DNA of 64,000 bases from Pseudomonas sp. UYIF39 (lineage in GTDB: Bacteria > Pseudomonadota > Gammaproteobacteria > Pseudomonadales > Pseudomonadaceae), in NCBI RefSeq assembly GCF_029963765.1, contig NZ_JALBYU010000016.1:62001-126000 (forward strand), given 5' to 3'. The position numbers were made by a program, and so were the translations under genes. Within the stretch, counting starts at the first letter, position 1, and every line of letters starts with the position of its first letter. The notes under the pieces were generated by a model. The model had not been told where the DNA came from. It searched no databases and worked only from the letters and a program-made list of their open reading frames with translations. Shown here piece by piece: positions 1 to 64,000 of the stretch.

Positions 1-1
1 T

Positions 2-823
2 CACCTGTGCTCCAGCTCCACTCAACCGGCTTCGGACATCTACGAAGACGAAGGCGTGATCATGATCACCCCGGCTGCCACCAGCCCGGACATCACCAAT
101 CGCGGTTACAAAATGATCTTCCGTACTATCGGTCTGGACAGCGCCCAGGGCCCTGCCGCCGGTAACTACATTGCCGACTTCGTAAAACCGAAGATCGTTG
201 CTGTTCTGCACGACAAACAGCAATACGGTGAAGGCATCGCCACCGCGGTGAAGAAAACCCTGGAAGGCAAAAACGTCAAGGTTGCCGTGTTCGAAGGCAT
301 CAACGCCGGCGACAAAGACTTCTCTTCGATGATCTCCAAGCTCAAGCAAGCCAACGTCGACTTCGTCTACTACGGCGGCTACCACCCGGAGCTGGGTCTG
401 ATCCTGCGTCAAGCCCAGGAAAAAGGCCTGAAAGCCAAGTTCATGGGTCCGGAAGGCGTGGGTAACGACTCCATTTCGCAGATCGCCAAAGACGCTTCCG
501 AAGGTCTACTGGTAACCCTGCCGAAATCGTTCGACCAGGATCCAGCCAACATCGCCCTGGCTGATGCGTTCAAAGCCAAGAAAGAAGACCCAAGCGGTCC
601 GTTCGTGTTCCCAGCCTACTCGGCTGTTGAAGTCATCGCCGGTGGCATCACTGCCGCCAAGAGCGAAGACCCTGCGAAAGTGGCGGCTGCCATCCACGCA
701 GGTTCCTTCAAGACCCCGACTGGCGACCTGAGCTTCGACGCCAAGGGCGACCTGAAAGACTTCAAATTTGTGGTTTACGAGTGGCACTTCGGCAAACCTA
801 AAACTGAAGCCAAGCCTCAGTAA
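2..823 (+). CDS. livK: Branched-chain amino acid ABC transporter, periplasmic substrate-binding protein (5' truncated by window edge)
   Basis: Periplasmic binding protein that delivers leucine, isoleucine and valine (often alanine) to the LivHMGF transporter. The frame is open from base 2, so the gene begins upstream of the window and the signal peptide is missing; the internal ATG at 56 is not the start. The visible part reads as a type I periplasmic-binding fold, with a CSSSTQPA segment near the edge and later YGEG and YYGGYHPE segments typical of LivJ/LivK/BraC. It lies upstream of all four transporter components in the same orientation, separated from them by a hairpin terminator, as in other liv/bra operons. 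Confidence 0.93.
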   Translation, partial: HLCSSSTQPASDIYEDEGVIMITPAATSPDITNRGYKMIFRTIGLDSAQGPAAGNYIADFVKPKIVAVLHDKQQYGEGIATAVKKTLEGKNVKVAVFEGINAGDKDFSSMISKLKQANVDFVYYGGYHPELGLILRQAQEKGLKAKFMGPEGVGNDSISQIAKDASEGLLVTLPKSFDQDPANIALADAFKAKKEDPSGPFVFPAYSAVEVIAGGITAAKSEDPAKVAAAIHAGSFKTPTGDLSFDAKGDLKDFKFVVYEWHFGKPKTEAKPQ

Positions 824-845
824 GGCGTTGCCTGACTGACCGCCA

Positions 846-878
846 ACAAAGCCCACGGCGTGCCGTGGGCTTTGTTTT
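846..878 (+). terminator. Hairpin terminator/attenuator between livK and livH
   Basis: A perfect 14-bp inverted repeat (846-859 with 862-875) is followed by a short T-rich tract. It lies 23 bp after the livK stop and 180 bp before livH. Partial termination here would make more binding protein than membrane components; that consequence is inferred. Confidence 0.8.
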
Positions 879-1055
879 ACGAACGTATTGGGCCGCGCTG
901 GCGTGATCCGCCAGTCTCCCCACCTGAAAATCTCAAAACCGTCATCAGCGGTTCGCTGGCAAACCTCGCGTTCGAAGTGGATGCAGATCCACGGGGCTCG
1001 AGCGGGAAAATGACTCCACCAGTGAAATGCGTATCAGGTTTTTAGGAGCGCTGTA

Positions 1056-1979
1056 ATGCCTGACATCTATCACTTTTTCCAACAGCTTGTTAATGGTCTG
1101 ACCATTGGCAGCACGTATGCCCTGATCGCCATCGGCTATACGATGGTTTACGGCATCATTGGAATGATCAACTTCGCCCACGGCGAGGTGTACATGATTG
1201 GTTCCTACGTGGCGTTCATCGCCATTGCGGGCCTGTCCATGATGGGACTCGACAGTGTTCCGCTGTTGATGACCGCCGCTTTCCTCGCGACCATTGTCGT
1301 GACCAGTGCTTACGGTTACAGCATCGAACGGATCGCCTACCGCCCCTTGCGCGGCAGCAACCGTCTGATCCCCCTGATTTCCGCCATCGGCATGTCGATC
1401 TTCCTGCAGAACACGGTTCTGCTGGCGCAAGACTCCAAGGACAAATCCATCCCCAACCTGATTCCGGGCAACATTGCTTTCGGGCCAGGTGGCGCACATG
1501 AAGTGCTGATTTCCTACATGCAAATCGTGGTGTTCGTGGTGACCCTGGTCGCCATGCTAGGCCTGACGCTGTTCATCTCCCGCTCTCGCCTGGGTCGCGC
1601 CTGCCGCGCCTGTGCCGAAGACATCAAGATGGCCAACCTCTTGGGTATCAACACCAACAACATCATCGCCCTGACCTTCGTCATCGGTGCCGCACTGGCA
1701 GCCATCGCGGCTGTGTTGCTGAGCATGCAATACGGCGTGATCAACCCGAACGCCGGTTTCCTGGTCGGCCTCAAGGCCTTCACCGCCGCGGTACTGGGCG
1801 GTATCGGCAGCATCCCCGGAGCCATGCTCGGCGGGATCGTGCTTGGGGTGGCGGAAGCCTTTGGTGCCGATATCTTCGGCGACCAGTACAAGGACGTCGT
1901 GGCGTTCGGCTTATTGGTTCTGGTGTTGTTGTTCCGGCCAACCGGCCTGTTGGGCCGTCCGGAGGTTGAGAAAGTATGA
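1056..1979 (+). CDS. livH: Branched-chain amino acid ABC transporter permease LivH
   Basis: Inner-membrane permease of 307 residues, hydrophobic throughout, forming half of the translocation channel with LivM. The N-terminal stretch [20 protein letters not shown] and the following GMINFAHGE are hallmarks of the LivH/BraD family. A clear AGGAG ribosome site precedes the ATG. The stop overlaps the livM start (ATGA at 1976-1979), implying translational coupling. Length matches the family. Confidence 0.95.
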
Positions 1980-3232
1980 CTAGGAATCTTAAACAGGCGT
2001 TGTTCAGCGCCTTGCTGGTGTGGGCGGTTGCCTACCCGGTACTGGGTCTGAAGCTGACCATCGTCGGCATCAACCTCGAAGTCCATGGCACCAGCAATGC
2101 AACGCTGATCACCATCGCCGTGTGCTCGGTGCTGATGTTCCTGCGTGTGCTGTTCGATCAGCAGATCAGCTCGGCCTGGAAATCCTCGCCCAACATGCCG
2201 GTGATGCCGGCCAAGGCCAGTACGTTCCTGACCCTGCCGACCACTCAGCGCTGGATCATCATCGCTTTGATCATCGGTGCGCTGGTCTGGCCGTTCTTCG
2301 GCTCCCGCGGTGCGGTGGATATCGCCACGCTGGTGCTGATCTACGTGATGCTCGGCCTGGGCCTGAACATCGTGGTCGGTCTGGCCGGTCTGCTCGACCT
2401 CGGTTACGTCGGCTTCTATGCCGTCGGCGCCTACAGCTATGCGCTGCTGTCGCACTACTACGGTCTGAGCTTCTGGATCTGCCTGCCAATCGCCGGGATG
2501 ATAGCGGCCACCTTCGGCTTCCTGCTCGGCTTCCCGGTCCTGCGTCTGCGCGGTGACTATCTGGCGATCGTGACGCTGGGCTTCGGTGAAATCATCCGTC
2601 TGTTCCTGCGTAACCTGACCGGCCTCACGGGTGGTCCGAACGGCATCAGCAACATCGAGAAACCGACGTTCTTCGGCCTGACCTTCGAACGTAAAGCCGC
2701 TGAAGGTCTACAGACGTTCCACGAGTACTTCGGTCTGGAATACAACTCGATCAACAAGGTGATCTTCCTTTACCTCGTAGCACTGTTGCTGGCGCTGTTC
2801 GCGCTGTTCGTCATCAACCGCTTGCTGCGCATGCCGCTGGGCCGTGCCTGGGAAGCGCTGCGTGAAGACGAAATCGCCTGCCGTGCGCTGGGCTTGAACC
2901 CGACCATCATCAAACTCTCGGCCTTCACCCTCGGTGCCTGCTTCGCCGGTTTCGCCGGCAGCTTCTTCGCCGCACGTCAGGGCCTGGTGACACCGGAGTC
3001 GTTCACCTTTATCGAGTCGGCGACCATCCTCGCCATCGTGGTACTGGGTGGCATGGGCTCGCAACTGGGCGTCGTACTCGCTGCCACGGTGATGATCCTG
3101 TTGCCGGAAATGATGCGTGAGTTCAGTGAATACCGCATGTTGATGTTCGGCGCCTTGATGGTGCTGATGATGATCTGGCGTCCTCAAGGACTGCTGCCCA
3201 TGCAACGTCCTCACATGGAGCTGCGCAAATGA
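1976..3232 (+). CDS. livM: Branched-chain amino acid ABC transporter permease LivM
   Basis: Second inner-membrane permease, 418 residues. It has the N-terminal extension seen in proteobacterial LivM, followed by the conserved core [20 protein letters not shown] and the loop [19 protein letters not shown] that contacts the ATPases. The N-terminal 110 residues hold extra hydrophobic segments typical of BraE. ATGA overlaps couple it to livH (upstream) and livG (downstream, 3229). Confidence 0.95.
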
Positions 3233-3996
3233 GCCGCGAGATCCTTAAAGTCGAAAATCTGAGCATGCGCTTCGGCGGCTTGCTGGCGGTCAACGGCGTA
3301 GCCCTGAGCGTGAAGGAAAAACAGGTCGTGGCACTGATCGGCCCCAACGGCGCCGGCAAGACCACCGTGTTCAACTGCCTGACCGGTTTCTACCAGCCGA
3401 GTGGCGGCAGCATCCTGCTGGACGGCGAGCCGATCCAGGGCCTGCCCGGCCACAAGATTGCCCTCAAAGGCGTGGTGCGCACCTTCCAGAACGTGCGGCT
3501 GTTCAAGGACATGACGGCGGTCGAGAACCTCTTGATCGCCCAGCACCGTCACCTGAACACCAACTTCCTGGCCGGTCTGTTCAAGACCCCGGCGTTCCGC
3601 AAGAGCGAGCGCGAGGCCATGGAATTCGCCGAGTTCTGGCTGGACAAGGTCAACCTCAAGGCCTTCGCCAACCGTCCGGCCGGCACCCTGGCCTACGGTC
3701 AGCAACGTCGTCTGGAAATCGCTCGCTGCATGATGACCCGCCCGCGGATCCTCATGCTCGACGAACCGGCCGCCGGCCTGAACCCGAAGGAAACCGAAGA
3801 CCTCAAGGCGCTGATCAGCATGTTGCGTGAAGAGCACAACGTCACCGTGCTGCTGATCGAACACGACATGAAACTGGTCATGAGCATTTCCGACCACATC
3901 GTCGTGATCAACCAGGGCACGCCTCTGGCCAACGGCACGCCGGAACAGATCCGCGATAATCCCGAAGTGATCAAAGCCTACCTGGGGGAAGCGTAA
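3229..3996 (+). CDS. livG: Branched-chain amino acid ABC transporter ATP-binding protein LivG
   Basis: Cytoplasmic ATPase of 255 residues that powers branched-chain amino acid uptake with LivF. Walker A is GPNGAGKT near residue 39, the signature region reads [13 protein letters not shown], and Walker B is [13 protein letters not shown] followed by the switch histidine in LLIEHDM. The LAYGQQ signature and the AAGLNPKE segment distinguish LivG from LivF. It overlaps livM by 4 bp and directly abuts livF. Confidence 0.95.
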
Positions 3997-4698
3997 ATGC
4001 TGCAATTCGAAAACGTTTCCACCTTCTACGGCAAGATCCAGGCCCTGCACAGCGTCAACGTCGAAGTCCGCCAGGGCGAGATCGTGACCCTGATCGGCGC
4101 CAACGGTGCCGGCAAGTCGACCCTGCTGATGACGCTCTGCGGTTCGCCGCAAGCCCACAGCGGCAGCATCCGCTACATGGGTGAGGAATTGGTCGGTCAG
4201 AGCTCCTCGCAGATCATGCGCAAAAGCATCGCAGTCGTGCCGGAAGGCCGTCGGGTGTTTGCCCGTCTGACCGTGGAAGAAAACCTCGCCATGGGCGGGT
4301 TCTTCACCGACAAGGGCGATTATCAGGAACAGATGGACAAGGTTCTCGGACTTTTCCCACGCCTGAAAGAGCGCTTTGCCCAACGCGGCGGCACCATGTC
4401 CGGCGGCGAACAGCAAATGCTCGCCATCGGCCGTGCGCTGATGAGCAAACCCAAACTGTTGCTGCTCGACGAACCTTCGTTGGGCCTGGCACCGATCATC
4501 ATCCAGCAGATCTTCGACATCATCGAACAGCTGCGCAAAGATGGCGTGACGGTGTTTTTGGTGGAGCAGAACGCCAACCAGGCGCTGAAAATTGCTGACC
4601 GTGCGTACGTTCTGGAGAACGGCCGGGTGGTGATGACAGGTACCGGTGAAGCGCTGCTGACTGATCCGAAAGTGCGTGAAGCGTACTTGGGTGGTTGA
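3997..4698 (+). CDS. livF: Branched-chain amino acid ABC transporter ATP-binding protein LivF
   Basis: Second ATPase of the transporter, 233 residues, last gene of the operon. Walker A GANGAGKS, signature MSGGEQQMLAIGRAL and Walker B LLLLDEPSLGLAP are all intact, followed by FLVEQN with the usual LivF switch region. It begins one base after the livG stop, so translation is probably coupled. A strong terminator follows 15 bp after the stop. Confidence 0.95.
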   Translation: MLQFENVSTFYGKIQALHSVNVEVRQGEIVTLIGANGAGKSTLLMTLCGSPQAHSGSIRYMGEELVGQSSSQIMRKSIAVVPEGRRVFARLTVEENLAMGGFFTDKGDYQEQMDKVLGLFPRLKERFAQRGGTMSGGEQQMLAIGRALMSKPKLLLLDEPSLGLAPIIIQQIFDIIEQLRKDGVTVFLVEQNANQALKIADRAYVLENGRVVMTGTGEALLTDPKVREAYLGG

Positions 4699-4713
4699 GT
4701 CTTTGCGGTAAAC

Positions 4714-4742
4714 AAAAAACGGCCTTCGGGCCGTTTTTTTTG
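4714..4742 (+). terminator. Rho-independent terminator of the liv operon
   Basis: AAAAAACGGCC, loop TTC, GGGCCG, then a T tract of eight. Ends the livHMGF transcript. Confidence 0.9.
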
Positions 4743-4770
4743 TGCCTCCCACAACCTCAGCAACAATGAA

Positions 4771-4871
4771 GATCCCTGTGGGAGCGAGCTTGCTCGCGAT
4801 GACTATTCATATTCAACAGTGATGTTGACTGACTCACCGCTATCGCGAGCAAGCTCGCTCCCACAGGGATC
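4771..4871. repeat. Paired REP palindrome (REPIN-like), copy 1
   Basis: Two perfectly complementary 30-bp arms (4771-4800 and 4842-4871), each built around GGGAGCGAGCTTGCTCGCGA, flank a 41-bp variable spacer. This is the P. fluorescens-group REP doublet in head-to-head orientation. It lies between the convergent livF and lysR genes; its last base is also the last base of the lysR stop codon. A second doublet with the same core lies at 8948-9037. Confidence 0.9.
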
Positions 4872-5791
4872 TATGTGGTGTGCTGAAGCCGATCCAGCGC
4901 CTCGCCGCTGCGCTTGAACCAGCCAATCAGATAATCCGCCAGCACTTGGGTGCGTTTCGGCAAACCACCCTGATACGGGTGAACCAGGTACATCGGCATG
5001 CGGCGGGTCTGATAGTCACGCAGGAGCCAGCGCAAACGTCCGTCAGCCAATTCGGCTTGCAACAAGTAGGACGGCAACCGCGCAATGCCGGCGCCGGCCA
5101 GTGCCGCTTTCTTCAGCAGGCTGTAATGGTTGCTGGCAAACGGTCCCGAGACCCGCACCCGCAACAATTCGTGCTGCTGGTGATAGAGCCATTCTTCGCG
5201 ACCGCTGTAATGACTGTTGAGCAGACAGCGGTGTTCAGCGAGGGCCTGCGGCGTCAGCGGTTCGCCGTATTGCTCAAGGTAGGCAGGGCTGGCGCAGGTC
5301 ATTTCGTGCCAGGCTAATAGCGGTCGGGCCACCAGGCGCTCGTCATTGCCCACCTCGGAGCGAACCGCCAGATCAAACCCGTCGCGGGACAAATCACGGT
5401 AGCTGTTGCTCAGGTCCAGCTCGATCTGCACCTCGGGATATTTGCCTGAGAACTCCAGCAACAAACCATCGAAGAAGGTTTCCCCCAGCGATACCGGAAC
5501 CGTCATACGCACCGGCCCGGCCATGTCGTCCTTCAGCCGCGCCAATGCCTGACGCGCCCGCTCCACTTGGACTACGAGCGCCTGAGCTTGCGGCAACAGC
5601 GCCGCACCCGCGGCCGTCAGGCTCAAGCGGCGGGTGGTGCGTTGCAGCAGCACCACGGAAAACCGCGTTTCCAGCAGGCTGATGCGCTTGGACAGCTGCC
5701 CCTTGCTGCAGCCCAATTGCTGCGCCGCCAAGGTGAAACTCCCCGCCTCGATCAACACCGCAAACGCTGCCAGATCATCCATCTCGCTCAT
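4871..5791 (-). CDS. LysR-family transcriptional regulator
   Basis: 306-residue LysR regulator. The N-terminal winged helix-turn-helix includes the family pattern AFAVLIEAGSFTLAAQQLG and SKGQLSKRISLLE; the effector-binding domain contains the segment LVARPLLAWHEMTCASPAYLEQYG typical of the CrgA/DsdC-like branch. It is divergent from the SDR gene at 5897, the usual arrangement for a LysR regulator and its target. The inducer is unknown. The GGAAAC ribosome-site region before its ATG lies inside one half of an inverted repeat (5798-5806 / 5839-5847), so autoregulation is plausible. Confidence 0.88.
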   Translation of the reverse strand: MSEMDDLAAFAVLIEAGSFTLAAQQLGCSKGQLSKRISLLETRFSVVLLQRTTRRLSLTAAGAALLPQAQALVVQVERARQALARLKDDMAGPVRMTVPVSLGETFFDGLLLEFSGKYPEVQIELDLSNSYRDLSRDGFDLAVRSEVGNDERLVARPLLAWHEMTCASPAYLEQYGEPLTPQALAEHRCLLNSHYSGREEWLYHQQHELLRVRVSGPFASNHYSLLKKAALAGAGIARLPSYLLQAELADGRLRWLLRDYQTRRMPMYLVHPYQGGLPKRTQVLADYLIGWFKRSGEALDRLQHTT

Positions 5792-5896
5792 TGATTGTTT
5801 CCATTAGAAAACCAAAGGTTGCCTATTAGCACGCTTATTAATGGAAAAAACCACTCTAGACTTCAACCTCGTTCAACCACTTCGAGGATCAGCACC
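5792..5896. promoter_or_regulatory. Divergent lysR/SDR control region with inverted repeat
   Basis: The 105-bp divergent intergenic region contains a 9-bp inverted repeat, TTTCCATTA (5798-5806) and TAATGGAAA (5839-5847), with centre-to-centre distance of about four helical turns. It is AT-rich compared with the flanks. A LysR tetramer operator is the obvious candidate, but this is inferred from arrangement only. Confidence 0.5.
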
Positions 5897-6496
5897 ATGA
5901 AAATTCTTTTGATAGGCGCAGGCGGCACCATCGGTTCAGCGGTCGACAAGGAGCTGTCCGAGCGTCACGAGATCATCCGCATCGGCCGCAACAGCGGTGA
6001 TTTCCATGTGGATATCAGCGACAGCGCGTCGATTCGCAAGCTGTTTGAGAAAACCGGCAAGTTCGATGCACTGGTGTGCGCCGCCGGCAATGTGACCTTC
6101 GCACCCTTGGGCGAAATGACCGAAGAAAGCTTCGCGCTGGGCCTGAAAGACAAGTTGATGGGCCAGGTCAATCTGCTGCTGATCGGCCGCGAGTTCGCCA
6201 ATGATGGCGCCTCGTTCACCTTCACCACTGGCGTGCTCAGCCACGACCCGATTCGCAACGGTGCCTCGGCAGCGCTGGTCAATGGTGCTCTGGACAGCTT
6301 CGTCCGCGCCGCAGCGATCGAACTGCCTCGCGGCCTGCGCGTTAATTCGGTGAGCCCGAACGTACTGGTCGAAGCCATGGGCAAATACGCGCCGTACTTC
6401 CGTGGTTACAAACCGGTTCCGGCAGCGGATGTGGCATTGGCCTACGCCAAAAGCGTCGAGGGCCTGCAAACAGGTCAGACCTTTCACGTGGGCTAA
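5897..6496 (+). CDS. Short-chain dehydrogenase/reductase-like protein lacking the canonical catalytic Tyr/Lys
   Basis: 199 residues with an N-terminal Rossmann motif GAGGTIG (residues 7-13) and the NNAG-equivalent CAAGNV (61-66), so nucleotide binding is likely. The usual YxxxK pair is absent: aligning the helix ALDSFVRAAAIEL (131-143) puts Ala125 and Asn129 at the Tyr and Lys positions. I recall a family of about 199-residue SDR-like proteins with this pattern, so the loss is probably family-wide. The start at 5897 is chosen because the glycine motif then sits at the N-terminus and GAGG precedes the ATG; upstream codons in frame lack family character. Divergent from the LysR regulator. Confidence 0.82.
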   Translation: MKILLIGAGGTIGSAVDKELSERHEIIRIGRNSGDFHVDISDSASIRKLFEKTGKFDALVCAAGNVTFAPLGEMTEESFALGLKDKLMGQVNLLLIGREFANDGASFTFTTGVLSHDPIRNGASAALVNGALDSFVRAAAIELPRGLRVNSVSPNVLVEAMGKYAPYFRGYKPVPAADVALAYAKSVEGLQTGQTFHVG

Positions 6497-6555
6497 ACCC
6501 TTGTGATGAACGGTCAGGCTGAGTAACGTGGCGGCACTTGTCTGGAGACTCAAAG

Positions 6556-7209
6556 ATGCGTGTTGCCCGTTCCTTAGTCCTTGTTGCCCTGCTTCCGTTG
6601 TTCGCCGCCTGCCAGTTGCTCGACGGCCCGCGTGAAAGTGCCTCCCACGTGGGCCAGACCCGTATGCAGGGCCAGTTGACGGCGGCCGACGGCAAACTGT
6701 TGTTCCAGCCGTGCAATGAGCAGCGCAGTTATGTGGTCAACGACACCGGCGGCACCAGCGTCCTGCAAGAGGCCGCAACCCTGGCCGATGCCCAGGGTAA
6801 GCTGTTTGCTGACGTACGCGGGAGGGTCGTCGATAGTCGCCTCGATCTTGCGCAGCTGTACCGCGTCGAGCGCTCGGGCACTGCATGCAACGATCCTAAT
6901 TTCAAATTGCTTATCCTGCGCGCCGCCGGCCATGGGCCTGAGTGGAACGTGAAAGTCAGCGGCAAAGGCATGGTCATCGACCGCGCCGGTCAGCCGCCAT
7001 TGGCCGTGCCCTACGTTGAAGAGCAACTGGGCGATGGCCGCTTCAACCTCAGCACCGAAGCCAATAACCAGCACATCGAATTGTGGGTCGCACCGCAACG
7101 CTGCGTCGACAGCACCACCGGCAGCGTCCAGCACATGAGCGCCGAACTGCGCGTCGGCGGCCAGGTTCAACGGGGCTGCGGGTATTTCGGCGGATCGCGT
7201 AACGACTGA
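6556..7209 (+). CDS. Putative outer-membrane lipoprotein (COG3650-like)
   Basis: 217 residues. The start at 6556 gives a short basic N-terminus, hydrophobic stretch and lipobox LFAAC with lipidated Cys20; GGAG lies 10 bp upstream. The rest is a soluble domain with paired cysteines (for example around PCNEQRS and QRCVDS/RGCGYF) resembling COG3650/HslJ-META-type proteins. Function not known. It lies 59 bp after the SDR gene and may be co-transcribed with it. Confidence 0.75.
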   Translation: MRVARSLVLVALLPLFAACQLLDGPRESASHVGQTRMQGQLTAADGKLLFQPCNEQRSYVVNDTGGTSVLQEAATLADAQGKLFADVRGRVVDSRLDLAQLYRVERSGTACNDPNFKLLILRAAGHGPEWNVKVSGKGMVIDRAGQPPLAVPYVEEQLGDGRFNLSTEANNQHIELWVAPQRCVDSTTGSVQHMSAELRVGGQVQRGCGYFGGSRND

Positions 7210-7304
7210 TCGTTTTAGCCTCACGGGAATCATTCTTTGAGGCTTATAATCGCGGGCTTAAAACGCCTTGGCGCAGTTGTGCGCCCCGCGAACCGGATCC
7301 TGTC

Positions 7305-8918
7305 ATGTTACGAATCACCGAACTCAAGCTGCCGATCGACCATCCCGAAGAAGACCTGCGCCCTGCCATCGTGCAGCGCCTGGGCATCACCAGTGATGAC
7401 CTGCACGATTTCACCTTGTTCAAGCGCAGTTACGATGCGCGAAAAAAGTCCTCAGAACTGTGCTTCATCTACACCATCGACCTCAACGTTCGCGATGAGG
7501 CGACGGTGCTGCGCACGTTCGCCGATGACCGCAACGTCAACGTGGCGCCGGATGTCAGCTACAAAGCGGTCGGCCAGGCGCCGGCTGATCTTGAGCAACG
7601 TCCTGTCGTCGTAGGCTTCGGCCCGTGCGGGATTTTCGCCGGACTGCTGCTGGCGCAAATGGGCTTCAAGCCGATCATCCTCGAGCGCGGCACCGAAGTG
7701 CGTCAGCGCACCAAGGACACTTGGGGTCTGTGGCGTAAAAGCGTGCTTAACCCGGAATCCAACGTGCAATTCGGTGAAGGTGGCGCGGGGACGTTCTCTG
7801 ACGGCAAGCTTTACAGCCAGATCAAGGACCCGAAATTCATCGGTCGCAAAGTCCTGCACGAGTTCGTCAAAGCAGGCGCGCCGGAAGAAATTCTCTACGT
7901 CAGCAAACCGCACATCGGTACGTTCCGTCTGACCGGTGTCGTGGAAAACATGCGTGAGCAGATTCGCGCGCTGGGTGGCGAAGTGCGCTTTCAACAGCGC
8001 GTTACCGACGTGTTGATCGAGGATGGCCAACTGGTCGGCGTCGAGCTCAATGGCGGCGAACAGATCCACTCGAAACACGTGATTCTGGCCCTCGGCCACA
8101 GCGCCCGGGACACTTTCCGCATGCTCCACGGCCGTGGCGTGTTCATGGAAGCCAAGCCGTTTTCGGTGGGTTTCCGCATCGAACACCCGCAGTCGCTGAT
8201 CGACCGCGCACGTTTGGGCAAGTACGCCGGTCACCCGAAACTCGGAGCCGCCGACTACAAACTGGTGCACCACGCCAGCAACGGACGTTCGGTCTACAGC
8301 TTCTGCATGTGCCCGGGCGGCACCGTGGTGGCGGCGACGTCCGAGCCGGGCCGCGTGGTCACCAACGGCATGAGCCAGTACTCGCGTAACGAGCGCAACG
8401 CCAACTCCGGGATCGTCGTCGGGATCACCCCGGAAGTCGATTATCCGGGCGGCCCGCTGGCGGGTATCGAGTTGCAGGAACGCCTGGAATCCCACGCCTT
8501 TGTGCTGGGCGGCAGCAACTACGAAGCGCCGGCGCAACTGGTCGGCGACTTCATTGCCGGAAAGCCGTCCACCGAACTGGGCAGCGTAGAACCGTCTTAC
8601 AAACCGGGGGTTGCCTTGGGTGATTTGGCGTTGGCCTTGCCGGCGTTTGCCATCGAAGCCATTCGCGAAGCCTTGCCGGCGTTCGAGAAACAGATTCGCG
8701 GTTACTCGCTGCACGACGCCGTGTTGACCGGGATCGAGACACGTACGTCATCGCCGCTGCGGATTACCCGTGACGAATCGATGCAGAGCCTGAACGTGAA
8801 AGGCTTGTTCCCGGCGGGTGAAGGAGCGGGTTATGCGGGCGGGATTCTGTCGGCAGGTGTCGATGGGATTCGGATTGCAGAAGCCGTGGCCCGCGACATC
8901 CTTGGCCTTGAGGCCTGA
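7305..8918 (+). CDS. FAD-dependent dehydrogenase, COG2509 family
   Basis: 537-residue flavoprotein. After about 95 residues of N-terminal domain comes the dinucleotide-binding motif VVGFGPCGIFAGLLLAQMG (about residues 101-119) and ILERG. Central motifs include FGEGGAGTFSDGKL and, near the C-terminus, LFPAGEGAGYAGGILSAGVD, which closes the FAD site. This is the widely conserved but functionally undefined COG2509 family (BaiN-like or GidA-like in older labels). Substrate unknown. It stands alone between a lipoprotein gene and a REP pair. Confidence 0.85.
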   Translation: MLRITELKLPIDHPEEDLRPAIVQRLGITSDDLHDFTLFKRSYDARKKSSELCFIYTIDLNVRDEATVLRTFADDRNVNVAPDVSYKAVGQAPADLEQRPVVVGFGPCGIFAGLLLAQMGFKPIILERGTEVRQRTKDTWGLWRKSVLNPESNVQFGEGGAGTFSDGKLYSQIKDPKFIGRKVLHEFVKAGAPEEILYVSKPHIGTFRLTGVVENMREQIRALGGEVRFQQRVTDVLIEDGQLVGVELNGGEQIHSKHVILALGHSARDTFRMLHGRGVFMEAKPFSVGFRIEHPQSLIDRARLGKYAGHPKLGAADYKLVHHASNGRSVYSFCMCPGGTVVAATSEPGRVVTNGMSQYSRNERNANSGIVVGITPEVDYPGGPLAGIELQERLESHAFVLGGSNYEAPAQLVGDFIAGKPSTELGSVEPSYKPGVALGDLALALPAFAIEAIREALPAFEKQIRGYSLHDAVLTGIETRTSSPLRITRDESMQSLNVKGLFPAGEGAGYAGGILSAGVDGIRIAEAVARDILGLEA

Positions 8919-8947
8919 TACGCAAAACCTGAAACAACAAAAAAACC

Positions 8948-9037
8948 TGTGGGAGCGAGCTTGCTCGCGATGACGGCTCACCAGTCGACAAATATGCTGA
9001 CTGGTCTACCGCTATCGCGAGCAAGCTCGCTCCCACA
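8948..9037. repeat. Paired REP palindrome (REPIN-like), copy 2
   Basis: Perfectly complementary 24-bp arms at 8948-8971 and 9014-9037 flank a 42-bp spacer. The arm core is the same as in copy 1 at 4771-4871, while the spacer differs apart from short shared stretches. It is located between the convergent COG2509 gene and the PLP enzyme gene. Confidence 0.9.
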
Positions 9038-9099
9038 TTGGCTTTGTGGTGCGCAGGCGATTTACATCACCCTCAAGGGTTTTCAGCGTCTGAACGAGC

Positions 9100-10194
9100 T
9101 TAGATGTTTGCGCGCAACACGCTGGCCGGCAGCGGCTCACCGCGCTCGACACTCCCCGCCACCGCATCCATCAAACCATTCAACTCATACCCCTGGGCCT
9201 TGAGCCAAGCCTGATCGTAATAGGTGGTCGCATAGCGCTCGCCGCCATCACACAGTATCGCCACGATCGACCCCGACTCCCCCGCCTCCGCCATCTGCTG
9301 GGCCGCCATCAAGGCGCCGATCAGGTTGGTCCCGCTCGACCCGCCGACCCGACGTCCCAAACGCTGTGCCAGGTAATGCATGGCCGCCAGAGACAACGCG
9401 TCCGGCACCTTGACCATCGCATCGATCACTTTGGGCAGGAACGACGCTTCCACCCGAGGCCGGCCAATGCCTTCAATCCGCGAACCGCAATCCAGGCGCA
9501 GACTGGCGTCGCCGGTCTGGTAGTAATCGAAGAACACCGAGCGCTCGGCATCGGCGCAGAGCACGCGTGTGCAATGTTGGCGGTAACGCACGTAACGGCC
9601 CAGCGTCGCGGTGGTGCCGCCGGTGCCGGGGCTGGAGATCAGCCAGCTCGGCTCGGGGTGCAGTTCGAAGCGCATTTGCTGGAAGATCGACTCAGCGATG
9701 TTGTTGTTCGCCCGCCAATCGGTAGCGCGCTCAGCATAGGTGAACTGGTCGATGAAATGCCCATCGTGTTCGCGGGCCAGGCGCTCGGATTCGGCGTAGA
9801 TCTGCGTCGGATCATCGACCAGATGACTCTTGCCGCCGTAGAAAGCGATCTGCGCGATCTTCTCTTTGGAGGTGGTCGCCGGCATCACCGCAATGAACGG
9901 CAAGCCCAGCAAACTGGCGAAGTACGCCTCGGAAATCGCCGTCGAACCGCTGGACGCTTCAATCACCGGCGCCCCGGGCTTGAGCCAGCCGTTACACAGC
10001 GCATACAGAAACAGCGAGCGCGCCAAACGGTGCTTCAGACTGCCGGTGGGATGACTGGACTCATCCTTGAAATACAACTCGATGCCCGGAAAACCCGGCA
10101 GCGGCAAGGGAATCAGGTGGGTGTCGGCGCTGCGCTGGAAGTCGGCTTCGATGATCCGGATGGCTTCGCGGGCCCACTGTCGGTTGTCGCTCAT
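9100..10194 (-). CDS. PLP-dependent cysteine synthase-family protein (possible cysteine desulfhydrase)
   Basis: 364 residues, fold type II PLP enzyme. The Schiff-base lysine is in [12 protein letters not shown] (Lys54), followed by the substrate-loop motif EASSGSTA and the phosphate-binding [13 protein letters not shown]. The unusual KHRLARSLF context resembles Cds1-type cysteine desulfhydrases rather than CysK/CysM; this assignment is from memory. Start 10194 is the ATG giving MSDNRQW; the longer frame upstream adds a non-homologous-looking stretch. Would cleave or form C-S bonds on cysteine-like substrates in the cytoplasm. Confidence 0.8.
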
Positions 10195-10434
10195 GGTGGT
10201 TTTCTCGTTGAGTCGGCCTTGTTTGCAAGGCTCAGCTAATAAGCTTAGGAAAAAACCTACATCACGCACAGGTACAGCTGAGGTTCAATACGCCCGACAA
10301 CTGCTAGGCTCAGGTCCCTGCTGTTCGTTCACGTTGTAACGGCATATAACAAAAAAGAATATAACTTTTGTTTTAACAACTAACGGTACGGGTTAGGGTG
10401 TGCCACCTTTTGAATTCATCGATGGAGAGCGACC
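10195..10434. other. Divergent intergenic region between PLP enzyme and nhaA
   Basis: 240 bp without a gene. The central part (about 10340-10385) is AT-rich, with repeated ATAAC-type words (for example 10346-10371), and probably holds both promoters. No operator can be named with confidence. Confidence 0.4.
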
Positions 10435-11622
10435 TTGCCTCTGCGTAGCACTTTCACGCGTTTCTTCCAGTTGGAAGCTGCCAGCGGACTGTTATTGATC
10501 GCCGCTGCTGCCCTGGCTTTGATCATCAACAATTCCCCACTGTCGTGGCTTTACAGCAGTTTTCTCGACACTCCGGTAGTGGCGCAGGTCGGCGCATTGC
10601 AAATCGCCAAACCGGCGCTGCTGTGGATCAACGACGGCCTGATGGCCCTGTTCTTCCTGCTGATCGGGCTGGAAGTGAAGCGCGAAGTTCTTGACGGTCA
10701 ACTGTCGAAACCGTCGCAAATCGTCCTGCCCGGCGCGGCGGCGATTGGCGGCATGGTGGTTCCGGCGCTGATCTACTGGTTTCTGAACCGCGATGACCCG
10801 GCAGCTCTGGGTGGCTGGGCCATCCCGATGGCCACCGACATCGCCTTCGCCCTCGGCGTACTGGCCCTGCTGGGTAAGCGGGTGCCGGTGTCGCTGAAGC
10901 TGTTCCTGATGACGTTGGCGATTATTGACGACCTCGGCGCAATCATCGTCATTGCGATCTTCTACTCGGGTACGCTCTCGACCCTTTCGCTGGCTCTGGC
11001 CGCGACGTGCATCGTGGCGTTGATCGCGATGAACCGGCTCGGGGTGGTCAAGCTCGGGCCGTACATGATCATCGGCCTGATCCTTTGGGTTTGTGTGCTC
11101 AAGAGCGGTGTCCACGCGACACTGGCCGGTGTGACCCTGGCCTTCTGCATTCCCCTGCGCACAAAAAACGCCGAACCTTCGCCACTGCTGACCCTCGAAC
11201 ACGCCCTGCATCCGTGGGTGGCCTACGGCATCCTGCCGCTGTTCGCCTTCGCCAACGCGGGCCTGTCCCTGAGCGGCGTGACCGTCGAAAGCTTTACCCA
11301 CCACGTGCCGATGGGTATCGCGGTCGGCCTGCTGCTGGGCAAAACCCTCGGCGTCTTCGGCCTGACCTGGCTGGCCGTGAAAATCGGCATTGCGGTCCTG
11401 CCCCAAGGCGCCAACTGGGGCCAGGTATTGGGCGTCGCAATCCTCTGCGGCATCGGCTTCACCATGAGCCTGTTTGTCGGCTCCCTGGCGTTTGAGCCGG
11501 GTGTCAGTGAATACGCCGGGATGGATCGGATGGGGATTTTGACCGGTTCGATACTGGCGGCGTTGATTGGTTATGCAGTGACGGCGGCAGCGAGTCGCAA
11601 GAGCACTGCGTTGCCATCCTGA
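10435..11622 (+). CDS. nhaA: Na+/H+ antiporter NhaA
   Basis: 395-residue inner-membrane antiporter that expels Na+ (or Li+) in exchange for protons and supports pH and salt homeostasis. The essential aspartates are present: Asp135 in [10 protein letters not shown] and Asp165-Asp166 in IIDDLGAI, equivalent to E. coli D133, D163 and D164. The pattern [12 protein letters not shown], also diagnostic, is present. The start codon is TTG, preceded by GGAGAG seven bases upstream. Transcribed away from the PLP gene. Confidence 0.96.
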
Positions 11623-11743
11623 TAATCAGAGACAACTCTTAGAGTCATTGAAGACTCGTCCTACAGTCACGATCAGCCTCGTTCGTTAACGTCGCACAGC
11701 CCCTTTTTTGGGGGTTGTCGACGTACGAACGCAAGGAAGATCA

Positions 11744-12040
11744 GTGGCTGGCAATAAGGACATTCCCCGGGTTAAGAACCCACCGTCAGGCGACGGTCAT
11801 CACGTCACTCACCGCTTCATGACGGCCACCGAACTGGCCGCGCGGGAAGCCAGACAAAACGCTTACGACGCCATGCTCGCGAGGCAAGACGCCTTCGAAC
11901 GGAGTCGTGAAGTTGTCGCGAAAAAACACGAAGCCGTTCGCGCAGGCCCATTTATTATCAATGCGCACTGCCCCGTCATCGAGATAGCGCGACATAATCC
12001 ACTACCCGATCAGCCTCCTCTGATTAGGTTCTTCCATTGA
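11744..12040 (+). pseudogene. N-terminal remnant resembling an S-type pyocin/bacteriocin
   Basis: A 98-codon frame from a GTG start, with an AAGGA ribosome site 7-11 bp upstream. It opens AGNKDIPRVKNPPSGDGHHV and continues with a charged helical stretch rich in Ala, Arg and Glu (TATELAAREARQNAYDAML). From memory this matches the N-terminus of large Pseudomonas S-type pyocin-like proteins. The match ends near codon 66, and the frame stops about 30 codons later without a translocation or killing domain. No immunity-like gene follows. Could alternatively be a small intact protein; a truncated toxin gene is my preferred reading. Confidence 0.5.
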
Positions 12041-12117
12041 TTGCGGACTGCACTCAACAGCGCTCCCATCAGGCATGTTATGGGTAACTTTTATGCGCCA
12101 TGTACTTCAGAAATGTC

Positions 12118-13086
12118 CTAGTAACAGCCAAATTTCTGTCGGTACTCTACAGGCGTAAGACCGGTCAATTCCTTGAACATACGTCGCATATTTGAGTCGC
12201 TGCTAAATCCGAGTTCTACACTGATTGTGCTGACAGGTACTGAGGTAAGAGCAATGCGTTCACTGACTTGGTTCAGCTTGACACGCCGGGCATAAGATCC
12301 CACTGCAAGGCCAGTTTCCTCTCTTACCTTACGAGCGAGTGTACGTTCAGACATTCCGAGCTTTCCCGCCAATACCTTCACCGTGATCTGTTCAGCCGGC
12401 ATCTGCTCAAGCAGAGCATGCAGCTTTCGCAGGAGCTTGCCGGACTGCTCTATCAGGCTCATGGCCTGGAAGGCGGTGTGAGAGAGTGCAGGACGAGGGA
12501 GCACCATCAACTTGATTAAGTCGCGAAAGACTTCGGGACTGACATTCCGCTCTATCAGCGTCTGGGCAATAGGCAGATAGCCGTTTACGCCCGAAGCGGT
12601 GGCGGTTCGCTCATTGAAGACGCAGTTCTGCTCGCTCCGCCAGTGCACCTTCTTGTAGCGCTGTACCATCGCTTCAGCGAGCCACCAAGTCACCGTCGCC
12701 GGCTGGTCTTTCAACTGGCCGCTGGCAGCCAGCAGACAAACCCCCGTGCAGTAACTCCAAAGCTGACATCGCCTGGAATGGCTCGACAGGGACGCCACCA
12801 GGTTTGCATGGTTAGCCAGAGTCTTTTCCACCTGCTCTGCGGATTCCGCCCAGAAACCTGGCACGAGGATGGCGTCTAACTCGCTATTGGCGAGGGTGTA
12901 CTTCGCTTGCAGTGTTACGTCATTAGCACATTCCACTGGCCCTGCCTGCAGTGCCACATAGCAGGTTTCAAAAATCTCGCGCCCCGTGCGCCGGTTAGTT
13001 GCGTGCAGTAGATCGGCGAAGGAGAGCAGACCTGCGGGCATGCACTGGGGAAACAAAAGGAGGCCAACTCGTAAGGTTTTAGACAT
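12118..13086 (-). CDS. GlxA-type AraC-family transcriptional regulator with DJ-1/PfpI domain
   Basis: 322 residues. An N-terminal DJ-1/PfpI (amidase-like) domain (about residues 5-165) opens LRVGLLLFPQCMPAGLLSFA and has WSYCTGVCLLAASG around the nucleophile-elbow cysteine. A C-terminal AraC/XylS double helix-turn-helix (about 215-320) contains AGKLGMSERTLARKVREETG and LGFSSDSNMRRMFKELTGLT. Regulators of this design control amine, arginine or carnitine catabolism in pseudomonads. It is divergent from the metallo-hydrolase at 13174, its likely target. The base composition looks lower in GC than the flanks. Confidence 0.88.
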   Translation of the reverse strand: MSKTLRVGLLLFPQCMPAGLLSFADLLHATNRRTGREIFETCYVALQAGPVECANDVTLQAKYTLANSELDAILVPGFWAESAEQVEKTLANHANLVASLSSHSRRCQLWSYCTGVCLLAASGQLKDQPATVTWWLAEAMVQRYKKVHWRSEQNCVFNERTATASGVNGYLPIAQTLIERNVSPEVFRDLIKLMVLPRPALSHTAFQAMSLIEQSGKLLRKLHALLEQMPAEQITVKVLAGKLGMSERTLARKVREETGLAVGSYARRVKLNQVSERIALTSVPVSTISVELGFSSDSNMRRMFKELTGLTPVEYRQKFGCY

Positions 13087-13173
13087 GGCTTAAATTGAAT
13101 CAATTATGACTAATTCTGCCATTATGGCCGCAGAAGCAGGCGTGCACAATGAAGCCACTCCCTAAGAGGCTTC

Positions 13174-13959
13174 ATGATGAAAATTCGGCAAATACGCAAC
13201 GCTACGATAATTCTCGAATTCGGCCTCACCCGCATCCTCGTCGATCCTATGCTCGCGCCGAAAGGTGCGCTTCCACCTCTGCGCTTGTTCGGCGCCAGAT
13301 TGCGAAACCCGTTGGTTGACTTGCCTGAGTCAGCTGCCAACGCACTTGAATCGGTGACGCATTGCCTGATCACACATTGTCAGAAGGGGCACTTTGATCA
13401 CTTGGATCGGGCAGCGACGCGCTGGCTGAGGGAAAAGCAGATTCCAGTGATCTGTACCCCCCGCGATGCTCCATATCTGGCCAAGCGTGGCTTAAACATC
13501 CGACCGCTTACGAACGACCACGAGCAGGGTATCCCCTTCCTTGGCGGCACGATTCACACGGTCAAATGTACCCATGGAGAAGGCTTTATTGGCAAATTGA
13601 TGGAGCATGGTGTCGGTTACTTCATTGAGATGCCGGGGGAACCCAGTATCTACCTGAGTGGCGATACGATTCTTTCACCAGTTGTACGGGAGTTCGTTTT
13701 ACGCCATCAGCCCCAAGTTAGCGTCGTGCCAGCCGGTGGTGCACAGTTCGATATCGGTGGCGAAATCATCATGGGAATTGAAGAGGTTGTTGAGTTCACA
13801 AGAATATCCAAAGGTACAGTTGTAGCGAACCATTTAGAGGCGGTGGGTCATTGCCCGGTATCTCGTGCTGATCTTTCAGCGGCAGCAATTCGTGCAAATA
13901 TCGAATCGAGACTGCGTATTCCCGCAGATGGCGAAACCTTAGAGCTGACTAGGTGTTAA
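13174..13959 (+). CDS. MBL-fold metallo-hydrolase
   Basis: 261 residues (260 if the second Met is used). The metal-binding region is LITHCQKGHFDHLD, a metallo-beta-lactamase HxHxDH site with a four-residue insertion between the first His and HFDH. Further ligands are likely in VKCTHGEG, YLSGDT and VANHLEAVGH. The N-terminus, RNATIILEFGLTRILVDPML, is typical of UlaG-like lactone or phosphodiester hydrolases. Substrate unknown. Divergent from the GlxA-type regulator 87 bp away. Confidence 0.82.
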   Translation: MMKIRQIRNATIILEFGLTRILVDPMLAPKGALPPLRLFGARLRNPLVDLPESAANALESVTHCLITHCQKGHFDHLDRAATRWLREKQIPVICTPRDAPYLAKRGLNIRPLTNDHEQGIPFLGGTIHTVKCTHGEGFIGKLMEHGVGYFIEMPGEPSIYLSGDTILSPVVREFVLRHQPQVSVVPAGGAQFDIGGEIIMGIEEVVEFTRISKGTVVANHLEAVGHCPVSRADLSAAAIRANIESRLRIPADGETLELTRC

Positions 13960-14025
13960 TACTGTTTGCCTACCGGAGAGCAGCGGGAGGTCAGTGTTGA
14001 ACCTCCCGCCTTTCATACAACCCCT

Positions 14026-14850
14026 TTATGACGTACCCATTCCTCGAGACAGATCGGCGGACGTATCGGATGCTGCTCGGTGCTCCCCTTCCGGTTTCAC
14101 GGCCACATCCGAGTGATCAGTCGTTTTTGTCACCGTATCGCGTACCGCTTCAAAGCCTTCCCGTGCCTGTTGTTTTACCTTGTCGGCCAGGCCTGCGCTG
14201 GTTTTGCCCATATAGCGTTGCTCAGTCGCTGACGAAGGGAATGCCGCCCCCAACATGGCCCCTAACGCGATACCCGCAGCGGCAACCATCAGGGGCTGCT
14301 CCTTCAGCAACTGGCTGAATTGATTGCTCATCACGTGTGTACTGCGCACTAAACGGTCGCTGGCGTCATGAACGGCATGGCTGATGTTTTCGGTGGCAGC
14401 CCCCAAGTTGTCACCAAGGTTCGCCGCTTTGCCTTTAACGGTTTGGAAGCCCTCCTTGAGCGTGTCCGCAGTCTGGTGCAAATGGTCACGGGCACTGTCG
14501 ATACCATCAGCAAGGCCATCGGCCCATTCCCCTACTTTGTCCTGATCCGGGCCCACGCGATAGCTTGGGTGAGCGGATGGTGGACGGTTCTGGCTCATCA
14601 TCAACCACAGCAAACCAACCGACGTCAGCACCGCAGGAACGGGATTATTACGAACATTGGTTCCCAGGTTGGTCAGGAACGTCGTGCCGTTGCTCTGCAT
14701 GAAGGACAACGCCTGATCGAACACCTGACCCGGTGTGAATTTGCTTTCCAGCGCATCGACGATGTTACCGATGCTGGCCCGTTGCGCGTCTATTTCACGT
14801 TCGATGGCCTCGGGGCTTTTCTGCGACTCAGTTTCGAATTCACTGTTCAT
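14026..14850 (-). CDS. DUF3618 domain-containing protein
   Basis: 274 residues, third gene of a three-gene operon. The N-terminus (EAIEREIDAQRASIGNIVDA, then LESKFTPGQVFDQAL) is characteristic of DUF3618. A short membrane segment (VPAVLTSVGLLWLMM) and a second hydrophobic stretch (MVAAAGIALGAMLGAAF) flank an amphipathic, Ala/Asp-rich middle similar to YqjD/ElaB-type inner-membrane proteins. Function unknown; members accompany holin-like proteins in stress-induced operons. ATGA overlap with the preceding gene (14847-14850). Confidence 0.82.
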   Translation of the reverse strand: MNSEFETESQKSPEAIEREIDAQRASIGNIVDALESKFTPGQVFDQALSFMQSNGTTFLTNLGTNVRNNPVPAVLTSVGLLWLMMSQNRPPSAHPSYRVGPDQDKVGEWADGLADGIDSARDHLHQTADTLKEGFQTVKGKAANLGDNLGAATENISHAVHDASDRLVRSTHVMSNQFSQLLKEQPLMVAAAGIALGAMLGAAFPSSATEQRYMGKTSAGLADKVKQQAREGFEAVRDTVTKTTDHSDVAVKPEGEHRAASDTSADLSRGMGTS

Positions 14851-15281
14851 GAGACTTTCCTCCGCAGCGCTTCCTGATCTTTATTCAAAGCATCCAGCGT
14901 GCGATCAGGCTTGAAGTTGGACGGTTCGAATTGTTTTTTCCCCGACTGCAGCATGGCGAACCCTACGATCATCACCACCGCACCGACAATCAGCGCTGCC
15001 AACCACGGTGCCATCACAGTGCTGAGGCCATAGACGGCGGACATCAACAAAATGATGAACCCCGCCAGCAGCACAATCACACCACCCGCGACACCGGCAA
15101 TGCCTGCCTTGAGTGTCGTGAGACTGGCTTGAAACTCAGCTTTGGCCAAAGCGAGCTCCTTGGTGAACAGCGCGGGTACTTCTCGGGACAGCTGCCGTAA
15201 CAGCCCGACGACCGAAGCGTCAGAATCAGGCGCGAGCACCGGTCTTACCTCCGGCAAATCTGGATCTTCTCTGTTCATCAC
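14847..15281 (-). CDS. Phage-holin-like/YqjE-type membrane protein
   Basis: 144 residues. Two adjacent transmembrane segments (ITAGVAGGVIVLLAGFIILL region and MAPWLAALIVGAVVMIVGFAML) follow an amphipathic N-terminal helix (VGLLRQLSREVPALFTKELA) and precede a short cytoplasmic tail. This is the Actinobacterial-holin-X/YqjE family (DUF1469). Despite the name it is a host membrane protein and not evidence of phage. Overlaps both neighbours by 4 bp, so the three genes are translationally coupled. Confidence 0.82.
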   Translation of the reverse strand: MMNREDPDLPEVRPVLAPDSDASVVGLLRQLSREVPALFTKELALAKAEFQASLTTLKAGIAGVAGGVIVLLAGFIILLMSAVYGLSTVMAPWLAALIVGAVVMIVGFAMLQSGKKQFEPSNFKPDRTLDALNKDQEALRRKVS

Positions 15282-15928
15282 AGCGCTCCTTTGAAGGATG
15301 TAGAACCGGGTGTCGAGTTCGTCGCGAAGTCCGAAGGATGGTCTTGCTCATTTGGCGAAGCCGGGGTGATGCCAGTGGCCAGACCCGGGCTTTGATCGGT
15401 GCGAGATGGAACGGAGGTTTCATAGGGTCGTTGAGCGCCAAAACCACCTGATGGAGGCATTGAGTTACCTGCTGCCGGGTCGCTAGAGTCGGTGAATGTC
15501 GCCGCAGGGGCGCTACCGGCCTTCAGAAAGCGCGATAGGCCAAAACCCAGTGCAATGCTGCCAGCAATGAACAGTGTCGGGTTATTACGAGCCAGGTCGG
15601 CGCCGTCATGGAGCAATTGTTCGGCACTTTTTCCACGCAGGTTCCCGGCTAGGCCGCTCATGGATTCCGCCATCTCAGCGAGGTAGTCGGACATGCCGAG
15701 CGCGTCTTTGCTTTCAAGTTCGGAAACGACGGATTTCGCTCCCTTTGCCAACGCCTCAATCTGGTCTGCTGCCTTATCCCTGTATTCATCGAACTGCGCG
15801 TCAGCCTGCTGCCTGGCGCCGCCAAGCGCCTCAGTTACGTTTTCTTTCAAGTGTTCGAAGTTCTGCTCTGACCCTGATGAGTCGGTTTTATCTGCCTGAC
15901 TCCCAGTGGTGCTGTCTGAAGTATTCAT
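15278..15928 (-). CDS. Nutrient-deprivation-induced-type protein, first gene of stress operon
   Basis: 216 residues. It has a long amphipathic helix region (FEHLKENVTEALGGARQQAD onward) resembling YqjD or late-embryogenesis-like proteins, a single hydrophobic stretch (PTLFIAGSIALGFGLSRFL), and a disordered, Ser/Pro-rich C-terminal third. Similar proteins are labelled nutrient deprivation-induced. A candidate sigma-22 promoter lies 70-100 bp upstream. It likely acts at the inner membrane with the two downstream proteins. Confidence 0.75.
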   Translation of the reverse strand: MNTSDSTTGSQADKTDSSGSEQNFEHLKENVTEALGGARQQADAQFDEYRDKAADQIEALAKGAKSVVSELESKDALGMSDYLAEMAESMSGLAGNLRGKSAEQLLHDGADLARNNPTLFIAGSIALGFGLSRFLKAGSAPAATFTDSSDPAAGNSMPPSGGFGAQRPYETSVPSRTDQSPGLATGITPASPNEQDHPSDFATNSTPGSTSFKGAL

Positions 15929-16236
15929 GTCGTCCCTCGCCTTCTGAATGAAAAAGCGTTATCAGGGTTCGCCACGAAGTACCCGTAGCCCCCCTCATTT
16001 CAAATGACGGAGCAGCGTTATGGGGAGTTCCAACGGAATGATGAGTGATGCTCTCAGTCCGTCGCTTGGATGGCGGTGGACTCACTTACCTGCACCAGCT
16101 ACGAGGAAAGAAGAGGTAACGGCTTAGGCGTTTCGCGGGCAATGCATGGTGAACCGTGGCCCGAGCGCGAAAGGGTCTGAGGATTAGGGACGTAAAGGTC
16201 TACTATCAAGGGCGAGCCCCTAGCCAATGAATTAGG
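15929..16236. other. Gene-free region upstream of the stress operon
   Basis: About 300 bp with no convincing gene on either strand. The proximal part holds the candidate sigma-22 promoter (16002-16031). The distal part shows nothing I can name. Confidence 0.5.
16002..16031 (-). promoter_or_regulatory. Candidate AlgU (sigma-22/sigma-E type) promoter
   Basis: On the minus strand GGAACTC (16031-16025), a 16-bp spacer, then GTCATTT (16008-16002) resembles the sigma-E/AlgU consensus GGAACTT-N16-GTCTAA. It would start transcription near 15995, giving a 65-70 nt leader before the operon start at 15928. Match found by eye. Confidence 0.45.
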
Positions 16237-16491
16237 TTAAGCCCTATCAAGCGCGTACTTCCACGACGCTTCCTCAAGATCCTTCAGACAAAAGTCATTT
16301 GGCTGGCTCCCGTCGAGACGACCAAGCATGCTGTCTGACGACTTTAGAAATACGCCATTTAGTAGAGCAAAGTTTTCTACCAATTCGTTGTGAATGCACT
16401 GTCGATCCGGGAGCGGTATTGACGGTAAGATTTTTCCACGCCCATATGCAAACACGATTATGGAACTGGTTGGCAACCCCTTCAGAGCCAA
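16237..16491 (-). CDS. Uncertain small ORF, possible gene fragment
   Basis: An 84-codon frame starting at TTG, with reasonable amino-acid composition (PLPDRQCIHNELVENFALL and LKDLEEASWKYALDRA) but no recognisable domain and no clear ribosome site. The local base composition is lower in GC than the chromosome average. A second frame on the same strand overlaps most of it, so this may be a frameshifted relic. Low confidence. Confidence 0.2.
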   Translation of the reverse strand: MALKGLPTSSIIVFAYGRGKILPSIPLPDRQCIHNELVENFALLNGVFLKSSDSMLGRLDGSQPNDFCLKDLEEASWKYALDRA

Positions 16492-16562
16492 CTTGGTGTA
16501 CTACATGGGACTCTGCCAAGACTAACAATTTTAGATCAGACAAAACTGAAAGCGACAGACAC

Positions 16563-16598
16563 AAAAAACCCCGACCAGTCACCTGATCGGGGTTTTCT
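16563..16598 (-). terminator. Terminator of the glycine-zipper lipoprotein gene
   Basis: A 10-bp inverted repeat (16565-16574 with 16587-16596) carries a T tract on the minus strand. It lies about 20 bp after the stop of the gene at 16616. Confidence 0.8.
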
Positions 16599-16615
16599 TT
16601 TACCCGTGTTCCCGC

Positions 16616-17080
16616 TTAATGCGAAACGCGGCTAGTCCCATCAACAGTAGCAATCCGCACCCGCTCGCCAACACGGAATACTTCATTCTCCTGAACCTGT
16701 TGCACGTAGGCGCGCATGCTGCCGTCGTCTTCGCGAACGGTGATTTCGACGCCTTGTGTACGGGTCAGGCCTTCTTCGGTGGCCGAGCCGAGCAGACCGC
16801 CGGCGACTGCGCCGATCACCGCTGCCACGATACTGCCGCGACCGCCACCGATGGCGCTACCGCCGACACCACCGACGACTGCGCCAGCGGCGCCGCCAAT
16901 TGGGGTCTTGGTACCTTCGATTTTCACCGGACGCAGCGACTCGATGGTGCCCATGCGAACGGTCTGCACGCGACGCGCTTCGTCACGGGAGTAGGAGTCA
17001 CCGGTCAGGCTCGATTGGCAGCCAGTGAGCAACATCGCCATCGTGGAAAAGGAAGCAACCAGCAGAACAGACTTACGCAT
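16616..17080 (-). CDS. Glycine-zipper outer-membrane lipoprotein, SlyB/PCP family
   Basis: 154 residues. Signal peptide with lipobox LLTGC (lipidated Cys21), then a short linker and a glycine-zipper hairpin (GGAAGAVVGGVGGSAIGGG and AAVIGAVAGGLLG). The C-terminal domain VEITVREDDGSM...GERVRIATVDGTSRV is the conserved SlyB/Pal-cross-reacting fold. Such proteins sit in the outer membrane and contribute to envelope integrity; several are controlled by PhoP or envelope stress. Confidence 0.9.
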   Translation of the reverse strand: MRKSVLLVASFSTMAMLLTGCQSSLTGDSYSRDEARRVQTVRMGTIESLRPVKIEGTKTPIGGAAGAVVGGVGGSAIGGGRGSIVAAVIGAVAGGLLGSATEEGLTRTQGVEITVREDDGSMRAYVQQVQENEVFRVGERVRIATVDGTSRVSH

Positions 17081-17247
17081 AGCATCAACTCCAAAGGACA
17101 GGTATTCATTAAACTCCGCAGCTTGACGCCTGTCACGGCATCGCCCGGATAAAATTGGTTTGATTCAGGCCCGGTACAGGCACCTCCACGAACTCAACAC
17201 ACAGTAGCGGCAAATTCCGGAATCTGCGCCGCTGCCCAAGGATTGTC

Positions 17248-17484
17248 ATGGATTACTTCATCATTGTCGCCACTACCGTTGCCGGGTTGTATTTCCACTG
17301 GTGGCTATACGTGCGGATCAAACGCTGGATGGACCGCGATCTGGCGTTGGCTCTGGCGGGTAAAGACGAGCAGAAAAAGGTTTTCATGCTCCAGCAACTG
17401 GCGAACGCTCAAGCGCAGAAGATCAAGCGCCGAGACCTGCCGCAGTGGCTTGAAGCCGCTGCGGCAGGCTATCCCGATCGGTAG
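17248..17484 (+). CDS. Small conserved-looking membrane protein, function unknown
   Basis: 78 residues: one N-terminal hydrophobic segment (DYFIIVATTVAGLYFHWWLY), then a basic amphipathic helix ending AQKIKRRDLPQWLEAAAAGY. AAGGA nine bases before the ATG supports translation. No family recognised. Convergent with pdxH, five bases apart. Confidence 0.65.
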   Translation: MDYFIIVATTVAGLYFHWWLYVRIKRWMDRDLALALAGKDEQKKVFMLQQLANAQAQKIKRRDLPQWLEAAAAGYPDR

Positions 17485-17489
17485 ACGGC

Positions 17490-18137
17490 TTAAGGTGCCA
17501 GACGTTCAAGAATCCAGTCGGCACCCTGCAAACGATAGTTGAGGCGATCGTGCAGGCGGCTCGGACGGCCCTGCCAGAACTCGATGCGCTGCGGTAACAA
17601 ACGGTAACCACCCCAATGCTCAGGGCAATGAGGTTGCGTGTCGCTGAAACGTTGCTCGACGTTCTTGAGCAGTGCTTCCAGCTCGGCACGATCGGCGATC
17701 ACCCGGCTCTGGGGCGAGGCCCAGGCACCGAGGCGGCTGCCCAGTGGCCGGACCTGGAAGTAGGCGTCGGACTCTTCAGGCGTAACTTTCACCACTCGCC
17801 CTTCGATGCGCACCTGGCGCTCAAGGGCCGGCCAGAAAAAGGTCATGGCCGCGAACGGGTTCGCGGCCAGATGCTGGCCCTTGGCACTGTCGTAGTTGGT
17901 GAAGAAGGTGAAGCCCTGCTCGTCCAGCCCCTTGAGCAGCAGAATCCGGCAATGCGGCCGACCGTCCTGATCGACGGTGGCCAGGGTCATGGCGTTGGCT
18001 TCCACCGGCGCCTGCTCGGTTTTCACCGCGTCGGCAAACCACTGATGGAACAGCGCGAATGGCTCGGCCGGGGCTTGCGCCTCGGTCAGGCCATCACGGG
18101 TGTAGTCGCGACGCATATCAGCCAGGCCCTGGGTCAT
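17490..18137 (-). CDS. pdxH: Pyridoxine/pyridoxamine 5'-phosphate oxidase
   Basis: 215-residue FMN enzyme that oxidises PNP and PMP to pyridoxal 5'-phosphate, completing the de novo and salvage B6 pathways. Characteristic segments are [50 protein letters not shown] and the C-terminal [21 protein letters not shown]. The normal C-terminus ending RLAP is present. Length matches the family. Confidence 0.96.
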
Positions 18138-18161
18138 GGCGCATTCCTTTTGGTTAACGAA

Positions 18162-19280
18162 TCACTTTTTTGTGGCGTCTGCATCGGCAGCGGCGGTGAC
18201 TTTTTTCGTGTCGGCAGCGGCTTTGGCCGGAGCAGTCTTTTTCGCCGGAGTCGCGGTTTTAGCTGGCGACTTCTTGGCGGCGGCTTTCTTGGTCGGGGCC
18301 TTTTTCGCGGCGGGTACAGCCGCTTTTTTCGCGGCTGGCGCAGGGGTGACCGGCGTGGACACTGGCTTGATGTCCTTGGCAGCGACCTGGCTCACTGGCG
18401 CCGGCGCCGGCATGTTGTACTTGCTCAGCAACGCGACCATGGTGTTTTGCGGGGTCACCAGCAGTTCGACGCGACGGTTCAAGGCACGGCCTTCATTGCT
18501 GTCGTTGGCAGCGCGCGGAGCTTCGCCACCCATACCGCGCAGCATCAAACGATCACGCTGCAAACCGCTGAGGCGGAAAATCGCTGCCACAGCCTGGGCA
18601 CGCTCCTGGCTCAGTTTCACGTTGGCCGGTGCGGCGCCCGACGTATCACTGTGACCCAGCACCAGCACGGCAGTTTTCGGATCAACTTCAAGGATTTTCG
18701 CGACACGAGTGAACGGGCCGAGGGTCACCGGCAGCAGCATGGCCGGACGGTCAGGGTTGAACGAGCCGTCTACCGGCGCGGTCACCACCAATACGTTTTC
18801 ACGGCGCTCGAGTTGCAGGTTGCTGCCCTTGATCGCTTCGCGCAGGCGCGGTTCGTAGTCGTCGAGCCAGGCCTGAGTGACTTTAGGATCAGGCATTGGC
18901 ACGGCTTTAGCGGTGCTTTGCTCTTTACCACCGAACGGCCACCACCATTTGCCACCTGCATCGGCCTCAGCCTTGGCCTTGGCAACCTCGACCGGTTTGG
19001 CTTCAGGCTTGGCTTCAGCTTTCACTTCAGGCTTGGCAGGCGTCTTGTTGGCGCCGTCATCGGAACCGAACGGCCAGTACCAAGGGCTGGCGCTTTCAGT
19101 CTTGGCCACCGGAGCGGTTGCCGCAGGCTTCAGAGGGGCCGGAGCCGGGGTTTTAGCGGCGACTTTGTCGGAGGAACCGAACGGCCACCAGCTGCTGCCA
19201 TCCGAGTCATTTTGTGGAGTTTGTGCGCAACCGGTAATAGCAAAGCACAGGGCCAAAGCGAGAGTTTTATTGGATGACAT
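18162..19280 (-). CDS. OmpA-family lipoprotein with WPFG repeats and lysine/alanine-rich tail
   Basis: 372 residues. Lipobox AITGC (Cys18) makes it a lipoprotein; start 19280 is preferred because it places the signal peptide at the N-terminus. A linker of about 110 residues contains three copies of a W-x-W-PFG motif (residues 31-35, 68-72, 112-117). The OmpA C-terminal peptidoglycan-binding domain (about 160-280) retains LGHSDTSG and the arginine pair in ALNRRVELLV. The last 55 residues (318-372) are almost all Lys, Ala, Pro and Thr, like histone-H1-type tails. Probably links outer membrane and cell wall. Confidence 0.85.
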   Translation of the reverse strand: MSSNKTLALALCFAITGCAQTPQNDSDGSSWWPFGSSDKVAAKTPAPAPLKPAATAPVAKTESASPWYWPFGSDDGANKTPAKPEVKAEAKPEAKPVEVAKAKAEADAGGKWWWPFGGKEQSTAKAVPMPDPKVTQAWLDDYEPRLREAIKGSNLQLERRENVLVVTAPVDGSFNPDRPAMLLPVTLGPFTRVAKILEVDPKTAVLVLGHSDTSGAAPANVKLSQERAQAVAAIFRLSGLQRDRLMLRGMGGEAPRAANDSNEGRALNRRVELLVTPQNTMVALLSKYNMPAPAPVSQVAAKDIKPVSTPVTPAPAAKKAAVPAAKKAPTKKAAAKKSPAKTATPAKKTAPAKAAADTKKVTAAADADATKK

Positions 19281-19392
19281 TGGATATCCACAAAATAAGT
19301 AATGAAAAATCAAGCCGGATTGACCCGGATAAACAGACGCTTGGAAAACATAAAGGCCTTGGGGTTCCGGCCCTGGAACCCCTGAGCGTGAT

Positions 19393-20544
19393 TTACAGAC
19401 AAGTGGCTAGTGCTCGCACAAGCTTTTGTGCGCGCGGATCCATCAAGACGTACGGACCTAAGGTATTTGTCACAAAGCCGAAGGCCACATCGTGTTCCGG
19501 GTCAGCAAAACCGGTGGAACCGCCGGCTCCCGGATGACCGAACGCACGAGGACCGAGGCCGTAGGTGGCGTTGGGGACGTCCGGTTGATCAAGCATGCAA
19601 CCCAGGCCGAAACGGGTCCGGGTCAGTAAAGTCTTGTCCTCGCCGAGGCTGTGCTCGCGCGTCAGTTCCTCGAGCATTTCGCTTTCCAGCAAGCTGCCAT
19701 CGAGCAGGCCGGCATAGAACCCGGCCAGGCTGCGGGCATTGCCATGACCATTGGCAGCCGGCTGCTGCATGCGTCGCCACTCGGGTTTGTTGGTGCTGGT
19801 CATGATCGACGGCGGATTAGTGAACGCCCTCGTGGTCATGGCCGCCGGCTCGCGCATGGTCACTTGCAGCAAACGCTGGGCGGCGGCATCGCCGACATTG
19901 CCCTTGCCACGGGCGATGTGCGCCACGCGATGGAACTCCTGGTCCGCCAGGCCGACGTGGAAATCCAGGCCCAAAGGCTTTGCGACCCGCGCCACGATGG
20001 CCTCACCCGGCCCACGACCGTCGGCACGCCGCAGTAACTCACCGACCAGCCAGCCGTAGGTGATCGCGGCATAACCGTGACCAACCCCCGGCGTCCACCA
20101 CGGTTCTTCGGCGGCCAGGGCGTCAACCATGGTTTGCCAGTCGTAAAGGGCTTCCGGTGCCAACAGCTCACGCAGCGCCGGCAGACCAGCCTGATGGCAG
20201 AGCAATTGACGCAGGGTCACGGACTCTTTGCCGGCGGCGGCGAACTCGGGCCAGTAGCGGGCAACCGGGGCATCCAGTTGCAGCTTGCCTTCGGCCACCA
20301 GTTGCAGCGCGGTCACAGCGGTAAAGGTCTTGGTGCAGGAGAACAGATTGGCGATGGTGTCGCTGTGCCAGGCTTCGGTACCATCCTTGTCAGCGCTGCC
20401 GGCCCAAAGGTCGACCACGGTTTCACCGCCGATCTGGATGCACAACGCTGCGCCACGTTCCTGAGGATCGTCGAACAGCGCCGCGAAAGCCTCACGCACC
20501 GCTTCGAACTTCAGCTCGTAAAAACCCTGAATCTGCACCCGCAA
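19393..20544 (-). CDS. Beta-lactamase-family serine hydrolase (EstB-like)
   Basis: 383 residues. The SxxK active site is FSCTKTF (Ser69, Lys72); the tyrosine of the YxN-type motif is likely in HGYAAITYGWLVGEL, and the third motif in AFGHPGAGGSTGFADP. This is the class C beta-lactamase/esterase fold used by EstB-type esterases and PBP-like hydrolases. No signal peptide is visible, so it is probably cytoplasmic and an esterase rather than a resistance enzyme. Confidence 0.86.
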   Translation of the reverse strand: MRVQIQGFYELKFEAVREAFAALFDDPQERGAALCIQIGGETVVDLWAGSADKDGTEAWHSDTIANLFSCTKTFTAVTALQLVAEGKLQLDAPVARYWPEFAAAGKESVTLRQLLCHQAGLPALRELLAPEALYDWQTMVDALAAEEPWWTPGVGHGYAAITYGWLVGELLRRADGRGPGEAIVARVAKPLGLDFHVGLADQEFHRVAHIARGKGNVGDAAAQRLLQVTMREPAAMTTRAFTNPPSIMTSTNKPEWRRMQQPAANGHGNARSLAGFYAGLLDGSLLESEMLEELTREHSLGEDKTLLTRTRFGLGCMLDQPDVPNATYGLGPRAFGHPGAGGSTGFADPEHDVAFGFVTNTLGPYVLMDPRAQKLVRALATCL

Positions 20545-20677
20545 CTCCTCTGGATAAACGTTCTACAAAGTGGCCGCATTGTTCCAGCCATTGACGGTTT
20601 TGGGAACAGGGCCGGGCCGGGCGGTCGCCATCCAGCCCGGGTGAAACACTCAGAAAATCTTACGCAGCTGCCAGCAC

Positions 20678-23206
20678 TCAGTGGCCATTACCGGAATGCC
20701 CACCCGCATGGCCAGCGCCCTGCCCTGCGCCTTTGCCAGCCTCGCCTTTTCTGCCGCCCTGTGCTGCTTGACCGGCTTTATCCGCCTCAGCCTTGGCCTT
20801 CTCGGCCTCTTTACCAAGCTGATCGACGGTCTGCAAATTGCTCTTGCGCACGCTATCGACGAAACCCTGGAACGGCTGATCGGTAATGCCCACCAGCCCG
20901 AAGTGACCGTTCTCACCATCCAGCAGGCGACCGGTAACCGGTTGATCAAGGTATTGGAACCAGTGCACGCCGACGATCGACGGTTCGCTCATCGCCTGTT
21001 TGAGGAAATTGGCATAAGCGGACCCACGGTCTTCTTCCTTCGCCAATTGCGTCACGCCGCCCCAGAACGGGCCGCGATCCGCGGAGCCGAAGTTGAACTC
21101 AGTGATCAGCACCGGTTTGTCCAGGCTGCGCAGCGTGGCGAAGTCGTAACCGTCCTGCGGTTGCAGGGTGTACATGTTGAAGCTCAGCACGTCGCAATAC
21201 TGGGCGCAGGACTCAACCGCTTCCGGGGTGCTGATGGCAAACCGGCCTCCCAGCAACAACTGGTTCGGCGCGTGCCACTTGAGCGAATCGGAAATGGTCT
21301 TGAAGTAAGTGTCGGCGAAGACCTTCTGGAAGTATTTGAAGTCGGCTTCGATTTCCGGGTGTTCGGCACTTGGCAGCGGCGCTTCGAAGCCCGGGTCTTC
21401 CATCAATTCCCAGGCCGGCAAATCAATGCCCCAGGCTTTGGAAAGGCCCGCCTGATTGCGGTATTTATCCCGCAATTGCTTGAGGAACGCGCGTTTGGCC
21501 GGCACGTCAGTGGTCATTTTCAAGGTGCCGTAGGCCAAGGCGTAACGGGCTTTCGGGTCGTCGCCGGGACCGGCCCAGGCCAATTCGTTGTCGGCAAAGT
21601 AGCCGATCAGCCATGGATCGTCGCGATGGTCGCGCGCGGCGATGGCCACGGCACGTTCGGTGGCCATGGCGAATCGTGGGTCGAACGGATCGGGCAAACC
21701 GCCCCACCAGTCGGTGCCGGTGCTGATGCTGGCGTAATCGCCAACGATCGACAGCGGCAAGGTATAGGGCACACGGTCAGCGTTGGCCAGCGCCGGGGCG
21801 CTCCAATTGCCGAGAGTGTTGAAACCCCAGGCTTGCAGGCGATCAAGGGTGTGGCTGGCCCAGCGCTGTTCATCAACCACCGCTCTGCAGGGTTCGGCAG
21901 GTGTTTGCTCAGCTGCTTTCGCGGCGGTTGCTTCGACGGCGCCGGTCTTGGCGGCTTCGGCGACACCGGATTCGGCCGTCGAAGGAACGACGGGTTGCTC
22001 AGCAGCCTTCTCCACCGTTGCCGTTGCCGCAACCGCGTCAGCCTTGGCCGCTTCGGCGACACCGGCCTTGGAGTCGCTGGTCACCACACACGGCGGACCA
22101 TACAGACGCTGCAAGTTGGCGCCATAGAAGTCGTACCAGCGACCGGCATTGTAGCCTCGGCCCTGATCGACGCCGTTGCCACCACGGTTATCGCCTTCGC
22201 CATAGTGGCTGGCCAGCGGCTCGTCGGGTTTGGGCAGGGACTCGAACATCCACTCGCGGCCGGCGACGTAGGTCTGGTCGACGTCCGGGGTGACGCTGTT
22301 GACCCCGAGCGAATAGAACGGATGCCCTTCCGGCGTCACCAGGTACCAGCGACCGTCGCGTTTTTCGGTGCGGAAAAAGCCGCTGGCCTTGAATGCCGGG
22401 CCTTTGTTCCAGCCACCGAACTTGTCCAGGGACGATTTCTCGCGCTCGGCCAGCCAGGTTTTCAGTTGCTGATGTTCCTTGGCGGCAGCGTTTTTCAGTT
22501 GCTCGTCGCTGCTGACTTTCTCTGGCCATTTGGCCCGGGTCGACTGGCCGTAAGCGTCTACAAGGCCGCCAAAAGCCGCTTGGGTAACCGCATCGCCGTC
22601 CTGCACGCCAAAGCGTTCCAGCAGGATGCTCTGGGCAACTTTTGGCTGATCCATCGACAAGGTCACCGACACTACCTGGCTGCGCTCCAGCTCACCGGCG
22701 CTGCTGGCCAGCAATACCCGCTGCCCCTCAAAAGTGATCGGCATCGGCGGGCCGGCTTTCAGGCCCAGGCTCAATGGCGTAAAGGGCTGCAGCGGCACCC
22801 ACAAAGTTTGCGCAGGGCCTGCCGGCAAGTCGACGCGGCTGACCAACGTCTTGCCGTCGTTGCTCTGGATTTTCACGTACAGGGTCACAGCCCAGTCCAT
22901 TGCGCTCTGAATCCGCAAACTCATGAAGCCCGACTGCGACCAGTCCCAGGCGCCAGTCTGCGGGGTCAGACGCAAGGTCGGTTGTGCCACCGGGTTGAAC
23001 GTCACCCGACGCAGCACTTCGCCTTCGGCCGTTTGCTCGGCGTTGGATTGCGGCAGGCTGGCGTCCTGAGTCGCCACCTGGACCACATCGGCGGGGCGCA
23101 CAAAGTTGAACAGCGTCTGTTGGCCGGCAGGAGCCGCCAGCAAAGGGGCTGCGAACATCAGAGCGAAAACGGCAGGTAACGAACGGCGCAGCGAACGGCG
23201 AATCAT
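20678..23206 (-). CDS. Secreted glycoside-hydrolase-like protein (annotated beta-agarase in related genomes)
   Basis: 842 residues from the ATG at 23206; the N-terminus RRSLRRSLPAVFALMFAAPL then LLAAPA is a signal peptide. An N-terminal beta-sandwich region precedes a TIM-barrel domain opening GFFRTEKRDGRWYLVTPEGH and FYSLGVNSV. Candidate catalytic glutamates are in YFADNELAWAG and VLITEFNFGSADRG, as in clan GH-A enzymes. A 32-residue Ala/Glu-rich tandem repeat (about residues 377-440) interrupts the barrel, and the C-terminus is Gly/His-rich. Substrate uncertain; a polysaccharide is assumed. Confidence 0.75.
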   Translation of the reverse strand: MIRRSLRRSLPAVFALMFAAPLLAAPAGQQTLFNFVRPADVVQVATQDASLPQSNAEQTAEGEVLRRVTFNPVAQPTLRLTPQTGAWDWSQSGFMSLRIQSAMDWAVTLYVKIQSNDGKTLVSRVDLPAGPAQTLWVPLQPFTPLSLGLKAGPPMPITFEGQRVLLASSAGELERSQVVSVTLSMDQPKVAQSILLERFGVQDGDAVTQAAFGGLVDAYGQSTRAKWPEKVSSDEQLKNAAAKEHQQLKTWLAEREKSSLDKFGGWNKGPAFKASGFFRTEKRDGRWYLVTPEGHPFYSLGVNSVTPDVDQTYVAGREWMFESLPKPDEPLASHYGEGDNRGGNGVDQGRGYNAGRWYDFYGANLQRLYGPPCVVTSDSKAGVAEAAKADAVAATATVEKAAEQPVVPSTAESGVAEAAKTGAVEATAAKAAEQTPAEPCRAVVDEQRWASHTLDRLQAWGFNTLGNWSAPALANADRVPYTLPLSIVGDYASISTGTDWWGGLPDPFDPRFAMATERAVAIAARDHRDDPWLIGYFADNELAWAGPGDDPKARYALAYGTLKMTTDVPAKRAFLKQLRDKYRNQAGLSKAWGIDLPAWELMEDPGFEAPLPSAEHPEIEADFKYFQKVFADTYFKTISDSLKWHAPNQLLLGGRFAISTPEAVESCAQYCDVLSFNMYTLQPQDGYDFATLRSLDKPVLITEFNFGSADRGPFWGGVTQLAKEEDRGSAYANFLKQAMSEPSIVGVHWFQYLDQPVTGRLLDGENGHFGLVGITDQPFQGFVDSVRKSNLQTVDQLGKEAEKAKAEADKAGQAAQGGRKGEAGKGAGQGAGHAGGHSGNGH

Positions 23207-23302
23207 GAGAACGAAATTCTCCCTAACGACCTTCAATGGGCCAGTGGAAATGCGATGGCAGAGAGATAGACAACGCGGTGGGCAAATTTGCCCACCGGTG
23301 TA

Positions 23303-25447
23303 TCAGGAAATTTCACGACGGAAGGGTGGCAACGCATTGAGGATCGCTTTGCCATAACGCTGGGTGACCAGGCGTCGATCGAGCAAGGTGATGGTGCCGC
23401 GGTCTTCTTCGGTACGCAGCAAGCGACCACAGGCCTGGACCAGCTTCAGCGAAGCATCCGGCACGGAGATTTCCATGAACGGATTGCCACCCCGAGCCTC
23501 GATCCACTCGGCCAGGGCCGCTTCGACCGGATCATCGGGCACTGAGAATGGAATCTTCGCGATCACCACGTGTTCGCAGTACGCACCGGGCAAGTCGACC
23601 CCTTCGGCGAAACTCGCGAGGCCGAACAACACACTGGAATCGCCGCCATCGACCCGCGCCTTGTGCTTGTTCAGGGTTTCCTGTTTCGACAGGTTGCCTT
23701 GAATGAACACTTGCTTGCGCCAGTCGCGGTCGAGGCCGTCGAACACGTCCTGCATCTGTTTGCGCGAGGAGAACAGCACCAGGGTGCCGCGCGAGCCTTC
23801 CACCAAAGCTGGCAAGTCACGGATGATCGCCGCGGTGTGGGCCGGCGCATCACGCGGATCGGCCTTCAGGTCCGGCACCCGCAGCACGCCAGCGTCAGCA
23901 TGATGGAACGGGCTTGGAACCACCGCGGTCACGGCTTTTTTCGGCAGACCCGCGCGCATGCGGAAACGGTCGAAGGTGCCGAGCGCGGTCAAGGTCGCGG
24001 AGGTCACCAGAGCGCCGTAAGCCACGTTCCACAAATTGCGACGAAGCATTTCCGCCGCGAGGATCGGGCTGGCGTTGACCTCGATGTCGAACAGCGAACC
24101 GCTTTCGGCCAGGGTCAGCCAGCGGGCCATCGGCGGGTTGTCTTCCGGGTCTTCAGCAGTGAAAGCGCCCCACAATTCCCAGTTGCCCGAAGAACGGGAC
24201 AACAGGCTGCCGAACAGCGGATACCACTCTTCGGCCTGGTTACTGGCGATGCCAATGTTGACCTCGCCGTCCATGCCTTCCTTGAGCAGTTCGGTGAGCC
24301 GGGTGAACAGGTCGGTCAGACGGGCAAAGCCCTTCTTCAACTCGACGCCCATTTCACGCATGTGCTCGGGGATCACCCCGGCGACGAAGCGATGACGCGG
24401 CCGCTCACGGCCCTCGACATCTTCACCGGGTTTGAAATCGGCGACCTGCTCGCACGCAGTGAACATGAACTGCTGCTGGGTCTTGATCTCCCGCGCCAGC
24501 TCCGGCACTTGCTCGATCAACTTGCCCAGGTCGCCCGGCAGCGGATGCTGGGCCAGCAATTTGGTGAGGTTCTTGGCGGTGGTTTCCAGCCAGTCGGCGG
24601 TGGAACGCAGACGCGTGTAATGGGCGAAATGGCCGATGGCCTTGTCCGGCAGGTGGTGGCCTTCGTCGAACACGTAGATGGTGTCGCGCGGGTCCGGCAG
24701 CACGGCACCGCCGCCCAGCGCCAGGTCGGCCAGGACCATGTCGTGGTTGGTGACGATCACGTCGACCTTGCCCATGCCTTCGCGGGCCTTGTAGAAGGCG
24801 CACTGGCCGAAATTCGGGCAATGGCGGTTGGTGCACTGGCTGTGATCGGTGGTCAGGCGCGCCCAGTCGGCGTCTTCCAGGGCGGTGGACCAACTGTCGC
24901 GGTCGCCGTCCCACTTATTGCCGGCGAGTTTCTCGATCATGCTGGTGAACAGCTTTTGACTGGCCTCGTCGACCTCGATCTTGAAACCTTCTTCTTCAAA
25001 CAGCTGCGCCGTGGCGGTTTGCGCGTGACCTTCCTGGAGCAACATGTCGAGCTTGGACAGGCACATGTAGCGCCCGCGCCCCTTGGCCAGGGCAAAGCTG
25101 AAATTCAGCCCGCTATTGCGCATCAGGTCGGGCAAATCCTTGTAGACGATCTGCTCTTGCAGGGCCACGGTGGCCGTGGCAATCACCAGACGTTTGCCGG
25201 CGGCCTTGGCAGTGGGGATGGCGGCCAGGCTGTAGGCCACGGTTTTGCCGGTACCGGTGCCGGCTTCCACCGCGACAATCGCGGGGTCGCCACTGCGCCG
25301 GCCTTCGTCGTCGGTGTCGATGTCACCGAGGACCTTGGCAATTTCGGCGATCATCAGGCGTTGGCCGTAGCGCGGCTTGAGGCTCTTGGCTTCGAGAAAA
25401 CGCGAGTAGGCGCCCTGGATCGTGGTTTTGAGTTCGGTGCTGATCAT
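23303..25447 (-). CDS. dinG: ATP-dependent DNA helicase DinG
   Basis: 714-residue XPD-like 5'-3' helicase that resolves DNA structures and R-loops during repair. Walker A is AGTGTGKT (residues 62-69). The iron-sulphur cysteines appear in GRYMCLSK and in CTNRHCPNFGQC. Walker B is VFDEGHH, and the C-terminal helicase motifs include LFGLASFAEGVDLPG and QACGRLLRTEEDRG. Length matches the Pseudomonas form. Confidence 0.95.
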   Translation of the reverse strand: MISTELKTTIQGAYSRFLEAKSLKPRYGQRLMIAEIAKVLGDIDTDDEGRRSGDPAIVAVEAGTGTGKTVAYSLAAIPTAKAAGKRLVIATATVALQEQIVYKDLPDLMRNSGLNFSFALAKGRGRYMCLSKLDMLLQEGHAQTATAQLFEEEGFKIEVDEASQKLFTSMIEKLAGNKWDGDRDSWSTALEDADWARLTTDHSQCTNRHCPNFGQCAFYKAREGMGKVDVIVTNHDMVLADLALGGGAVLPDPRDTIYVFDEGHHLPDKAIGHFAHYTRLRSTADWLETTAKNLTKLLAQHPLPGDLGKLIEQVPELAREIKTQQQFMFTACEQVADFKPGEDVEGRERPRHRFVAGVIPEHMREMGVELKKGFARLTDLFTRLTELLKEGMDGEVNIGIASNQAEEWYPLFGSLLSRSSGNWELWGAFTAEDPEDNPPMARWLTLAESGSLFDIEVNASPILAAEMLRRNLWNVAYGALVTSATLTALGTFDRFRMRAGLPKKAVTAVVPSPFHHADAGVLRVPDLKADPRDAPAHTAAIIRDLPALVEGSRGTLVLFSSRKQMQDVFDGLDRDWRKQVFIQGNLSKQETLNKHKARVDGGDSSVLFGLASFAEGVDLPGAYCEHVVIAKIPFSVPDDPVEAALAEWIEARGGNPFMEISVPDASLKLVQACGRLLRTEEDRGTITLLDRRLVTQRYGKAILNALPPFRREIS

Positions 25448-25546
25448 GGATTGTCGGGCGCAAAAAACGCTGGATAAATTTTCAGTGGTTCGGTTCGGCC
25501 GCTATCATACCCCGCTAATTAATCCCGCGCAGAACGGAGTACCCCA

Positions 25547-26011
25547 ATGACACCTTTTGGCCTTGTTTATACCCTGCATGTACTGTCAGCCCTGGTGTGG
25601 GTTGGCGGCATGTTTTTCGCGTGGATGGTCTTGCGCCCCGCAGCATTGAAGGCTTTGGAAGGCCCTGCCCGCTTGAAGCTGTGGGTAGAAGTGTTTCAAG
25701 GTTTTTTCCGCTGGGTCTGGATCGCGGTGGTGCTGTTGCCGGTCAGCGGTGTGGGCATGATTCATTTGCAGTACAGCGGTTTTGAAGCGGCGCCGCGCTA
25801 TGTGCAAGTGATGATGGGGTTGTACGTGGTGATGACAGCGCTGTTTATCCGGATTCAGGCATTGTTGTTGCCAGAGTTGCGCACGGCGGTGGCGGCGCAG
25901 GACTGGCCGACCGGGGCTGCGACGCTGGGGAAAATTCGCAAGTTGGTGGGGATTAATCTGATTGTCGGGTTGGTGCTGGTGGCGATTGCTACGGCTCGGC
26001 CGATGTTCTAG
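25547..26011 (+). CDS. CopD-like integral membrane protein
   Basis: 154 residues with four hydrophobic segments and a conserved N-terminal HVLSALVWVGGMFFAWMVLR followed later by the second histidine-containing region (MGLYVVMTALFIRIQALLLP). This resembles the small CopD-family proteins (copper resistance D domain), sometimes linked to haem or copper handling. GGAG lies eight bases before the ATG. Divergent from dinG. Confidence 0.75.
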   Translation: MTPFGLVYTLHVLSALVWVGGMFFAWMVLRPAALKALEGPARLKLWVEVFQGFFRWVWIAVVLLPVSGVGMIHLQYSGFEAAPRYVQVMMGLYVVMTALFIRIQALLLPELRTAVAAQDWPTGAATLGKIRKLVGINLIVGLVLVAIATARPMF

Positions 26012-26019
26012 GGCTTCAT

Positions 26020-26049
26020 GATCGTTCCCACGCTCTCGTGGGAACGATC
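26020..26049. repeat. Short palindromic repeat between convergent genes
   Basis: A perfect 13-bp inverted repeat (26020-26032 and 26037-26049; core CGTTCCCACG) with a four-base loop. It resembles a second Pseudomonas REP family and could serve as a bidirectional terminator for the flanking convergent genes. Confidence 0.7.
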
Positions 26050-26057
26050 AGTAAGGG

Positions 26058-26816
26058 TTACAACCGCTGCACAGTCACCGAACCCGCCGCACCCGCGGCC
26101 CCCGGCTGACCATCAACCCCAGGGCGGCCGTTCTTGCCGCCATCGGCCTTGTAAACGAAACAGCCCTTGGCCTTGCCACCCGCGCCCGGTTTACCGCCAG
26201 GCCCGGCCACACCACCGTCACCGCCGGCCACCTGGACCTTGATCAGTTGCGCAGGGTAATCGCGCGGCACTTCCAGACGAACCAGTGCACCCGGCGCGCC
26301 CGGCTGACCGTCGCTGCCATCACTGCCATCGGCACCACGACCGGCCTGACCCCAGGTACAACCCGGTGCCTGACCGTTGGCCCCATCGAGACCGACGAAA
26401 CCCGGTGCGCCCGCACCGCCGCGAGCGTCCACCAACAACAGCGGCGCACTCAGTGCCTTGATCTGCATGTTCAGGTTACGCCCGGAGCGGGCGGCCTTGA
26501 GGTAGGTCCCCGGCGCGCCGCGAGCCGTAATCTGGCTGCCTTCCGACAACTGCGCACGACTGACCTTCAGCTCAAGCGGCTGTTCGCCGGGTACGATAGC
26601 GATCCGCGCTTCACGACCCAGACGCAATTCACCGACGGATACCTCGGTCACATTCGAGGGAATCAACAACGTGCCGTAGTCGGCCACTTCCAGGCGTTCC
26701 AGCTGCAAGGTGCTGGCGGTGTTGGGCAAACGCATCAGCGAGTTGGTTTCGACGCTCACCACCTGGGCGCAGGCCAACGGGCTGATGAGTGCAGCGAGCA
26801 GACAGAGTTTACGCAT
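26058..26816 (-). CDS. Secreted collagen-like glycine-rich protein
   Basis: 252 residues. Signal peptide MRKLCLLAALISPLACAQ, then about 100 residues of soluble domain with beta-rich character (LEVADYGTLLIPSNVTEVSV). The C-terminal 120 residues contain three glycine-rich blocks with collagen-type G-x-y runs (for example GADGSDGSDGQPGAPG and GRPGVDGQPGAAGAAG) separated by beta-like segments, plus a few cysteines. Function unknown; surface display or an extracellular scaffold is plausible. Its start overlaps the end of the DUF1145 gene, so the two are coupled. Confidence 0.75.
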   Translation of the reverse strand: MRKLCLLAALISPLACAQVVSVETNSLMRLPNTASTLQLERLEVADYGTLLIPSNVTEVSVGELRLGREARIAIVPGEQPLELKVSRAQLSEGSQITARGAPGTYLKAARSGRNLNMQIKALSAPLLLVDARGGAGAPGFVGLDGANGQAPGCTWGQAGRGADGSDGSDGQPGAPGALVRLEVPRDYPAQLIKVQVAGGDGGVAGPGGKPGAGGKAKGCFVYKADGGKNGRPGVDGQPGAAGAAGSVTVQRL

Positions 26817-27087
26817 GGGAAGCCTTAGGCGCGGTCGGAGCCGGGATGGTTTGCAGGTGGAAAACGCCGAAAAAGAGGATCTTCAGGCGATCAAGCCAAG
26901 GGTGAGCGCGACCTCTGAGGCTGCGGAAACAGAACACCGCCTCAAGAAGATGAAGGCATGCCAGCAGGCTACCGGCGAGATCGACCAGCAGATGCAGAGG
27001 ATTGACAAACGGCATGAGCTGATTGACCAGCACCACCAGCCAGAACAGCAGGGTCAACAACTTGCCCAGCCCCCAAAACACATTCAT
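26809..27087 (-). CDS. DUF1145 (YhhL-like) membrane protein
   Basis: 92 residues with three hydrophobic segments (LGKLLTLLFWLVVLVNQLMP, LLVDLAGSLLACLHLLEAVF and LKILFFGVFHL), the DUF1145 pattern. The ATG at 27087 is preferred because a GGTGGAG precedes it, although the spacing is short; a GTG three codons upstream is the alternative. Overlaps the collagen-like gene by 8 bp. Confidence 0.75.
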   Translation of the reverse strand: MNVFWGLGKLLTLLFWLVVLVNQLMPFVNPLHLLVDLAGSLLACLHLLEAVFCFRSLRGRAHPWLDRLKILFFGVFHLQTIPAPTAPKASHA

Positions 27088-27235
27088 TCGCTCCACCGTT
27101 GATAATTATTCTTTGCGCGCACAGTACCGGCTTACACGCGGGATAAGCCAGAGGGCAACGGAAAATTCTTCATGAAGGCCGCCGAATGGCCGCCGGACTG
27201 ACTTCAATTGTGGTCCGACGGCTCTATCACGGGGC

Positions 27236-27952
27236 TCAGCGATTGATGTGCAACTCCACTCGACGGTTTTTCGCCCGTCCTTCTTCCGTTTCGTTATCGG
27301 CCACCGGCTGACTTTGGCCCTTGCCCTCGCTGGTGAGCTTGTTCGGCGTCACGCCCTGACTCAACAGGTAGGCCGCCACGCTACTGGCGCGACGTTCCGA
27401 GAGTGCCTGGTTATAGGTATCCGAGCCGACGCTGTCGGTATGACCGATCACCTTGATGCTCACCACATCGGCGCTTTGCAGTTTCGGCATCAGCGAATCC
27501 AGCTTGCTCTGCGCGGCAGGGGTCAGTTCGGATTGGTTGAAGGCAAACAGCACGTCGCCCGCGTCGCTCAGGGTGATGACCTCCGATTGAGCAGGTTCTG
27601 GTTTCACACTGGCCGGGTACTGCGGCAATGGGCAACCATGATGTTCGACGGGGGTATTGGCCGGCGTATCAGGGCAGCGATCACGTCGATCGAAGACACC
27701 ATCGTTGTCTTCGTCGCCATCCTGGGCGTAACAGATCAAGCCACCGGTCAAGATACCAAGCGCCGCTCCGCCGGCCGCCCAACCGCCACTTTCGAGAGCG
27801 CCCAGACCTCCGCCGACCAGGCCGCCGATAACGCTGCAGATTGGCCAGGTTCGTTGATTGAGGGGGGCGGTGCCATCGCTGTGAGTAGCGCAACCGGTCA
27901 ACAGGCTGCCAAGCAGCACAACCGGCAAGACGGTCCGTGTGAGAACACTCAT
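27236..27952 (-). CDS. OmpA-family lipoprotein with thrombospondin type-3 repeats (paralogue A)
   Basis: 238 residues. Lipobox LLTGC (Cys21); a glycine-rich hydrophobic hairpin (GGLVGGGLGALESGG region); an acidic calcium-binding-type stretch GDEDNDGVFDRRDRCPDTP; and a C-terminal OmpA domain with VIGHTDSVGSDTYNQALSER and AKNRRVELHI. Likely an outer-membrane lipoprotein contacting peptidoglycan. It is closely similar in design to the gene at 28043 just upstream, pointing to duplication. The ribosome site lies in the base of a leader hairpin. Confidence 0.88.
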   Translation of the reverse strand: MSVLTRTVLPVVLLGSLLTGCATHSDGTAPLNQRTWPICSVIGGLVGGGLGALESGGWAAGGAALGILTGGLICYAQDGDEDNDGVFDRRDRCPDTPANTPVEHHGCPLPQYPASVKPEPAQSEVITLSDAGDVLFAFNQSELTPAAQSKLDSLMPKLQSADVVSIKVIGHTDSVGSDTYNQALSERRASSVAAYLLSQGVTPNKLTSEGKGQSQPVADNETEEGRAKNRRVELHINR

Positions 27953-27962
27953 GGTGAAAGCT

Positions 27963-28006
27963 CCTGTGTTACCGGCCAATGCCGGTCACACAGGAGTAAA
28001 GACCCG
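27963..28006 (-). promoter_or_regulatory. Leader hairpin plus conserved box upstream of OmpA paralogue A
   Basis: Reading the minus strand: CGGGTCTTTACT (28006-27995), then a hairpin of two 14-base arms (27994-27981 and 27976-27963, 13 of 14 paired, four-base loop). The 3' arm runs into the AGGAG ribosome site nine bases before the ATG. The same box and a similar hairpin occur at 28749-28791. Confidence 0.6.
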
Positions 28007-28042
28007 CATCAGCGACTGCACAAGCCGCGGAGTACGAGGGGT

Positions 28043-28738
28043 TTAGCGGTTGATTTTGATTTCCGTGCGACGGTTCATCGAGCGGCCGTCAGCGGTTTTG
28101 TTATCGGCAACCGGCTGGCTTTCACCGGCACCGGTAACAGACACGAATTCGCTGCGGGGTATGCCTTGGGAAATCAGGTATTCAACCACCGAGTGCGCAC
28201 GACGATCCGACAGTTTCTGGTTATAGGTATCGCTGCCAACACTGTCGGTGTGACCGGTTACAGTCAGTTGGGCGTTAGGCGCTTCCCCTTTCAAGCGAGT
28301 GGCGATTTTATCGAGTACCACTTTGTCGGCAGGGGTCAGAGTGGCCTTGTCGAACTGGAAGTGAACATCGCGAATGACGATGACTTCTTCTTTAACCACA
28401 ACCGCTTCTTCGACCACTGGCGCAGGCACCGGTGGAGGGCAACCGTCGGCATCGACGCGCACGCCTCTAGGTGTACCCGGGCACTTGTCGCGGCTATCCG
28501 GCACGCCATCGCCGTCTTCGTCGCCATCACCGTGAACCCAGCAATAGGCCGCAGCTGTGCCGCCGACGAGCAGCGCGCCATACCCCGCCCATGCCGAGCT
28601 CTCGGTCGCGCCGAGACCTGCACCCACGACACCACCGACCGCCGCACAGGTCGGCCAGTCGGTTTTCTGCAAACCTGCGCAACCAGTCAACACACTGGTT
28701 AGCAGAACCAAGGGTAATGCTGTGCGAACTATGCTCAT
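28043..28738 (-). CDS. OmpA-family lipoprotein with thrombospondin type-3 repeats (paralogue B)
   Basis: 231 residues. Lipobox VLTGC (Cys20), glycine-rich hairpin (VGGVVGAGLGATESSAWAG), acidic GDGDEDGDGVPDSRDKCPGT calcium-binding-type repeats, and an OmpA domain with VTGHTDSVGSDTYNQKLSDR and SMNRRTEIKI. Same architecture and neighbouring position as paralogue A. It is expected in the outer membrane with its C-terminal domain gripping peptidoglycan. It has the same leader design. Confidence 0.9.
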   Translation of the reverse strand: MSIVRTALPLVLLTSVLTGCAGLQKTDWPTCAAVGGVVGAGLGATESSAWAGYGALLVGGTAAAYCWVHGDGDEDGDGVPDSRDKCPGTPRGVRVDADGCPPPVPAPVVEEAVVVKEEVIVIRDVHFQFDKATLTPADKVVLDKIATRLKGEAPNAQLTVTGHTDSVGSDTYNQKLSDRRAHSVVEYLISQGIPRSEFVSVTGAGESQPVADNKTADGRSMNRRTEIKINR

Positions 28739-28748
28739 CTAGTTTTCT

Positions 28749-28791
28749 CCTGAAGGATCGGCTTAGAACCGATTCAGGTAGTAAAGACCCG
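28749..28791 (-). promoter_or_regulatory. Leader hairpin plus conserved box upstream of OmpA paralogue B
   Basis: On the minus strand the box CGGGTCTTTACT (28791-28780) is followed one base later by a hairpin (28778-28769 with 28761-28749, 10 paired bases with a three-base bulge). Its 3' arm overlaps the AGGAG ribosome site. The box is identical to the one at 27995-28006. Confidence 0.6.
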
Positions 28792-28928
28792 AGTTTTAAT
28801 CTCCGCCAGCAATAGGCCATTGCAGTTTTGACCCGTGTTCACGGCACATCGGCGCTTTTGGGACAAACCAGCTCTAGGCCCGGCCCTTTGAGCAAGCTAG
28901 TCTTGGCAGCTCTGATTGAGGATCTTCG

Positions 28929-29426
28929 ATGATTGCAGGTATTTCTTCGCGCACGCCCCAGCAGGCGTTGGCCGCTTTGCTTGATCTTTATGCCCCCGCG
29001 CGCCTGTTGCTGATTGGCGCCAGCGAGTTCCCCGCGCTTGAGGCCTTCAAGCTGGCGCACCCGGACACTTGTGTTGCCCATGCGGCACCTGGGGCATTGC
29101 CGGCCGAATTGGCGGCGCGCCGGTTTGACCTGGCGCTGGTGGTCGATTGCCTCGAACACTTGCCCAAACGCGATGGCCTGAACCTGTTGGGCGGGATCCG
29201 TAACCTCAACGCCAGTCGCATCGCGGTGCTGGCGGACTTGCCGGCCAGCGGCTGGCAGGAGACCGATTTTTTCTCCCTGGCCCTGCAAGCCAGCGAACGC
29301 TTCCAGCGCGACGATCAAGTGCTGACCCTGTTCACCTATGATCTGCTTGACTACAAACAAGTACCCGACTGGCTTAACTCACGGTTCTGGGCCAATCCGG
29401 AAAACTTCGGGAAATATTGGTGGTAA
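28929..29426 (+). CDS. DUF6231-type protein, methyltransferase-like fold
   Basis: 165 residues. [16 protein letters not shown] and [20 protein letters not shown] resemble the SAM-binding and post-motif regions of class I methyltransferases, but the full motif I glycine pattern is absent. The C-terminus [16 protein letters not shown] is distinctive and typical of a conserved pseudomonad family. Four bases separate it from the YchJ gene, so they probably form an operon. Confidence 0.7.
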
Positions 29427-29430
29427 CGCA

Positions 29431-29907
29431 ATGAGTACATCCATTTGCCCCTGCGGTAGCGGCACCCTCCTTGATGCCTGCTGCGGCCATTACCATTCCG
29501 GTCATCCGGCGCCGTGTGCCGAAGCCTTGATGCGTTCGCGCTACAGCGCCTATGTGCTGGGGCTGATCGATTATCTGGTGGCGACCACCCTGCCCGCACA
29601 ACAGGCAGGCCTCGATCGGCAGTCCATCAGCGACTGGAGCGCCCAAAGCACCTGGCTGGGCCTTGAAGTGGAAAGCTCCGAGGTCTTGGGCGGTCAGCCG
29701 GAACATGCCTTCGTGACCTTCACCGCGCGCTGGCACGACGGCAGCGGTGAGCACAGCCACCGCGAGCGCTCGTCGTTTGTGCAGAACGCCGGCCACTGGT
29801 ACTTCATCGACCCGACCGTACAACTCAAGGCCGGACGCAATGATGCGTGCCCTTGCGCCAGCGGGCAGAAGTTCAAGAAATGTTGTGCGGGTTATTTCAG
29901 CAGTTGA
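29431..29907 (+). CDS. YchJ-family (UPF0225) SEC-C zinc-binding protein
   Basis: 158 residues. An N-terminal CPCGSG motif and a C-terminal SEC-C motif ([13 protein letters not shown]) bracket a nuclear-transport-factor-2-like fold (for example [13 protein letters not shown] and [12 protein letters not shown]). Start 29431 is chosen because [11 protein letters not shown] is the family N-terminus. SEC-C motifs bind zinc; the biochemical role is unknown. Confidence 0.9.
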
Positions 29908-29952
29908 TGTAACCCCCGAGAGGCTAGACTGGGCATCAAAGGGAGTCACCCC

Positions 29953-30447
29953 ATGCTCAGTCAGCGGCGCGTCTTTCAAACCCTCACCCTGCTCCTGTTT
30001 CTGGGGCTCGGCGGCTGTGCGTCCTGGTTCGGCGACGATGAACCGGAACCGCAGGTGCATCTGGTCAAGGTCGAAGTCGTCCAGGCCAAACTGATGCAGC
30101 AACGATTCCTTTTGCACTTTCGCGTCGACAACCCCAACGACAGCGATCTGACAGTACGGGGCATCGAGTACCGCATACACTTGGGCGACATGCTGCTGAC
30201 CGAAGGCGAGCACGAACATTGGTTTACGGTCGGTCCCAAACACAGTGCCTACTTTAAAGTACCTATCCGTACCAACCTGTGGCCCAAGGTGCGGGAGCTG
30301 GTGAAACTGCTGAAAAAACCCAAGCAGCCCATTCCCTATCGTCTGGAAGGTGAACTGGAAACCGGTTTATTCATCGCGCACTACGTGCACCTGGCGCGCA
30401 ATGGCGTGATAATCCCCGCCGATTTAATTCCGGAGCAAAACCGATGA
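29953..30447 (+). CDS. LEA type-2 (water stress and hypersensitive response domain) lipoprotein
   Basis: 164 residues. Lipobox LGGCA after the hydrophobic stretch [12 protein letters not shown], then a LEA-2 domain with the characteristic [20 protein letters not shown]. Probably an outer-membrane or periplasmic lipoprotein linked to desiccation or envelope stress. Its stop overlaps the start of the histidine-rich gene (ATGA at 30444). Confidence 0.85.
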
Positions 30448-30653
30448 CCCAGCAACCCCATGTCCATGGCCCTGACTGCAACCACGATCATGACCATCAC
30501 GACCACCACGATCACGACCATGGCCATGTCCACGGCCCGAACTGCGGCCACGCCCACCAGGAACCGGTGCGCAACGCCCTCAAAGACGTCGGCCGCAACG
30601 ACCCTTGCCCCTGCGGCAACGGCAAGAAATTCAAGAAGTGCCACGGCGCATAG
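30444..30653 (+). CDS. Histidine-rich SEC-C metal-binding mini-protein
   Basis: 69 residues. The first 38 carry 14 histidines alternating with aspartates plus two cysteines ([20 protein letters not shown]), a strong potential metal-binding cluster. The C-terminus is a SEC-C zinc motif [17 protein letters not shown]. It is translationally coupled to the LEA-2 lipoprotein and one gene from YchJ, which also ends in SEC-C. A zinc or nickel buffering or delivery role is inferred only. Confidence 0.8.
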
Positions 30654-30676
30654 TGCGTTGAAGCACTGCTCTGCGC

Positions 30677-30702
30677 AGGAGTCGGGCATCCCCCGGCTCC
30701 TA
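30677..30702. repeat. Small imperfect palindrome after the SEC-C gene
   Basis: AGGAGTCGGG and CCCGGCTCCT pair at 9 of 10 positions around a short loop. It resembles a REP-type or terminator hairpin between convergent genes. Confidence 0.5.
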
Positions 30703-30709
30703 CAACGTT

Positions 30710-31282
30710 TTAGCCAGCGGCAAGCATTTTTTCAGTGCTGACAACCGTCGCATATTCGCCCTGCAAATTACCCAGCGACATCGCATGCACTTCTTCGGCT
30801 GTATGGGCTTTACCAAAGTAGTCAGCCTTGCCGAAGGTAAAACACGCATCCTCCACGACCCACGTTTCAAACCCCAGATTACCGGCCGTTCGCGCCGTGG
30901 ATTCCACTGAGTTGTTGGTCGCTACGCCGACAATGACCAACTGATCGATCCCCGCCTCTCGCAAAGTTCGCTCGAGCCCCGTCGCACAAAACGCATCCGG
31001 CACCTGCTTTTGAATAAGCAGCTCACCGGTCTGTGGCTGAAACCGTTCCTGAAATTCCACCCCCGATTGCTGCGGCCAGAACACCGAGTCAGGTGAACGG
31101 GACAAGTGCTGCACGTGAATGAGCGGTCGCCCGGTTCGACGCCAATGCGCTAGCAAATCGAGAATTCGCTGCTCGGCGTGAGGATTATTTCGGCGACCCA
31201 ACTTGGAATGCAGGATGCCTTTTTGTTGATCGATGATGATCAGCGCCGCGTTGGTTTTGAGCTCCATGCCGGTTTTTCTCAT
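30710..31282 (-). CDS. Isochorismatase-family cysteine-hydrolase-like protein with Ser at the nucleophile position
   Basis: 190 residues. AALIIIDQQKGIL supplies the family aspartate, and the lysine is in LIQKQVPDAFCATGL. The motif that normally holds the nucleophilic cysteine reads VGVATNNSVESTARTAG, with Ser in its place. Members with this pattern are common, so it may define a subfamily with different chemistry. Substrate unknown. A start five codons in (MELKTNAALI) is also possible. Confidence 0.82.
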   Translation of the reverse strand: MRKTGMELKTNAALIIIDQQKGILHSKLGRRNNPHAEQRILDLLAHWRRTGRPLIHVQHLSRSPDSVFWPQQSGVEFQERFQPQTGELLIQKQVPDAFCATGLERTLREAGIDQLVIVGVATNNSVESTARTAGNLGFETWVVEDACFTFGKADYFGKAHTAEEVHAMSLGNLQGEYATVVSTEKMLAAG

Positions 31283-31625
31283 GCGGGGTCATTGAATTTC
31301 CCGCACTTCAGCATCACCTCTTCCTACAGGCAAGCTATTGATAGAGGCGGCGATCTTTTTCCGTTCCACAGACAAATCCTGAAATAACCTGATACCCCGC
31401 TTGCGCGGCCACCTCCTGCTCACTAACGTAGCGCCTTTACTGTGCCCGGCCTCGGAAGTCCGTTCATCTTTTGACGAGTGGCTAATGTTGTCAGACAAGG
31501 CGCCGCGACCAGTCATAGCCCGCTATGGCGAGGAACGGCAACGCAGTCTGGCGACATTAGACGCCGTCAAAAGTGAACGGCGACTTTCGAGGCCGGGCAC
31601 CACTACCCCCCGCAGGAGCTTTGCC
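31283..31625. other. Gene-free divergent region upstream of the acylase gene
   Basis: About 340 bp between divergent genes. Open frames here lack family character and ribosome sites. It probably contains both promoters, but no element can be named. Confidence 0.4.
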
Positions 31626-34076
31626 ATGGCCTCGCCAGCCCTTTCACATTTTCTTCCCCGGTTCGGCGTTGCCGCAGCAGTGGCCAGTGTTTTGAGCCTG
31701 ACCGGTTGTCAGACCTGGAACACCCAGGACACCCTCCCGCCGACCACCGGTGTGCAGCCGCTCAAAGGCCTGGCGCAGAACGTTTCGGTACGCCGCAATG
31801 CCATGGGCATGCCGTTGATCGAAAGCAACACTTTCCACGACGCGTTGTTCACCCTGGGTTACGTCCACGCCACCGACCGCATCACGCAAATGGTCACCCT
31901 GCGCCTGTTGGCTCAGGGCCGTTTGTCGGAGATGTCCGGTTCGGACCTGCTCGACGCTGACCGCTACATGCGCGCCGTCAATCTGAAGAAAAGCGCCGGC
32001 GAGCTGTACAAGGCGTCTTCGCCGCGCCTCAAACGCTTCTTCGAAGTCTATGCCCGCGGCGTCAACGCCTACCTGTTCCGCTATCGCGACAAACTGCCGG
32101 CAGACCTCGCGGCCACCGGCTACAAGCCTGAATATTGGAAACCGGAAGACTCGGCGCTGATTTTCTGCCTGCTGAACTTCAGCCAGTCGGCCAACCTGCC
32201 GGAAGAGATTGCCTCGCTGATGCTGGCCCAGACCGTCAGCACCGACAAGCTCCCGTGGCTGACGCCATCTGCCCCCGATGAAAAACTGCCGCTGGCCGAA
32301 GCTGAAAAACTTCAGGGCATCAAGCTCAACGGGCAAATCCCGGGCCTGGCCGAGATCAGCAAAGCCACGAGCCAACTGTCCGATCTGAATTTGCTGGGCG
32401 CCACCTCCTCGAACAACTGGGCGATCGGCCCGCAACGCAGCCGCAGCGGCAAAAGCCTGCTGGCCAGCGACAGCCACGGACCACTGGGCGTGCCGTCGTT
32501 GTTCAGTTACGTGCAGATCCGCGCGCCGAAGTACCAGGCTTCTGGCGTAACCATTGCCGGTTTACCGATGGTACTCGGCGGTTTCAACGGCAAAGTGGCC
32601 TGGAGCATGACCACCGTCATGGGCGACAACCAGGACCTGTTCCTGGAAAAAATCAAACGCCAGGGCAATGGTCTTTCCTACGAGGTCGGCGGCAAATGGC
32701 AGCCGGCAATCGTGCGAAACGAAACCTACTTCGTCAAAGGCCAGCGGCCGATTCGCGAAGTGGTATACGAAACCCGCCATGGCCCGCTGCTCAACAGTGC
32801 CCAAGGCACGACGCTGGCCAACGGTTTCGGCCTGGCCTTGCAGACGCCGAACTTCACCGATGACAAGACCCTGGACGCGTTTTTCGACCTGTCCCGGGCG
32901 CAGACCGTCGAGAAAGCCTCGGACGCCAGCCGTGAAATCCGCGCCATTGCGCTGAACCTGGTATTTGCCGACGCCAGCAACATAGGCTGGCAAGTCACCG
33001 GGCGTTACCCGAACCGTCGCGAAGGTGAAGGCCTGCTGCCGTCGCCGGGCTGGGAAAGTCGTTACGATTGGGATGGTTACGCCGACCCGATGCTCCATCC
33101 CTATGACCAGGATCCGGCCCAAGGCTGGCTCGGCACCGCCAACCAGCGAGTCATTCCGCATGGCTACGGCATGCAGCTGTCCAATTCATGGTCGGCGCCG
33201 GAGCGTGGCGAACGCCTGGCCGAACTGGCCGGCGTGGGTAAACACGACACGCGCAGCCTGATCGCGATGCAATACGACCAGACCACCACTTTCGCTGCCA
33301 AGCTGAAGAAAATGTTCGAAGCACCGGGCATGGCCAAGCCACTCAAGCAGGCCATCGAAGCGTTGCCTGAGACGGATCGTGGCAAGGCTCGCGAGGCTTA
33401 TACCCGCTTGATGGCCTTCGACGGCAAACTCAGCCCGACCTCCGCTGATGCAGCGATTTACGAGCTGTTCCTGCAGCAAAGCACCCAACAGATTTTCCTC
33501 GACGAACTGGGCCCGGAAAGCAGCCCGGCGTGGAAAGCCTTTATCGCCAACGGCAAGTTGTCCTACGCGGCCCAGGCCGATCACCTGCTGGGTCGTGAGG
33601 ACAGTCCGTTCTGGGATGACACTCGCACACCGCAGAAAGAAGATAAACCGGCGATCCTCGCCCGCAGTCTGGCGGCAGCGATCAGCGCGGGCGACAGTCA
33701 GTTAGGCGGCGATCACAAAGCCTGGCAGTGGGGCAAACTGCACCGCTACGAATGGAAAAACACCAGCGGCCAGTCGGTGCGCGGTCCGCTTGCGGCCGGC
33801 GGCGACCACACCACGCTGAATACCTCGGCGTTCGCCTGGGGTCAGGATTTCAACACCACCCTGGCGCCAGCCATGCGCTTTATCGTTGACTTCGGCCAGG
33901 CGGAACCGCTGATGGGGCAGAACGGTACGGGGCAATCCGGCAATCCGGCGAGTGCGAACTACCTCGACAGCATTGATCCTTGGCTGAAGGGGCAATACAT
34001 GAGCTTGCCGATGCAGCCGCAGAACTTTGACAAGGTGTATGGCAACAAGCGGTTGACGCTAACACCTGGCAAGTAA
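31626..34076 (+). CDS. Penicillin acylase-family lipoprotein (Ntn hydrolase)
   Basis: 816 residues. AGGAG precedes the ATG at 31626; the frame is open further upstream but the lipoprotein signal (SLTGC, Cys28) fits only this start. Penicillin-acylase pattern: an alpha chain ending before [12 protein letters not shown], where Ser262 is the predicted autocatalytic N-terminal nucleophile of the beta chain; [18 protein letters not shown] and the late asparagine region follow. Family members hydrolyse beta-lactam side chains or acyl-homoserine lactones (PvdQ, QuiP). The lipobox suggests an envelope-attached enzyme. Confidence 0.9.
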
Positions 34077-34297
34077 GGCTCCCACATGGATTTGTGCCAT
34101 TGCGAACCAAGTTGGTGCGGCTATTTTCCGGCGCCCGTTTTCGTGCACAAATCCCTCCTTGCCATTTCTTGAATCACCTTTTAAAACACTTGTTCGGGAC
34201 TCTGGTTCGGAAATTGCTACTTTCGTAAGGTCTTACGCTTTCCAGTAACAATAATTCTGCGCCACAAGCGCTCATATTGGTTTTTAGGGATTGAATA

Positions 34298-35080
34298 ATG
34301 AAAAAAGCATTGCTGACCCTTTCTGCACTGGCGTTGTGCATGGCAGCCGGTTCCGCGCTGGCCAAGGAATACAAGGAATTGCGTTTTGGCGTTGATCCTT
34401 CCTACGCTCCGTTTGAGTCAAAAGCGGCTGACGGTAGCCTGGTAGGCTTCGACATCGATCTGGGTAACGCGATCTGCGCCGAGTTGAAGGTCAAGTGCAA
34501 ATGGGTTGAAAGCGATTTCGACGGCATGATTCCGGGCCTGAAGGCCAATAAATTCGACGGCGTGATCTCTTCGATGACCGTCACCCCGGCCCGCGAAAAA
34601 GTCATCGACTTCTCCAGCGAGCTGTTCTCCGGCCCAACCGCTTACGTATTCAAGAAAGGTTCCGGCCTGACCGAAGACGTCGCTTCGATGAAGGGCAAAA
34701 CCGTCGGCTACGAGCAAGGCACCATTCAGGAAGCCTATGCCAAGGCCGTTCTGGACAAGGCTGGCGTGAAAACCCAGGCCTATCAGAATCAGGATCAGGT
34801 GTATTCCGACCTGACTTCCGGTCGCCTCGACGCAGCGATCCAGGACATGCTGCAAGCCGAACTGAGCTTTTTGAAATCGCCAAATGGCGCCGATTACGAA
34901 ATCAGCAAGCCGGTGGACAGCGAATTACTGCCAGCCAAAACGGCTGTCGGTATCTCGAAAGGTAACAAAGACCTCAAGGCACTTTTGGATAAAGGTATCA
35001 AAGCGTTACACGACGATGGCACCTACGCCACCATTCAGAAGAAACACTTTGGCGATCTGAATCTGTACAGCGGCAAATAA
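34298..35080 (+). CDS. aotJ: Arginine/ornithine-type ABC transporter periplasmic binding protein (AotJ/ArgT-like)
   Basis: 260 residues. Signal peptide KALLTLSALALCMAAGSALA, then the polar amino-acid binding fold with LRFGVDPSYAPFESK, LVGFDIDLGNAICAEL and WVESDFDGMIPGLKANKFD, typical of LAO-type proteins. Captures basic amino acids in the periplasm for the permeases encoded downstream. A hairpin terminator after the gene probably raises its expression relative to them. Confidence 0.92.
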   Translation: MKKALLTLSALALCMAAGSALAKEYKELRFGVDPSYAPFESKAADGSLVGFDIDLGNAICAELKVKCKWVESDFDGMIPGLKANKFDGVISSMTVTPAREKVIDFSSELFSGPTAYVFKKGSGLTEDVASMKGKTVGYEQGTIQEAYAKAVLDKAGVKTQAYQNQDQVYSDLTSGRLDAAIQDMLQAELSFLKSPNGADYEISKPVDSELLPAKTAVGISKGNKDLKALLDKGIKALHDDGTYATIQKKHFGDLNLYSGK

Positions 35081-35086
35081 TGCCCG

Positions 35087-35115
35087 GCGCCCATCTTGCG
35101 ATGGGCGCTTTTTTC
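35087..35115 (+). terminator. Hairpin terminator between aotJ and aotQ
   Basis: GCGCCCAT (35087-35094) pairs with ATGGGCGC (35101-35108), followed by six Ts. It lies between the binding-protein stop and the permease start, matching the livK arrangement at 846-878. Confidence 0.85.
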
Positions 35116-35136
35116 ATCCGATCAGGTTGCTGATTT

Positions 35137-35865
35137 ATGCTCGAAAACCTACTACAAAACCTGGGGCTCTCAGCCTTCAGCCTTCAGGGCTTCGGTCCGT
35201 TGCTGATGGAAGGCACCTGGATGACCATCAAATTGTCGGTATTGTCGCTGTTGGTGGCCGTATTGCTCGGGCTGCTCGGCGCCAGTGCCAAGCTGTCAAA
35301 AGTCAAACTGGTGCGCGTACCGGCCCAGATCTACACCACACTGATTCGCGGTGTGCCGGACCTGGTACTGATGCTGTTGATCTTCTACAGCCTGCAAACC
35401 TGGCTGACGTCGTTTACCGATTTCATGGAATGGGAATACATCGAGATCAACCCGTTCAGCGCCGGGGTCATCACCCTGGGCTTCATTTATGGCGCGTATT
35501 TCACCGAAACCTTCCGTGGAGCGATTCTCGCGGTCCCACGGGGCCAGGTCGAAGCCGCTACCGCGTATGGCCTCAAGCGCGGCCAGCGTTTCTGGATCGT
35601 TATTTTCCCGCAAATGATGCGTTTTGCCCTGCCGGGTATCGGTAACAACTGGATGGTGATGCTCAAAGCCACCGCACTGGTCTCGATCATCGGCCTGGCC
35701 GACCTGGTCAAGGCGGCGCAGGATGCCGGCAAAAGCACTTATCAGCTGTTCTACTTCCTGGTGCTTGCAGCACTGATTTACCTACTGATTACCAGCGCCT
35801 CCAACTTCGTCCTGCGCTGGCTCGAACGCCGCTACGCTGCCGGTTCCCGGGAGGCCGTACGATGA
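35137..35865 (+). CDS. aotQ: Basic amino acid ABC transporter permease (AotQ/HisQ-like)
   Basis: 242-residue inner-membrane permease. EAATAYGLKRGQRFWIVIFP is the conserved permease loop that contacts the ATPase, and IRGVPDLVLMLLIFYSLQTW is typical of HisQ/ArtQ. It overlaps aotM by 4 bp (ATGA at 35862). Confidence 0.92.
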   Translation: MLENLLQNLGLSAFSLQGFGPLLMEGTWMTIKLSVLSLLVAVLLGLLGASAKLSKVKLVRVPAQIYTTLIRGVPDLVLMLLIFYSLQTWLTSFTDFMEWEYIEINPFSAGVITLGFIYGAYFTETFRGAILAVPRGQVEAATAYGLKRGQRFWIVIFPQMMRFALPGIGNNWMVMLKATALVSIIGLADLVKAAQDAGKSTYQLFYFLVLAALIYLLITSASNFVLRWLERRYAAGSREAVR

Positions 35866-36572
35866 TCGAACTCTTGCAGGAATACTGGAAAGCTTTCCTT
35901 TATACCGACGGCTACAACATCACCGGCCTGGCCATGACCATGTGGCTGCTCAGTGCGTCGATCTTCATCGGTTTTCTGGTGTCGATTCCACTCTCTATCG
36001 CCCGGGTTTCGCCGAACTTCTACATCCGCTGGCCGGTGCAGTTCTACACCTACCTGTTCCGCGGTACGCCGTTGTACATCCAGCTGCTGATTTGCTACAC
36101 CGGTATCTACAGCCTGGCCGCCGTGCGCGCCCAACCCGTACTGGATGCGTTCTTTCGCGATGCGATGAACTGCACGGTCCTGGCCTTCGCCCTGAACACC
36201 TGCGCCTACACCACGGAGATTTTCGCCGGGGCGATCCGCAGCATGAACCACGGTGAAGTCGAAGCGGCCAAGGCTTACGGTCTGACAGGCTGGAAGCTTT
36301 ATGCCTACGTGATCATGCCTTCGGCCCTGCGTCGTTCGTTGCCTTATTACAGCAACGAAGTGATTTTGATGCTGCACTCAACCACCGTGGCATTCACCGC
36401 GACCATCCCGGACATCTTGAAAGTCGCGCGGGACGCCAACTCGGCGACCTTCCTGACGTTCCAGTCGTTCGGCATCGCTGCGCTGATCTACCTGACCGTT
36501 ACCTTTGCGCTGGTCGGCCTGTTCCGCCTCGCCGAACGCCGATGGCTGGCCTTCCTTGGGCCGACCCACTAG
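35862..36572 (+). CDS. aotM: Basic amino acid ABC transporter permease (AotM/HisM-like)
   Basis: 236-residue partner permease. FRGTPLYIQLLICYTGIYSL and EVEAAKAYGLTGWKLYAYVI are the HisM-type motifs. Forms the transmembrane pore with AotQ. Ends 23 bp before aotO. Confidence 0.92.
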   Translation: MIELLQEYWKAFLYTDGYNITGLAMTMWLLSASIFIGFLVSIPLSIARVSPNFYIRWPVQFYTYLFRGTPLYIQLLICYTGIYSLAAVRAQPVLDAFFRDAMNCTVLAFALNTCAYTTEIFAGAIRSMNHGEVEAAKAYGLTGWKLYAYVIMPSALRRSLPYYSNEVILMLHSTTVAFTATIPDILKVARDANSATFLTFQSFGIAALIYLTVTFALVGLFRLAERRWLAFLGPTH

Positions 36573-36595
36573 ACCCGCTTTAGGAATAAAGAGAC

Positions 36596-37714
36596 ATGCT
36601 CCACCAGATTCATGACCTGCTGGCCCCGCTGCCGGGGACCGCTCGACAGATTCACAGCTTTCACTTCGGCCCCTCATCGGCCAAAGGCAAAATTTACATC
36701 CAGTCATCCCTGCATGCCGACGAAATGCCCGGCATGCTGGTGGCCTGGCACCTCAAGCAGCGTCTGGCGGAACTCGAAGCCGCCGGCCGCCTGCGCAGCG
36801 AAATCGTGCTGGTGCCGGTGGCCAACCCGGCCGGCCTCGAACAAGTGCTGATGGATGTACCACTCGGCCGCTACGACCTCGAAAGCGGGCAGAACTTCAA
36901 CCGCTGGTTCGTCGATCTGAGCGAAGCCGTTGGCAACGAGATCGAAGGCCTGCTCGGCGACGATCCACAGCACAACCTCGAACTGATTCGCAGCAGCCTA
37001 CGCAATGCCCTCGCTCAGCAGACGGCCAGCACACAACTGCAATCCCAGCGCCTCACCCTGCAACGGCTGGCCTGCGATGCGGACATGGTGCTGGACCTGC
37101 ATTGCGATTTCGAAGCGGTCGCCCACCTTTACACCACGCCCGAGGCGTGGCCGCAGGTCGAGCCGCTGGCGCGGTACATCGGCGCCGAAGCCAGCCTGCT
37201 GGCTACCGACTCCGGCGGTCAGTCGTTCGATGAATGCTTCACCCTGCTCTGGTGGCAGTTGAAGGAACGCTTCGGCGAACACTTCGATATTCCGCTGGGC
37301 AGTTTTTCGGTCACCGTCGAATTGCGCGGTCAGGGTGACGTCAATCACCCATTGGCCAGCCTCGATTGCCAGGCGCTGATCAATTACCTGATTCACTTCG
37401 GCGCCATTGCCGGCGAACCCGCGTCGCTGCCCGAACTGCCCTACCCGGCCACGCCGCTGGCCGGTGTTGAACCGGTGGCAACACCGGTCGGCGGGCTGCT
37501 GGTGTTCACCGCGCTGCCAGGGGAATACCTCGAAGCCGGGCAATTGATTGCTGAAATCATCGACCCGATCCTTGACCGCGTCACCCCCGTTCATTGCACC
37601 GTCGCCGGGTTGATGTACGCCCGCTCACTACGGCGCATGGCCACTGCCGGTATGGTGATCGCCCACATTGCGGGCACCGAAGCCTATCGCAGCGGCTACC
37701 TACTTTCGCCTTGA
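36596..37714 (+). CDS. aotO: Succinylglutamate desuccinylase/aspartoacylase-family protein, AotO-like
   Basis: 372 residues. The zinc-binding pattern of the AstE/AspA carboxypeptidase-like family is present: HADEMPG near residue 38, GQNFNRWF, and DLHCDFEAV, with the catalytic glutamate probably in [13 protein letters not shown]. In P. aeruginosa the aot operon has a gene of this family and size between the permeases and the ATPase; its role in transport is unclear. The position here is the same. Confidence 0.88.
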
Positions 37715-37727
37715 GGATGCATGTCCT

Positions 37728-38492
37728 ATGTACAAACTGACCATTGAAGGCCTGCATAAAAGCTATGGCGATCATGAAGTACTCAAAGGTGTTTCGCTCA
37801 AGGCCAACACCGGCGACGTCATCAGCCTGATAGGCGCCAGCGGCTCGGGCAAAAGTACCTTCCTGCGCTGCATCAACTTTCTCGAACAACCCAACGACGG
37901 CGCCATGAGCCTGGACGGCCAGAACATCCGCATGATCAAGGATCGCTACGGTATGCACGTGGCCGACGCCGATGAACTGCAAAAGATCCGCACGCGCCTG
38001 GCCATGGTGTTCCAGCACTTCAACCTGTGGAGCCACATGACGGTGCTGGAAAACATCACCATGGCCCCGCGCCGGGTATTGGGTTGCAGCAAAGAGGAAG
38101 CCGAAGACCGTGCGCGGCGTTATCTCGACAAGGTCGGGCTGGCGGCGCGGGTGGCGGATCAGTACCCGGCGTTTCTTTCCGGCGGTCAGCAGCAACGAGT
38201 CGCCATTGCTCGCGCGTTGGCCATGGAACCAGAAGTCATGCTGTTCGACGAACCGACCTCGGCACTCGACCCGGAGCTGGTCGGTGAAGTGCTCAGAGTG
38301 ATCCAGGGCCTGGCCGAAGAAGGCCGGACCATGATCATGGTGACCCACGAAATGAGCTTCGCCCGCAAAGTATCGAGCCAGGTGTTGTTCCTGCATCAAG
38401 GACTGGTGGAGGAAGAAGGGGCGCCAGACGACGTGCTGGGCAATCCGAAGAGTGAGCGGTTGAAGCAGTTCCTGAGCGGCAACCTGAAATAG
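37728..38492 (+). CDS. aotP: Basic amino acid ABC transporter ATP-binding protein (AotP/HisP-like)
   Basis: 254 residues. Walker [10 protein letters not shown], signature [16 protein letters not shown], Walker [18 protein letters not shown] and the switch VTHEMSFAR are intact, with the HisP-type insertion [20 protein letters not shown] between Walker A and the signature. Start 37728 gives the family N-terminus; upstream codons are read-through. No argR follows, unlike the P. aeruginosa operon. Confidence 0.94.
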
Positions 38493-38512
38493 CCTCACTT
38501 CCCACCTCTACA

Positions 38513-38575
38513 ACGAAATATGGCCAGTCAGCTGAAGTCTTTGAAGACATCAGCTGACTGGCCATTCGTTTTTCG
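38513..38575. terminator. Bidirectional hairpin after aotP
   Basis: Long inverted repeat (CGAAAT..GGCCAGTCAGCTGA against TCAGCTGACTGGCCATTCG) followed by a T run on the plus strand. It terminates aotP and possibly the small minus-strand gene at 38586. Confidence 0.85.
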
Positions 38576-38585
38576 AAGGCGGCGA

Positions 38586-38795
38586 TCAAGCAACGGGCGC
38601 GGGAGGCGGCTCATCCGGCAGCGTAGGCTCACCGGGTTCGGTAGGTTGTTCGTTGGGGGTATCGGGATCAGGCTGACCGGGGATGCCCCCCGCCGTGCTG
38701 ATAGGTGGATGTGCCAACAACGACCAGGCCAAAACGCCAACCTGATTGGGCTCAAGCCTTGCCAGCTCGGCACTTATTCGCGGATCGATCTTCAT
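38586..38795 (-). CDS. Small proline-rich protein of unknown function
   Basis: 69 residues. AGGAG seven bases upstream of the ATG at 38795 supports this start; a longer frame upstream has no signal. The N-terminal half is helical (MKIDPRISAELARLEPNQVG); the C-terminal half is nearly all Pro, Glu, Asp, Thr and Gly. No family recognised. 106 bp downstream of dcd on the same strand, so possibly co-transcribed. Confidence 0.65.
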   Translation of the reverse strand: MKIDPRISAELARLEPNQVGVLAWSLLAHPPISTAGGIPGQPDPDTPNEQPTEPGEPTLPDEPPPAPVA

Positions 38796-38901
38796 AGGGC
38801 ACTCCTGAGCGATGGCCCCGTCCGCGTTGCGCGAACCGGGCAGTACACCCAATAGAGTGTCCACCCGCTCAAGAATTCCCACGACTTGCCAGACGAACGG
38901 A

Positions 38902-39468
38902 TCAGGTGCGTGGCAGGGTAACGCCGCGCTGGCCCTGATACTTGCCGCCACGGTCCTTGTAGGACACTTCGCACTCTTCGTCGGATTCGAAGAACAGCAT
39001 CTGAGCCACACCTTCGTTGGCGTAGATTTTTGCCGGCAGCGTGGTGGTGTTGGAGAACTCCAGGGTCACGTGGCCTTCCCACTCAGGCTCGAGCGGCGTC
39101 ACGTTGACGATAATGCCGCAACGCGCGTAGGTGCTTTTACCCAGGCAGATCGTCAGCACATTGCGCGGAATCCGGAAGAATTCGACGGTGCGTGCCAAGG
39201 CAAAGGAGTTCGGCGGGATGATGCAGACATCGCTCTTGACGTCGACGAAGCTCTTCTCGTCGAAGTTCTTCGGATCAACGGTCGCCGAATTGATGTTGGT
39301 GAACACTTTGAATTCATCGGCGCAGCGTACGTCGTAGCCATAGCTCGACACGCCGTAGGAAATCACTCGGTCGGCGCCTTCACCGCGCATCTGGCGCTCT
39401 ACGAAGGGCTCGATCATGCCGTGCTCTTGCGCCATGCGGCGAATCCACTTGTCCGATTTGATGCTCAT
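38902..39468 (-). CDS. dcd: dCTP deaminase
   Basis: 188 residues. Converts dCTP to dUTP, feeding thymidylate synthesis. Motifs include [20 protein letters not shown] at the N-terminus, [16 protein letters not shown], the catalytic-site region [14 protein letters not shown] (general-base Glu) and the C-terminal [18 protein letters not shown]. Full length. Confidence 0.97.
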
Positions 39469-39822
39469 GGCGGGTGTCCTGAATAGCGAGGTGGAAAAAA
39501 TCTGTCCGGCATCTTACCGGGCGCGCGCTTCGGGTTCAAAGTCCGGGTCACAAATCTTGCCGATCCCCCGTAATTTCCGGCCCTTGCGGGTAAACCGGCG
39601 GACCGTCAGTCATGAAAACAGAGAAACCTTCGCAGTAAGCATTGGCACGTTCCGGAAAAAGGGTTAAGGTGGCGCCACTGTGCTGCTTGTGTCACTGAGA
39701 ATCTCTACACGATATGTTGAATTTCGATCCAACCATCTACAAGAATTTTTCCTGCTCTTTGCACTCAGTCTCGGCCAGGGTTCTTCCTGAGTCGCAGTTA
39801 TCTTTGTTCAAGGAGTTACACC
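39469..39822. other. Divergent region and long cold-shock leader
   Basis: About 350 bp between divergent dcd and the cold-shock gene. The AT-rich part near 39690-39822 is likely the long 5' leader typical of csp mRNAs. A ribosome site AAGGAG lies near 39809. No protein-coding frame looks real. Confidence 0.55.
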
Positions 39823-40032
39823 ATGTCTAATCGCCAAACTGGTACCGTTAAGTGGTTCAACGATGAAAAAGGCTTCGGCTTCATCACTCCACAATCCGGT
39901 GACGACCTGTTCGTTCACTTCAAAGCTATCCAATCCGACGGCTTCAAAAGCCTGAAAGAAGGCCAACAGGTTTCTTTCATCGCTACCCGCGGTCAGAAAG
40001 GCATGCAAGCTGAAGAAGTTCAAGTTATCTAA
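39823..40032 (+). CDS. CspA-family cold-shock protein
   Basis: 69 residues, a single nucleic-acid-binding cold-shock domain with RNP1 (KGFGFITP) and RNP2 (LFVHF). Binds single-stranded RNA or DNA and keeps mRNA unfolded in the cold or in stationary phase. A strong terminator follows at 40051. I cannot tell from sequence whether it is the major cold-induced form. Confidence 0.95.
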
Positions 40033-40050
40033 CTTGTACTTGCTTTAGTA

Positions 40051-40083
40051 AAAAGCCCCGCCCTCAAAAGCGGGGCTTTTTTG
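40051..40083 (+). terminator. Terminator of the cold-shock gene
   Basis: AAAAGCCCCGC, short loop, GCGGGGCTTTTTT; strong hairpin with U tract. Confidence 0.9.
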
Positions 40084-40103
40084 TGTCTGTCTGTTTTGCA
40101 GGC

Positions 40104-40136
40104 AAAAAAAATCGCAGCCCATGGCTGCGATTTTTT
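40104..40136. terminator. Bidirectional terminator for the DUF481 gene
   Basis: AAAAAATCGCAGCC and GGCTGCGATTTTTT form a palindrome with A/T tracts on both sides, just after the stop of the minus-strand gene at 40142. Confidence 0.85.
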
Positions 40137-40141
40137 GCGTC

Positions 40142-41149
40142 TTACCAGGCCACGCCAAACCCGGCGGTGTACCGGGTCTTATCCAAATCTGCATCGTCGG
40201 TGCCGCTAATGATGTCTCTCTCGGCCTTCAGATTAAGCGATGCCCATTCGGTCACCTTGTAGCGCAAGCCCATTTCGGCATCGAGCGCGTAATCCGCCAC
40301 ACCCGACAACGGCTTGCCCACTTCGCCATTGGTGAAGAATTCCACCTTCTTGCCAATCAGGTAGCGGTTGTAATCCCACTTCATCGCCAGGGAATAGAAG
40401 TTTTCCTTGCCGCCGTCAGCGAACTCATAGTCCGTGCGGTTGACCAGCGAGCCCAGCGAGAATGCGCCCAGCTCGTCGTCCCAGAATTGGTAACCGGGGC
40501 CGGTACCGACGGTGCGCTGACGAGAGAGCTCTTCGACCTTGTCACGCTTATAGACCGCGCGCCCTTCCCAGAACCATTTTTCGGTCAGGAAGCGGTCGAG
40601 CGAGTATTCGGCCTGCCAGTTGTCGGTAGTGATCACGTCATCCTGAAACTCGCGGTTGTACTCGCCTTCTGCGGTGTGTCGCCATCTGCCATGACGCGCA
40701 GTGGTCTTGAAGCCAATATCGTAATCGTCGGTGTCTTTCTCGGCCCGCTGATAATCCAGCGCTGCATCGACATTACCCTTCCACACCAAATCCTCGACGA
40801 TAGGCTTGGGCTTGAGAATCTGCTGAATGCTCGCCAGCTCCACAGTCTTGGGCGCCTCGCCGTTAGCCAGGGTGACCTTGCCGTCGCCTGCCGCATGCAG
40901 CGCCTTGGCCTTTTCGCCGGTGTAGGCATCCTGCTTGACCAGCAATTCCTGATCGCTTTCCAGGGTTTTAACCTGCTTCCAGTCGATCGGGACGGCACCG
41001 GCGTACTCGGTCTGGATCAACAGCTTGCCGCCATCGAAAACGGTGATCTTGCCGCTCAGCTTGTCACCGTTCTTCAACCAGACGGTATCGGCTAGCAAGG
41101 GCGTAGAGGCGCTGACGACAGCGAGGCACAGCAAGGTTCTGGACAACAT
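40142..41149 (-). CDS. DUF481 outer-membrane-type protein
   Basis: 335 residues from the ATG at 41149, chosen because it starts a good signal peptide (MLSRTLLCLAVVSASTPLLA|DTVW). A short N-terminal domain opens WLKNGDKLSGKITVFDGGKL; the C-terminal 200 residues are a beta-barrel-like DUF481 region with alternating aromatic strands and end in a terminal aromatic (FGVAW). Probably an outer-membrane protein of unknown function. An upstream ATG 13 codons earlier cannot be excluded. Confidence 0.85.
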   Translation of the reverse strand: MLSRTLLCLAVVSASTPLLADTVWLKNGDKLSGKITVFDGGKLLIQTEYAGAVPIDWKQVKTLESDQELLVKQDAYTGEKAKALHAAGDGKVTLANGEAPKTVELASIQQILKPKPIVEDLVWKGNVDAALDYQRAEKDTDDYDIGFKTTARHGRWRHTAEGEYNREFQDDVITTDNWQAEYSLDRFLTEKWFWEGRAVYKRDKVEELSRQRTVGTGPGYQFWDDELGAFSLGSLVNRTDYEFADGGKENFYSLAMKWDYNRYLIGKKVEFFTNGEVGKPLSGVADYALDAEMGLRYKVTEWASLNLKAERDIISGTDDADLDKTRYTAGFGVAW

Positions 41150-41312
41150 AAGCAAATACAGGCTCAAGTTTGCGAAAAAAGTCGGCATTATCCGTAGGAA
41201 TAAGACCCTAGCAAGGACTGACCCGACTATTTCTATTGAGTTCATTTCTCAACGGGGGATCCAGGATTTACTCTACAGACGGTAAGGCGAACTTTTTTCA
41301 GGAACTGCCGAC

Positions 41313-41666
41313 GTGACCGACTCCACCACCGAAACCGATAGTCCGGCGCAAATCCGACGCACGGCGCTATACCTGACACTGGCGCAAGTCCCGAAGGGCA
41401 AAGTCGTGAGTTACGGTCAGCTCGCCGAGTTGGCGGGACTGGGTCGCGCCGCCCGCTTCGTCGGACGGACACTGAGCCTGCTGCCGGGTGACAGCAAATT
41501 ACCCTGGCACCGCGTGCTTGGCGCCGGCGGGCGTATCAGCCTGCCCGTGGGCAGCCCGTCGGGGGATGAACAACGCGCGCGTTTGCGCATGGAGGGCATC
41601 AGTATCCTGAACAATCGTGTTGATATTCAGCGCCATGGCTGGCGCCCGGTAGAGCACAGCGGTTAG
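41313..41666 (+). CDS. Alkyltransferase-like protein (MGMT family, Atl type)
   Basis: 117 residues, the DNA-binding domain of O6-alkylguanine transferases: VSYGQLAELAGLGRAARFVG then the active-site motif PWHRVLGAGGRIS, in which Trp replaces the methyl-accepting Cys. Such ATL proteins cannot transfer alkyl groups and instead flag O6-alkylguanine for nucleotide excision repair. GTG start, with AGGA 10 bases upstream. Confidence 0.92.
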   Translation: MTDSTTETDSPAQIRRTALYLTLAQVPKGKVVSYGQLAELAGLGRAARFVGRTLSLLPGDSKLPWHRVLGAGGRISLPVGSPSGDEQRARLRMEGISILNNRVDIQRHGWRPVEHSG

Positions 41667-41710
41667 AGTGCGCGCTTTGTTTCCGTATTTCTTGAGGCAG
41701 ACTCCAGCCC

Positions 41711-43276
41711 ATGCCCCGTAAAACCTGGCGCGCCGCGCTCGCCGCCTATGCCAGCCCCTCGACGCTTGTACTGTTGCTGCTTGGTTTCGCCGCCGGCCTG
41801 CCCTACATGCTGGTGTTTTCGACACTTTCGGTCTGGCTGCGCGAAGCCGGCGTAGCTCGCGAAACCATCGGCTATGCAAGCCTGATCGGCCTGGCCTACG
41901 CCTTTAAATGGGTCTGGTCACCGCTGCTCGACCAATGGCGCCTGCCATTTCTCGGCAAGCTCGGTCGACGACGTTCCTGGCTGGTGCTTTCCCAGGCACT
42001 GGTCATTCTCGGCCTGATCGGGATGGGTTTCTGCGACCCGCAAAAGCATTTGTCCTGGTTGATCGCTATTGCTGTGGTCGTTGCTTTCGCCTCGGCGACG
42101 CAAGACATCGCAGTCGACGCCTATCGCCTGGAAATCGCTGAAGACAGCCGTCAGGCCGCGCTCGCCGCCAGTTACATGTCGGGTTATCGGATCGCCGCGC
42201 TGCTGGCCACCGCCGGCGCCCTGTTCTTCGCTGAAGGCTTCGGCTCCACCGGTTTCAACTATAAGCATTCGGCATGGGCCGGCACCTACATCCTGTTCGG
42301 CGCCTTGATGGTTCCGGCGCTGCTGACCTCCTTTTTCATGCGTGAACCGCCGGTGCCGCTACGCACGCAGCTTCAGGCCGGGCGCTACAGCTTTGTGCAT
42401 CAACTGGCATCGGTGTTTGTGCTGATCGTGCTGTTGGTTTCCGTGCCGGCCATGTTCACTCAGTTGTACAACACCGATTTTGCCAGCGTGCTGTTCGAAG
42501 GCGTGAGCGTGCTCAACCTGCTGCTCGAAGACCGCGCGCTCCTGCGGGCAATCCTCTACACCACGCTCACCGCCCTGTGCCTGTCAGCCATTGGCCGCCG
42601 TGGCCTGGCGCCGGTGCTGACGCCGATCAACGACTTCATTCTGCGCTACCGCTGGCAAGCGTTCCTGCTGCTTGGGCTGATCGCCACCTATCGGATGTCC
42701 GATACAGTCATGGGCGTGATGGCCAACGTGTTCTACATCGACCAGGGCTTCACCAAGGATCAGATTGCCAGCGTCAGCAAGATCTTTGGCCTGATCATGA
42801 CCCTGGTCGGCGCCGGCATGGGCGGCCTGCTGATTGTGCGCTTCGGCATCTTGCCGATTCTGCTCATCGGCGGCATTGCATCAGCCGGCACCAACCTGCT
42901 GTTCCTGATGCTCGCCGACATGGGCGCCAACCTGAACATGCTGATCCTCACCATTTCCCTGGATAACTTCAGTTCGGGCCTGGCGACCTCGGCGTTTGTC
43001 GCCTACCTGTCGAGCCTGACCAACCTGAAGTTCTCCGCAACCCAGTACGCCCTGCTCAGCTCGATCATGCTCTTGCTGCCACGCCTGATCGGCGGCTATT
43101 CGGGGGTCATGGTGGAGAAATTCGGTTATCACAATTTCTTCCTGATCACCGCCCTGCTGGGCGTTCCGACGCTGCTGTTGATCGCGTTGCACTGGTTCCA
43201 GGAGAGCCGCCGCGAAGGCCCGACGCCAACGCCGGCACCAGAACCGGTTCCGACCCAGGTCGCGGAAGAATCGTAG
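41711..43276 (+). CDS. ampG: AmpG-family muropeptide permease
   Basis: 521-residue major facilitator with about 14 transmembrane segments. The N-terminus [20 protein letters not shown] and then [20 protein letters not shown] is the AmpG signature, followed by [14 protein letters not shown]. Imports GlcNAc-anhydromuropeptides for cell-wall recycling, which indirectly controls AmpC in strains that have it. The C-terminal tail is Pro-rich. No AmpR or AmpC is nearby. Confidence 0.9.
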
Positions 43277-43419
43277 GCTCTCAAGCAGTAAGCAGCGCAG
43301 AGGGCGCGGGGATTCCCGCCCTCCCGCTACACCCGCCGACCGCACACCTGTACGCCAGCAGATCTCGCCCGTACAATGCTCCGTCATTTCCCGTCATCAG
43401 CAACCGACAACGGCCAACC

Positions 43420-45135
43420 ATGCGCACCAGTCAATTTTTGCTCGCCACACAGAAAGAAACGCCTTCCGACGCGGTCGTGATCAGCCATCAGCTGATGCTG
43501 CGCGCCGGCATGATCCGCAAACTCGCCTCGGGCCTGTACACCTGGCTGCCGATGGGCTTGCGAGTGATGCGCAAGGTCGAAGCCGTCGTTCGTGAAGAAA
43601 TGAACGCCGCTGGCTCTCTCGAAGTGTTGATGCCGAGCACCCAACCGGCTGAGCTGTGGCAGGAATCCGGTCGCTGGGAAGAATACGGCCCTGAGTTGTT
43701 GCGCTTCAAGGATCGCCACGGTCGCGATTTCTGCGCCGGCCCGACTCACGAAGAAGTCATCACTGACCTGATGCGCAACGAGTTGAGCAGCTACAAACAG
43801 CTGCCGATCAACCTGTACCAGATCCAGACCAAATTCCGTGACGAAATCCGTCCACGCTTCGGTTTGATGCGCGGTCGCGAATTCATCATGAAGGACGCCT
43901 ACTCCTTCCACGCTGACCAGCCATCGCTGCAGGTCACCTACGACCGCATGCACCAGGCGTATTGCAACGTGTTCACCCGTCTGGGCCTGAAATTCCGCCC
44001 GGTTGAAGCCGACAACGGCTCGATCGGTGGTGCCGGCTCCCACGAGTTCCACGTACTGGCCGAATCCGGCGAAGACGATATCGTCTTCAGTAACGGTTCC
44101 GACTACGCGGCGAACATCGAGAAAGCCGAAGCCGTGCCACGCGAGAGCTCCCGCGCCGCACCTGCCGAAGAGCTGCGTCTGGTCGACACGCCGAACGCCA
44201 AGACCATTGCGCAACTGGTCGAAGGCTTCAACCTGCCGATTGAAAAGACCATCAAGACCCTCGTGGTTCACGCTGAAGAGCAAGGCAAGCTGATTGCCCT
44301 GATCATCCGTGGCGACCACGAGCTGAACGAAATCAAGGCCGGCAACCAGCCTGGCGTTGCCAGCCCGCTGGTCATGGCTTCCGAAAGTGAACTACGCGAC
44401 GCCATTGGCGCCGGCGCTGGCTCCCTGGGCCCGTTGAACCTGCCGCTGCCAATCATCATTGACCGTTCCGTCGAATTGATGAGCGACTTTGGCATCGGCG
44501 CCAACATCGACGACAAACACTACTTCGGCGTGAACTGGGAGCGTGATCTGCCGGTTCCGACCGTTGCCGACCTGCGCAACGTGGTCGCCGGCGACCCGAG
44601 CCCGGATGGCAAGGGCACTTTGGAAATCAAGCGCGGCATCGAAGTCGGGCACATCTTCCAGCTGGGCAACAAGTACAGCAAAGCGATGAAGTGCGAAGTG
44701 CTGGGCGAGAATGGCAAGCCAGTCACCCTGGAAATGGGTTGCTACGGTATCGGCGTTTCCCGCGTGGTGGCGGCGGCCATCGAGCAGAACAACGACGCCA
44801 ACGGGATCATCTGGAGTGACACGCTGGCCCCGTTTCAGATCGCCCTGGTACCACTGCGCTACGAAACCGAACAGGTTCGCGAAGCCACCGACAAGCTGTA
44901 CGCAGAACTGATTGCCGCCGGCTTCGAAGTACTGCTGGACGACCGCGACAAGAAAACCAGCCCGGGCATCAAGTTCGCGGACATGGAGCTGATTGGCATT
45001 CCTCACCGGATCGTGGTCAGTGACCGCGGCCTCGCCGAAGGCAATCTTGAATACAAGAGCCGCACCGAGCCCGAAGCGCAAGCGCTGCCGGTCGCAGACG
45101 TGTTGTCCTTCCTTCAGTCCCGTATCCGCCGCTGA
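43420..45135 (+). CDS. proS: Prolyl-tRNA synthetase, bacterial type
   Basis: 571-residue class II synthetase with the editing (INS) domain. Motif 2 region [20 protein letters not shown], editing-domain sequences between motifs 2 and 3, motif 3 [18 protein letters not shown] and the anticodon-binding C-terminus are present. Charges tRNA-Pro in the cytoplasm. An uncharacterised lipoprotein gene follows 17 bp downstream. Confidence 0.97.
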
Positions 45136-45152
45136 CACCAGATAGAGAAGTC

Positions 45153-46106
45153 ATGTTCAAGCGAAACACCTTAGGCCTCGGTGGTGCCGCCCTGTGCGGC
45201 ACCCTGCTGGTCAGCGGCTGTGCCAATCACATGTCACAACGCAGCGAGCACGAGGAACGTGTCGAGCGCAAATTGCTCGATCACAGCCTGCAGATTGATG
45301 TCGGCGAGCCCAAGGTGCTTGAGCTGCCGCAACGTCGGGTGAAGATCCACGAGCAGAAGACGTTCGAAGTCACCGAATTCGAAGTCACACGCCACTACGA
45401 CCGCTACACGCCTTACCAACCCTGGCGGGAGGTTTACGAGATTCCGCTGGGCGCGGTGGCCGTAGTGGCCGGCGTCGGAGCGAACGTGGTCAACGTGTTC
45501 GCTCTCGGCAATCTGCCGGACAGCGTGACCAAGGATTGGTTGAGCTACGGTTTCGCCGGGCTCAACCCGTTCATGAACACGCAGTCTCATGGTCGTGCAC
45601 AGCAGAATCTGGCGGGAATCGACGAGGTCCAGCTCGACAAGCGCACCGAGTACTCGAGCCTGCCATGGAGCGAGCGCCCGGTTGAGGTCAAGGCCGGCAA
45701 GGAAACGTTCGAGATGACCACCGACAAAAACGGTGTATTGCGCGTGAACCTGCTGGACAGCCCGTTTGCCGAACACGACATCAATCATTTGAGCCGGCTG
45801 CTGATCAGTGTCCAGAATGCTCAGGACGATGTGCACACCAATTCGTCCCTGGCGGTCAGTAGCTCCCTGCGCGGCAAGCTGCTCGAAGCTCATGGGCTGA
45901 TTTACGACGACCTCGAAGACGACGAAGTGAGCCAGTGGGTACACCGGGTCAAACGTTTGTCGGAACTGGGGCTGGAAGAAGAAGCCACCGAACTGGAACA
46001 AAGCCTGATCGAACTGACGCGCAACGATCCTGAGTTGCAGAGCGAATTCCTCAAGTCGTTGACCAAGGATGGCGGGCGACTGGTCGCGGATCCGGGACCG
46101 AATTAA
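45153..46106 (+). CDS. Conserved lipoprotein downstream of proS
   Basis: 317 residues. Lipobox LVSGC (Cys23), then charged, beta-rich segments (RRVKIHEQKTFEVTEFEVTR), a short hydrophobic stretch (IPLGAVAVVAGVGANVVNVF) and a helical C-terminal domain with coiled-coil-like acidic helices (LEEEATELEQSLIELTRNDP). No family recognised. Probably in the proS transcript, as in other pseudomonads. Confidence 0.75.
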   Translation: MFKRNTLGLGGAALCGTLLVSGCANHMSQRSEHEERVERKLLDHSLQIDVGEPKVLELPQRRVKIHEQKTFEVTEFEVTRHYDRYTPYQPWREVYEIPLGAVAVVAGVGANVVNVFALGNLPDSVTKDWLSYGFAGLNPFMNTQSHGRAQQNLAGIDEVQLDKRTEYSSLPWSERPVEVKAGKETFEMTTDKNGVLRVNLLDSPFAEHDINHLSRLLISVQNAQDDVHTNSSLAVSSSLRGKLLEAHGLIYDDLEDDEVSQWVHRVKRLSELGLEEEATELEQSLIELTRNDPELQSEFLKSLTKDGGRLVADPGPN

Positions 46107-46114
46107 GCCCCCCT

Positions 46115-46142
46115 AAAAGATCGTCCGCATGGGCGATCTTTT
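46115..46142. terminator. Terminator between convergent lipoprotein gene and dinB
   Basis: AAAAGATCGTCC, loop GCAT, GGGCGATCTTTT; symmetric, with A/T tracts on both sides, so likely bidirectional. Confidence 0.85.
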
Positions 46143-46153
46143 GCTTTCAGGTC

Positions 46154-47215
46154 TCAACGCTCAAACAACTCCATCTGCTCAAACCCGCCCCGCAAATCCT
46201 CCAGTCGCACCCCAATCCCCAGCAACCGCACCGGTTTCCCGCCACGATTGAACGCCTGGGTCAGCAACAACTGGTAGCTCCCCAAATCCCGCCCTGCCCC
46301 GGCCTGCTCCAGAGTGGTCTGGGTGAAGTCATGGAATTTCACTTTGACGAACGGCTTGCCGGGTCGATAGCTGCTGTCGATTCGCGCCATGCGGCCGGCC
46401 AGGGTTTCCAGTAACTCGGGTAATTTATCGAGGCAGCTCACCAGATCCGGCAAGTCCACGTCGTAGGTATTTTCGACACTGATCGACTGTCGACGACTGT
46501 CGTTGTGCACCAACCGATCATCGACCCCACGGGCCAGGCTCCAGAGTCGCTCGCCGAAGCTGCCGAATTCGCGCACAAGCGCCAACTTGTCCCATTCGCG
46601 CAGATGCGAACAATCGACGATGCCGAGCCGACCTAATTTGTCTGCGGTCACTTTGCCAACGCCGTGCAACTTGCTCACTGGCAAACCACTGACAAAATCC
46701 TCGACCTGATCCGGCGTAATGACGAACAAGCCGTTAGGCTTCTTCCAGTCGCTGGCGATCTTGGCCAGAAACTTGTTCGGCGCAACGCCCGCCGAAACAG
46801 TGATGTGCAGCTGATTAGAGACGCGACGGCGAATGTCTTGGGCAATCCGCGTGGCGCTGCCACCGAAATGCGCACTGTCGGATACGTCGAGGTAGGCCTC
46901 ATCCAGGGAAAGCGGCTCGATCAAGTCGGTGTAATCGCGAAAGATCGTTTGAATTTCCTTAGAGGCTTCTCTATAGGCCTCCATGCGTGGCTTGACGATG
47001 GTCAGGTCCGGACACAGCTTCAAGGCATGTCCGGAAGACATGGCCGAGCGCACCCCATAAGCCCGAGCCTCATAATTGCAGGTGGCGATCACTCCACGTC
47101 GATCCGCAGCACCGCCCACTGCCAGAGGCTTCCCGGCCAGGCGCGGGTCGTCACGCATCTCGATGGCGGCGTAGAAGCAGTCACAATCGACGTGGATGAT
47201 TTTTCGCTGCGTCAT
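46154..47215 (-). CDS. dinB: DNA polymerase IV
   Basis: 353-residue Y-family translesion polymerase. HVDCDCFYAAIEMRDDPRLA carries the first catalytic Asp; SLDEAYLDVSD carries the catalytic SxDE; KFLAKIASDWKKPNGLFVI and the helix-hairpin-helix LHGVGKVTADKL follow. The C-terminus FEQMELF resembles a beta-clamp-binding motif. Usually SOS-regulated; no LexA box was identified upstream by eye. Confidence 0.96.
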   Translation of the reverse strand: MTQRKIIHVDCDCFYAAIEMRDDPRLAGKPLAVGGAADRRGVIATCNYEARAYGVRSAMSSGHALKLCPDLTIVKPRMEAYREASKEIQTIFRDYTDLIEPLSLDEAYLDVSDSAHFGGSATRIAQDIRRRVSNQLHITVSAGVAPNKFLAKIASDWKKPNGLFVITPDQVEDFVSGLPVSKLHGVGKVTADKLGRLGIVDCSHLREWDKLALVREFGSFGERLWSLARGVDDRLVHNDSRRQSISVENTYDVDLPDLVSCLDKLPELLETLAGRMARIDSSYRPGKPFVKVKFHDFTQTTLEQAGAGRDLGSYQLLLTQAFNRGGKPVRLLGIGVRLEDLRGGFEQMELFER

Positions 47216-47473
47216 ATAAAAGCAGTGTTCATGGTGAAGAAATGGAGTACTGGCTTGTCAGATCGGCAGTATCTCACTGACACCTGTATATAGCACCAGT
47301 ACTCTGAATGTTCTTTTCTACTTGTAGGAAAGTGCCGATGAATTTATTTTCTTAATCGAAAAGCTTCACCCGATAGAGCTGAAAGCCTTGCCACACCGAC
47401 CTTACAGCCCATCACTCAGCCCTGTTTTCAAGCTAAGCGATTGAACGGGAAGAGGTTTTCTCTGGGTTGAAGG

Positions 47474-47501
47474 TTGACAGCCTGCCGATCCTCTGTAGAA
47501 T
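47474..47501 (+). promoter_or_regulatory. Promoter of initiator tRNA copy 1
   Basis: TTGACA (47474-47479), 16-bp spacer, TAGAAT (47496-47501); 13 bp separate the -10 from the mature tRNA. Confidence 0.8.
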
Positions 47502-47514
47502 GCCGACACACAGA

Positions 47515-47591
<77 letters not shown>

Positions 47592-47597
47592 AACATC

Positions 47598-47629
47598 AAA
47601 AAAGGCTACTCGAAAGAGTGGCCTTTTTT
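47598..47629 (+). terminator. Terminator of initiator tRNA copy 1
   Basis: GGCTACTC, GAAA tetraloop, GAGTGGCC, T tract; A tract on the 5' side. Confidence 0.9.
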
Positions 47630-47781
47630 GTGCGCGTCTCTTTTGTAAACACAGGATAGAAAAGAGCGGGTAACGGCTGACGGTGCAGGATTGAGAAATC
47701 GTTCTGATTCCGAGCCTTAAGTCTCCCCCACGGCCGTTCGCCGCTCATTTACGTTTATTTGACCCTATTCAGGATTAACGG

Positions 47782-47809
47782 TAGACACTCCGGCGTTCGC
47801 CTGTAGAAT
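47782..47809 (+). promoter_or_regulatory. Promoter of initiator tRNA copy 2
   Basis: TAGACA (47782-47787), 16-bp spacer, TAGAAT (47804-47809). The -35 differs at one base from copies 1 and 3. Confidence 0.75.
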
Positions 47810-47822
47810 GCCGATACACAGA

Positions 47823-47899
<77 letters not shown>

Positions 47900-47905
47900 A
47901 ACATC

Positions 47906-47937
47906 AAAAAAGGCTACTCGAAAGAGTGGCCTTTTTT
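47906..47937 (+). terminator. Terminator of initiator tRNA copy 2
   Basis: Identical hairpin and T tract to copy 1. Confidence 0.9.
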
Positions 47938-48090
47938 GTGCGCGTCTCTTTTGTAAATATGAGCCTATATACGAGAGGGCAACGACTGACGGCGCAGAAA
48001 TGAGAAATCGTTCTGATTCCGAAACTTAAGTCTCCTCCACGACCGTTCGCCACTCATATACGCTTATTTGACCCTATTCAGGATTAACGG

Positions 48091-48118
48091 TTGACACTCC
48101 GGCGTTCGCCTGTAGAAT
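48091..48118 (+). promoter_or_regulatory. Promoter of initiator tRNA copy 3
   Basis: TTGACA (48091-48096), 16-bp spacer, TAGAAT (48113-48118). The spacer is identical to copy 2 and different from copy 1. Confidence 0.8.
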
Positions 48119-48131
48119 GCCGCCACACAGA

Positions 48132-48208
<77 letters not shown>

Positions 48209-48214
48209 AACATC

Positions 48215-48246
48215 AAAAAAGGCTACTCGAAAGAGTGGCCTTTTTT
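48215..48246 (+). terminator. Terminator of initiator tRNA copy 3
   Basis: Same hairpin and T tract as copies 1 and 2; similarity to the other units ends shortly after it. Confidence 0.9.
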
Positions 48247-48483
48247 GTATCTGTTGAAAAAGTCCTTTCGCAACAATGATCTGCCACTGTGTAGCGAGCC
48301 GTTCGGGATCCCCAATGCTCTGAGCCCAGACTATGCTGAGCTACAGACAGAAGCCCCTACGACTAATGACGTACCATCGCCGACACCCGGTGAGAGACGT
48401 TAATATTTGTGATTATTTTTTTCTACAGGGATTGGTAACTTGGCTGGATACCCCCATCCTGTCGCGCACAATCCAAGAGGTGA

Positions 48484-51129
48484 TTGATGCGCGCCAACTC
48501 GTCTGATCCACAAGACACCGTCACAGCGACACAACCGATCAAGGCCGAGCGTCTGCGCCTGCTTGATCGAATCAGCAAATACCGCCAACCCATTGGCCTG
48601 GCAGTCACTTTGCTGTTGTTCGCTATCGCGCTGATTGCCTGTCGCCACCTGCTGAGCGAACTCGATCTGTACGCTCTGCACGACTCGATTCTCGACGTTC
48701 CGAAACCGGCATTGTTGGGCGCGCTGGGCGCGACCGTAGTCGGCTTCATCATCCTGCTGGGCTACGAATGGTCAGCCAGCCGCTACGCGGGCGTGAACCT
48801 GGCGCCGCGAGTCCTGGCCCTGGGCGGGTTCACCGCATTCGCCATCGGCAATGCCATCGGCCTTTCGATGCTCTCGGGGGGCTCGGTTCGCTATCGTTTA
48901 TATGCACGTCACGGTCTGGGCGCTTCTGAAGTCGCTCACATGACGCTATTCGCCAGCCTGTCGCTCGGCTGCGCCCTGCCCCCGCTGGCCGCCCTCGCCA
49001 CCCTCAGCAACCTGCCTGGCGCTTCTGCCGCCCTGGGTCTGTCCGAGACGTTGCTGGGTGCCGTCGCCGCGGCCGTTTTGCTGCTCTTCAGCGTATTGGC
49101 CATCGGGATTTACCGTCGCCGCCTGCCAGAGCAACCTTACCCGGACAACCTGCTGGTCAAGGTCGGACGCCGCACCTTGCGCCTGCCGGGCCGTCGCCTG
49201 ACGTTTCTGCAACTGATCATCACTGCGCTGGACGTCGCCGCCGCGGCTACCGTGCTCTATCTGTTGCTGCCGGAAGCACCGCCCTTCGGCGCGTTCCTAC
49301 TGGTGTACCTGCTGGCCCTGGCCGCCGGTGTGCTCAGCCATGTTCCCGGCGGGGTCGGGGTGTTCGAAGCGATTCTGCTGGCTGCCTTCTCCGACACACT
49401 CGGCGCCGCGCCACTCGCTGCCGCCCTGCTGCTCTATCGCCTGATCTACGTGGTGCTGCCGTTGCTGGTGGCCTGCGTATTCCTGTTGATCAATGAAGGT
49501 CAGCGCCTGTTTCAATCGCGTCAGTCCTTAAGGGTGGCGTCCGGCCTGGCCGCACCGATTCTGGCGGTCCTGGTCTTTCTGTCCGGCGTGGTCCTGCTGT
49601 TCTCCGGTGCCACCCCAGAAATCGACACCCGCCTGGAACACATCGGCTTTCTCATCCCGCATCGACTGGTCGACGCCTCGCACTTCGGGGCCAGCCTGAT
49701 CGGTGTGCTTTGCTTGCTGCTGGCCCAAGGGCTGCGCCGCCGACTGTCGGCTGCCTGGATGCTGACCACCATCTTGTTGCTGGTCGCTGCCCTGCTCTCT
49801 CTGCTCAAGGGCTTCGACTGGGAAGAAGCCTGCTTGCTGACGCTGACTGCGAGCTTGCTGGGGGTTTTCCGCAGCTCGTTCTATCGCCCCAGCCGTCTGA
49901 CTGAGGTGCCGTTCTCGCCGCTGTATCTGGTGGCCAGCCTGTGTGTACTCGGTGCGTCGATCTGGCTGCTGCTGTTCGCCTATCAGGACGTCCCGTACAG
50001 CCATCAGCTGTGGTGGCAGTTCACCCTCGACGCCGATGCCCCGCGTGGCTTGCGCTCGCTGCTCGGCGCCGCAGTATTGCTGGTGGTGGTGTCCCTGACC
50101 TGGCTGCTGCGCACGGCACGCCCGGTGATCCATCTGCCGACGGCCGATGAGCTCAACCGCGCGGTAAAGATCCTCATGGCCTCCGCACAACCGGATGGTG
50201 GCCTCGCCCTGACCGGTGACAAGGCGCTGCTGTTTCACCCCAACGACCAAGCGTTCCTGATGTACGCACGCCGTGGTCGCAGCCTGGTGGCCTTGTATGA
50301 CCCAATCGGCCCGACCCAGCAACGGGCCGAAATGATCTGGCAGTTCCGCGACCTTTGCGACATCCACCACGCCCGTCCTGTGTTCTACCAAGTGCGCGCC
50401 GAGAACCTGCCGTACTACATGGACATTGGCCTGACCGCGATCAAACTCGGCGAAGAAGCCCGGATCGATCTGCTTCGCTTTGATCTCGAGGCCAAAGGCA
50501 AAGAGATGAAAGACCTGCGCTACACCTGGAACCGCGGCACTCGCGATGGCCTGTCGCTGGAGATATTTGATCCAGGACAAGCACCGATGGAAGAACTCAA
50601 GGTAATTTCCGATGCTTGGCTGACCGGCAAGAACGTGCGCGAGAAAGGCTTCTCGCTCGGCCGTTTCAGCGATGATTACCTCAAACATTTCCGCGTCGCG
50701 GTGATTCGTTTCGAAGGGCGCCCGGTGGCGTTCGCCAACCTGCTCGAGACTTACGGCCATGAACTGGCCAGCCTCGACCTGATGCGCGCGCACCCGGATG
50801 CCCCCAAGCTGACCATGGAATTCATGATGGTCGGCCTGATTCAACATTATAAAAATCATGGATACGCGCGCTTCAGCCTGGGCATGGTGCCGTTGTCGGG
50901 GTTGCAACCCCGTCGTGGTGCACCACTGACCCAGCGTCTGGGCTCGATGGTTTTCCGCCGTGGTGAGCAGCTCTACAACTTTCAAGGCTTGCGCCGTTTC
51001 AAAGACAAATTCCAGCCTGACTGGGAACCCCGTTATATGGCCGTGCCCGCCGGACTCGATCCGCTGGTTGCCTTGGCCGACACTGCTGCCCTGATTGCGG
51101 GCGGCTTGACTGGATTGGTGAAACGCTGA
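48484..51129 (+). CDS. mprF: Bifunctional phosphatidylglycerol aminoacyltransferase/flippase MprF
   Basis: 881 residues. The N-terminal half is a multi-pass flippase domain (about 14 membrane segments); the C-terminal third is the cytoplasmic aminoacyl-PG synthase domain of GNAT-like fold (LLFHPNDQAFLMYARRGRSL, then YQVRAENLPYYMDIGL). It transfers alanine (in P. aeruginosa) or lysine from tRNA to phosphatidylglycerol and flips the product, lowering surface charge and cationic peptide sensitivity. Length equals the P. aeruginosa protein. TGATG overlap with the acvB-like gene. Amino-acid specificity cannot be read from sequence. Confidence 0.94.
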   Translation: MMRANSSDPQDTVTATQPIKAERLRLLDRISKYRQPIGLAVTLLLFAIALIACRHLLSELDLYALHDSILDVPKPALLGALGATVVGFIILLGYEWSASRYAGVNLAPRVLALGGFTAFAIGNAIGLSMLSGGSVRYRLYARHGLGASEVAHMTLFASLSLGCALPPLAALATLSNLPGASAALGLSETLLGAVAAAVLLLFSVLAIGIYRRRLPEQPYPDNLLVKVGRRTLRLPGRRLTFLQLIITALDVAAAATVLYLLLPEAPPFGAFLLVYLLALAAGVLSHVPGGVGVFEAILLAAFSDTLGAAPLAAALLLYRLIYVVLPLLVACVFLLINEGQRLFQSRQSLRVASGLAAPILAVLVFLSGVVLLFSGATPEIDTRLEHIGFLIPHRLVDASHFGASLIGVLCLLLAQGLRRRLSAAWMLTTILLLVAALLSLLKGFDWEEACLLTLTASLLGVFRSSFYRPSRLTEVPFSPLYLVASLCVLGASIWLLLFAYQDVPYSHQLWWQFTLDADAPRGLRSLLGAAVLLVVVSLTWLLRTARPVIHLPTADELNRAVKILMASAQPDGGLALTGDKALLFHPNDQAFLMYARRGRSLVALYDPIGPTQQRAEMIWQFRDLCDIHHARPVFYQVRAENLPYYMDIGLTAIKLGEEARIDLLRFDLEAKGKEMKDLRYTWNRGTRDGLSLEIFDPGQAPMEELKVISDAWLTGKNVREKGFSLGRFSDDYLKHFRVAVIRFEGRPVAFANLLETYGHELASLDLMRAHPDAPKLTMEFMMVGLIQHYKNHGYARFSLGMVPLSGLQPRRGAPLTQRLGSMVFRRGEQLYNFQGLRRFKDKFQPDWEPRYMAVPAGLDPLVALADTAALIAGGLTGLVKR

Positions 51130-52424
51130 TGATTCAACGCTCATTGCGGTACGTACTGGCCACACTGGTAGTGCTGGCCCTGATTCTCGGTGGCGGTTAC
51201 TGGTACCTGAAACGCCCGGCACCCGAACCGACCCTCGAACAGCTGACGCCGGCCGATGGCGCCGCGATGACCCGCGTCATCCCCGGCAACACGCCACGCG
51301 CGCAGGTGCTGGTGGCGGTAAATGAAGAGCAGAAGCTCAGCAACAAACAGTTGATGACCCTGAGCCGCACCGGCTCGGCGCAGATTGTCCAGGTGATCCT
51401 GCCCAAAGACTGCCTGCTGCAAAGTCGCGCCTTGCAATCAGCCCTGAGAGAACTCAAAGGCCCGGCAACCCTGGTCAGCGGCATCGGCCCTGGCGCCGTG
51501 CTGGCGTGGCGCTGGTTGTCCGAGCAAAAGAGCGACATCGCCCAGGCTGTCTCGGTGGACCTGGCCCTGGAAAAACCCGGCTGCACTCACCTGCTGCCGA
51601 AAAGTGCCGCCCACGGTCACTGGCTGGTGGCGTGGAACGACAACCCGGATGACACCAGCGCCGGCTTCGTGCGCGACCAACCCAACGCCGAAACCAGCAT
51701 CAGCGACTACGACATCAACCTGCCGCAAGTGCTGAACAACGAACTGCGCAAGATCCTCGTTGGCGGCGATAAAGCCGCTGGCGGCCTGCAGATCCCGGTA
51801 GTCGAAGTGCCCGCCGGCCAAGCCAAGGACACCGTGACCCTGTTCCTGTCCGGTGACGGCGGCTGGCGCGACCTGGACCGCGACGTAGCGGGCGAGATGG
51901 CCAAGATCGGCTACCCGGTGGTCGGCATTGACACCCTGCGCTACTACTGGCAACACAAGAGCCCCGAGCAAAGCGCCCTGGACCTCGCCGAGCTGATGCA
52001 GCACTACCGGCAGAAATGGGGCACCAAACGCTTCATCCTGACCGGTTACTCGTTCGGCGCCGACGTCCTGCCGGCGATCTACAACCGCCTGGAGCCATCG
52101 GAGCAGCAACGGGTCGATGCGATCATCCTGCTGGCCTTCGCCCGCACCGGCAGCTTCGAGATCGAAGTCGAAGGCTGGCTCGGCAACGCCGGCAAAGAAG
52201 CCGCCACCGGCCCGGAAATGGCCAAGCTGCCGCCGGAGAAAGTGGTGTGCATCTACGGTGAAGAAGAAGTCGACGAGAGCGGCTGTACCGACAAGACCGC
52301 GGTGGGCGAGGCGATGAAATTGCCGGGCGGCCACCACTTTGACGAGAACTACCCGAAACTGGCGCAGCGGTTGGTGGATGTGATCGAGAAGCGTCAAGCG
52401 AAGGAGACGGCGGCTCCAGAGTGA
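51129..52424 (+). CDS. AcvB/VirJ-family protein, likely aminoacyl-phosphatidylglycerol hydrolase
   Basis: 431 residues. One N-terminal membrane anchor (YVLATLVVLALILGGGYWYL), then two alpha/beta-hydrolase-like halves; the C-terminal VirJ domain has the nucleophile elbow GYSFGAD with Ser308 and starts DTVTLFLSGDGGWRDLDRDV. In P. aeruginosa the equivalent gene after mprF encodes a periplasmic hydrolase that removes alanine from alanyl-PG. Translational coupling to mprF (shared A at 51129) fits a synthesis/removal pair. Confidence 0.88.
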   Translation: MIQRSLRYVLATLVVLALILGGGYWYLKRPAPEPTLEQLTPADGAAMTRVIPGNTPRAQVLVAVNEEQKLSNKQLMTLSRTGSAQIVQVILPKDCLLQSRALQSALRELKGPATLVSGIGPGAVLAWRWLSEQKSDIAQAVSVDLALEKPGCTHLLPKSAAHGHWLVAWNDNPDDTSAGFVRDQPNAETSISDYDINLPQVLNNELRKILVGGDKAAGGLQIPVVEVPAGQAKDTVTLFLSGDGGWRDLDRDVAGEMAKIGYPVVGIDTLRYYWQHKSPEQSALDLAELMQHYRQKWGTKRFILTGYSFGADVLPAIYNRLEPSEQQRVDAIILLAFARTGSFEIEVEGWLGNAGKEAATGPEMAKLPPEKVVCIYGEEEVDESGCTDKTAVGEAMKLPGGHHFDENYPKLAQRLVDVIEKRQAKETAAPE

Positions 52425-52437
52425 TTTGAGTCCCGCT

Positions 52438-52478
52438 GAAAAAAAGCCCTCGTTACCTTACGGTAGCGGGGGCTTTTT
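52438..52478. terminator. Terminator between convergent acvB-like and kup genes
   Basis: AAAAAGCCC, imperfect stem with loop TTAC, GGGCTTTTT; serves both strands. Confidence 0.85.
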
Positions 52479-52486
52479 GATGGTGC

Positions 52487-54388
52487 TTACATCTCTACCT
52501 GCGTCCCCAGTTCAATCACCCGGTTCAGCGGCAGATTGAAGAAGCGCAAATTGCCGTTGGCGTTCTGCAACATGAAGGCGAACAGCCCCTCACGCCAGCG
52601 GGCCATGCCTTCGAGTTTGGAAGCGATGACCGTCTCGCGGCTGAGGAAGTAGGTGGTGCGCATCGGACTGAAGTCCAGGTCATCGAGATGACACAGCTTC
52701 AGCGCTTGCGGCACGTCCGGTTCGTCGACGAAGCCGAAGTGCAGGATCACCCGGAAGAAACCTTCGCCGTAGGCATCCACCTCGAAACGCCGTGATGCCG
52801 GTACCCGCGGGATGTCTTCGTACACCACCGTCAGCAGCACCACTTGCTCGTGCAGCACCTGGTTATGCAGCAGATTGTGCAACAGCGCATGGGGCACGGC
52901 ATCCGGGCGAGCGGTCAGGAACACGGCAGTGCCCTGAACGCGATGCGGCGGTTGCACGGCGATGCTGCTGATGAATATCGGCAGCGGCAATCCACCTTCG
53001 TCGAGTCGATCGACCAGCAGTTGCTTGCCGCGTTTCCAGGTGGTCATCAGCACAAACAGCACGATACCGGCGATCACCGGGAACGCCCCGCCCTGAATGA
53101 TTTTCGGCACGTTGGCAGCGAAGTACAGACCGTCCACCAACAGGAAACCAACCAACAGCGGAACCGCGAGGACCGGAGGCCATTTCCACAGCAGCAATAT
53201 CACCGCCGACACCAGAATGGTGGTCATCAGCATCGTGCCGGTCACTGCAACACCGTAGGCCGAAGCCAGGGCGCCGGAGGATTCGAAACCCAGCACCAAC
53301 AGGATGACGCCAACCATCAGCGCCCAGTTCACCGCGCCAATGTAGATCTGGCCTTGTTCGGCGCTGGAGGTGTGCCGAATGTGCATGCGTGGAATATAGC
53401 CGAGCTGGATCGCCTGACGGGTCAGGGAGAACGCACCGGAAATCACCGCCTGGGAGGCAATCACCGTGGCCATGGTCGACAAGCCTACCAATGGAATCAG
53501 CGCCCAGCTCGGTGCCAACAAGTAGAACGGGTTGCGCGCGGCTTCCGGGTCACCGAGCAGCAGCGCCCCTTGGCCGAAGTAATTCAGCACCAGCGCCGGC
53601 AGCACCAGAATGAACCACGCACGAGCAATCGGCTTGCGACCGAAGTGGCCCATGTCGGCATACAGCGCTTCGGCACCGGTCAGCGCCAGCACCACCGCAC
53701 CGAGGATCGTCACGCCCATGCCCGGGTGGGCCATGAAAAAGCGCACGCCCCATACCGGGTTCATCGCTTGCAACACTTCCGGGTGTTGCAAGATGCCGTA
53801 GACACCCAGGGCGCCCAGCACCAAAAACCAGGTGACCATGATCGGCCCGAACAGAATGCCGATCCGCGCGGTACCGTGACTCTGGATCAGGAACAGCGCC
53901 ACCAGCACAACCAACGACAGCGGCACTACCCAATGGTCGATGCCATCGAAAGCCAGCCCCAGGCCTTCAATCGCTGAAAGGACGGAAATCGCAGGTGTAA
54001 TCATGCTGTCGCCGTAGAACAGCGCCGCGCCGATAAGCCCGCACACCACCAGAAATCCACGCAGTTTCGGATGCCCCGCCGCCGCCCGCCGGGCCAGCGC
54101 GGTCAAGGCCATGATCCCGCCTTCGCCCTGGTTGTCGGCACGCAGTACGAACATCATGTACTTGATCGACACAACCCAGATCAGAGACCAGAAGATCAGC
54201 GCCAGAATCCCCAGCACCCCGTCATGATTGACGGGCACGCCATAGCCACCGGAAAACACTTCTTTGAGGGTGTACAGCGGGCTTGTGCCGATATCGCCAT
54301 AAACCACCCCAACTGCCGCGACCAGCATGCCGATCGGTTTTGTCGCCGAATGCTGCCCGCCCGCCGCCTGACTACTTGCCTGCCCCAT
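52487..54388 (-). CDS. kup: Low-affinity potassium uptake protein Kup
   Basis: 633 residues. The signature [19 protein letters not shown] near residue 27 is diagnostic, followed by 12 predicted membrane segments (for example MTALARR and [20 protein letters not shown]) and a cytoplasmic C-terminal domain. Proton-coupled K+ uptake, important at low pH. Full length. Confidence 0.96.
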
Positions 54389-54677
54389 CCAAAACTCCTA
54401 CTACTCAGACCCGGACTTCTTATAAGAAGCACTATGCTTTGCCGTGCAGCATGCCCTGTTTTACTTCACGTTACAGACGTTTCGTTGACTGTAAAAAATC
54501 GGTAAAGCGTAACGGCGCGAAGCATAGCGCAGCACTCGTCGTATTTCCCTCCATAAAGCTGGTCAAGTGCGCCTCTCATCGCTAGAATTGCGCACTTTTT
54601 GACCAGAGGCGCAACATAGCGCCCGTCTGTCGCCTTGCCGTCTTCGGCTGGAGGCGTCCCAAATACCGAGGTTAGAC

Positions 54678-56015
54678 ATGTCCACCACTCCTGCGCCGGC
54701 CAATCCAAAGGTTGGCTTTGTATCTCTGGGCTGCCCAAAAGCACTGGTCGACTCCGAGCGCATCCTTACCCAACTGCGTATGGAAGGCTATGACGTTGTG
54801 TCCACTTATCAGGACGCTGACGTCGTGGTGGTCAACACCTGCGGCTTCATCGACTCGGCCAAGGCCGAATCCCTGGAAGTGATCGGCGAAGCCATCAAGG
54901 AAAACGGCAAGGTCATCGTGACCGGCTGCATGGGCGTCGAAGAAGGCAACATTCGCAAGGTGCACCCAAGCGTGCTGGCCGTGACCGGTCCGCAGCAATA
55001 CGAGCAAGTGGTCAACGCCGTGCACGACGCCGTGCCGCCGCGTCAGGATCACAACCCGCTGATCGACCTGGTGCCGCCGCAAGGCATCAAGCTGACCCCG
55101 CGCCACTACGCCTACCTGAAGATTTCCGAAGGCTGCAACCACAGCTGCAGCTTCTGCATCATCCCGTCGATGCGCGGCAAGTTGGTCAGCCGCCCGGTCG
55201 GTGATGTATTGGACGAGGCTCAGCGCCTGGTCAAAGCCGGCGTCAAAGAGCTGTTGGTGATTTCGCAAGACACCAGCGCCTACGGCGTCGATGTGAAATA
55301 CCGCACCGGTTTCTGGAACGGCGCGCCGGTGAAAACCCGCATGACCGAACTCTGTGAAGCCCTGAGCACCCTCGGCGTCTGGGTTCGTCTGCACTATGTT
55401 TACCCGTACCCGCACGTTGACGAGCTGATCCCGCTGATGGCCGCCGGGAAAATCCTGCCGTACCTGGACATCCCGTTCCAGCACGCCAGCCCGAAAGTCC
55501 TGAAAGCCATGAAACGCCCGGCCTTCGAAGACAAGACCCTGGCCCGCATCAAGAACTGGCGCGAGATCTGCCCGGACCTGATCATCCGCTCGACCTTCAT
55601 CGTCGGTTTCCCTGGCGAAACCGAAGAAGACTTCCAGTACCTGCTGAACTGGCTGACCGAAGCCCAATTGGACCGCGTCGGCTGCTTCCAGTACTCGCCA
55701 GTCGAAGGCGCACCGGCCAACCTGCTGGACGCGGCCATCGTGCCGGACGACGTCAAGCAAGACCGCTGGGATCGCTTCATGGCGCACCAGCAAGCCATCA
55801 GCTCGGCTCGTCTGCAAATGCGCGTCGGCCGTGAAATCGAAGTATTGGTCGATGAAGTCGACGAGCAAGGCGCGGTTGGCCGCTGCTTCTTCGATGCCCC
55901 GGAAATCGACGGCAACGTATTCATCGACAACGGCAGCAACCTCAAGCCAGGCGATAAAGTCTGGTGCAAAGTGACCGACGCCGACGAATACGACCTGTGG
56001 GCTGAACAGATCTAA
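54678..56015 (+). CDS. rimO: Ribosomal protein S12 methylthiotransferase RimO
   Basis: 445-residue radical-SAM enzyme that methylthiolates Asp88 of ribosomal protein S12. An N-terminal UPF0004 domain with cysteines in [16 protein letters not shown] and VTGCMG holds the auxiliary cluster; the radical-SAM motif is [11 protein letters not shown]; a C-terminal TRAM domain ends with [10 protein letters not shown]. Full length. Confidence 0.97.
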
Positions 56016-56029
56016 ACGCAAAAAATACG

Positions 56030-56067
56030 AAAAGCCCCGCTCTCTTGACAAGATGCGGGGCTTTTTT
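56030..56067 (+). terminator. Terminator of rimO
   Basis: AAAAGCCCCGC, loop, GCGGGGCTTTTTT with T tract. Confidence 0.88.
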
Positions 56068-56127
56068 ACGTCTATCGTTTTGTGAGGAACGGATTCTCGA
56101 CATTCACAGGAAAAGGGGCAGCCGGCC

Positions 56128-56601
56128 ATGCGCCAACATTCGGTCATCCACACGCCGAAACAGAGCGACTACGAAGAACTGACTCAGGTCTGGGAAGACT
56201 CGGTGCGCGCCACCCATGACTTTCTGCCGGACAGCTACATCGAACTGTTGAAGAACCTGGTGCTGACGCGCTACCTCGATGCGGTGATGCTGATCTGCAC
56301 CAAAGACCCGCGCCAGCGCATCACCGGGTTCGCCGGCGTCGCGGCGGGCAAGATCGAAATGCTCTTCATCGACCCGGCTCACCGGGGTCAAGGCCTGGGC
56401 AAGCAGTTGCTGCGCTATGCCATGGAGCACCTGAATGCCGATGAACTGGACGTCAACGAGCAGAACCCGCAGGCGCTGGGGTTCTACTTCAAGCAGGGCT
56501 TTGAGGTGATCGGCCGCTCGGAAGTCGACGGCATGGGCCAGCCCTATCCGCTGTTGCACATGCGCATGAAACAACCGAATCAGCGCGCTCAACGCGGCTA
56601 A
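56128..56601 (+). CDS. GNAT acetyltransferase, YjaB type
   Basis: 157 residues. The acetyl-CoA loop is RGQGLGKQLL, and the segments DVNEQNPQALGFYFKQGFEV and IGRSEVDGMGQPYPLLHM closely match E. coli YjaB. Substrate unknown; an N-acetyltransferase role is from family membership. Confidence 0.88.
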   Translation: MRQHSVIHTPKQSDYEELTQVWEDSVRATHDFLPDSYIELLKNLVLTRYLDAVMLICTKDPRQRITGFAGVAAGKIEMLFIDPAHRGQGLGKQLLRYAMEHLNADELDVNEQNPQALGFYFKQGFEVIGRSEVDGMGQPYPLLHMRMKQPNQRAQRG

Positions 56602-56683
56602 AAGCTTTACGGCGCAAATGGACCCGCGATTAACCGGCGCCAGGCAGGTACAATGCCCACCCCTTTTTTGTTACGGCCCTGTC

Positions 56684-57394
56684 ATGACTGACCCGATTCG
56701 TCTCTCCAAACGCCTCATCGAACTCGTCGGCTGTTCCCGTCGGGAGGCTGAGCTGTTCATCGAGGGCGGCTGGGTCACCGTGGACGGTGAAGTCATCGAC
56801 GAGCCGCAGTTCAAGGTCGACACGCAAAAAGTCGAGCTTGATCCAGAAGCCAAGGCCACTGCGCCGGAACCGGTGACCATCCTGCTGAACGTGCCCGTGG
56901 GCATGGATGCGGAAACGGCCATGGCAACGATCAGCGCCGAGACCTTGAGCGAAGAACACCGCTTCAGCAAACGTCCGCTCAAGGGCCACTTCCTGCGCCT
57001 GACCGCCAGCACCGACTTGCAGGCCAACGCCAGCGGTCTTCTGGTGTTCACCCAGGACTGGAAGATCCTGCGCAAACTCACTGCCGACTCCGCCAAGATC
57101 GAGCAAGAGTATGTGGTCGAAGTTGAAGGCGACATGGTGGCTCACGGCCTCAACCGCCTGAACCACGGCCTGACCTACAAGGGCAAGGAACTGCCGCCGG
57201 TCAAAGCCAGCTGGCAGAACGAAAACCGCCTGCGTTTTGCGATGAAGAACCCACAACCGGGCGTCATCGCCCTGTTCTGCCAGGCCGTAGGCCTGAAGGT
57301 CGTCGCTATCCGCCGCATCCGCATTGGCGGCGTGTCCATCGGCAAAGTGCCGCTGGGCCAATGGCGCTACCTGTCCGGCAAAGAGAAGTTCTAA
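56684..57394 (+). CDS. Pseudouridine-synthase-family protein with S4 domain and atypical active site
   Basis: 236 residues. An N-terminal S4 RNA-binding domain (RLSKRLIELVGCSRREAELF, GGWVTVDGEVID) is followed by an RsuA/RluB/E/F-type catalytic domain. The usual catalytic Asp (three residues before the T/A-SGLL motif) aligns with Gln113 in DLQANASGLLVFTQD; the nearest Asp is 111, two residues early. Start 56684 gives a natural N-terminus. It may be an RNA-binding paralogue without activity, or the family may use a shifted Asp. Confidence 0.78.
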   Translation: MTDPIRLSKRLIELVGCSRREAELFIEGGWVTVDGEVIDEPQFKVDTQKVELDPEAKATAPEPVTILLNVPVGMDAETAMATISAETLSEEHRFSKRPLKGHFLRLTASTDLQANASGLLVFTQDWKILRKLTADSAKIEQEYVVEVEGDMVAHGLNRLNHGLTYKGKELPPVKASWQNENRLRFAMKNPQPGVIALFCQAVGLKVVAIRRIRIGGVSIGKVPLGQWRYLSGKEKF

Positions 57395-57469
57395 GACTTT
57401 TCACGCCGCCACACATTTTGGCGCCGCTGTTTATGCGGCGCCCACTGCTGAATATCAGGATTGCACACC

Positions 57470-57940
57470 ATGATTCATAACGACGTACTGCGCAGCGTGC
57501 GCTACATGCTCGACATCAGCGACAAGAAAGTCATCGAGATCATCAAGCTCGGCGGCATGAACGTGACCCTGGAAGACCTGGTGACGTACCTCGACAAGAA
57601 AGAGGAAGACGAGGAAGGCTTCGTACGCTGCCCGGATGAAGTCATGGCGCATTTCCTCGACGGCCTGGTGACCTTCAAGCGCGGCAAGGACGAAAGCCGT
57701 CCGCCACAGCCGATCGAAGTGCCGGTGACCAACAACATCATCCTGAAGAAACTGCGCGTGGCCTTCGAACTGAAAGAAGACGACATGCACGCCATCCTCA
57801 AGGCCTCCGAGTTCCCGGTGTCCAAGCCTGAGCTGAGCGCGCTGTTCCGCAAGTTCGGCCACACCAACTACCGCCCATGCGGCGACCAGTTGCTGCGCAA
57901 CTTCCTCAAGGGCCTGACCCTGCGCGTTCGCCCGCAGTAA
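57470..57940 (+). CDS. YehS-type DUF1456 protein
   Basis: 156 residues consisting of two DUF1456 repeats (MIHNDVLRSVRYMLDISDKK and NNIILKKLRVAFELKEDDMH), the pattern of E. coli YehS. Function unknown; possibly cytoplasmic nucleic-acid-related. Confidence 0.92.
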   Translation: MIHNDVLRSVRYMLDISDKKVIEIIKLGGMNVTLEDLVTYLDKKEEDEEGFVRCPDEVMAHFLDGLVTFKRGKDESRPPQPIEVPVTNNIILKKLRVAFELKEDDMHAILKASEFPVSKPELSALFRKFGHTNYRPCGDQLLRNFLKGLTLRVRPQ

Positions 57941-58076
57941 GTGCCCGCCGGCCTTGAGCTGCAAACTTGCAGCGCAAGGCCAGGCTGTATAGACCCTCAT
58001 TCCTCGCAAAAATAGTGGCTCCGTTTCCGGCGGCTGACGACTAGGGTGTATTGACCCTCAGCTCTCAGGATTCGCC

Positions 58077-58847
58077 ATGCACCCGTACTTTTCCCTGCAA
58101 GGCCGCACCGCCCTGGTGACCGGCGGCACCCGTGGTATCGGCAAAATGATCGCCAAGGCTTATGTCGAGGCCGGCGCCACCGTGTACGTCTGCGCCCGGG
58201 ATGCCGAAGCCTGTCAGCAAACGGCTGATGAATTGAGCGCATTCGGTCGTTGCCACGGACTGGCGGCCAACCTGGCCACCGAAGAAGGCGTACTTGAGCT
58301 GGCTACGCGACTGGGCGAGCAGATCACTCATCTGGATATTTTGGTGAACAACGCCGGCACCACGTGGGGCGCGCCGCTGGAGAGCTACCCGGTCAAGGGC
58401 TGGGAAAAGGTCATGCAGCTCAACGTGACCTCGGTGTTCAACTGCATTCAGCAGTTTCTGCCACTGCTGCGTAAGGCCGGTTCGCCAGTGAATCCGGCGC
58501 GGATCATCAACATCGGCTCGGTAGCGGGGATTTCTTTTTTTGGTGAACAGGCTTATGCCTACGGGCCGAGTAAGGCTGCCCTACATCAACTGTCGCGGAT
58601 TCTTGCGCGGGAGCTGGTGAGCCAGCACATCAACGTCAACGTCATCGCGCCGGGGCGTTTTCCGAGCAAGATGACACAGCACATCGGCAATGATGAGCAG
58701 GCGCTGGCCGACGATACGGCGTTGATTCCGATGAAGCGCTGGGGCCGGGAGGAAGAGATGGCGGCGCTGGCGATCAGTCTGGCGAGTACGGCCGGCGCTT
58801 ACATGACCGGGAATATCATCCCTCTGGATGGCGGGTTTAGCCTCTGA
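58077..58847 (+). CDS. rhlG: RhlG-like NADPH-dependent short-chain reductase
   Basis: 256 residues. Cofactor motif TGGTRGIG, NNAGTTW, catalytic Ser region NIGSVAG, and YGPSK with Tyr/Lys intact; C-terminus GAYMTGNIIPLDGGF. From memory it is closely similar to P. aeruginosa RhlG, a beta-ketoacyl reductase once linked to rhamnolipid precursors. No rhamnosyltransferase genes are in the window. Role here probably in fatty-acid or polyhydroxyalkanoate metabolism. Confidence 0.85.
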   Translation: MHPYFSLQGRTALVTGGTRGIGKMIAKAYVEAGATVYVCARDAEACQQTADELSAFGRCHGLAANLATEEGVLELATRLGEQITHLDILVNNAGTTWGAPLESYPVKGWEKVMQLNVTSVFNCIQQFLPLLRKAGSPVNPARIINIGSVAGISFFGEQAYAYGPSKAALHQLSRILARELVSQHINVNVIAPGRFPSKMTQHIGNDEQALADDTALIPMKRWGREEEMAALAISLASTAGAYMTGNIIPLDGGFSL

Positions 58848-58903
58848 TCTCTTCCCGATGCGTGGGTTATCATGCCACCCTCACCCCGCCTCGACCCCAG
58901 ACC

Positions 58904-59614
58904 ATGACCTACAACGTTTCCCCCATCGGCTTCGTGCGCTCCTGTTTCAAGGAGAAGTTCGCCATCCCGCGCCAACCACAACTGGCGCCGGCCGCTCGCG
59001 GCGTACTGGAACTGATGGCGCCGTTCGATCAGGGCGATGCGGTGCAAGGTCTGGAACAGGTCAGCCACGTGTGGCTGCTGTTCCTGTTTCACCAGGCCCT
59101 GGAAGAAAAGCCACGACTGAAAGTCCGCCCTCCTCGTCTGGGCGGTAACAAATCCATGGGCGTGTTCGCCACCCGCGCGACGCATCGGCCCAATGGCATC
59201 GGCCAATCCGTAGTGAAACTGGACAAGGTCGAAGCCAATCGCCTGTGGATATCCGGCATCGACCTGCTGGACGGAACGCCGATTCTCGACATCAAACCCT
59301 ACGTGCCTTACGCCGACATCATCGATACGGCCTCCAACAGCATCGCCAGCGCAGCGCCGCAGCTGATTCCCGTGCAGTGGACAGATTCGGCGCTGCAACA
59401 GGCTCACAGCCATGCTCAGCGCCTTGAAGAACCGCTAGTGGAACTGGTCGAGCAATGCTTGGCACAAGACCCACGTCCGGCTTACCAGATTCCTACACCC
59501 GAACGGGAATACGGCGCGCAGTTCTGGGACCTGGATGTGCGCTGGCATTACCCGGAAGCCGGGGTTATTCGCGTACTCGAAGTCATCCTCGCCTCCAACC
59601 TGCATCGGGCATAA
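58904..59614 (+). CDS. tsaA: tRNA (N6-threonylcarbamoyladenosine(37)-N6)-methyltransferase TrmO/TsaA
   Basis: 236 residues. N-terminal PIGFVRSCFKEKFAIPRQPQ and the later GVFATRATHRPNGIGQSVVK are the TrmO SAM-binding signature, and DIKPYVPYAD is conserved. Methylates t6A37 in tRNA-Thr. Start 58904 is chosen because MTYNVSPIGF is the family N-terminus; the longer upstream frame has no such character. Confidence 0.93.
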   Translation: MTYNVSPIGFVRSCFKEKFAIPRQPQLAPAARGVLELMAPFDQGDAVQGLEQVSHVWLLFLFHQALEEKPRLKVRPPRLGGNKSMGVFATRATHRPNGIGQSVVKLDKVEANRLWISGIDLLDGTPILDIKPYVPYADIIDTASNSIASAAPQLIPVQWTDSALQQAHSHAQRLEEPLVELVEQCLAQDPRPAYQIPTPEREYGAQFWDLDVRWHYPEAGVIRVLEVILASNLHRA

Positions 59615-59653
59615 AAAAGCCCCCAATGCCTGCACAGGCAATGGGGGCTTTTC
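59615..59653 (+). terminator. Terminator of tsaA
   Basis: AAAAGCCCCCAATGCCTG, loop CA, CAGGCAATGGGGGCTTTT; convergent with fpr, so it may serve both. Confidence 0.85.
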
Positions 59654-59667
59654 AGTGATGCGGTGGC

Positions 59668-60447
59668 TTACTTCTCGACGAACGCTCGCTCGATCAGGTA
59701 ATCACCCGGCTCGCGCATCCGCGGCGACACTTTCAGGCCGAAGCTGTTCAACACTTCGCTGGTCTCGTCGAGCATGCTCGGGCTGCCGCACAGCATGGCG
59801 CGGTCGTCCTGCGGGTTGATCGGTGGCAGACCGATGTCGCTGAACAGCTTGCCGCTGCGCATCAGGTCGGTCAGGCGACCTTCGTTCTCGAACGGCTCGC
59901 GGGTCACGGTCGGGTAGTAGATCAACTTGTCACGCAGGGCCTCGCCGAAAAACTCGTTCTGCGGCAAGTGCTCGGTGATGAACTCGCGGTAAGCGACTTC
60001 GTTGACGTAACGTACGCCGTGGCACAGGATCACTTTTTCGAAACGCTCGTAGGTTTCCGGGTCCTGGATGACGCTCATGAACGGCGCCAGACCGGTACCG
60101 GTGCTGAGCAGGTACAAATGTTTGCCAGGCTTCAAGTCATCCAGCACCAGCGTGCCGGTAGGCTTTTTGCTGATGATGATCTCGTCGCCTTCCTTCAGAT
60201 GCTGCAGCTGGGAAGTCAGCGGGCCATCAGGCACCTTGATGCTGAAGAACTCGAGATGCTCTTCCCAGTTCGGGCTGGCAATCGAGTAAGCGCGCATGAG
60301 CGGCCGGCCGTTGGGCTGTTGCAGGCCGATCATCACGAACTGACCGTTCTCGAAGCGCAGGCCCGGATCGCGGGTGCACTTGAAGCTGAACAGAGTGTCG
60401 TTCCAGTGATGAACACTGAGGACACGCTCGTGGTTCATGTTGCTCAT
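59668..60447 (-). CDS. fpr: Ferredoxin-NADP+ reductase
   Basis: 259 residues from the ATG at 60447, preceded by AGGAG; the family N-terminus MSNMNHERVLSVHHWNDTLF supports it. FAD-binding RAYSIAS and NADP-binding STGTGLAPFMSVI motifs are present, and the C-terminus ends with the YLIERAFVEK tail. Exchanges electrons between NADPH and ferredoxin/flavodoxin and protects against superoxide. Divergent from its regulator finR. Confidence 0.94.
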   Translation of the reverse strand: MSNMNHERVLSVHHWNDTLFSFKCTRDPGLRFENGQFVMIGLQQPNGRPLMRAYSIASPNWEEHLEFFSIKVPDGPLTSQLQHLKEGDEIIISKKPTGTLVLDDLKPGKHLYLLSTGTGLAPFMSVIQDPETYERFEKVILCHGVRYVNEVAYREFITEHLPQNEFFGEALRDKLIYYPTVTREPFENEGRLTDLMRSGKLFSDIGLPPINPQDDRAMLCGSPSMLDETSEVLNSFGLKVSPRMREPGDYLIERAFVEK

Positions 60448-60586
60448 GTACGTGGGACTCCTGGAGATTTTGTCTGCGCCTGCTCTGCGCAAAATGAGCT
60501 GCTGTGCGCAATTGCATCGCATTCTAATGGCAGCGACAATATCTGTTAACTGGATTATTAAGATAAGGGTTATCGGTTATATAGAT
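60448..60586. promoter_or_regulatory. Divergent fpr/finR control region
   Basis: 139 bp, AT-rich towards finR. It contains GATAAGGGTTATC (60562-60574), a 5-bp-arm palindrome typical of LysR-type sites. In other pseudomonads FinR activates fpr under superoxide; the exact site here is inferred. Confidence 0.5.
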
Positions 60587-61513
60587 ATGCGATTTACTCT
60601 CCGTCAACTTCAAGTATTCGTCGCCGTCGCCCAGCAGGAAAGCGTATCCCGTGCTGCGGGTCTGCTCAACCTCTCGCAATCGGCGGCGAGCACCTCGATC
60701 ACCGAGCTAGAGCGTCAGTCCAGCTGTCAGCTGTTCGACCGCGCCGGCAAACGGCTGAGCCTCAACGCCCTCGGCAAACAGCTGCTACCGCAAGCGGTGG
60801 CGCTGCTCGACCAGTCCAAAGAAATCGAAGACTTGCTCAATGGCAAGTCGGGATTCGGCTCTCTGGCGGTCGGCGCGACCCTGACCATCGGCAATTACCT
60901 GGCCACCTTGCTGATCGGCAGCTTCATGCAGCGCCATCCGGAAAGCCAGGTGAAGCTGCACGTGCAGAACACTGCCAACATTGTGCAGCAGGTCGCCCAC
61001 TATGAAATTGATCTGGGTCTAATCGAAGGCGACTGCAGTCATCCTGACATCGAAGTGCAGAGCTGGGTCGAGGATGAGCTGGTGGTGTTCTGCGCGCCCC
61101 AGCATCCACTGGCCAAACGCGGCACGGCGACCATAGAAGAGCTGACTCACGAAGCCTGGATTCTGCGGGAGCAGGGCTCTGGCACGCGACTGACCTTTGA
61201 CCAGGCCATGCGTCACCATCGCAGCTCGCTGAATATCCGGCTGGAACTGGAACACACCGAAGCGATCAAGCGTGCCGTGGAGTCCGGGCTGGGGATTGGC
61301 TGCATTTCTCGCCTGGCACTGCGCGATGCCTTCCGCCGCGGCAGCCTGGTGCCGGTGGAGACACCGGATCTGGATCTGGCGCGGCAGTTCTATTTCATCT
61401 GGCACAAACAGAAATATCAGACGTCGGCGATGCGTGAATTCCTCGACCTGTGCCGCGCTTTCACCGCTGGGGTTCAGCGCAGCGACGAGATCGTTCTGCC
61501 CACCATCGCTTAA
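60587..61513 (+). CDS. finR: FinR, LysR-family activator of fpr
   Basis: 308 residues; MRFTLRQLQVFVAVAQQESV and SRAAGLLNLSQSAASTSITE form the LysR helix-turn-helix. The effector domain has VGATLTIGNYLATLLIGSFM as in CysB/CbbR-type regulators. Identified as FinR from its divergent arrangement with fpr, conserved in pseudomonads. Start 60587 is the natural LysR N-terminus. Its stop overlaps the convergent dgkA stop by 4 bp. Confidence 0.88.
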   Translation: MRFTLRQLQVFVAVAQQESVSRAAGLLNLSQSAASTSITELERQSSCQLFDRAGKRLSLNALGKQLLPQAVALLDQSKEIEDLLNGKSGFGSLAVGATLTIGNYLATLLIGSFMQRHPESQVKLHVQNTANIVQQVAHYEIDLGLIEGDCSHPDIEVQSWVEDELVVFCAPQHPLAKRGTATIEELTHEAWILREQGSGTRLTFDQAMRHHRSSLNIRLELEHTEAIKRAVESGLGIGCISRLALRDAFRRGSLVPVETPDLDLARQFYFIWHKQKYQTSAMREFLDLCRAFTAGVQRSDEIVLPTIA

Positions 61514-61872
61514 AGCAGGATGACCGCCCAGACCAGCGCGATCATGCTCAAGGCTACGAACTGAGCGGCGCTGCCCATGTCCTTGGCATTCTTGGACAGC
61601 GGGTGCAATTCAAGGGAAATGCGGTCGATGGCCGCTTCCACTGCCGAATTGAGCAATTCGACAATCAACGCCAACAGGCAGACTGCAATCAACAACGCTT
61701 GCTCGACGCGACTGACGTTCAGGAAGAACGACAGCGGAATCAATATGACGTTGAGCCACACCAGTTGCCGAAAGGCCGCTTCGCCGGTGAAGGCTGCGCG
61801 CAGACCGTCCAGCGAATAACCGGAGGCGTTGAGGATGCGTTTTAGGCCGGTTTGGCCTTTGAAAGGTGACAT
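61510..61872 (-). CDS. dgkA: Diacylglycerol kinase
   Basis: 120-residue inner-membrane enzyme with three membrane helices. The conserved ELLNSAVEAAIDRISLELHP contains the catalytic Glu and metal site, and AKDMGSAAQFV is the second signature. Recycles diacylglycerol to phosphatidic acid. Confidence 0.95.
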   Translation of the reverse strand: MSPFKGQTGLKRILNASGYSLDGLRAAFTGEAAFRQLVWLNVILIPLSFFLNVSRVEQALLIAVCLLALIVELLNSAVEAAIDRISLELHPLSKNAKDMGSAAQFVALSMIALVWAVILL

Positions 61873-61952
61873 AAAGTAGGCAACTGATCAAAAAAGTAAG
61901 TGGGAAAGCTAGATTAAGCACAGTCAAAAAAGCGTGAACGCGCCGCGCCTTA

Positions 61953-62600
61953 TTAGCTCGAAATTGACTCAAGTTGTTGCAGAAGCAACGCTGCCTGGGT
62001 CCGGGTGCGCACATTCAGCTTGCGAAAAATCGCCGTCACATGCGCCTTGATCGTCGCTTCGGAAACGCTCAGCTCGTAGGCAATCTGCTTATTCAACAAG
62101 CCCTCACAGACCATGGTCAGCACACGAAACTGCTGAGGCGTCAGGCTCGCAAGACCTTCGCTGGCGGCCTTGGCTTCGGCGGAAACGCTGACCGCCTCAA
62201 ACGCCTGAGGCGGCCAGAACACATCACCATCGAGCACCGCGCGGACGGCTTTCTGGATGACACTCAGATCACTGGATTTTGGGATGAAGCCGCTGGCGCC
62301 GAATTCACGGGACTTGACCATGATCGAGGCTTCTTCCTGGGCCGACACCATGACCACCGGAATCTGCGGATACTGACCGCGCAACAGCACCAGCCCTGAA
62401 AAACCGTAGGCCCCCGGCATGTTCAGGTCCAGCAGCACCAGATCCCAGTCAGACTTCTCGTCCAGACGGGTTTCCAGCTCGGCAATGCTTGCCACTTCCA
62501 CCAGACGGACTTCCGGGCCCAGGCCCAGGGTCAACGCTTGATGCAGGGCGCTACGAAAAAGAGGGTGGTCATCGGCAATCAGGATTTCGTATGTGGCCAT
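61953..62600 (-). CDS. erdR: LuxR-family response regulator ErdR
   Basis: 215 residues. Receiver domain with ADDHPLFR (acidic pocket), phosphoacceptor Asp58 in LVLLDLNMPG and signalling Ser/Thr in VMVSAQEE; C-terminal LuxR helix-turn-helix with LTPQQFRVLTMVCEGLLNKQ and SEATIKAHVTAIFRKLNVRT. The dgkA neighbour supports ErdR, which controls ethanol and acetate utilisation in P. aeruginosa. No sensor kinase adjacent. Confidence 0.88.
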   Translation of the reverse strand: MATYEILIADDHPLFRSALHQALTLGLGPEVRLVEVASIAELETRLDEKSDWDLVLLDLNMPGAYGFSGLVLLRGQYPQIPVVMVSAQEEASIMVKSREFGASGFIPKSSDLSVIQKAVRAVLDGDVFWPPQAFEAVSVSAEAKAASEGLASLTPQQFRVLTMVCEGLLNKQIAYELSVSEATIKAHVTAIFRKLNVRTRTQAALLLQQLESISS

Positions 62601-62809
62601 TTTTCAAATGATCCTGTTTTTCTAACAACTCGAGGTACAGCCACGGAGCTGTACCAACAGGGCACGTTCAACGCCAATCACGTGGCTATCCACGTAAAGA
62701 ATACGGCGTATCAAACTTGGCCGCGCCCTAATCGGCGCCAAGCATGCCCAGCGAAGTCGGGGTGGTCAAGGTGCATGGCCAGTACAGTTCTTTGCAGTAT
62801 GGGCGACAA

Positions 62810-63568
62810 TCAACAGATGACCGGGGCCGTGTTCTGCACGAAGGGCATCAGGTCGGCGTGAGCCGGCGTTGCCACGTTCATGTCCAGCTGATGTTTCGCG
62901 TCCAGGTAATGCTGGCTGAACACGTCGAAATAGGCGTCCAGCGCCGAGGCTGCCTCGGTATCGCCCGCCAGATCGAGACACAACGCCGCCACTTCGGCTG
63001 TGCATAAATGCTCGCTACGGGTCGACCGGCGCAACCGGTACCGCGACAGTTTTTCGGGCAACAGGCTCAGGATCGGAAGCCGATCAAAGTAGGGGCTTTT
63101 GCGGAAAATCTTCCGGGCTTCTGTCCAGGTGGCATCCAGCAGAATGAACAGCGGACGCTTCGAACTACCGGCATCGACGCTGTTTGTGACACGCTCGGGT
63201 TCGACGTACTCACCCGGAAACACCAGATAGGGCTGCCATTGCGGGTCGGCCAGCAGCGCCAGCAATTGCTCATCAACTTCCGTACGCGACCAGATGAAAG
63301 CATGGTTGTCGCGCACCACATCGGCAATCAGCCAACCGGTGTTGCTCGGCTTGAAAACTTCCTTGTTGGTCATGATCAGGCACACGCCCGAACGGGCCTC
63401 GACCTGCGGGCGCCAAGCGCACAGGCAGTGACTCTCGATCACCCGGCAGGCTCGGCAACGCGGTGCCCTCCAGCCTCGGGCCTGAATCGGCTTGATGCCC
63501 TCTTCCTCTCGCTCATCGCGCAAGCGGGCTACTGCGTTTGCAGCAAAGTGTGGGATTGCAGGGTTCAT
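62810..63568 (-). CDS. DTW-domain protein, tRNA-uridine aminocarboxypropyltransferase type
   Basis: 252 residues from the ATG at 63568 (a TTG three codons upstream also possible). An N-terminal zinc-type cysteine set (CRACRVIESHCLCAW) precedes the DTW motif, here LDATWTEARKIFRKSPYFD, and a C-terminal STRSEHLCTAEVAAL. Family members (TapT/TuaA) add the acp group to U47 of tRNA. Confidence 0.88.
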   Translation of the reverse strand: MNPAIPHFAANAVARLRDEREEEGIKPIQARGWRAPRCRACRVIESHCLCAWRPQVEARSGVCLIMTNKEVFKPSNTGWLIADVVRDNHAFIWSRTEVDEQLLALLADPQWQPYLVFPGEYVEPERVTNSVDAGSSKRPLFILLDATWTEARKIFRKSPYFDRLPILSLLPEKLSRYRLRRSTRSEHLCTAEVAALCLDLAGDTEAASALDAYFDVFSQHYLDAKHQLDMNVATPAHADLMPFVQNTAPVIC

Positions 63569-63757
63569 CGCAGGCAACGCCGGCAGGGGAAGAAAATCGA
63601 CACGAAAAACACTCGGCAGGGCAGAAAGTGGTGGCAGTTTATCAGAGCAGCCGGCGCAAGCCTGTACCGTCCAGGCCTCGTCCCCTATAATTCGCCGCCA
63701 CTGAACGCACAGTCATGTGACGGGTCGAACCACCAGTCACTGAACCAGGAGAGTTTC

Positions 63758-64000
63758 ATGCTGCGCCTTATCGTTCCCACCGCTGCCATTTTGCTGGCGT
63801 CGTCCTTCAGCGCTCAGGCTGCTTCCTTGAGTGAGCAGAATCTCAACAGAGAGCTGCGAAACGTCGCCACACAAAGCAGTGTTGGTACTCCACGGGCGAT
63901 CAACGAAGACATTCTTGATCAGGGCTACACCGTCGAAGGCAATACGCTGATCAACCATCTGAGCGTACAAAGCAGCCACGCCAACAAGATGCGTGCCGAC
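63758..64000 (+). CDS. Secreted protein, PA3611-like (3' truncated by window edge)
   Basis: 81 codons visible. Signal peptide RLIVPTAAILLASSFSAQA|A, then SLSEQNLNRELRNVATQSSV and NEDILDQGYTVEGNTLINHL. From memory this resembles the small secreted P. aeruginosa PA3611 (quorum-sensing-regulated virulence factor family). AGGAG precedes the ATG. The rest of the gene is outside the window. Confidence 0.65.
   Translation, partial: MLRLIVPTAAILLASSFSAQAASLSEQNLNRELRNVATQSSVGTPRAINEDILDQGYTVEGNTLINHLSVQSSHANKMRAD

Follow-up and report, generated by a model that had tools for sequence, protein, structure and literature searches.

Two tandem genes for outer-membrane anchor lipoproteins in Pseudomonas sp. 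UYIF39, here called A and B, probably each carry their own promoter of one unusual class, while a hairpin ahead of the second gene (H2) would shut its Shine-Dalgarno (SD) sequence in RNA reading through from the first, an arrangement of fold-back insulation. Conservation, spacing, pairing and folding energies were compared or computed, and it is from these that we infer promoter activity, start sites, stabilisation and insulation.

The gene pair and its relatives

Within the analysed stretch of 64,000 nucleotides (the window), gene A (28043-28738, minus strand) encodes an OmpA-domain lipoprotein of 231 aa, a peptidoglycan-binding anchor of the PA1041 family (Pfam OmpA, 1.2e-24), and gene B (27236-27952, minus strand) encodes a tandem paralogue of 238 aa from the same family (Pfam OmpA, 5.2e-26). 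Both proteins exceed the curated cut-off of NCBIfam NF053612 (351 bits for A and 394 bits for B; cut-off 250) and by this sequence measure are PA1041-family peptidoglycan anchors. The lipobox of A, read by eye, is LTGC. An earlier description of the two as OmpA/TSP3 paralogues holds for the OmpA domain, but the TSP3 match of A scores 20.9 bits against a Pfam cut-off of 25, and none is listed for B. The best named relatives of protein A, in P. fluorescens H24 and P. mandelii OWC5, share 99% identity with it. Gene B lies 3' of A in the same direction (head to tail), and the upstream neighbour of A in the window is a divergent DUF6231 gene. On the 3' side of the pair (26058-26816, minus strand) lies a gene for a secreted-looking protein with glycine-rich, collagen-like G-X-Y runs, and in L067, L157 and L188 gene A is likewise followed by a protein with a similar start (MRK...SVETNSLMRLP).

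PA1041/Pba of P. aeruginosa, which resembles A and B in belonging to the same protein family, reportedly ties the outer membrane to peptidoglycan, its mutant releasing more vesicles and forming a disordered biofilm (PMC7947798); the word "promoter" is absent from the main text of that report.

The genus sample comprised 119 genomes, 97 of which matched protein A at E<=1e-40. Loci were taken from 96 of these 97 (G008 not among them) and gave 95 A and 67 B hits; two hits that fell short of the protein start, and leaders clipped by the end of a locus, were dropped from the leader set. The family set consisted of 40 hand-chosen stretches from a sample in which the protein was matched in 89 of 148 genomes, and its A and B labels follow the better match, which is no proof of orthology. 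A separate-locus "B" in genus g10, considered as a natural experiment, is the A locus, as judged by the divergent YchJ-like neighbour in L356, and therefore adds no new test.

A conserved box with promoter geometry

The first-pass annotation of this DNA had pointed to an identical 12-mer ahead of both genes, and CGGGTCTTTACT indeed occurs exactly twice in the window, both times on the minus strand (28780-28791 and 27995-28006), and the 6.59 Mb assembly as a whole contains no further exact copy. Tolerating one mismatch raises the total to 18 places (16 beyond the exact two); the reversed control has 21, and near matches are therefore not overrepresented in the genome. The box proposed there is conserved across orthologues in its core GTCTTTACT, which lies on the minus strand at 28780-28788 before A and at 27995-28003 before B and is -10-like in both; the CGG preceding the core varies, and an upstream element at fixed distance had been missed. 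In the genus set, a search of the 75 nt before the start that tolerated up to two mismatches gave an exact core for 83 of 88 A leaders and 55 of 63 B leaders; with a longer flank the counts were 84 of 90 and 55 of 65, respectively. Three further leaders yielded no box at the two-mismatch limit: in L028 B a T is deleted, in L075 B the box has decayed, and in L103 A it stands at a greater distance, about 90 nt ahead of the start. In the family set, 18 of the 33 hits labelled A and 21 of the 24 labelled B have the exact core in front of them.

It is very improbable that the two leaders are alike through duplication alone, with box and stem as relics, as the shared family of the two proteins might suggest, given that the core is kept in loci where protein A drops to 45-50% identity and also precedes unrelated genes (see below).

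Upstream of the core, TGGC occupies offsets -20 to -17 in all 50 representative A leaders, and CTTG occupies offsets -21 to -18 with 97-100% conservation in 36 B representatives; in the window, the corresponding -35-like elements are CTGGCG before A (28804-28809, minus strand) and CTTGTG before B (28019-28024, minus strand). Among exact-core leaders, T[GT]G lies exactly 20 nt upstream in 84/84 A and 55/55 B leaders of the genus set, and at -20 in 18/18 A and 21/21 B leaders of the family set. Since two conserved blocks at fixed spacing with variable sequence between them constitute promoter geometry, the GTCTTTACT box is most plausibly a promoter element rather than an RNA control box, and a box acting only as RNA is disfavoured by the fixed-distance upstream element. 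This comparison favours what had been offered as the last of several alternatives, a promoter box combined with a start-site-proximal stem. Across the 119 genomes, the bipartite pattern CTKG-N17-GTCTTTACT has 149 matches, compared with 22 for the reversed control; outside the family it is not above control (20 vs 31), and one extra-family match common to two genomes (L396, L397) has no nearby gene start.

The promoter class would thus be T(G/T)G-N17-GTCTTTACT or, in sigma-70 terms, TGGCGG or TTGTGC, a 17-bp spacer and TTTACT. Transcription would start about 7 nt past TTTACT, within the 5' arm of a hairpin, either where its inner stem begins or no more than 3 nt short of it; we infer start sites on the minus strand at 28773 (+/-2) for A and at 27988 (+/-2) for B, the latter falling within the 5' arm of H2.

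Which sigma factor might read the class

The -10 hexamer of sigma-70 and RpoS promoters is expected to have A at its second position (-11). TTTACT departs from this rule, with T at the -11 equivalent in 50/50 A and 36/36 B representatives, and a scan of 27100-29000 for sigma-70-type promoters returned no site, two points that count against the promoter reading; RpoS and sigma-70 were set aside as poor fits. With regard to SigX, the OmpA-domain gene at L241 (345 aa), which we take to encode OprF, shows no such motif in the part of its upstream region that was scanned. PMC7641640 describes the consensus of SigX as not precisely defined, and PMC3875570 also reports no discernible consensus before SigX-induced operons. 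AlgU, with the consensus GAACTT-N16/17-TCTNN (PMC7641640), was also rejected: TCTTT fits its -10, but CTGGC or CTTGT occupies the place of GAACTT. The TGATCC-N16-CGTA consensus given for PSPTO_1043-type ECF promoters (PMC5507510) does not match the A and B leaders. The reader of this promoter class would be an alternative sigma factor, or else recognition would be aided by an activator.

Hairpins at the predicted starts

The hairpin before B in the window, CTCCTGTGT-G-ACCGGC(ATTG)GCCGGT-A-ACACAGGAG, folds at -30.7 kcal/mol (z -5.2; 0/200 shuffles as good). As H2 (27961-27996, minus strand) it consists of an outer stem, CUCCUGUGU:ACACAGGAG, over the SD and an inner stem, ACCGG:CCGGU, and its 3' arm contains the SD sequence GGAG (27961-27964, minus strand). 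The hairpin before A, CCTGAATCGG(...)CCGATCCTTCAGG, folds at -15.2 kcal/mol and is not significant by itself (z -1.3; 22/200 shuffles as good). Located at 28749-28778 (minus strand), with an outer part that orthologues do not support, it encloses an inner stem-loop ATCGG...CCGAT (28757-28773, minus strand), and the SD sequence GGAG of A lies at 28747-28750 on the same strand. The expectation that a hairpin follows each box and runs into the SD is borne out as to the hairpins themselves and their 3' arms, which reach the SD in both cases, but the B stem begins inside the box, whose last two bases are paired.

In 38 distinct B leaders, 92.4% of the cells of H2 are paired (89.9 in shuffles; at most 44.4% in slid versions), and its covariation score of 0.093 compares with 0.049 for shuffles (0/500 reach it) and at most 0.044 for slid versions. 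Nine cells in five pairs have changed on both sides, against 1.8 cells in shuffles (0/500 reach the cells, 6/500 the pairs); the count is not specific to the register, as H2 slid by -2 also gives nine doubly changed cells, in six pairs, at 36.3% paired. The A inner stem is paired in 96.5% of cells across 64 distinct leaders (slid versions at most 40.8%) and shows no compensatory excess (one cell; 173/500 shuffles reach this and slid versions have up to 10), hence it is conserved in sequence rather than covarying. When outer arms were swapped between leaders, the A leaders' own arms paired no better than swapped ones (-5.63 vs -5.61 kcal/mol, n=56), whereas those of B did (-14.07 vs -12.54 kcal/mol, n=30). 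By these comparisons, an outer stem covering the SD is well supported only before B. The kept pairing that had been taken for covariation is accordingly supported among B orthologues and not for the outer stem of A. A few B leaders lack both box and pairing (L075, L085, L087 and L116), an outcome that had been named as speaking against the original proposal and that does not hold for the bulk of the leaders. In L107-L112, L375, L395 and L398, each with a single listed family match per genome, the sole leader combines the box with an A-type inner stem.

Relative to the box, the 5' base of the inner stem lies at offset 14-18 in A (63 of 64 leaders parsed) and 16-17 in B (33 of 38 parsed), and a start 7 nt past TTTACT, at offset 15, falls at the stem or up to 3 nt before it in 60/63 A and 33/33 parsed B leaders. 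Because the predicted start is inside the hairpin 5' arm, beside the inner stem, the genes' own transcripts should begin with a stem-loop.

Inverted repeats that overlap predicted starts could also be DNA operators for a regulator acting beside those sites, and the conserved inner-stem sequences of A, with loops of 7 nt in 47 of 63 leaders, would suit that function. Loop length nevertheless varies, from 3 to 9 nt in A and from 5 to 8 nt in B, and the B range argues for RNA and against an operator of fixed spacing; B leaders show G-U pairs as well as compensatory changes. We regard the operator reading as improbable.

Cost of opening the SD and the translational alternative

Own-promoter transcripts of both genes would begin with the short stem-loop, which could plausibly shield their 5' end, and would leave the SD fairly open. 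The DNA 5' of the B start encodes CUCCUGUGU, an arm that only transcripts continuing from A would contain; there it would pair with ACACAGGAG and shut the SD of B; the output of B would therefore depend on its own promoter. The cost of freeing GGAG in B leaders with the exact box (n=30) has a median of 10.3 kcal/mol when the RNA begins at the box (range 5.7-11.0) and 3.5 kcal/mol when it begins at offset 15; for A (n=57) the medians are 4.9 kcal/mol from the box and 2.4 from the predicted start. For the window leaders, the costs from the box and from the predicted start are 9.9 and 3.1 kcal/mol for B and 6.9 and 2.6 kcal/mol for A. In the truncated B RNA of the window, part of the SD remains paired with the beginning of the B coding sequence (the 3.1 kcal/mol), which counts against the fold-back reading.

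Eight distinct B leaders have a changed box. Six of these cost no more than 5.0 kcal/mol to open (L083, L085, L087, L089, L106 and L116), and two (L103 and L121) retain a strong stem; L083 and L089, which lost the stem, carry the box GTCTTTAAT, which also occurs in A leaders. The low computed cost in six of eight, below the range of the exact-box leaders, fits a stem that would serve B only as long as it keeps a promoter of its own, the cases being few and related and the co-loss imperfect.

The pairing of H2 is kept across species and covers the SD, and the scan reported no terminator-like site on the strand along which A and B follow each other head to tail, so that H2 might instead be a true translational switch (a thermometer, or an sRNA or protein target) with a transcribed box, the main B mRNA arising from the promoter of A or from upstream of the box. 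This seems unlikely, as the upstream element at fixed distance in every exact-core leader is promoter geometry, A has the same box without a supported outer stem, Rfam offers no match (cmscan of window positions 27000-29200, 0 matches up to E 1), and an opening cost of about 10 kcal/mol is, in our judgement, much for a thermometer. Post-transcriptional control, as first suggested for both genes, survives in a narrower form, an SD-hiding stem of B alone, which, should the box be a -10 element, would be confined to transcripts that read through from A. The idea of a thermometer or attenuator in particular finds no support, given the missing Rfam match, the perfect C+G-rich anti-SD arm of B and the lack of a reported terminator-like site on the minus strand.

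A second hairpin between the genes

Fold-back insulation, the reading preferred here, might be reinforced by a further hairpin, H1 (28003-28038, minus strand), which lies between A and B, where these co-directional genes have no reported terminator-like site on the minus strand, and surrounds the -35-like element of B. In the window its z is -1.3, weaker than in most B relatives: between the A stop and the B box, the median z is -3.0 in 56 distinct B upstreams, 38 of them below -2, and the same test on 76 A upstreams gives a median of -0.06 with four below -2. The register of H1 differs by clade, and the three registers that were tested cover 59 of 88 B loci; sequences were grouped by best register, which favours pairing in the values that follow. 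The P. putida-like register (14 distinct sequences) has 95.7% of cells paired and 28 double changes versus 9.5 in shuffles (0/500 reach), the fluorescens-like register (24 distinct) 83.7% and five versus 1.6 (0/500 reach), and the third (11 distinct) 98.2% and four versus 1.4 (40/500 reach). H1 persists where the B promoter has decayed (L085, L087) and is without a proper U-run, which counts against the preferred reading. It may curb read-through or protect the 3' end of A; in the former case it would add a possible hindrance to read-through ahead of H2.

The same box before other genes

An initial look beyond the known A/B loci covered 15 places, with a DUF1508 gene 3' of four, a glyoxalase gene 3' of three, further A-like genes (by reading) 3' of four (L255-L258) and nothing clear at the other four. 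Among the best 30 DUF1508 loci of 60 matching genomes, the exact core lies upstream in 25, with one mismatch in one more, and is missing from four. The DUF1508 (YegP-like) gene of the source genome lies outside the window (G000:C7:6064-6402, minus strand; L327), and its box, an exact GTCTTTACT at G000:C7:6442-6450, ends 39 nt before the ATG. Upstream of the glyoxalase gene, found in P. putida-like genomes, the exact core is present in 11 of 18 loci (L295-L303, L305 and L307), five being without it and two unparsed; the gene has no match in the source genome at E<=1e-30. All 11 exact-core glyoxalase leaders have TGG or TTG at -20 or -19. In 15 of the 25 exact-core DUF1508 leaders the -35 place is taken by GGCGAC, not TGG, and DUF1508 therefore backs the -10-like block better than the -35-like block. 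Since the same 9-mer precedes the DUF1508 and glyoxalase genes, a small regulon behind GTCTTTACT is likely on this sequence evidence.

In the source genome, ten loci of 13 OmpA-domain matches were scanned upstream, and the motif was present only at the A/B pair. Another 14 motif stretches not associated with DUF1508 were discarded, 12 lying within or opposite a long reading frame and two (L316, L325) without a nearby gene start. At L129 (G000:C32), the motif is antisense in a large reading frame, which we take to resemble toxin-complex proteins, and it looks like chance. L268, 5' of a DUF1508 gene, contains a 9-bp hairpin (seen by eye) directly ahead of GGGGAG that is not clearly common to other DUF1508 leaders.

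A bolder interpretation, which we put forward only tentatively and consider doubtful as a whole, is that GTCTTTACT with its upstream T(G/T)G serves as promoter for a hitherto undescribed envelope regulon that extends across the family of Pseudomonas and comprises peptidoglycan-anchor lipoproteins, DUF1508 and a glyoxalase, with a sigma factor or essential activator yet to be assigned, and that the second anchor gene sits between two RNA hairpins, deaf to the transcription of its neighbour. A literature search for the core 9-mer gave only unrelated titles among the matches listed, and among the papers listed in searches by locus tag and DUF1508/YegP there was no description of the promoter.

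Relation to known systems and implications

Protection from read-through by fold-back is known from the IS10 transposase gene and phage T4 gene e, which resemble the present case in that the SD-hiding upstream arm is found only in read-through RNA and the gene's own start lies inside the hairpin; here, in contrast, the genes are a chromosomal pair for structural lipoproteins and the start site is predicted. The E. coli ompA mRNA carries a 5' stem-loop that acts as a stabiliser, and the likeness is that an mRNA for an outer-membrane protein has a stem-loop at its 5' end or very close to it, although A and B differ from ompA in gene family and sequence and stabilisation is putative in their case. 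The ISPpu9 transposase of P. putida offers another 5'-UTR structure that hides a ribosome site in a Pseudomonas, but ISPpu9 is described as a mobile element with two sRNAs (PMC8450116). The ROSE-like ibpA thermometers described for Pseudomonas likewise control translation through leader RNA structure (PMC3669281), whereas the A and B leaders of the window have no Rfam match and B has a perfect, C+G-rich anti-SD arm. Judged by title, none of the papers listed in a search on SD sequestration and read-through in Pseudomonas concerns these genes.

The conserved promoter signature provides a handle on the regulator of a tether between outer membrane and peptidoglycan and predicts further members of the regulon. 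The fold-back, if true, would be a chromosomal, non-mobile instance of SD hiding that insulates one of two tandem paralogues.
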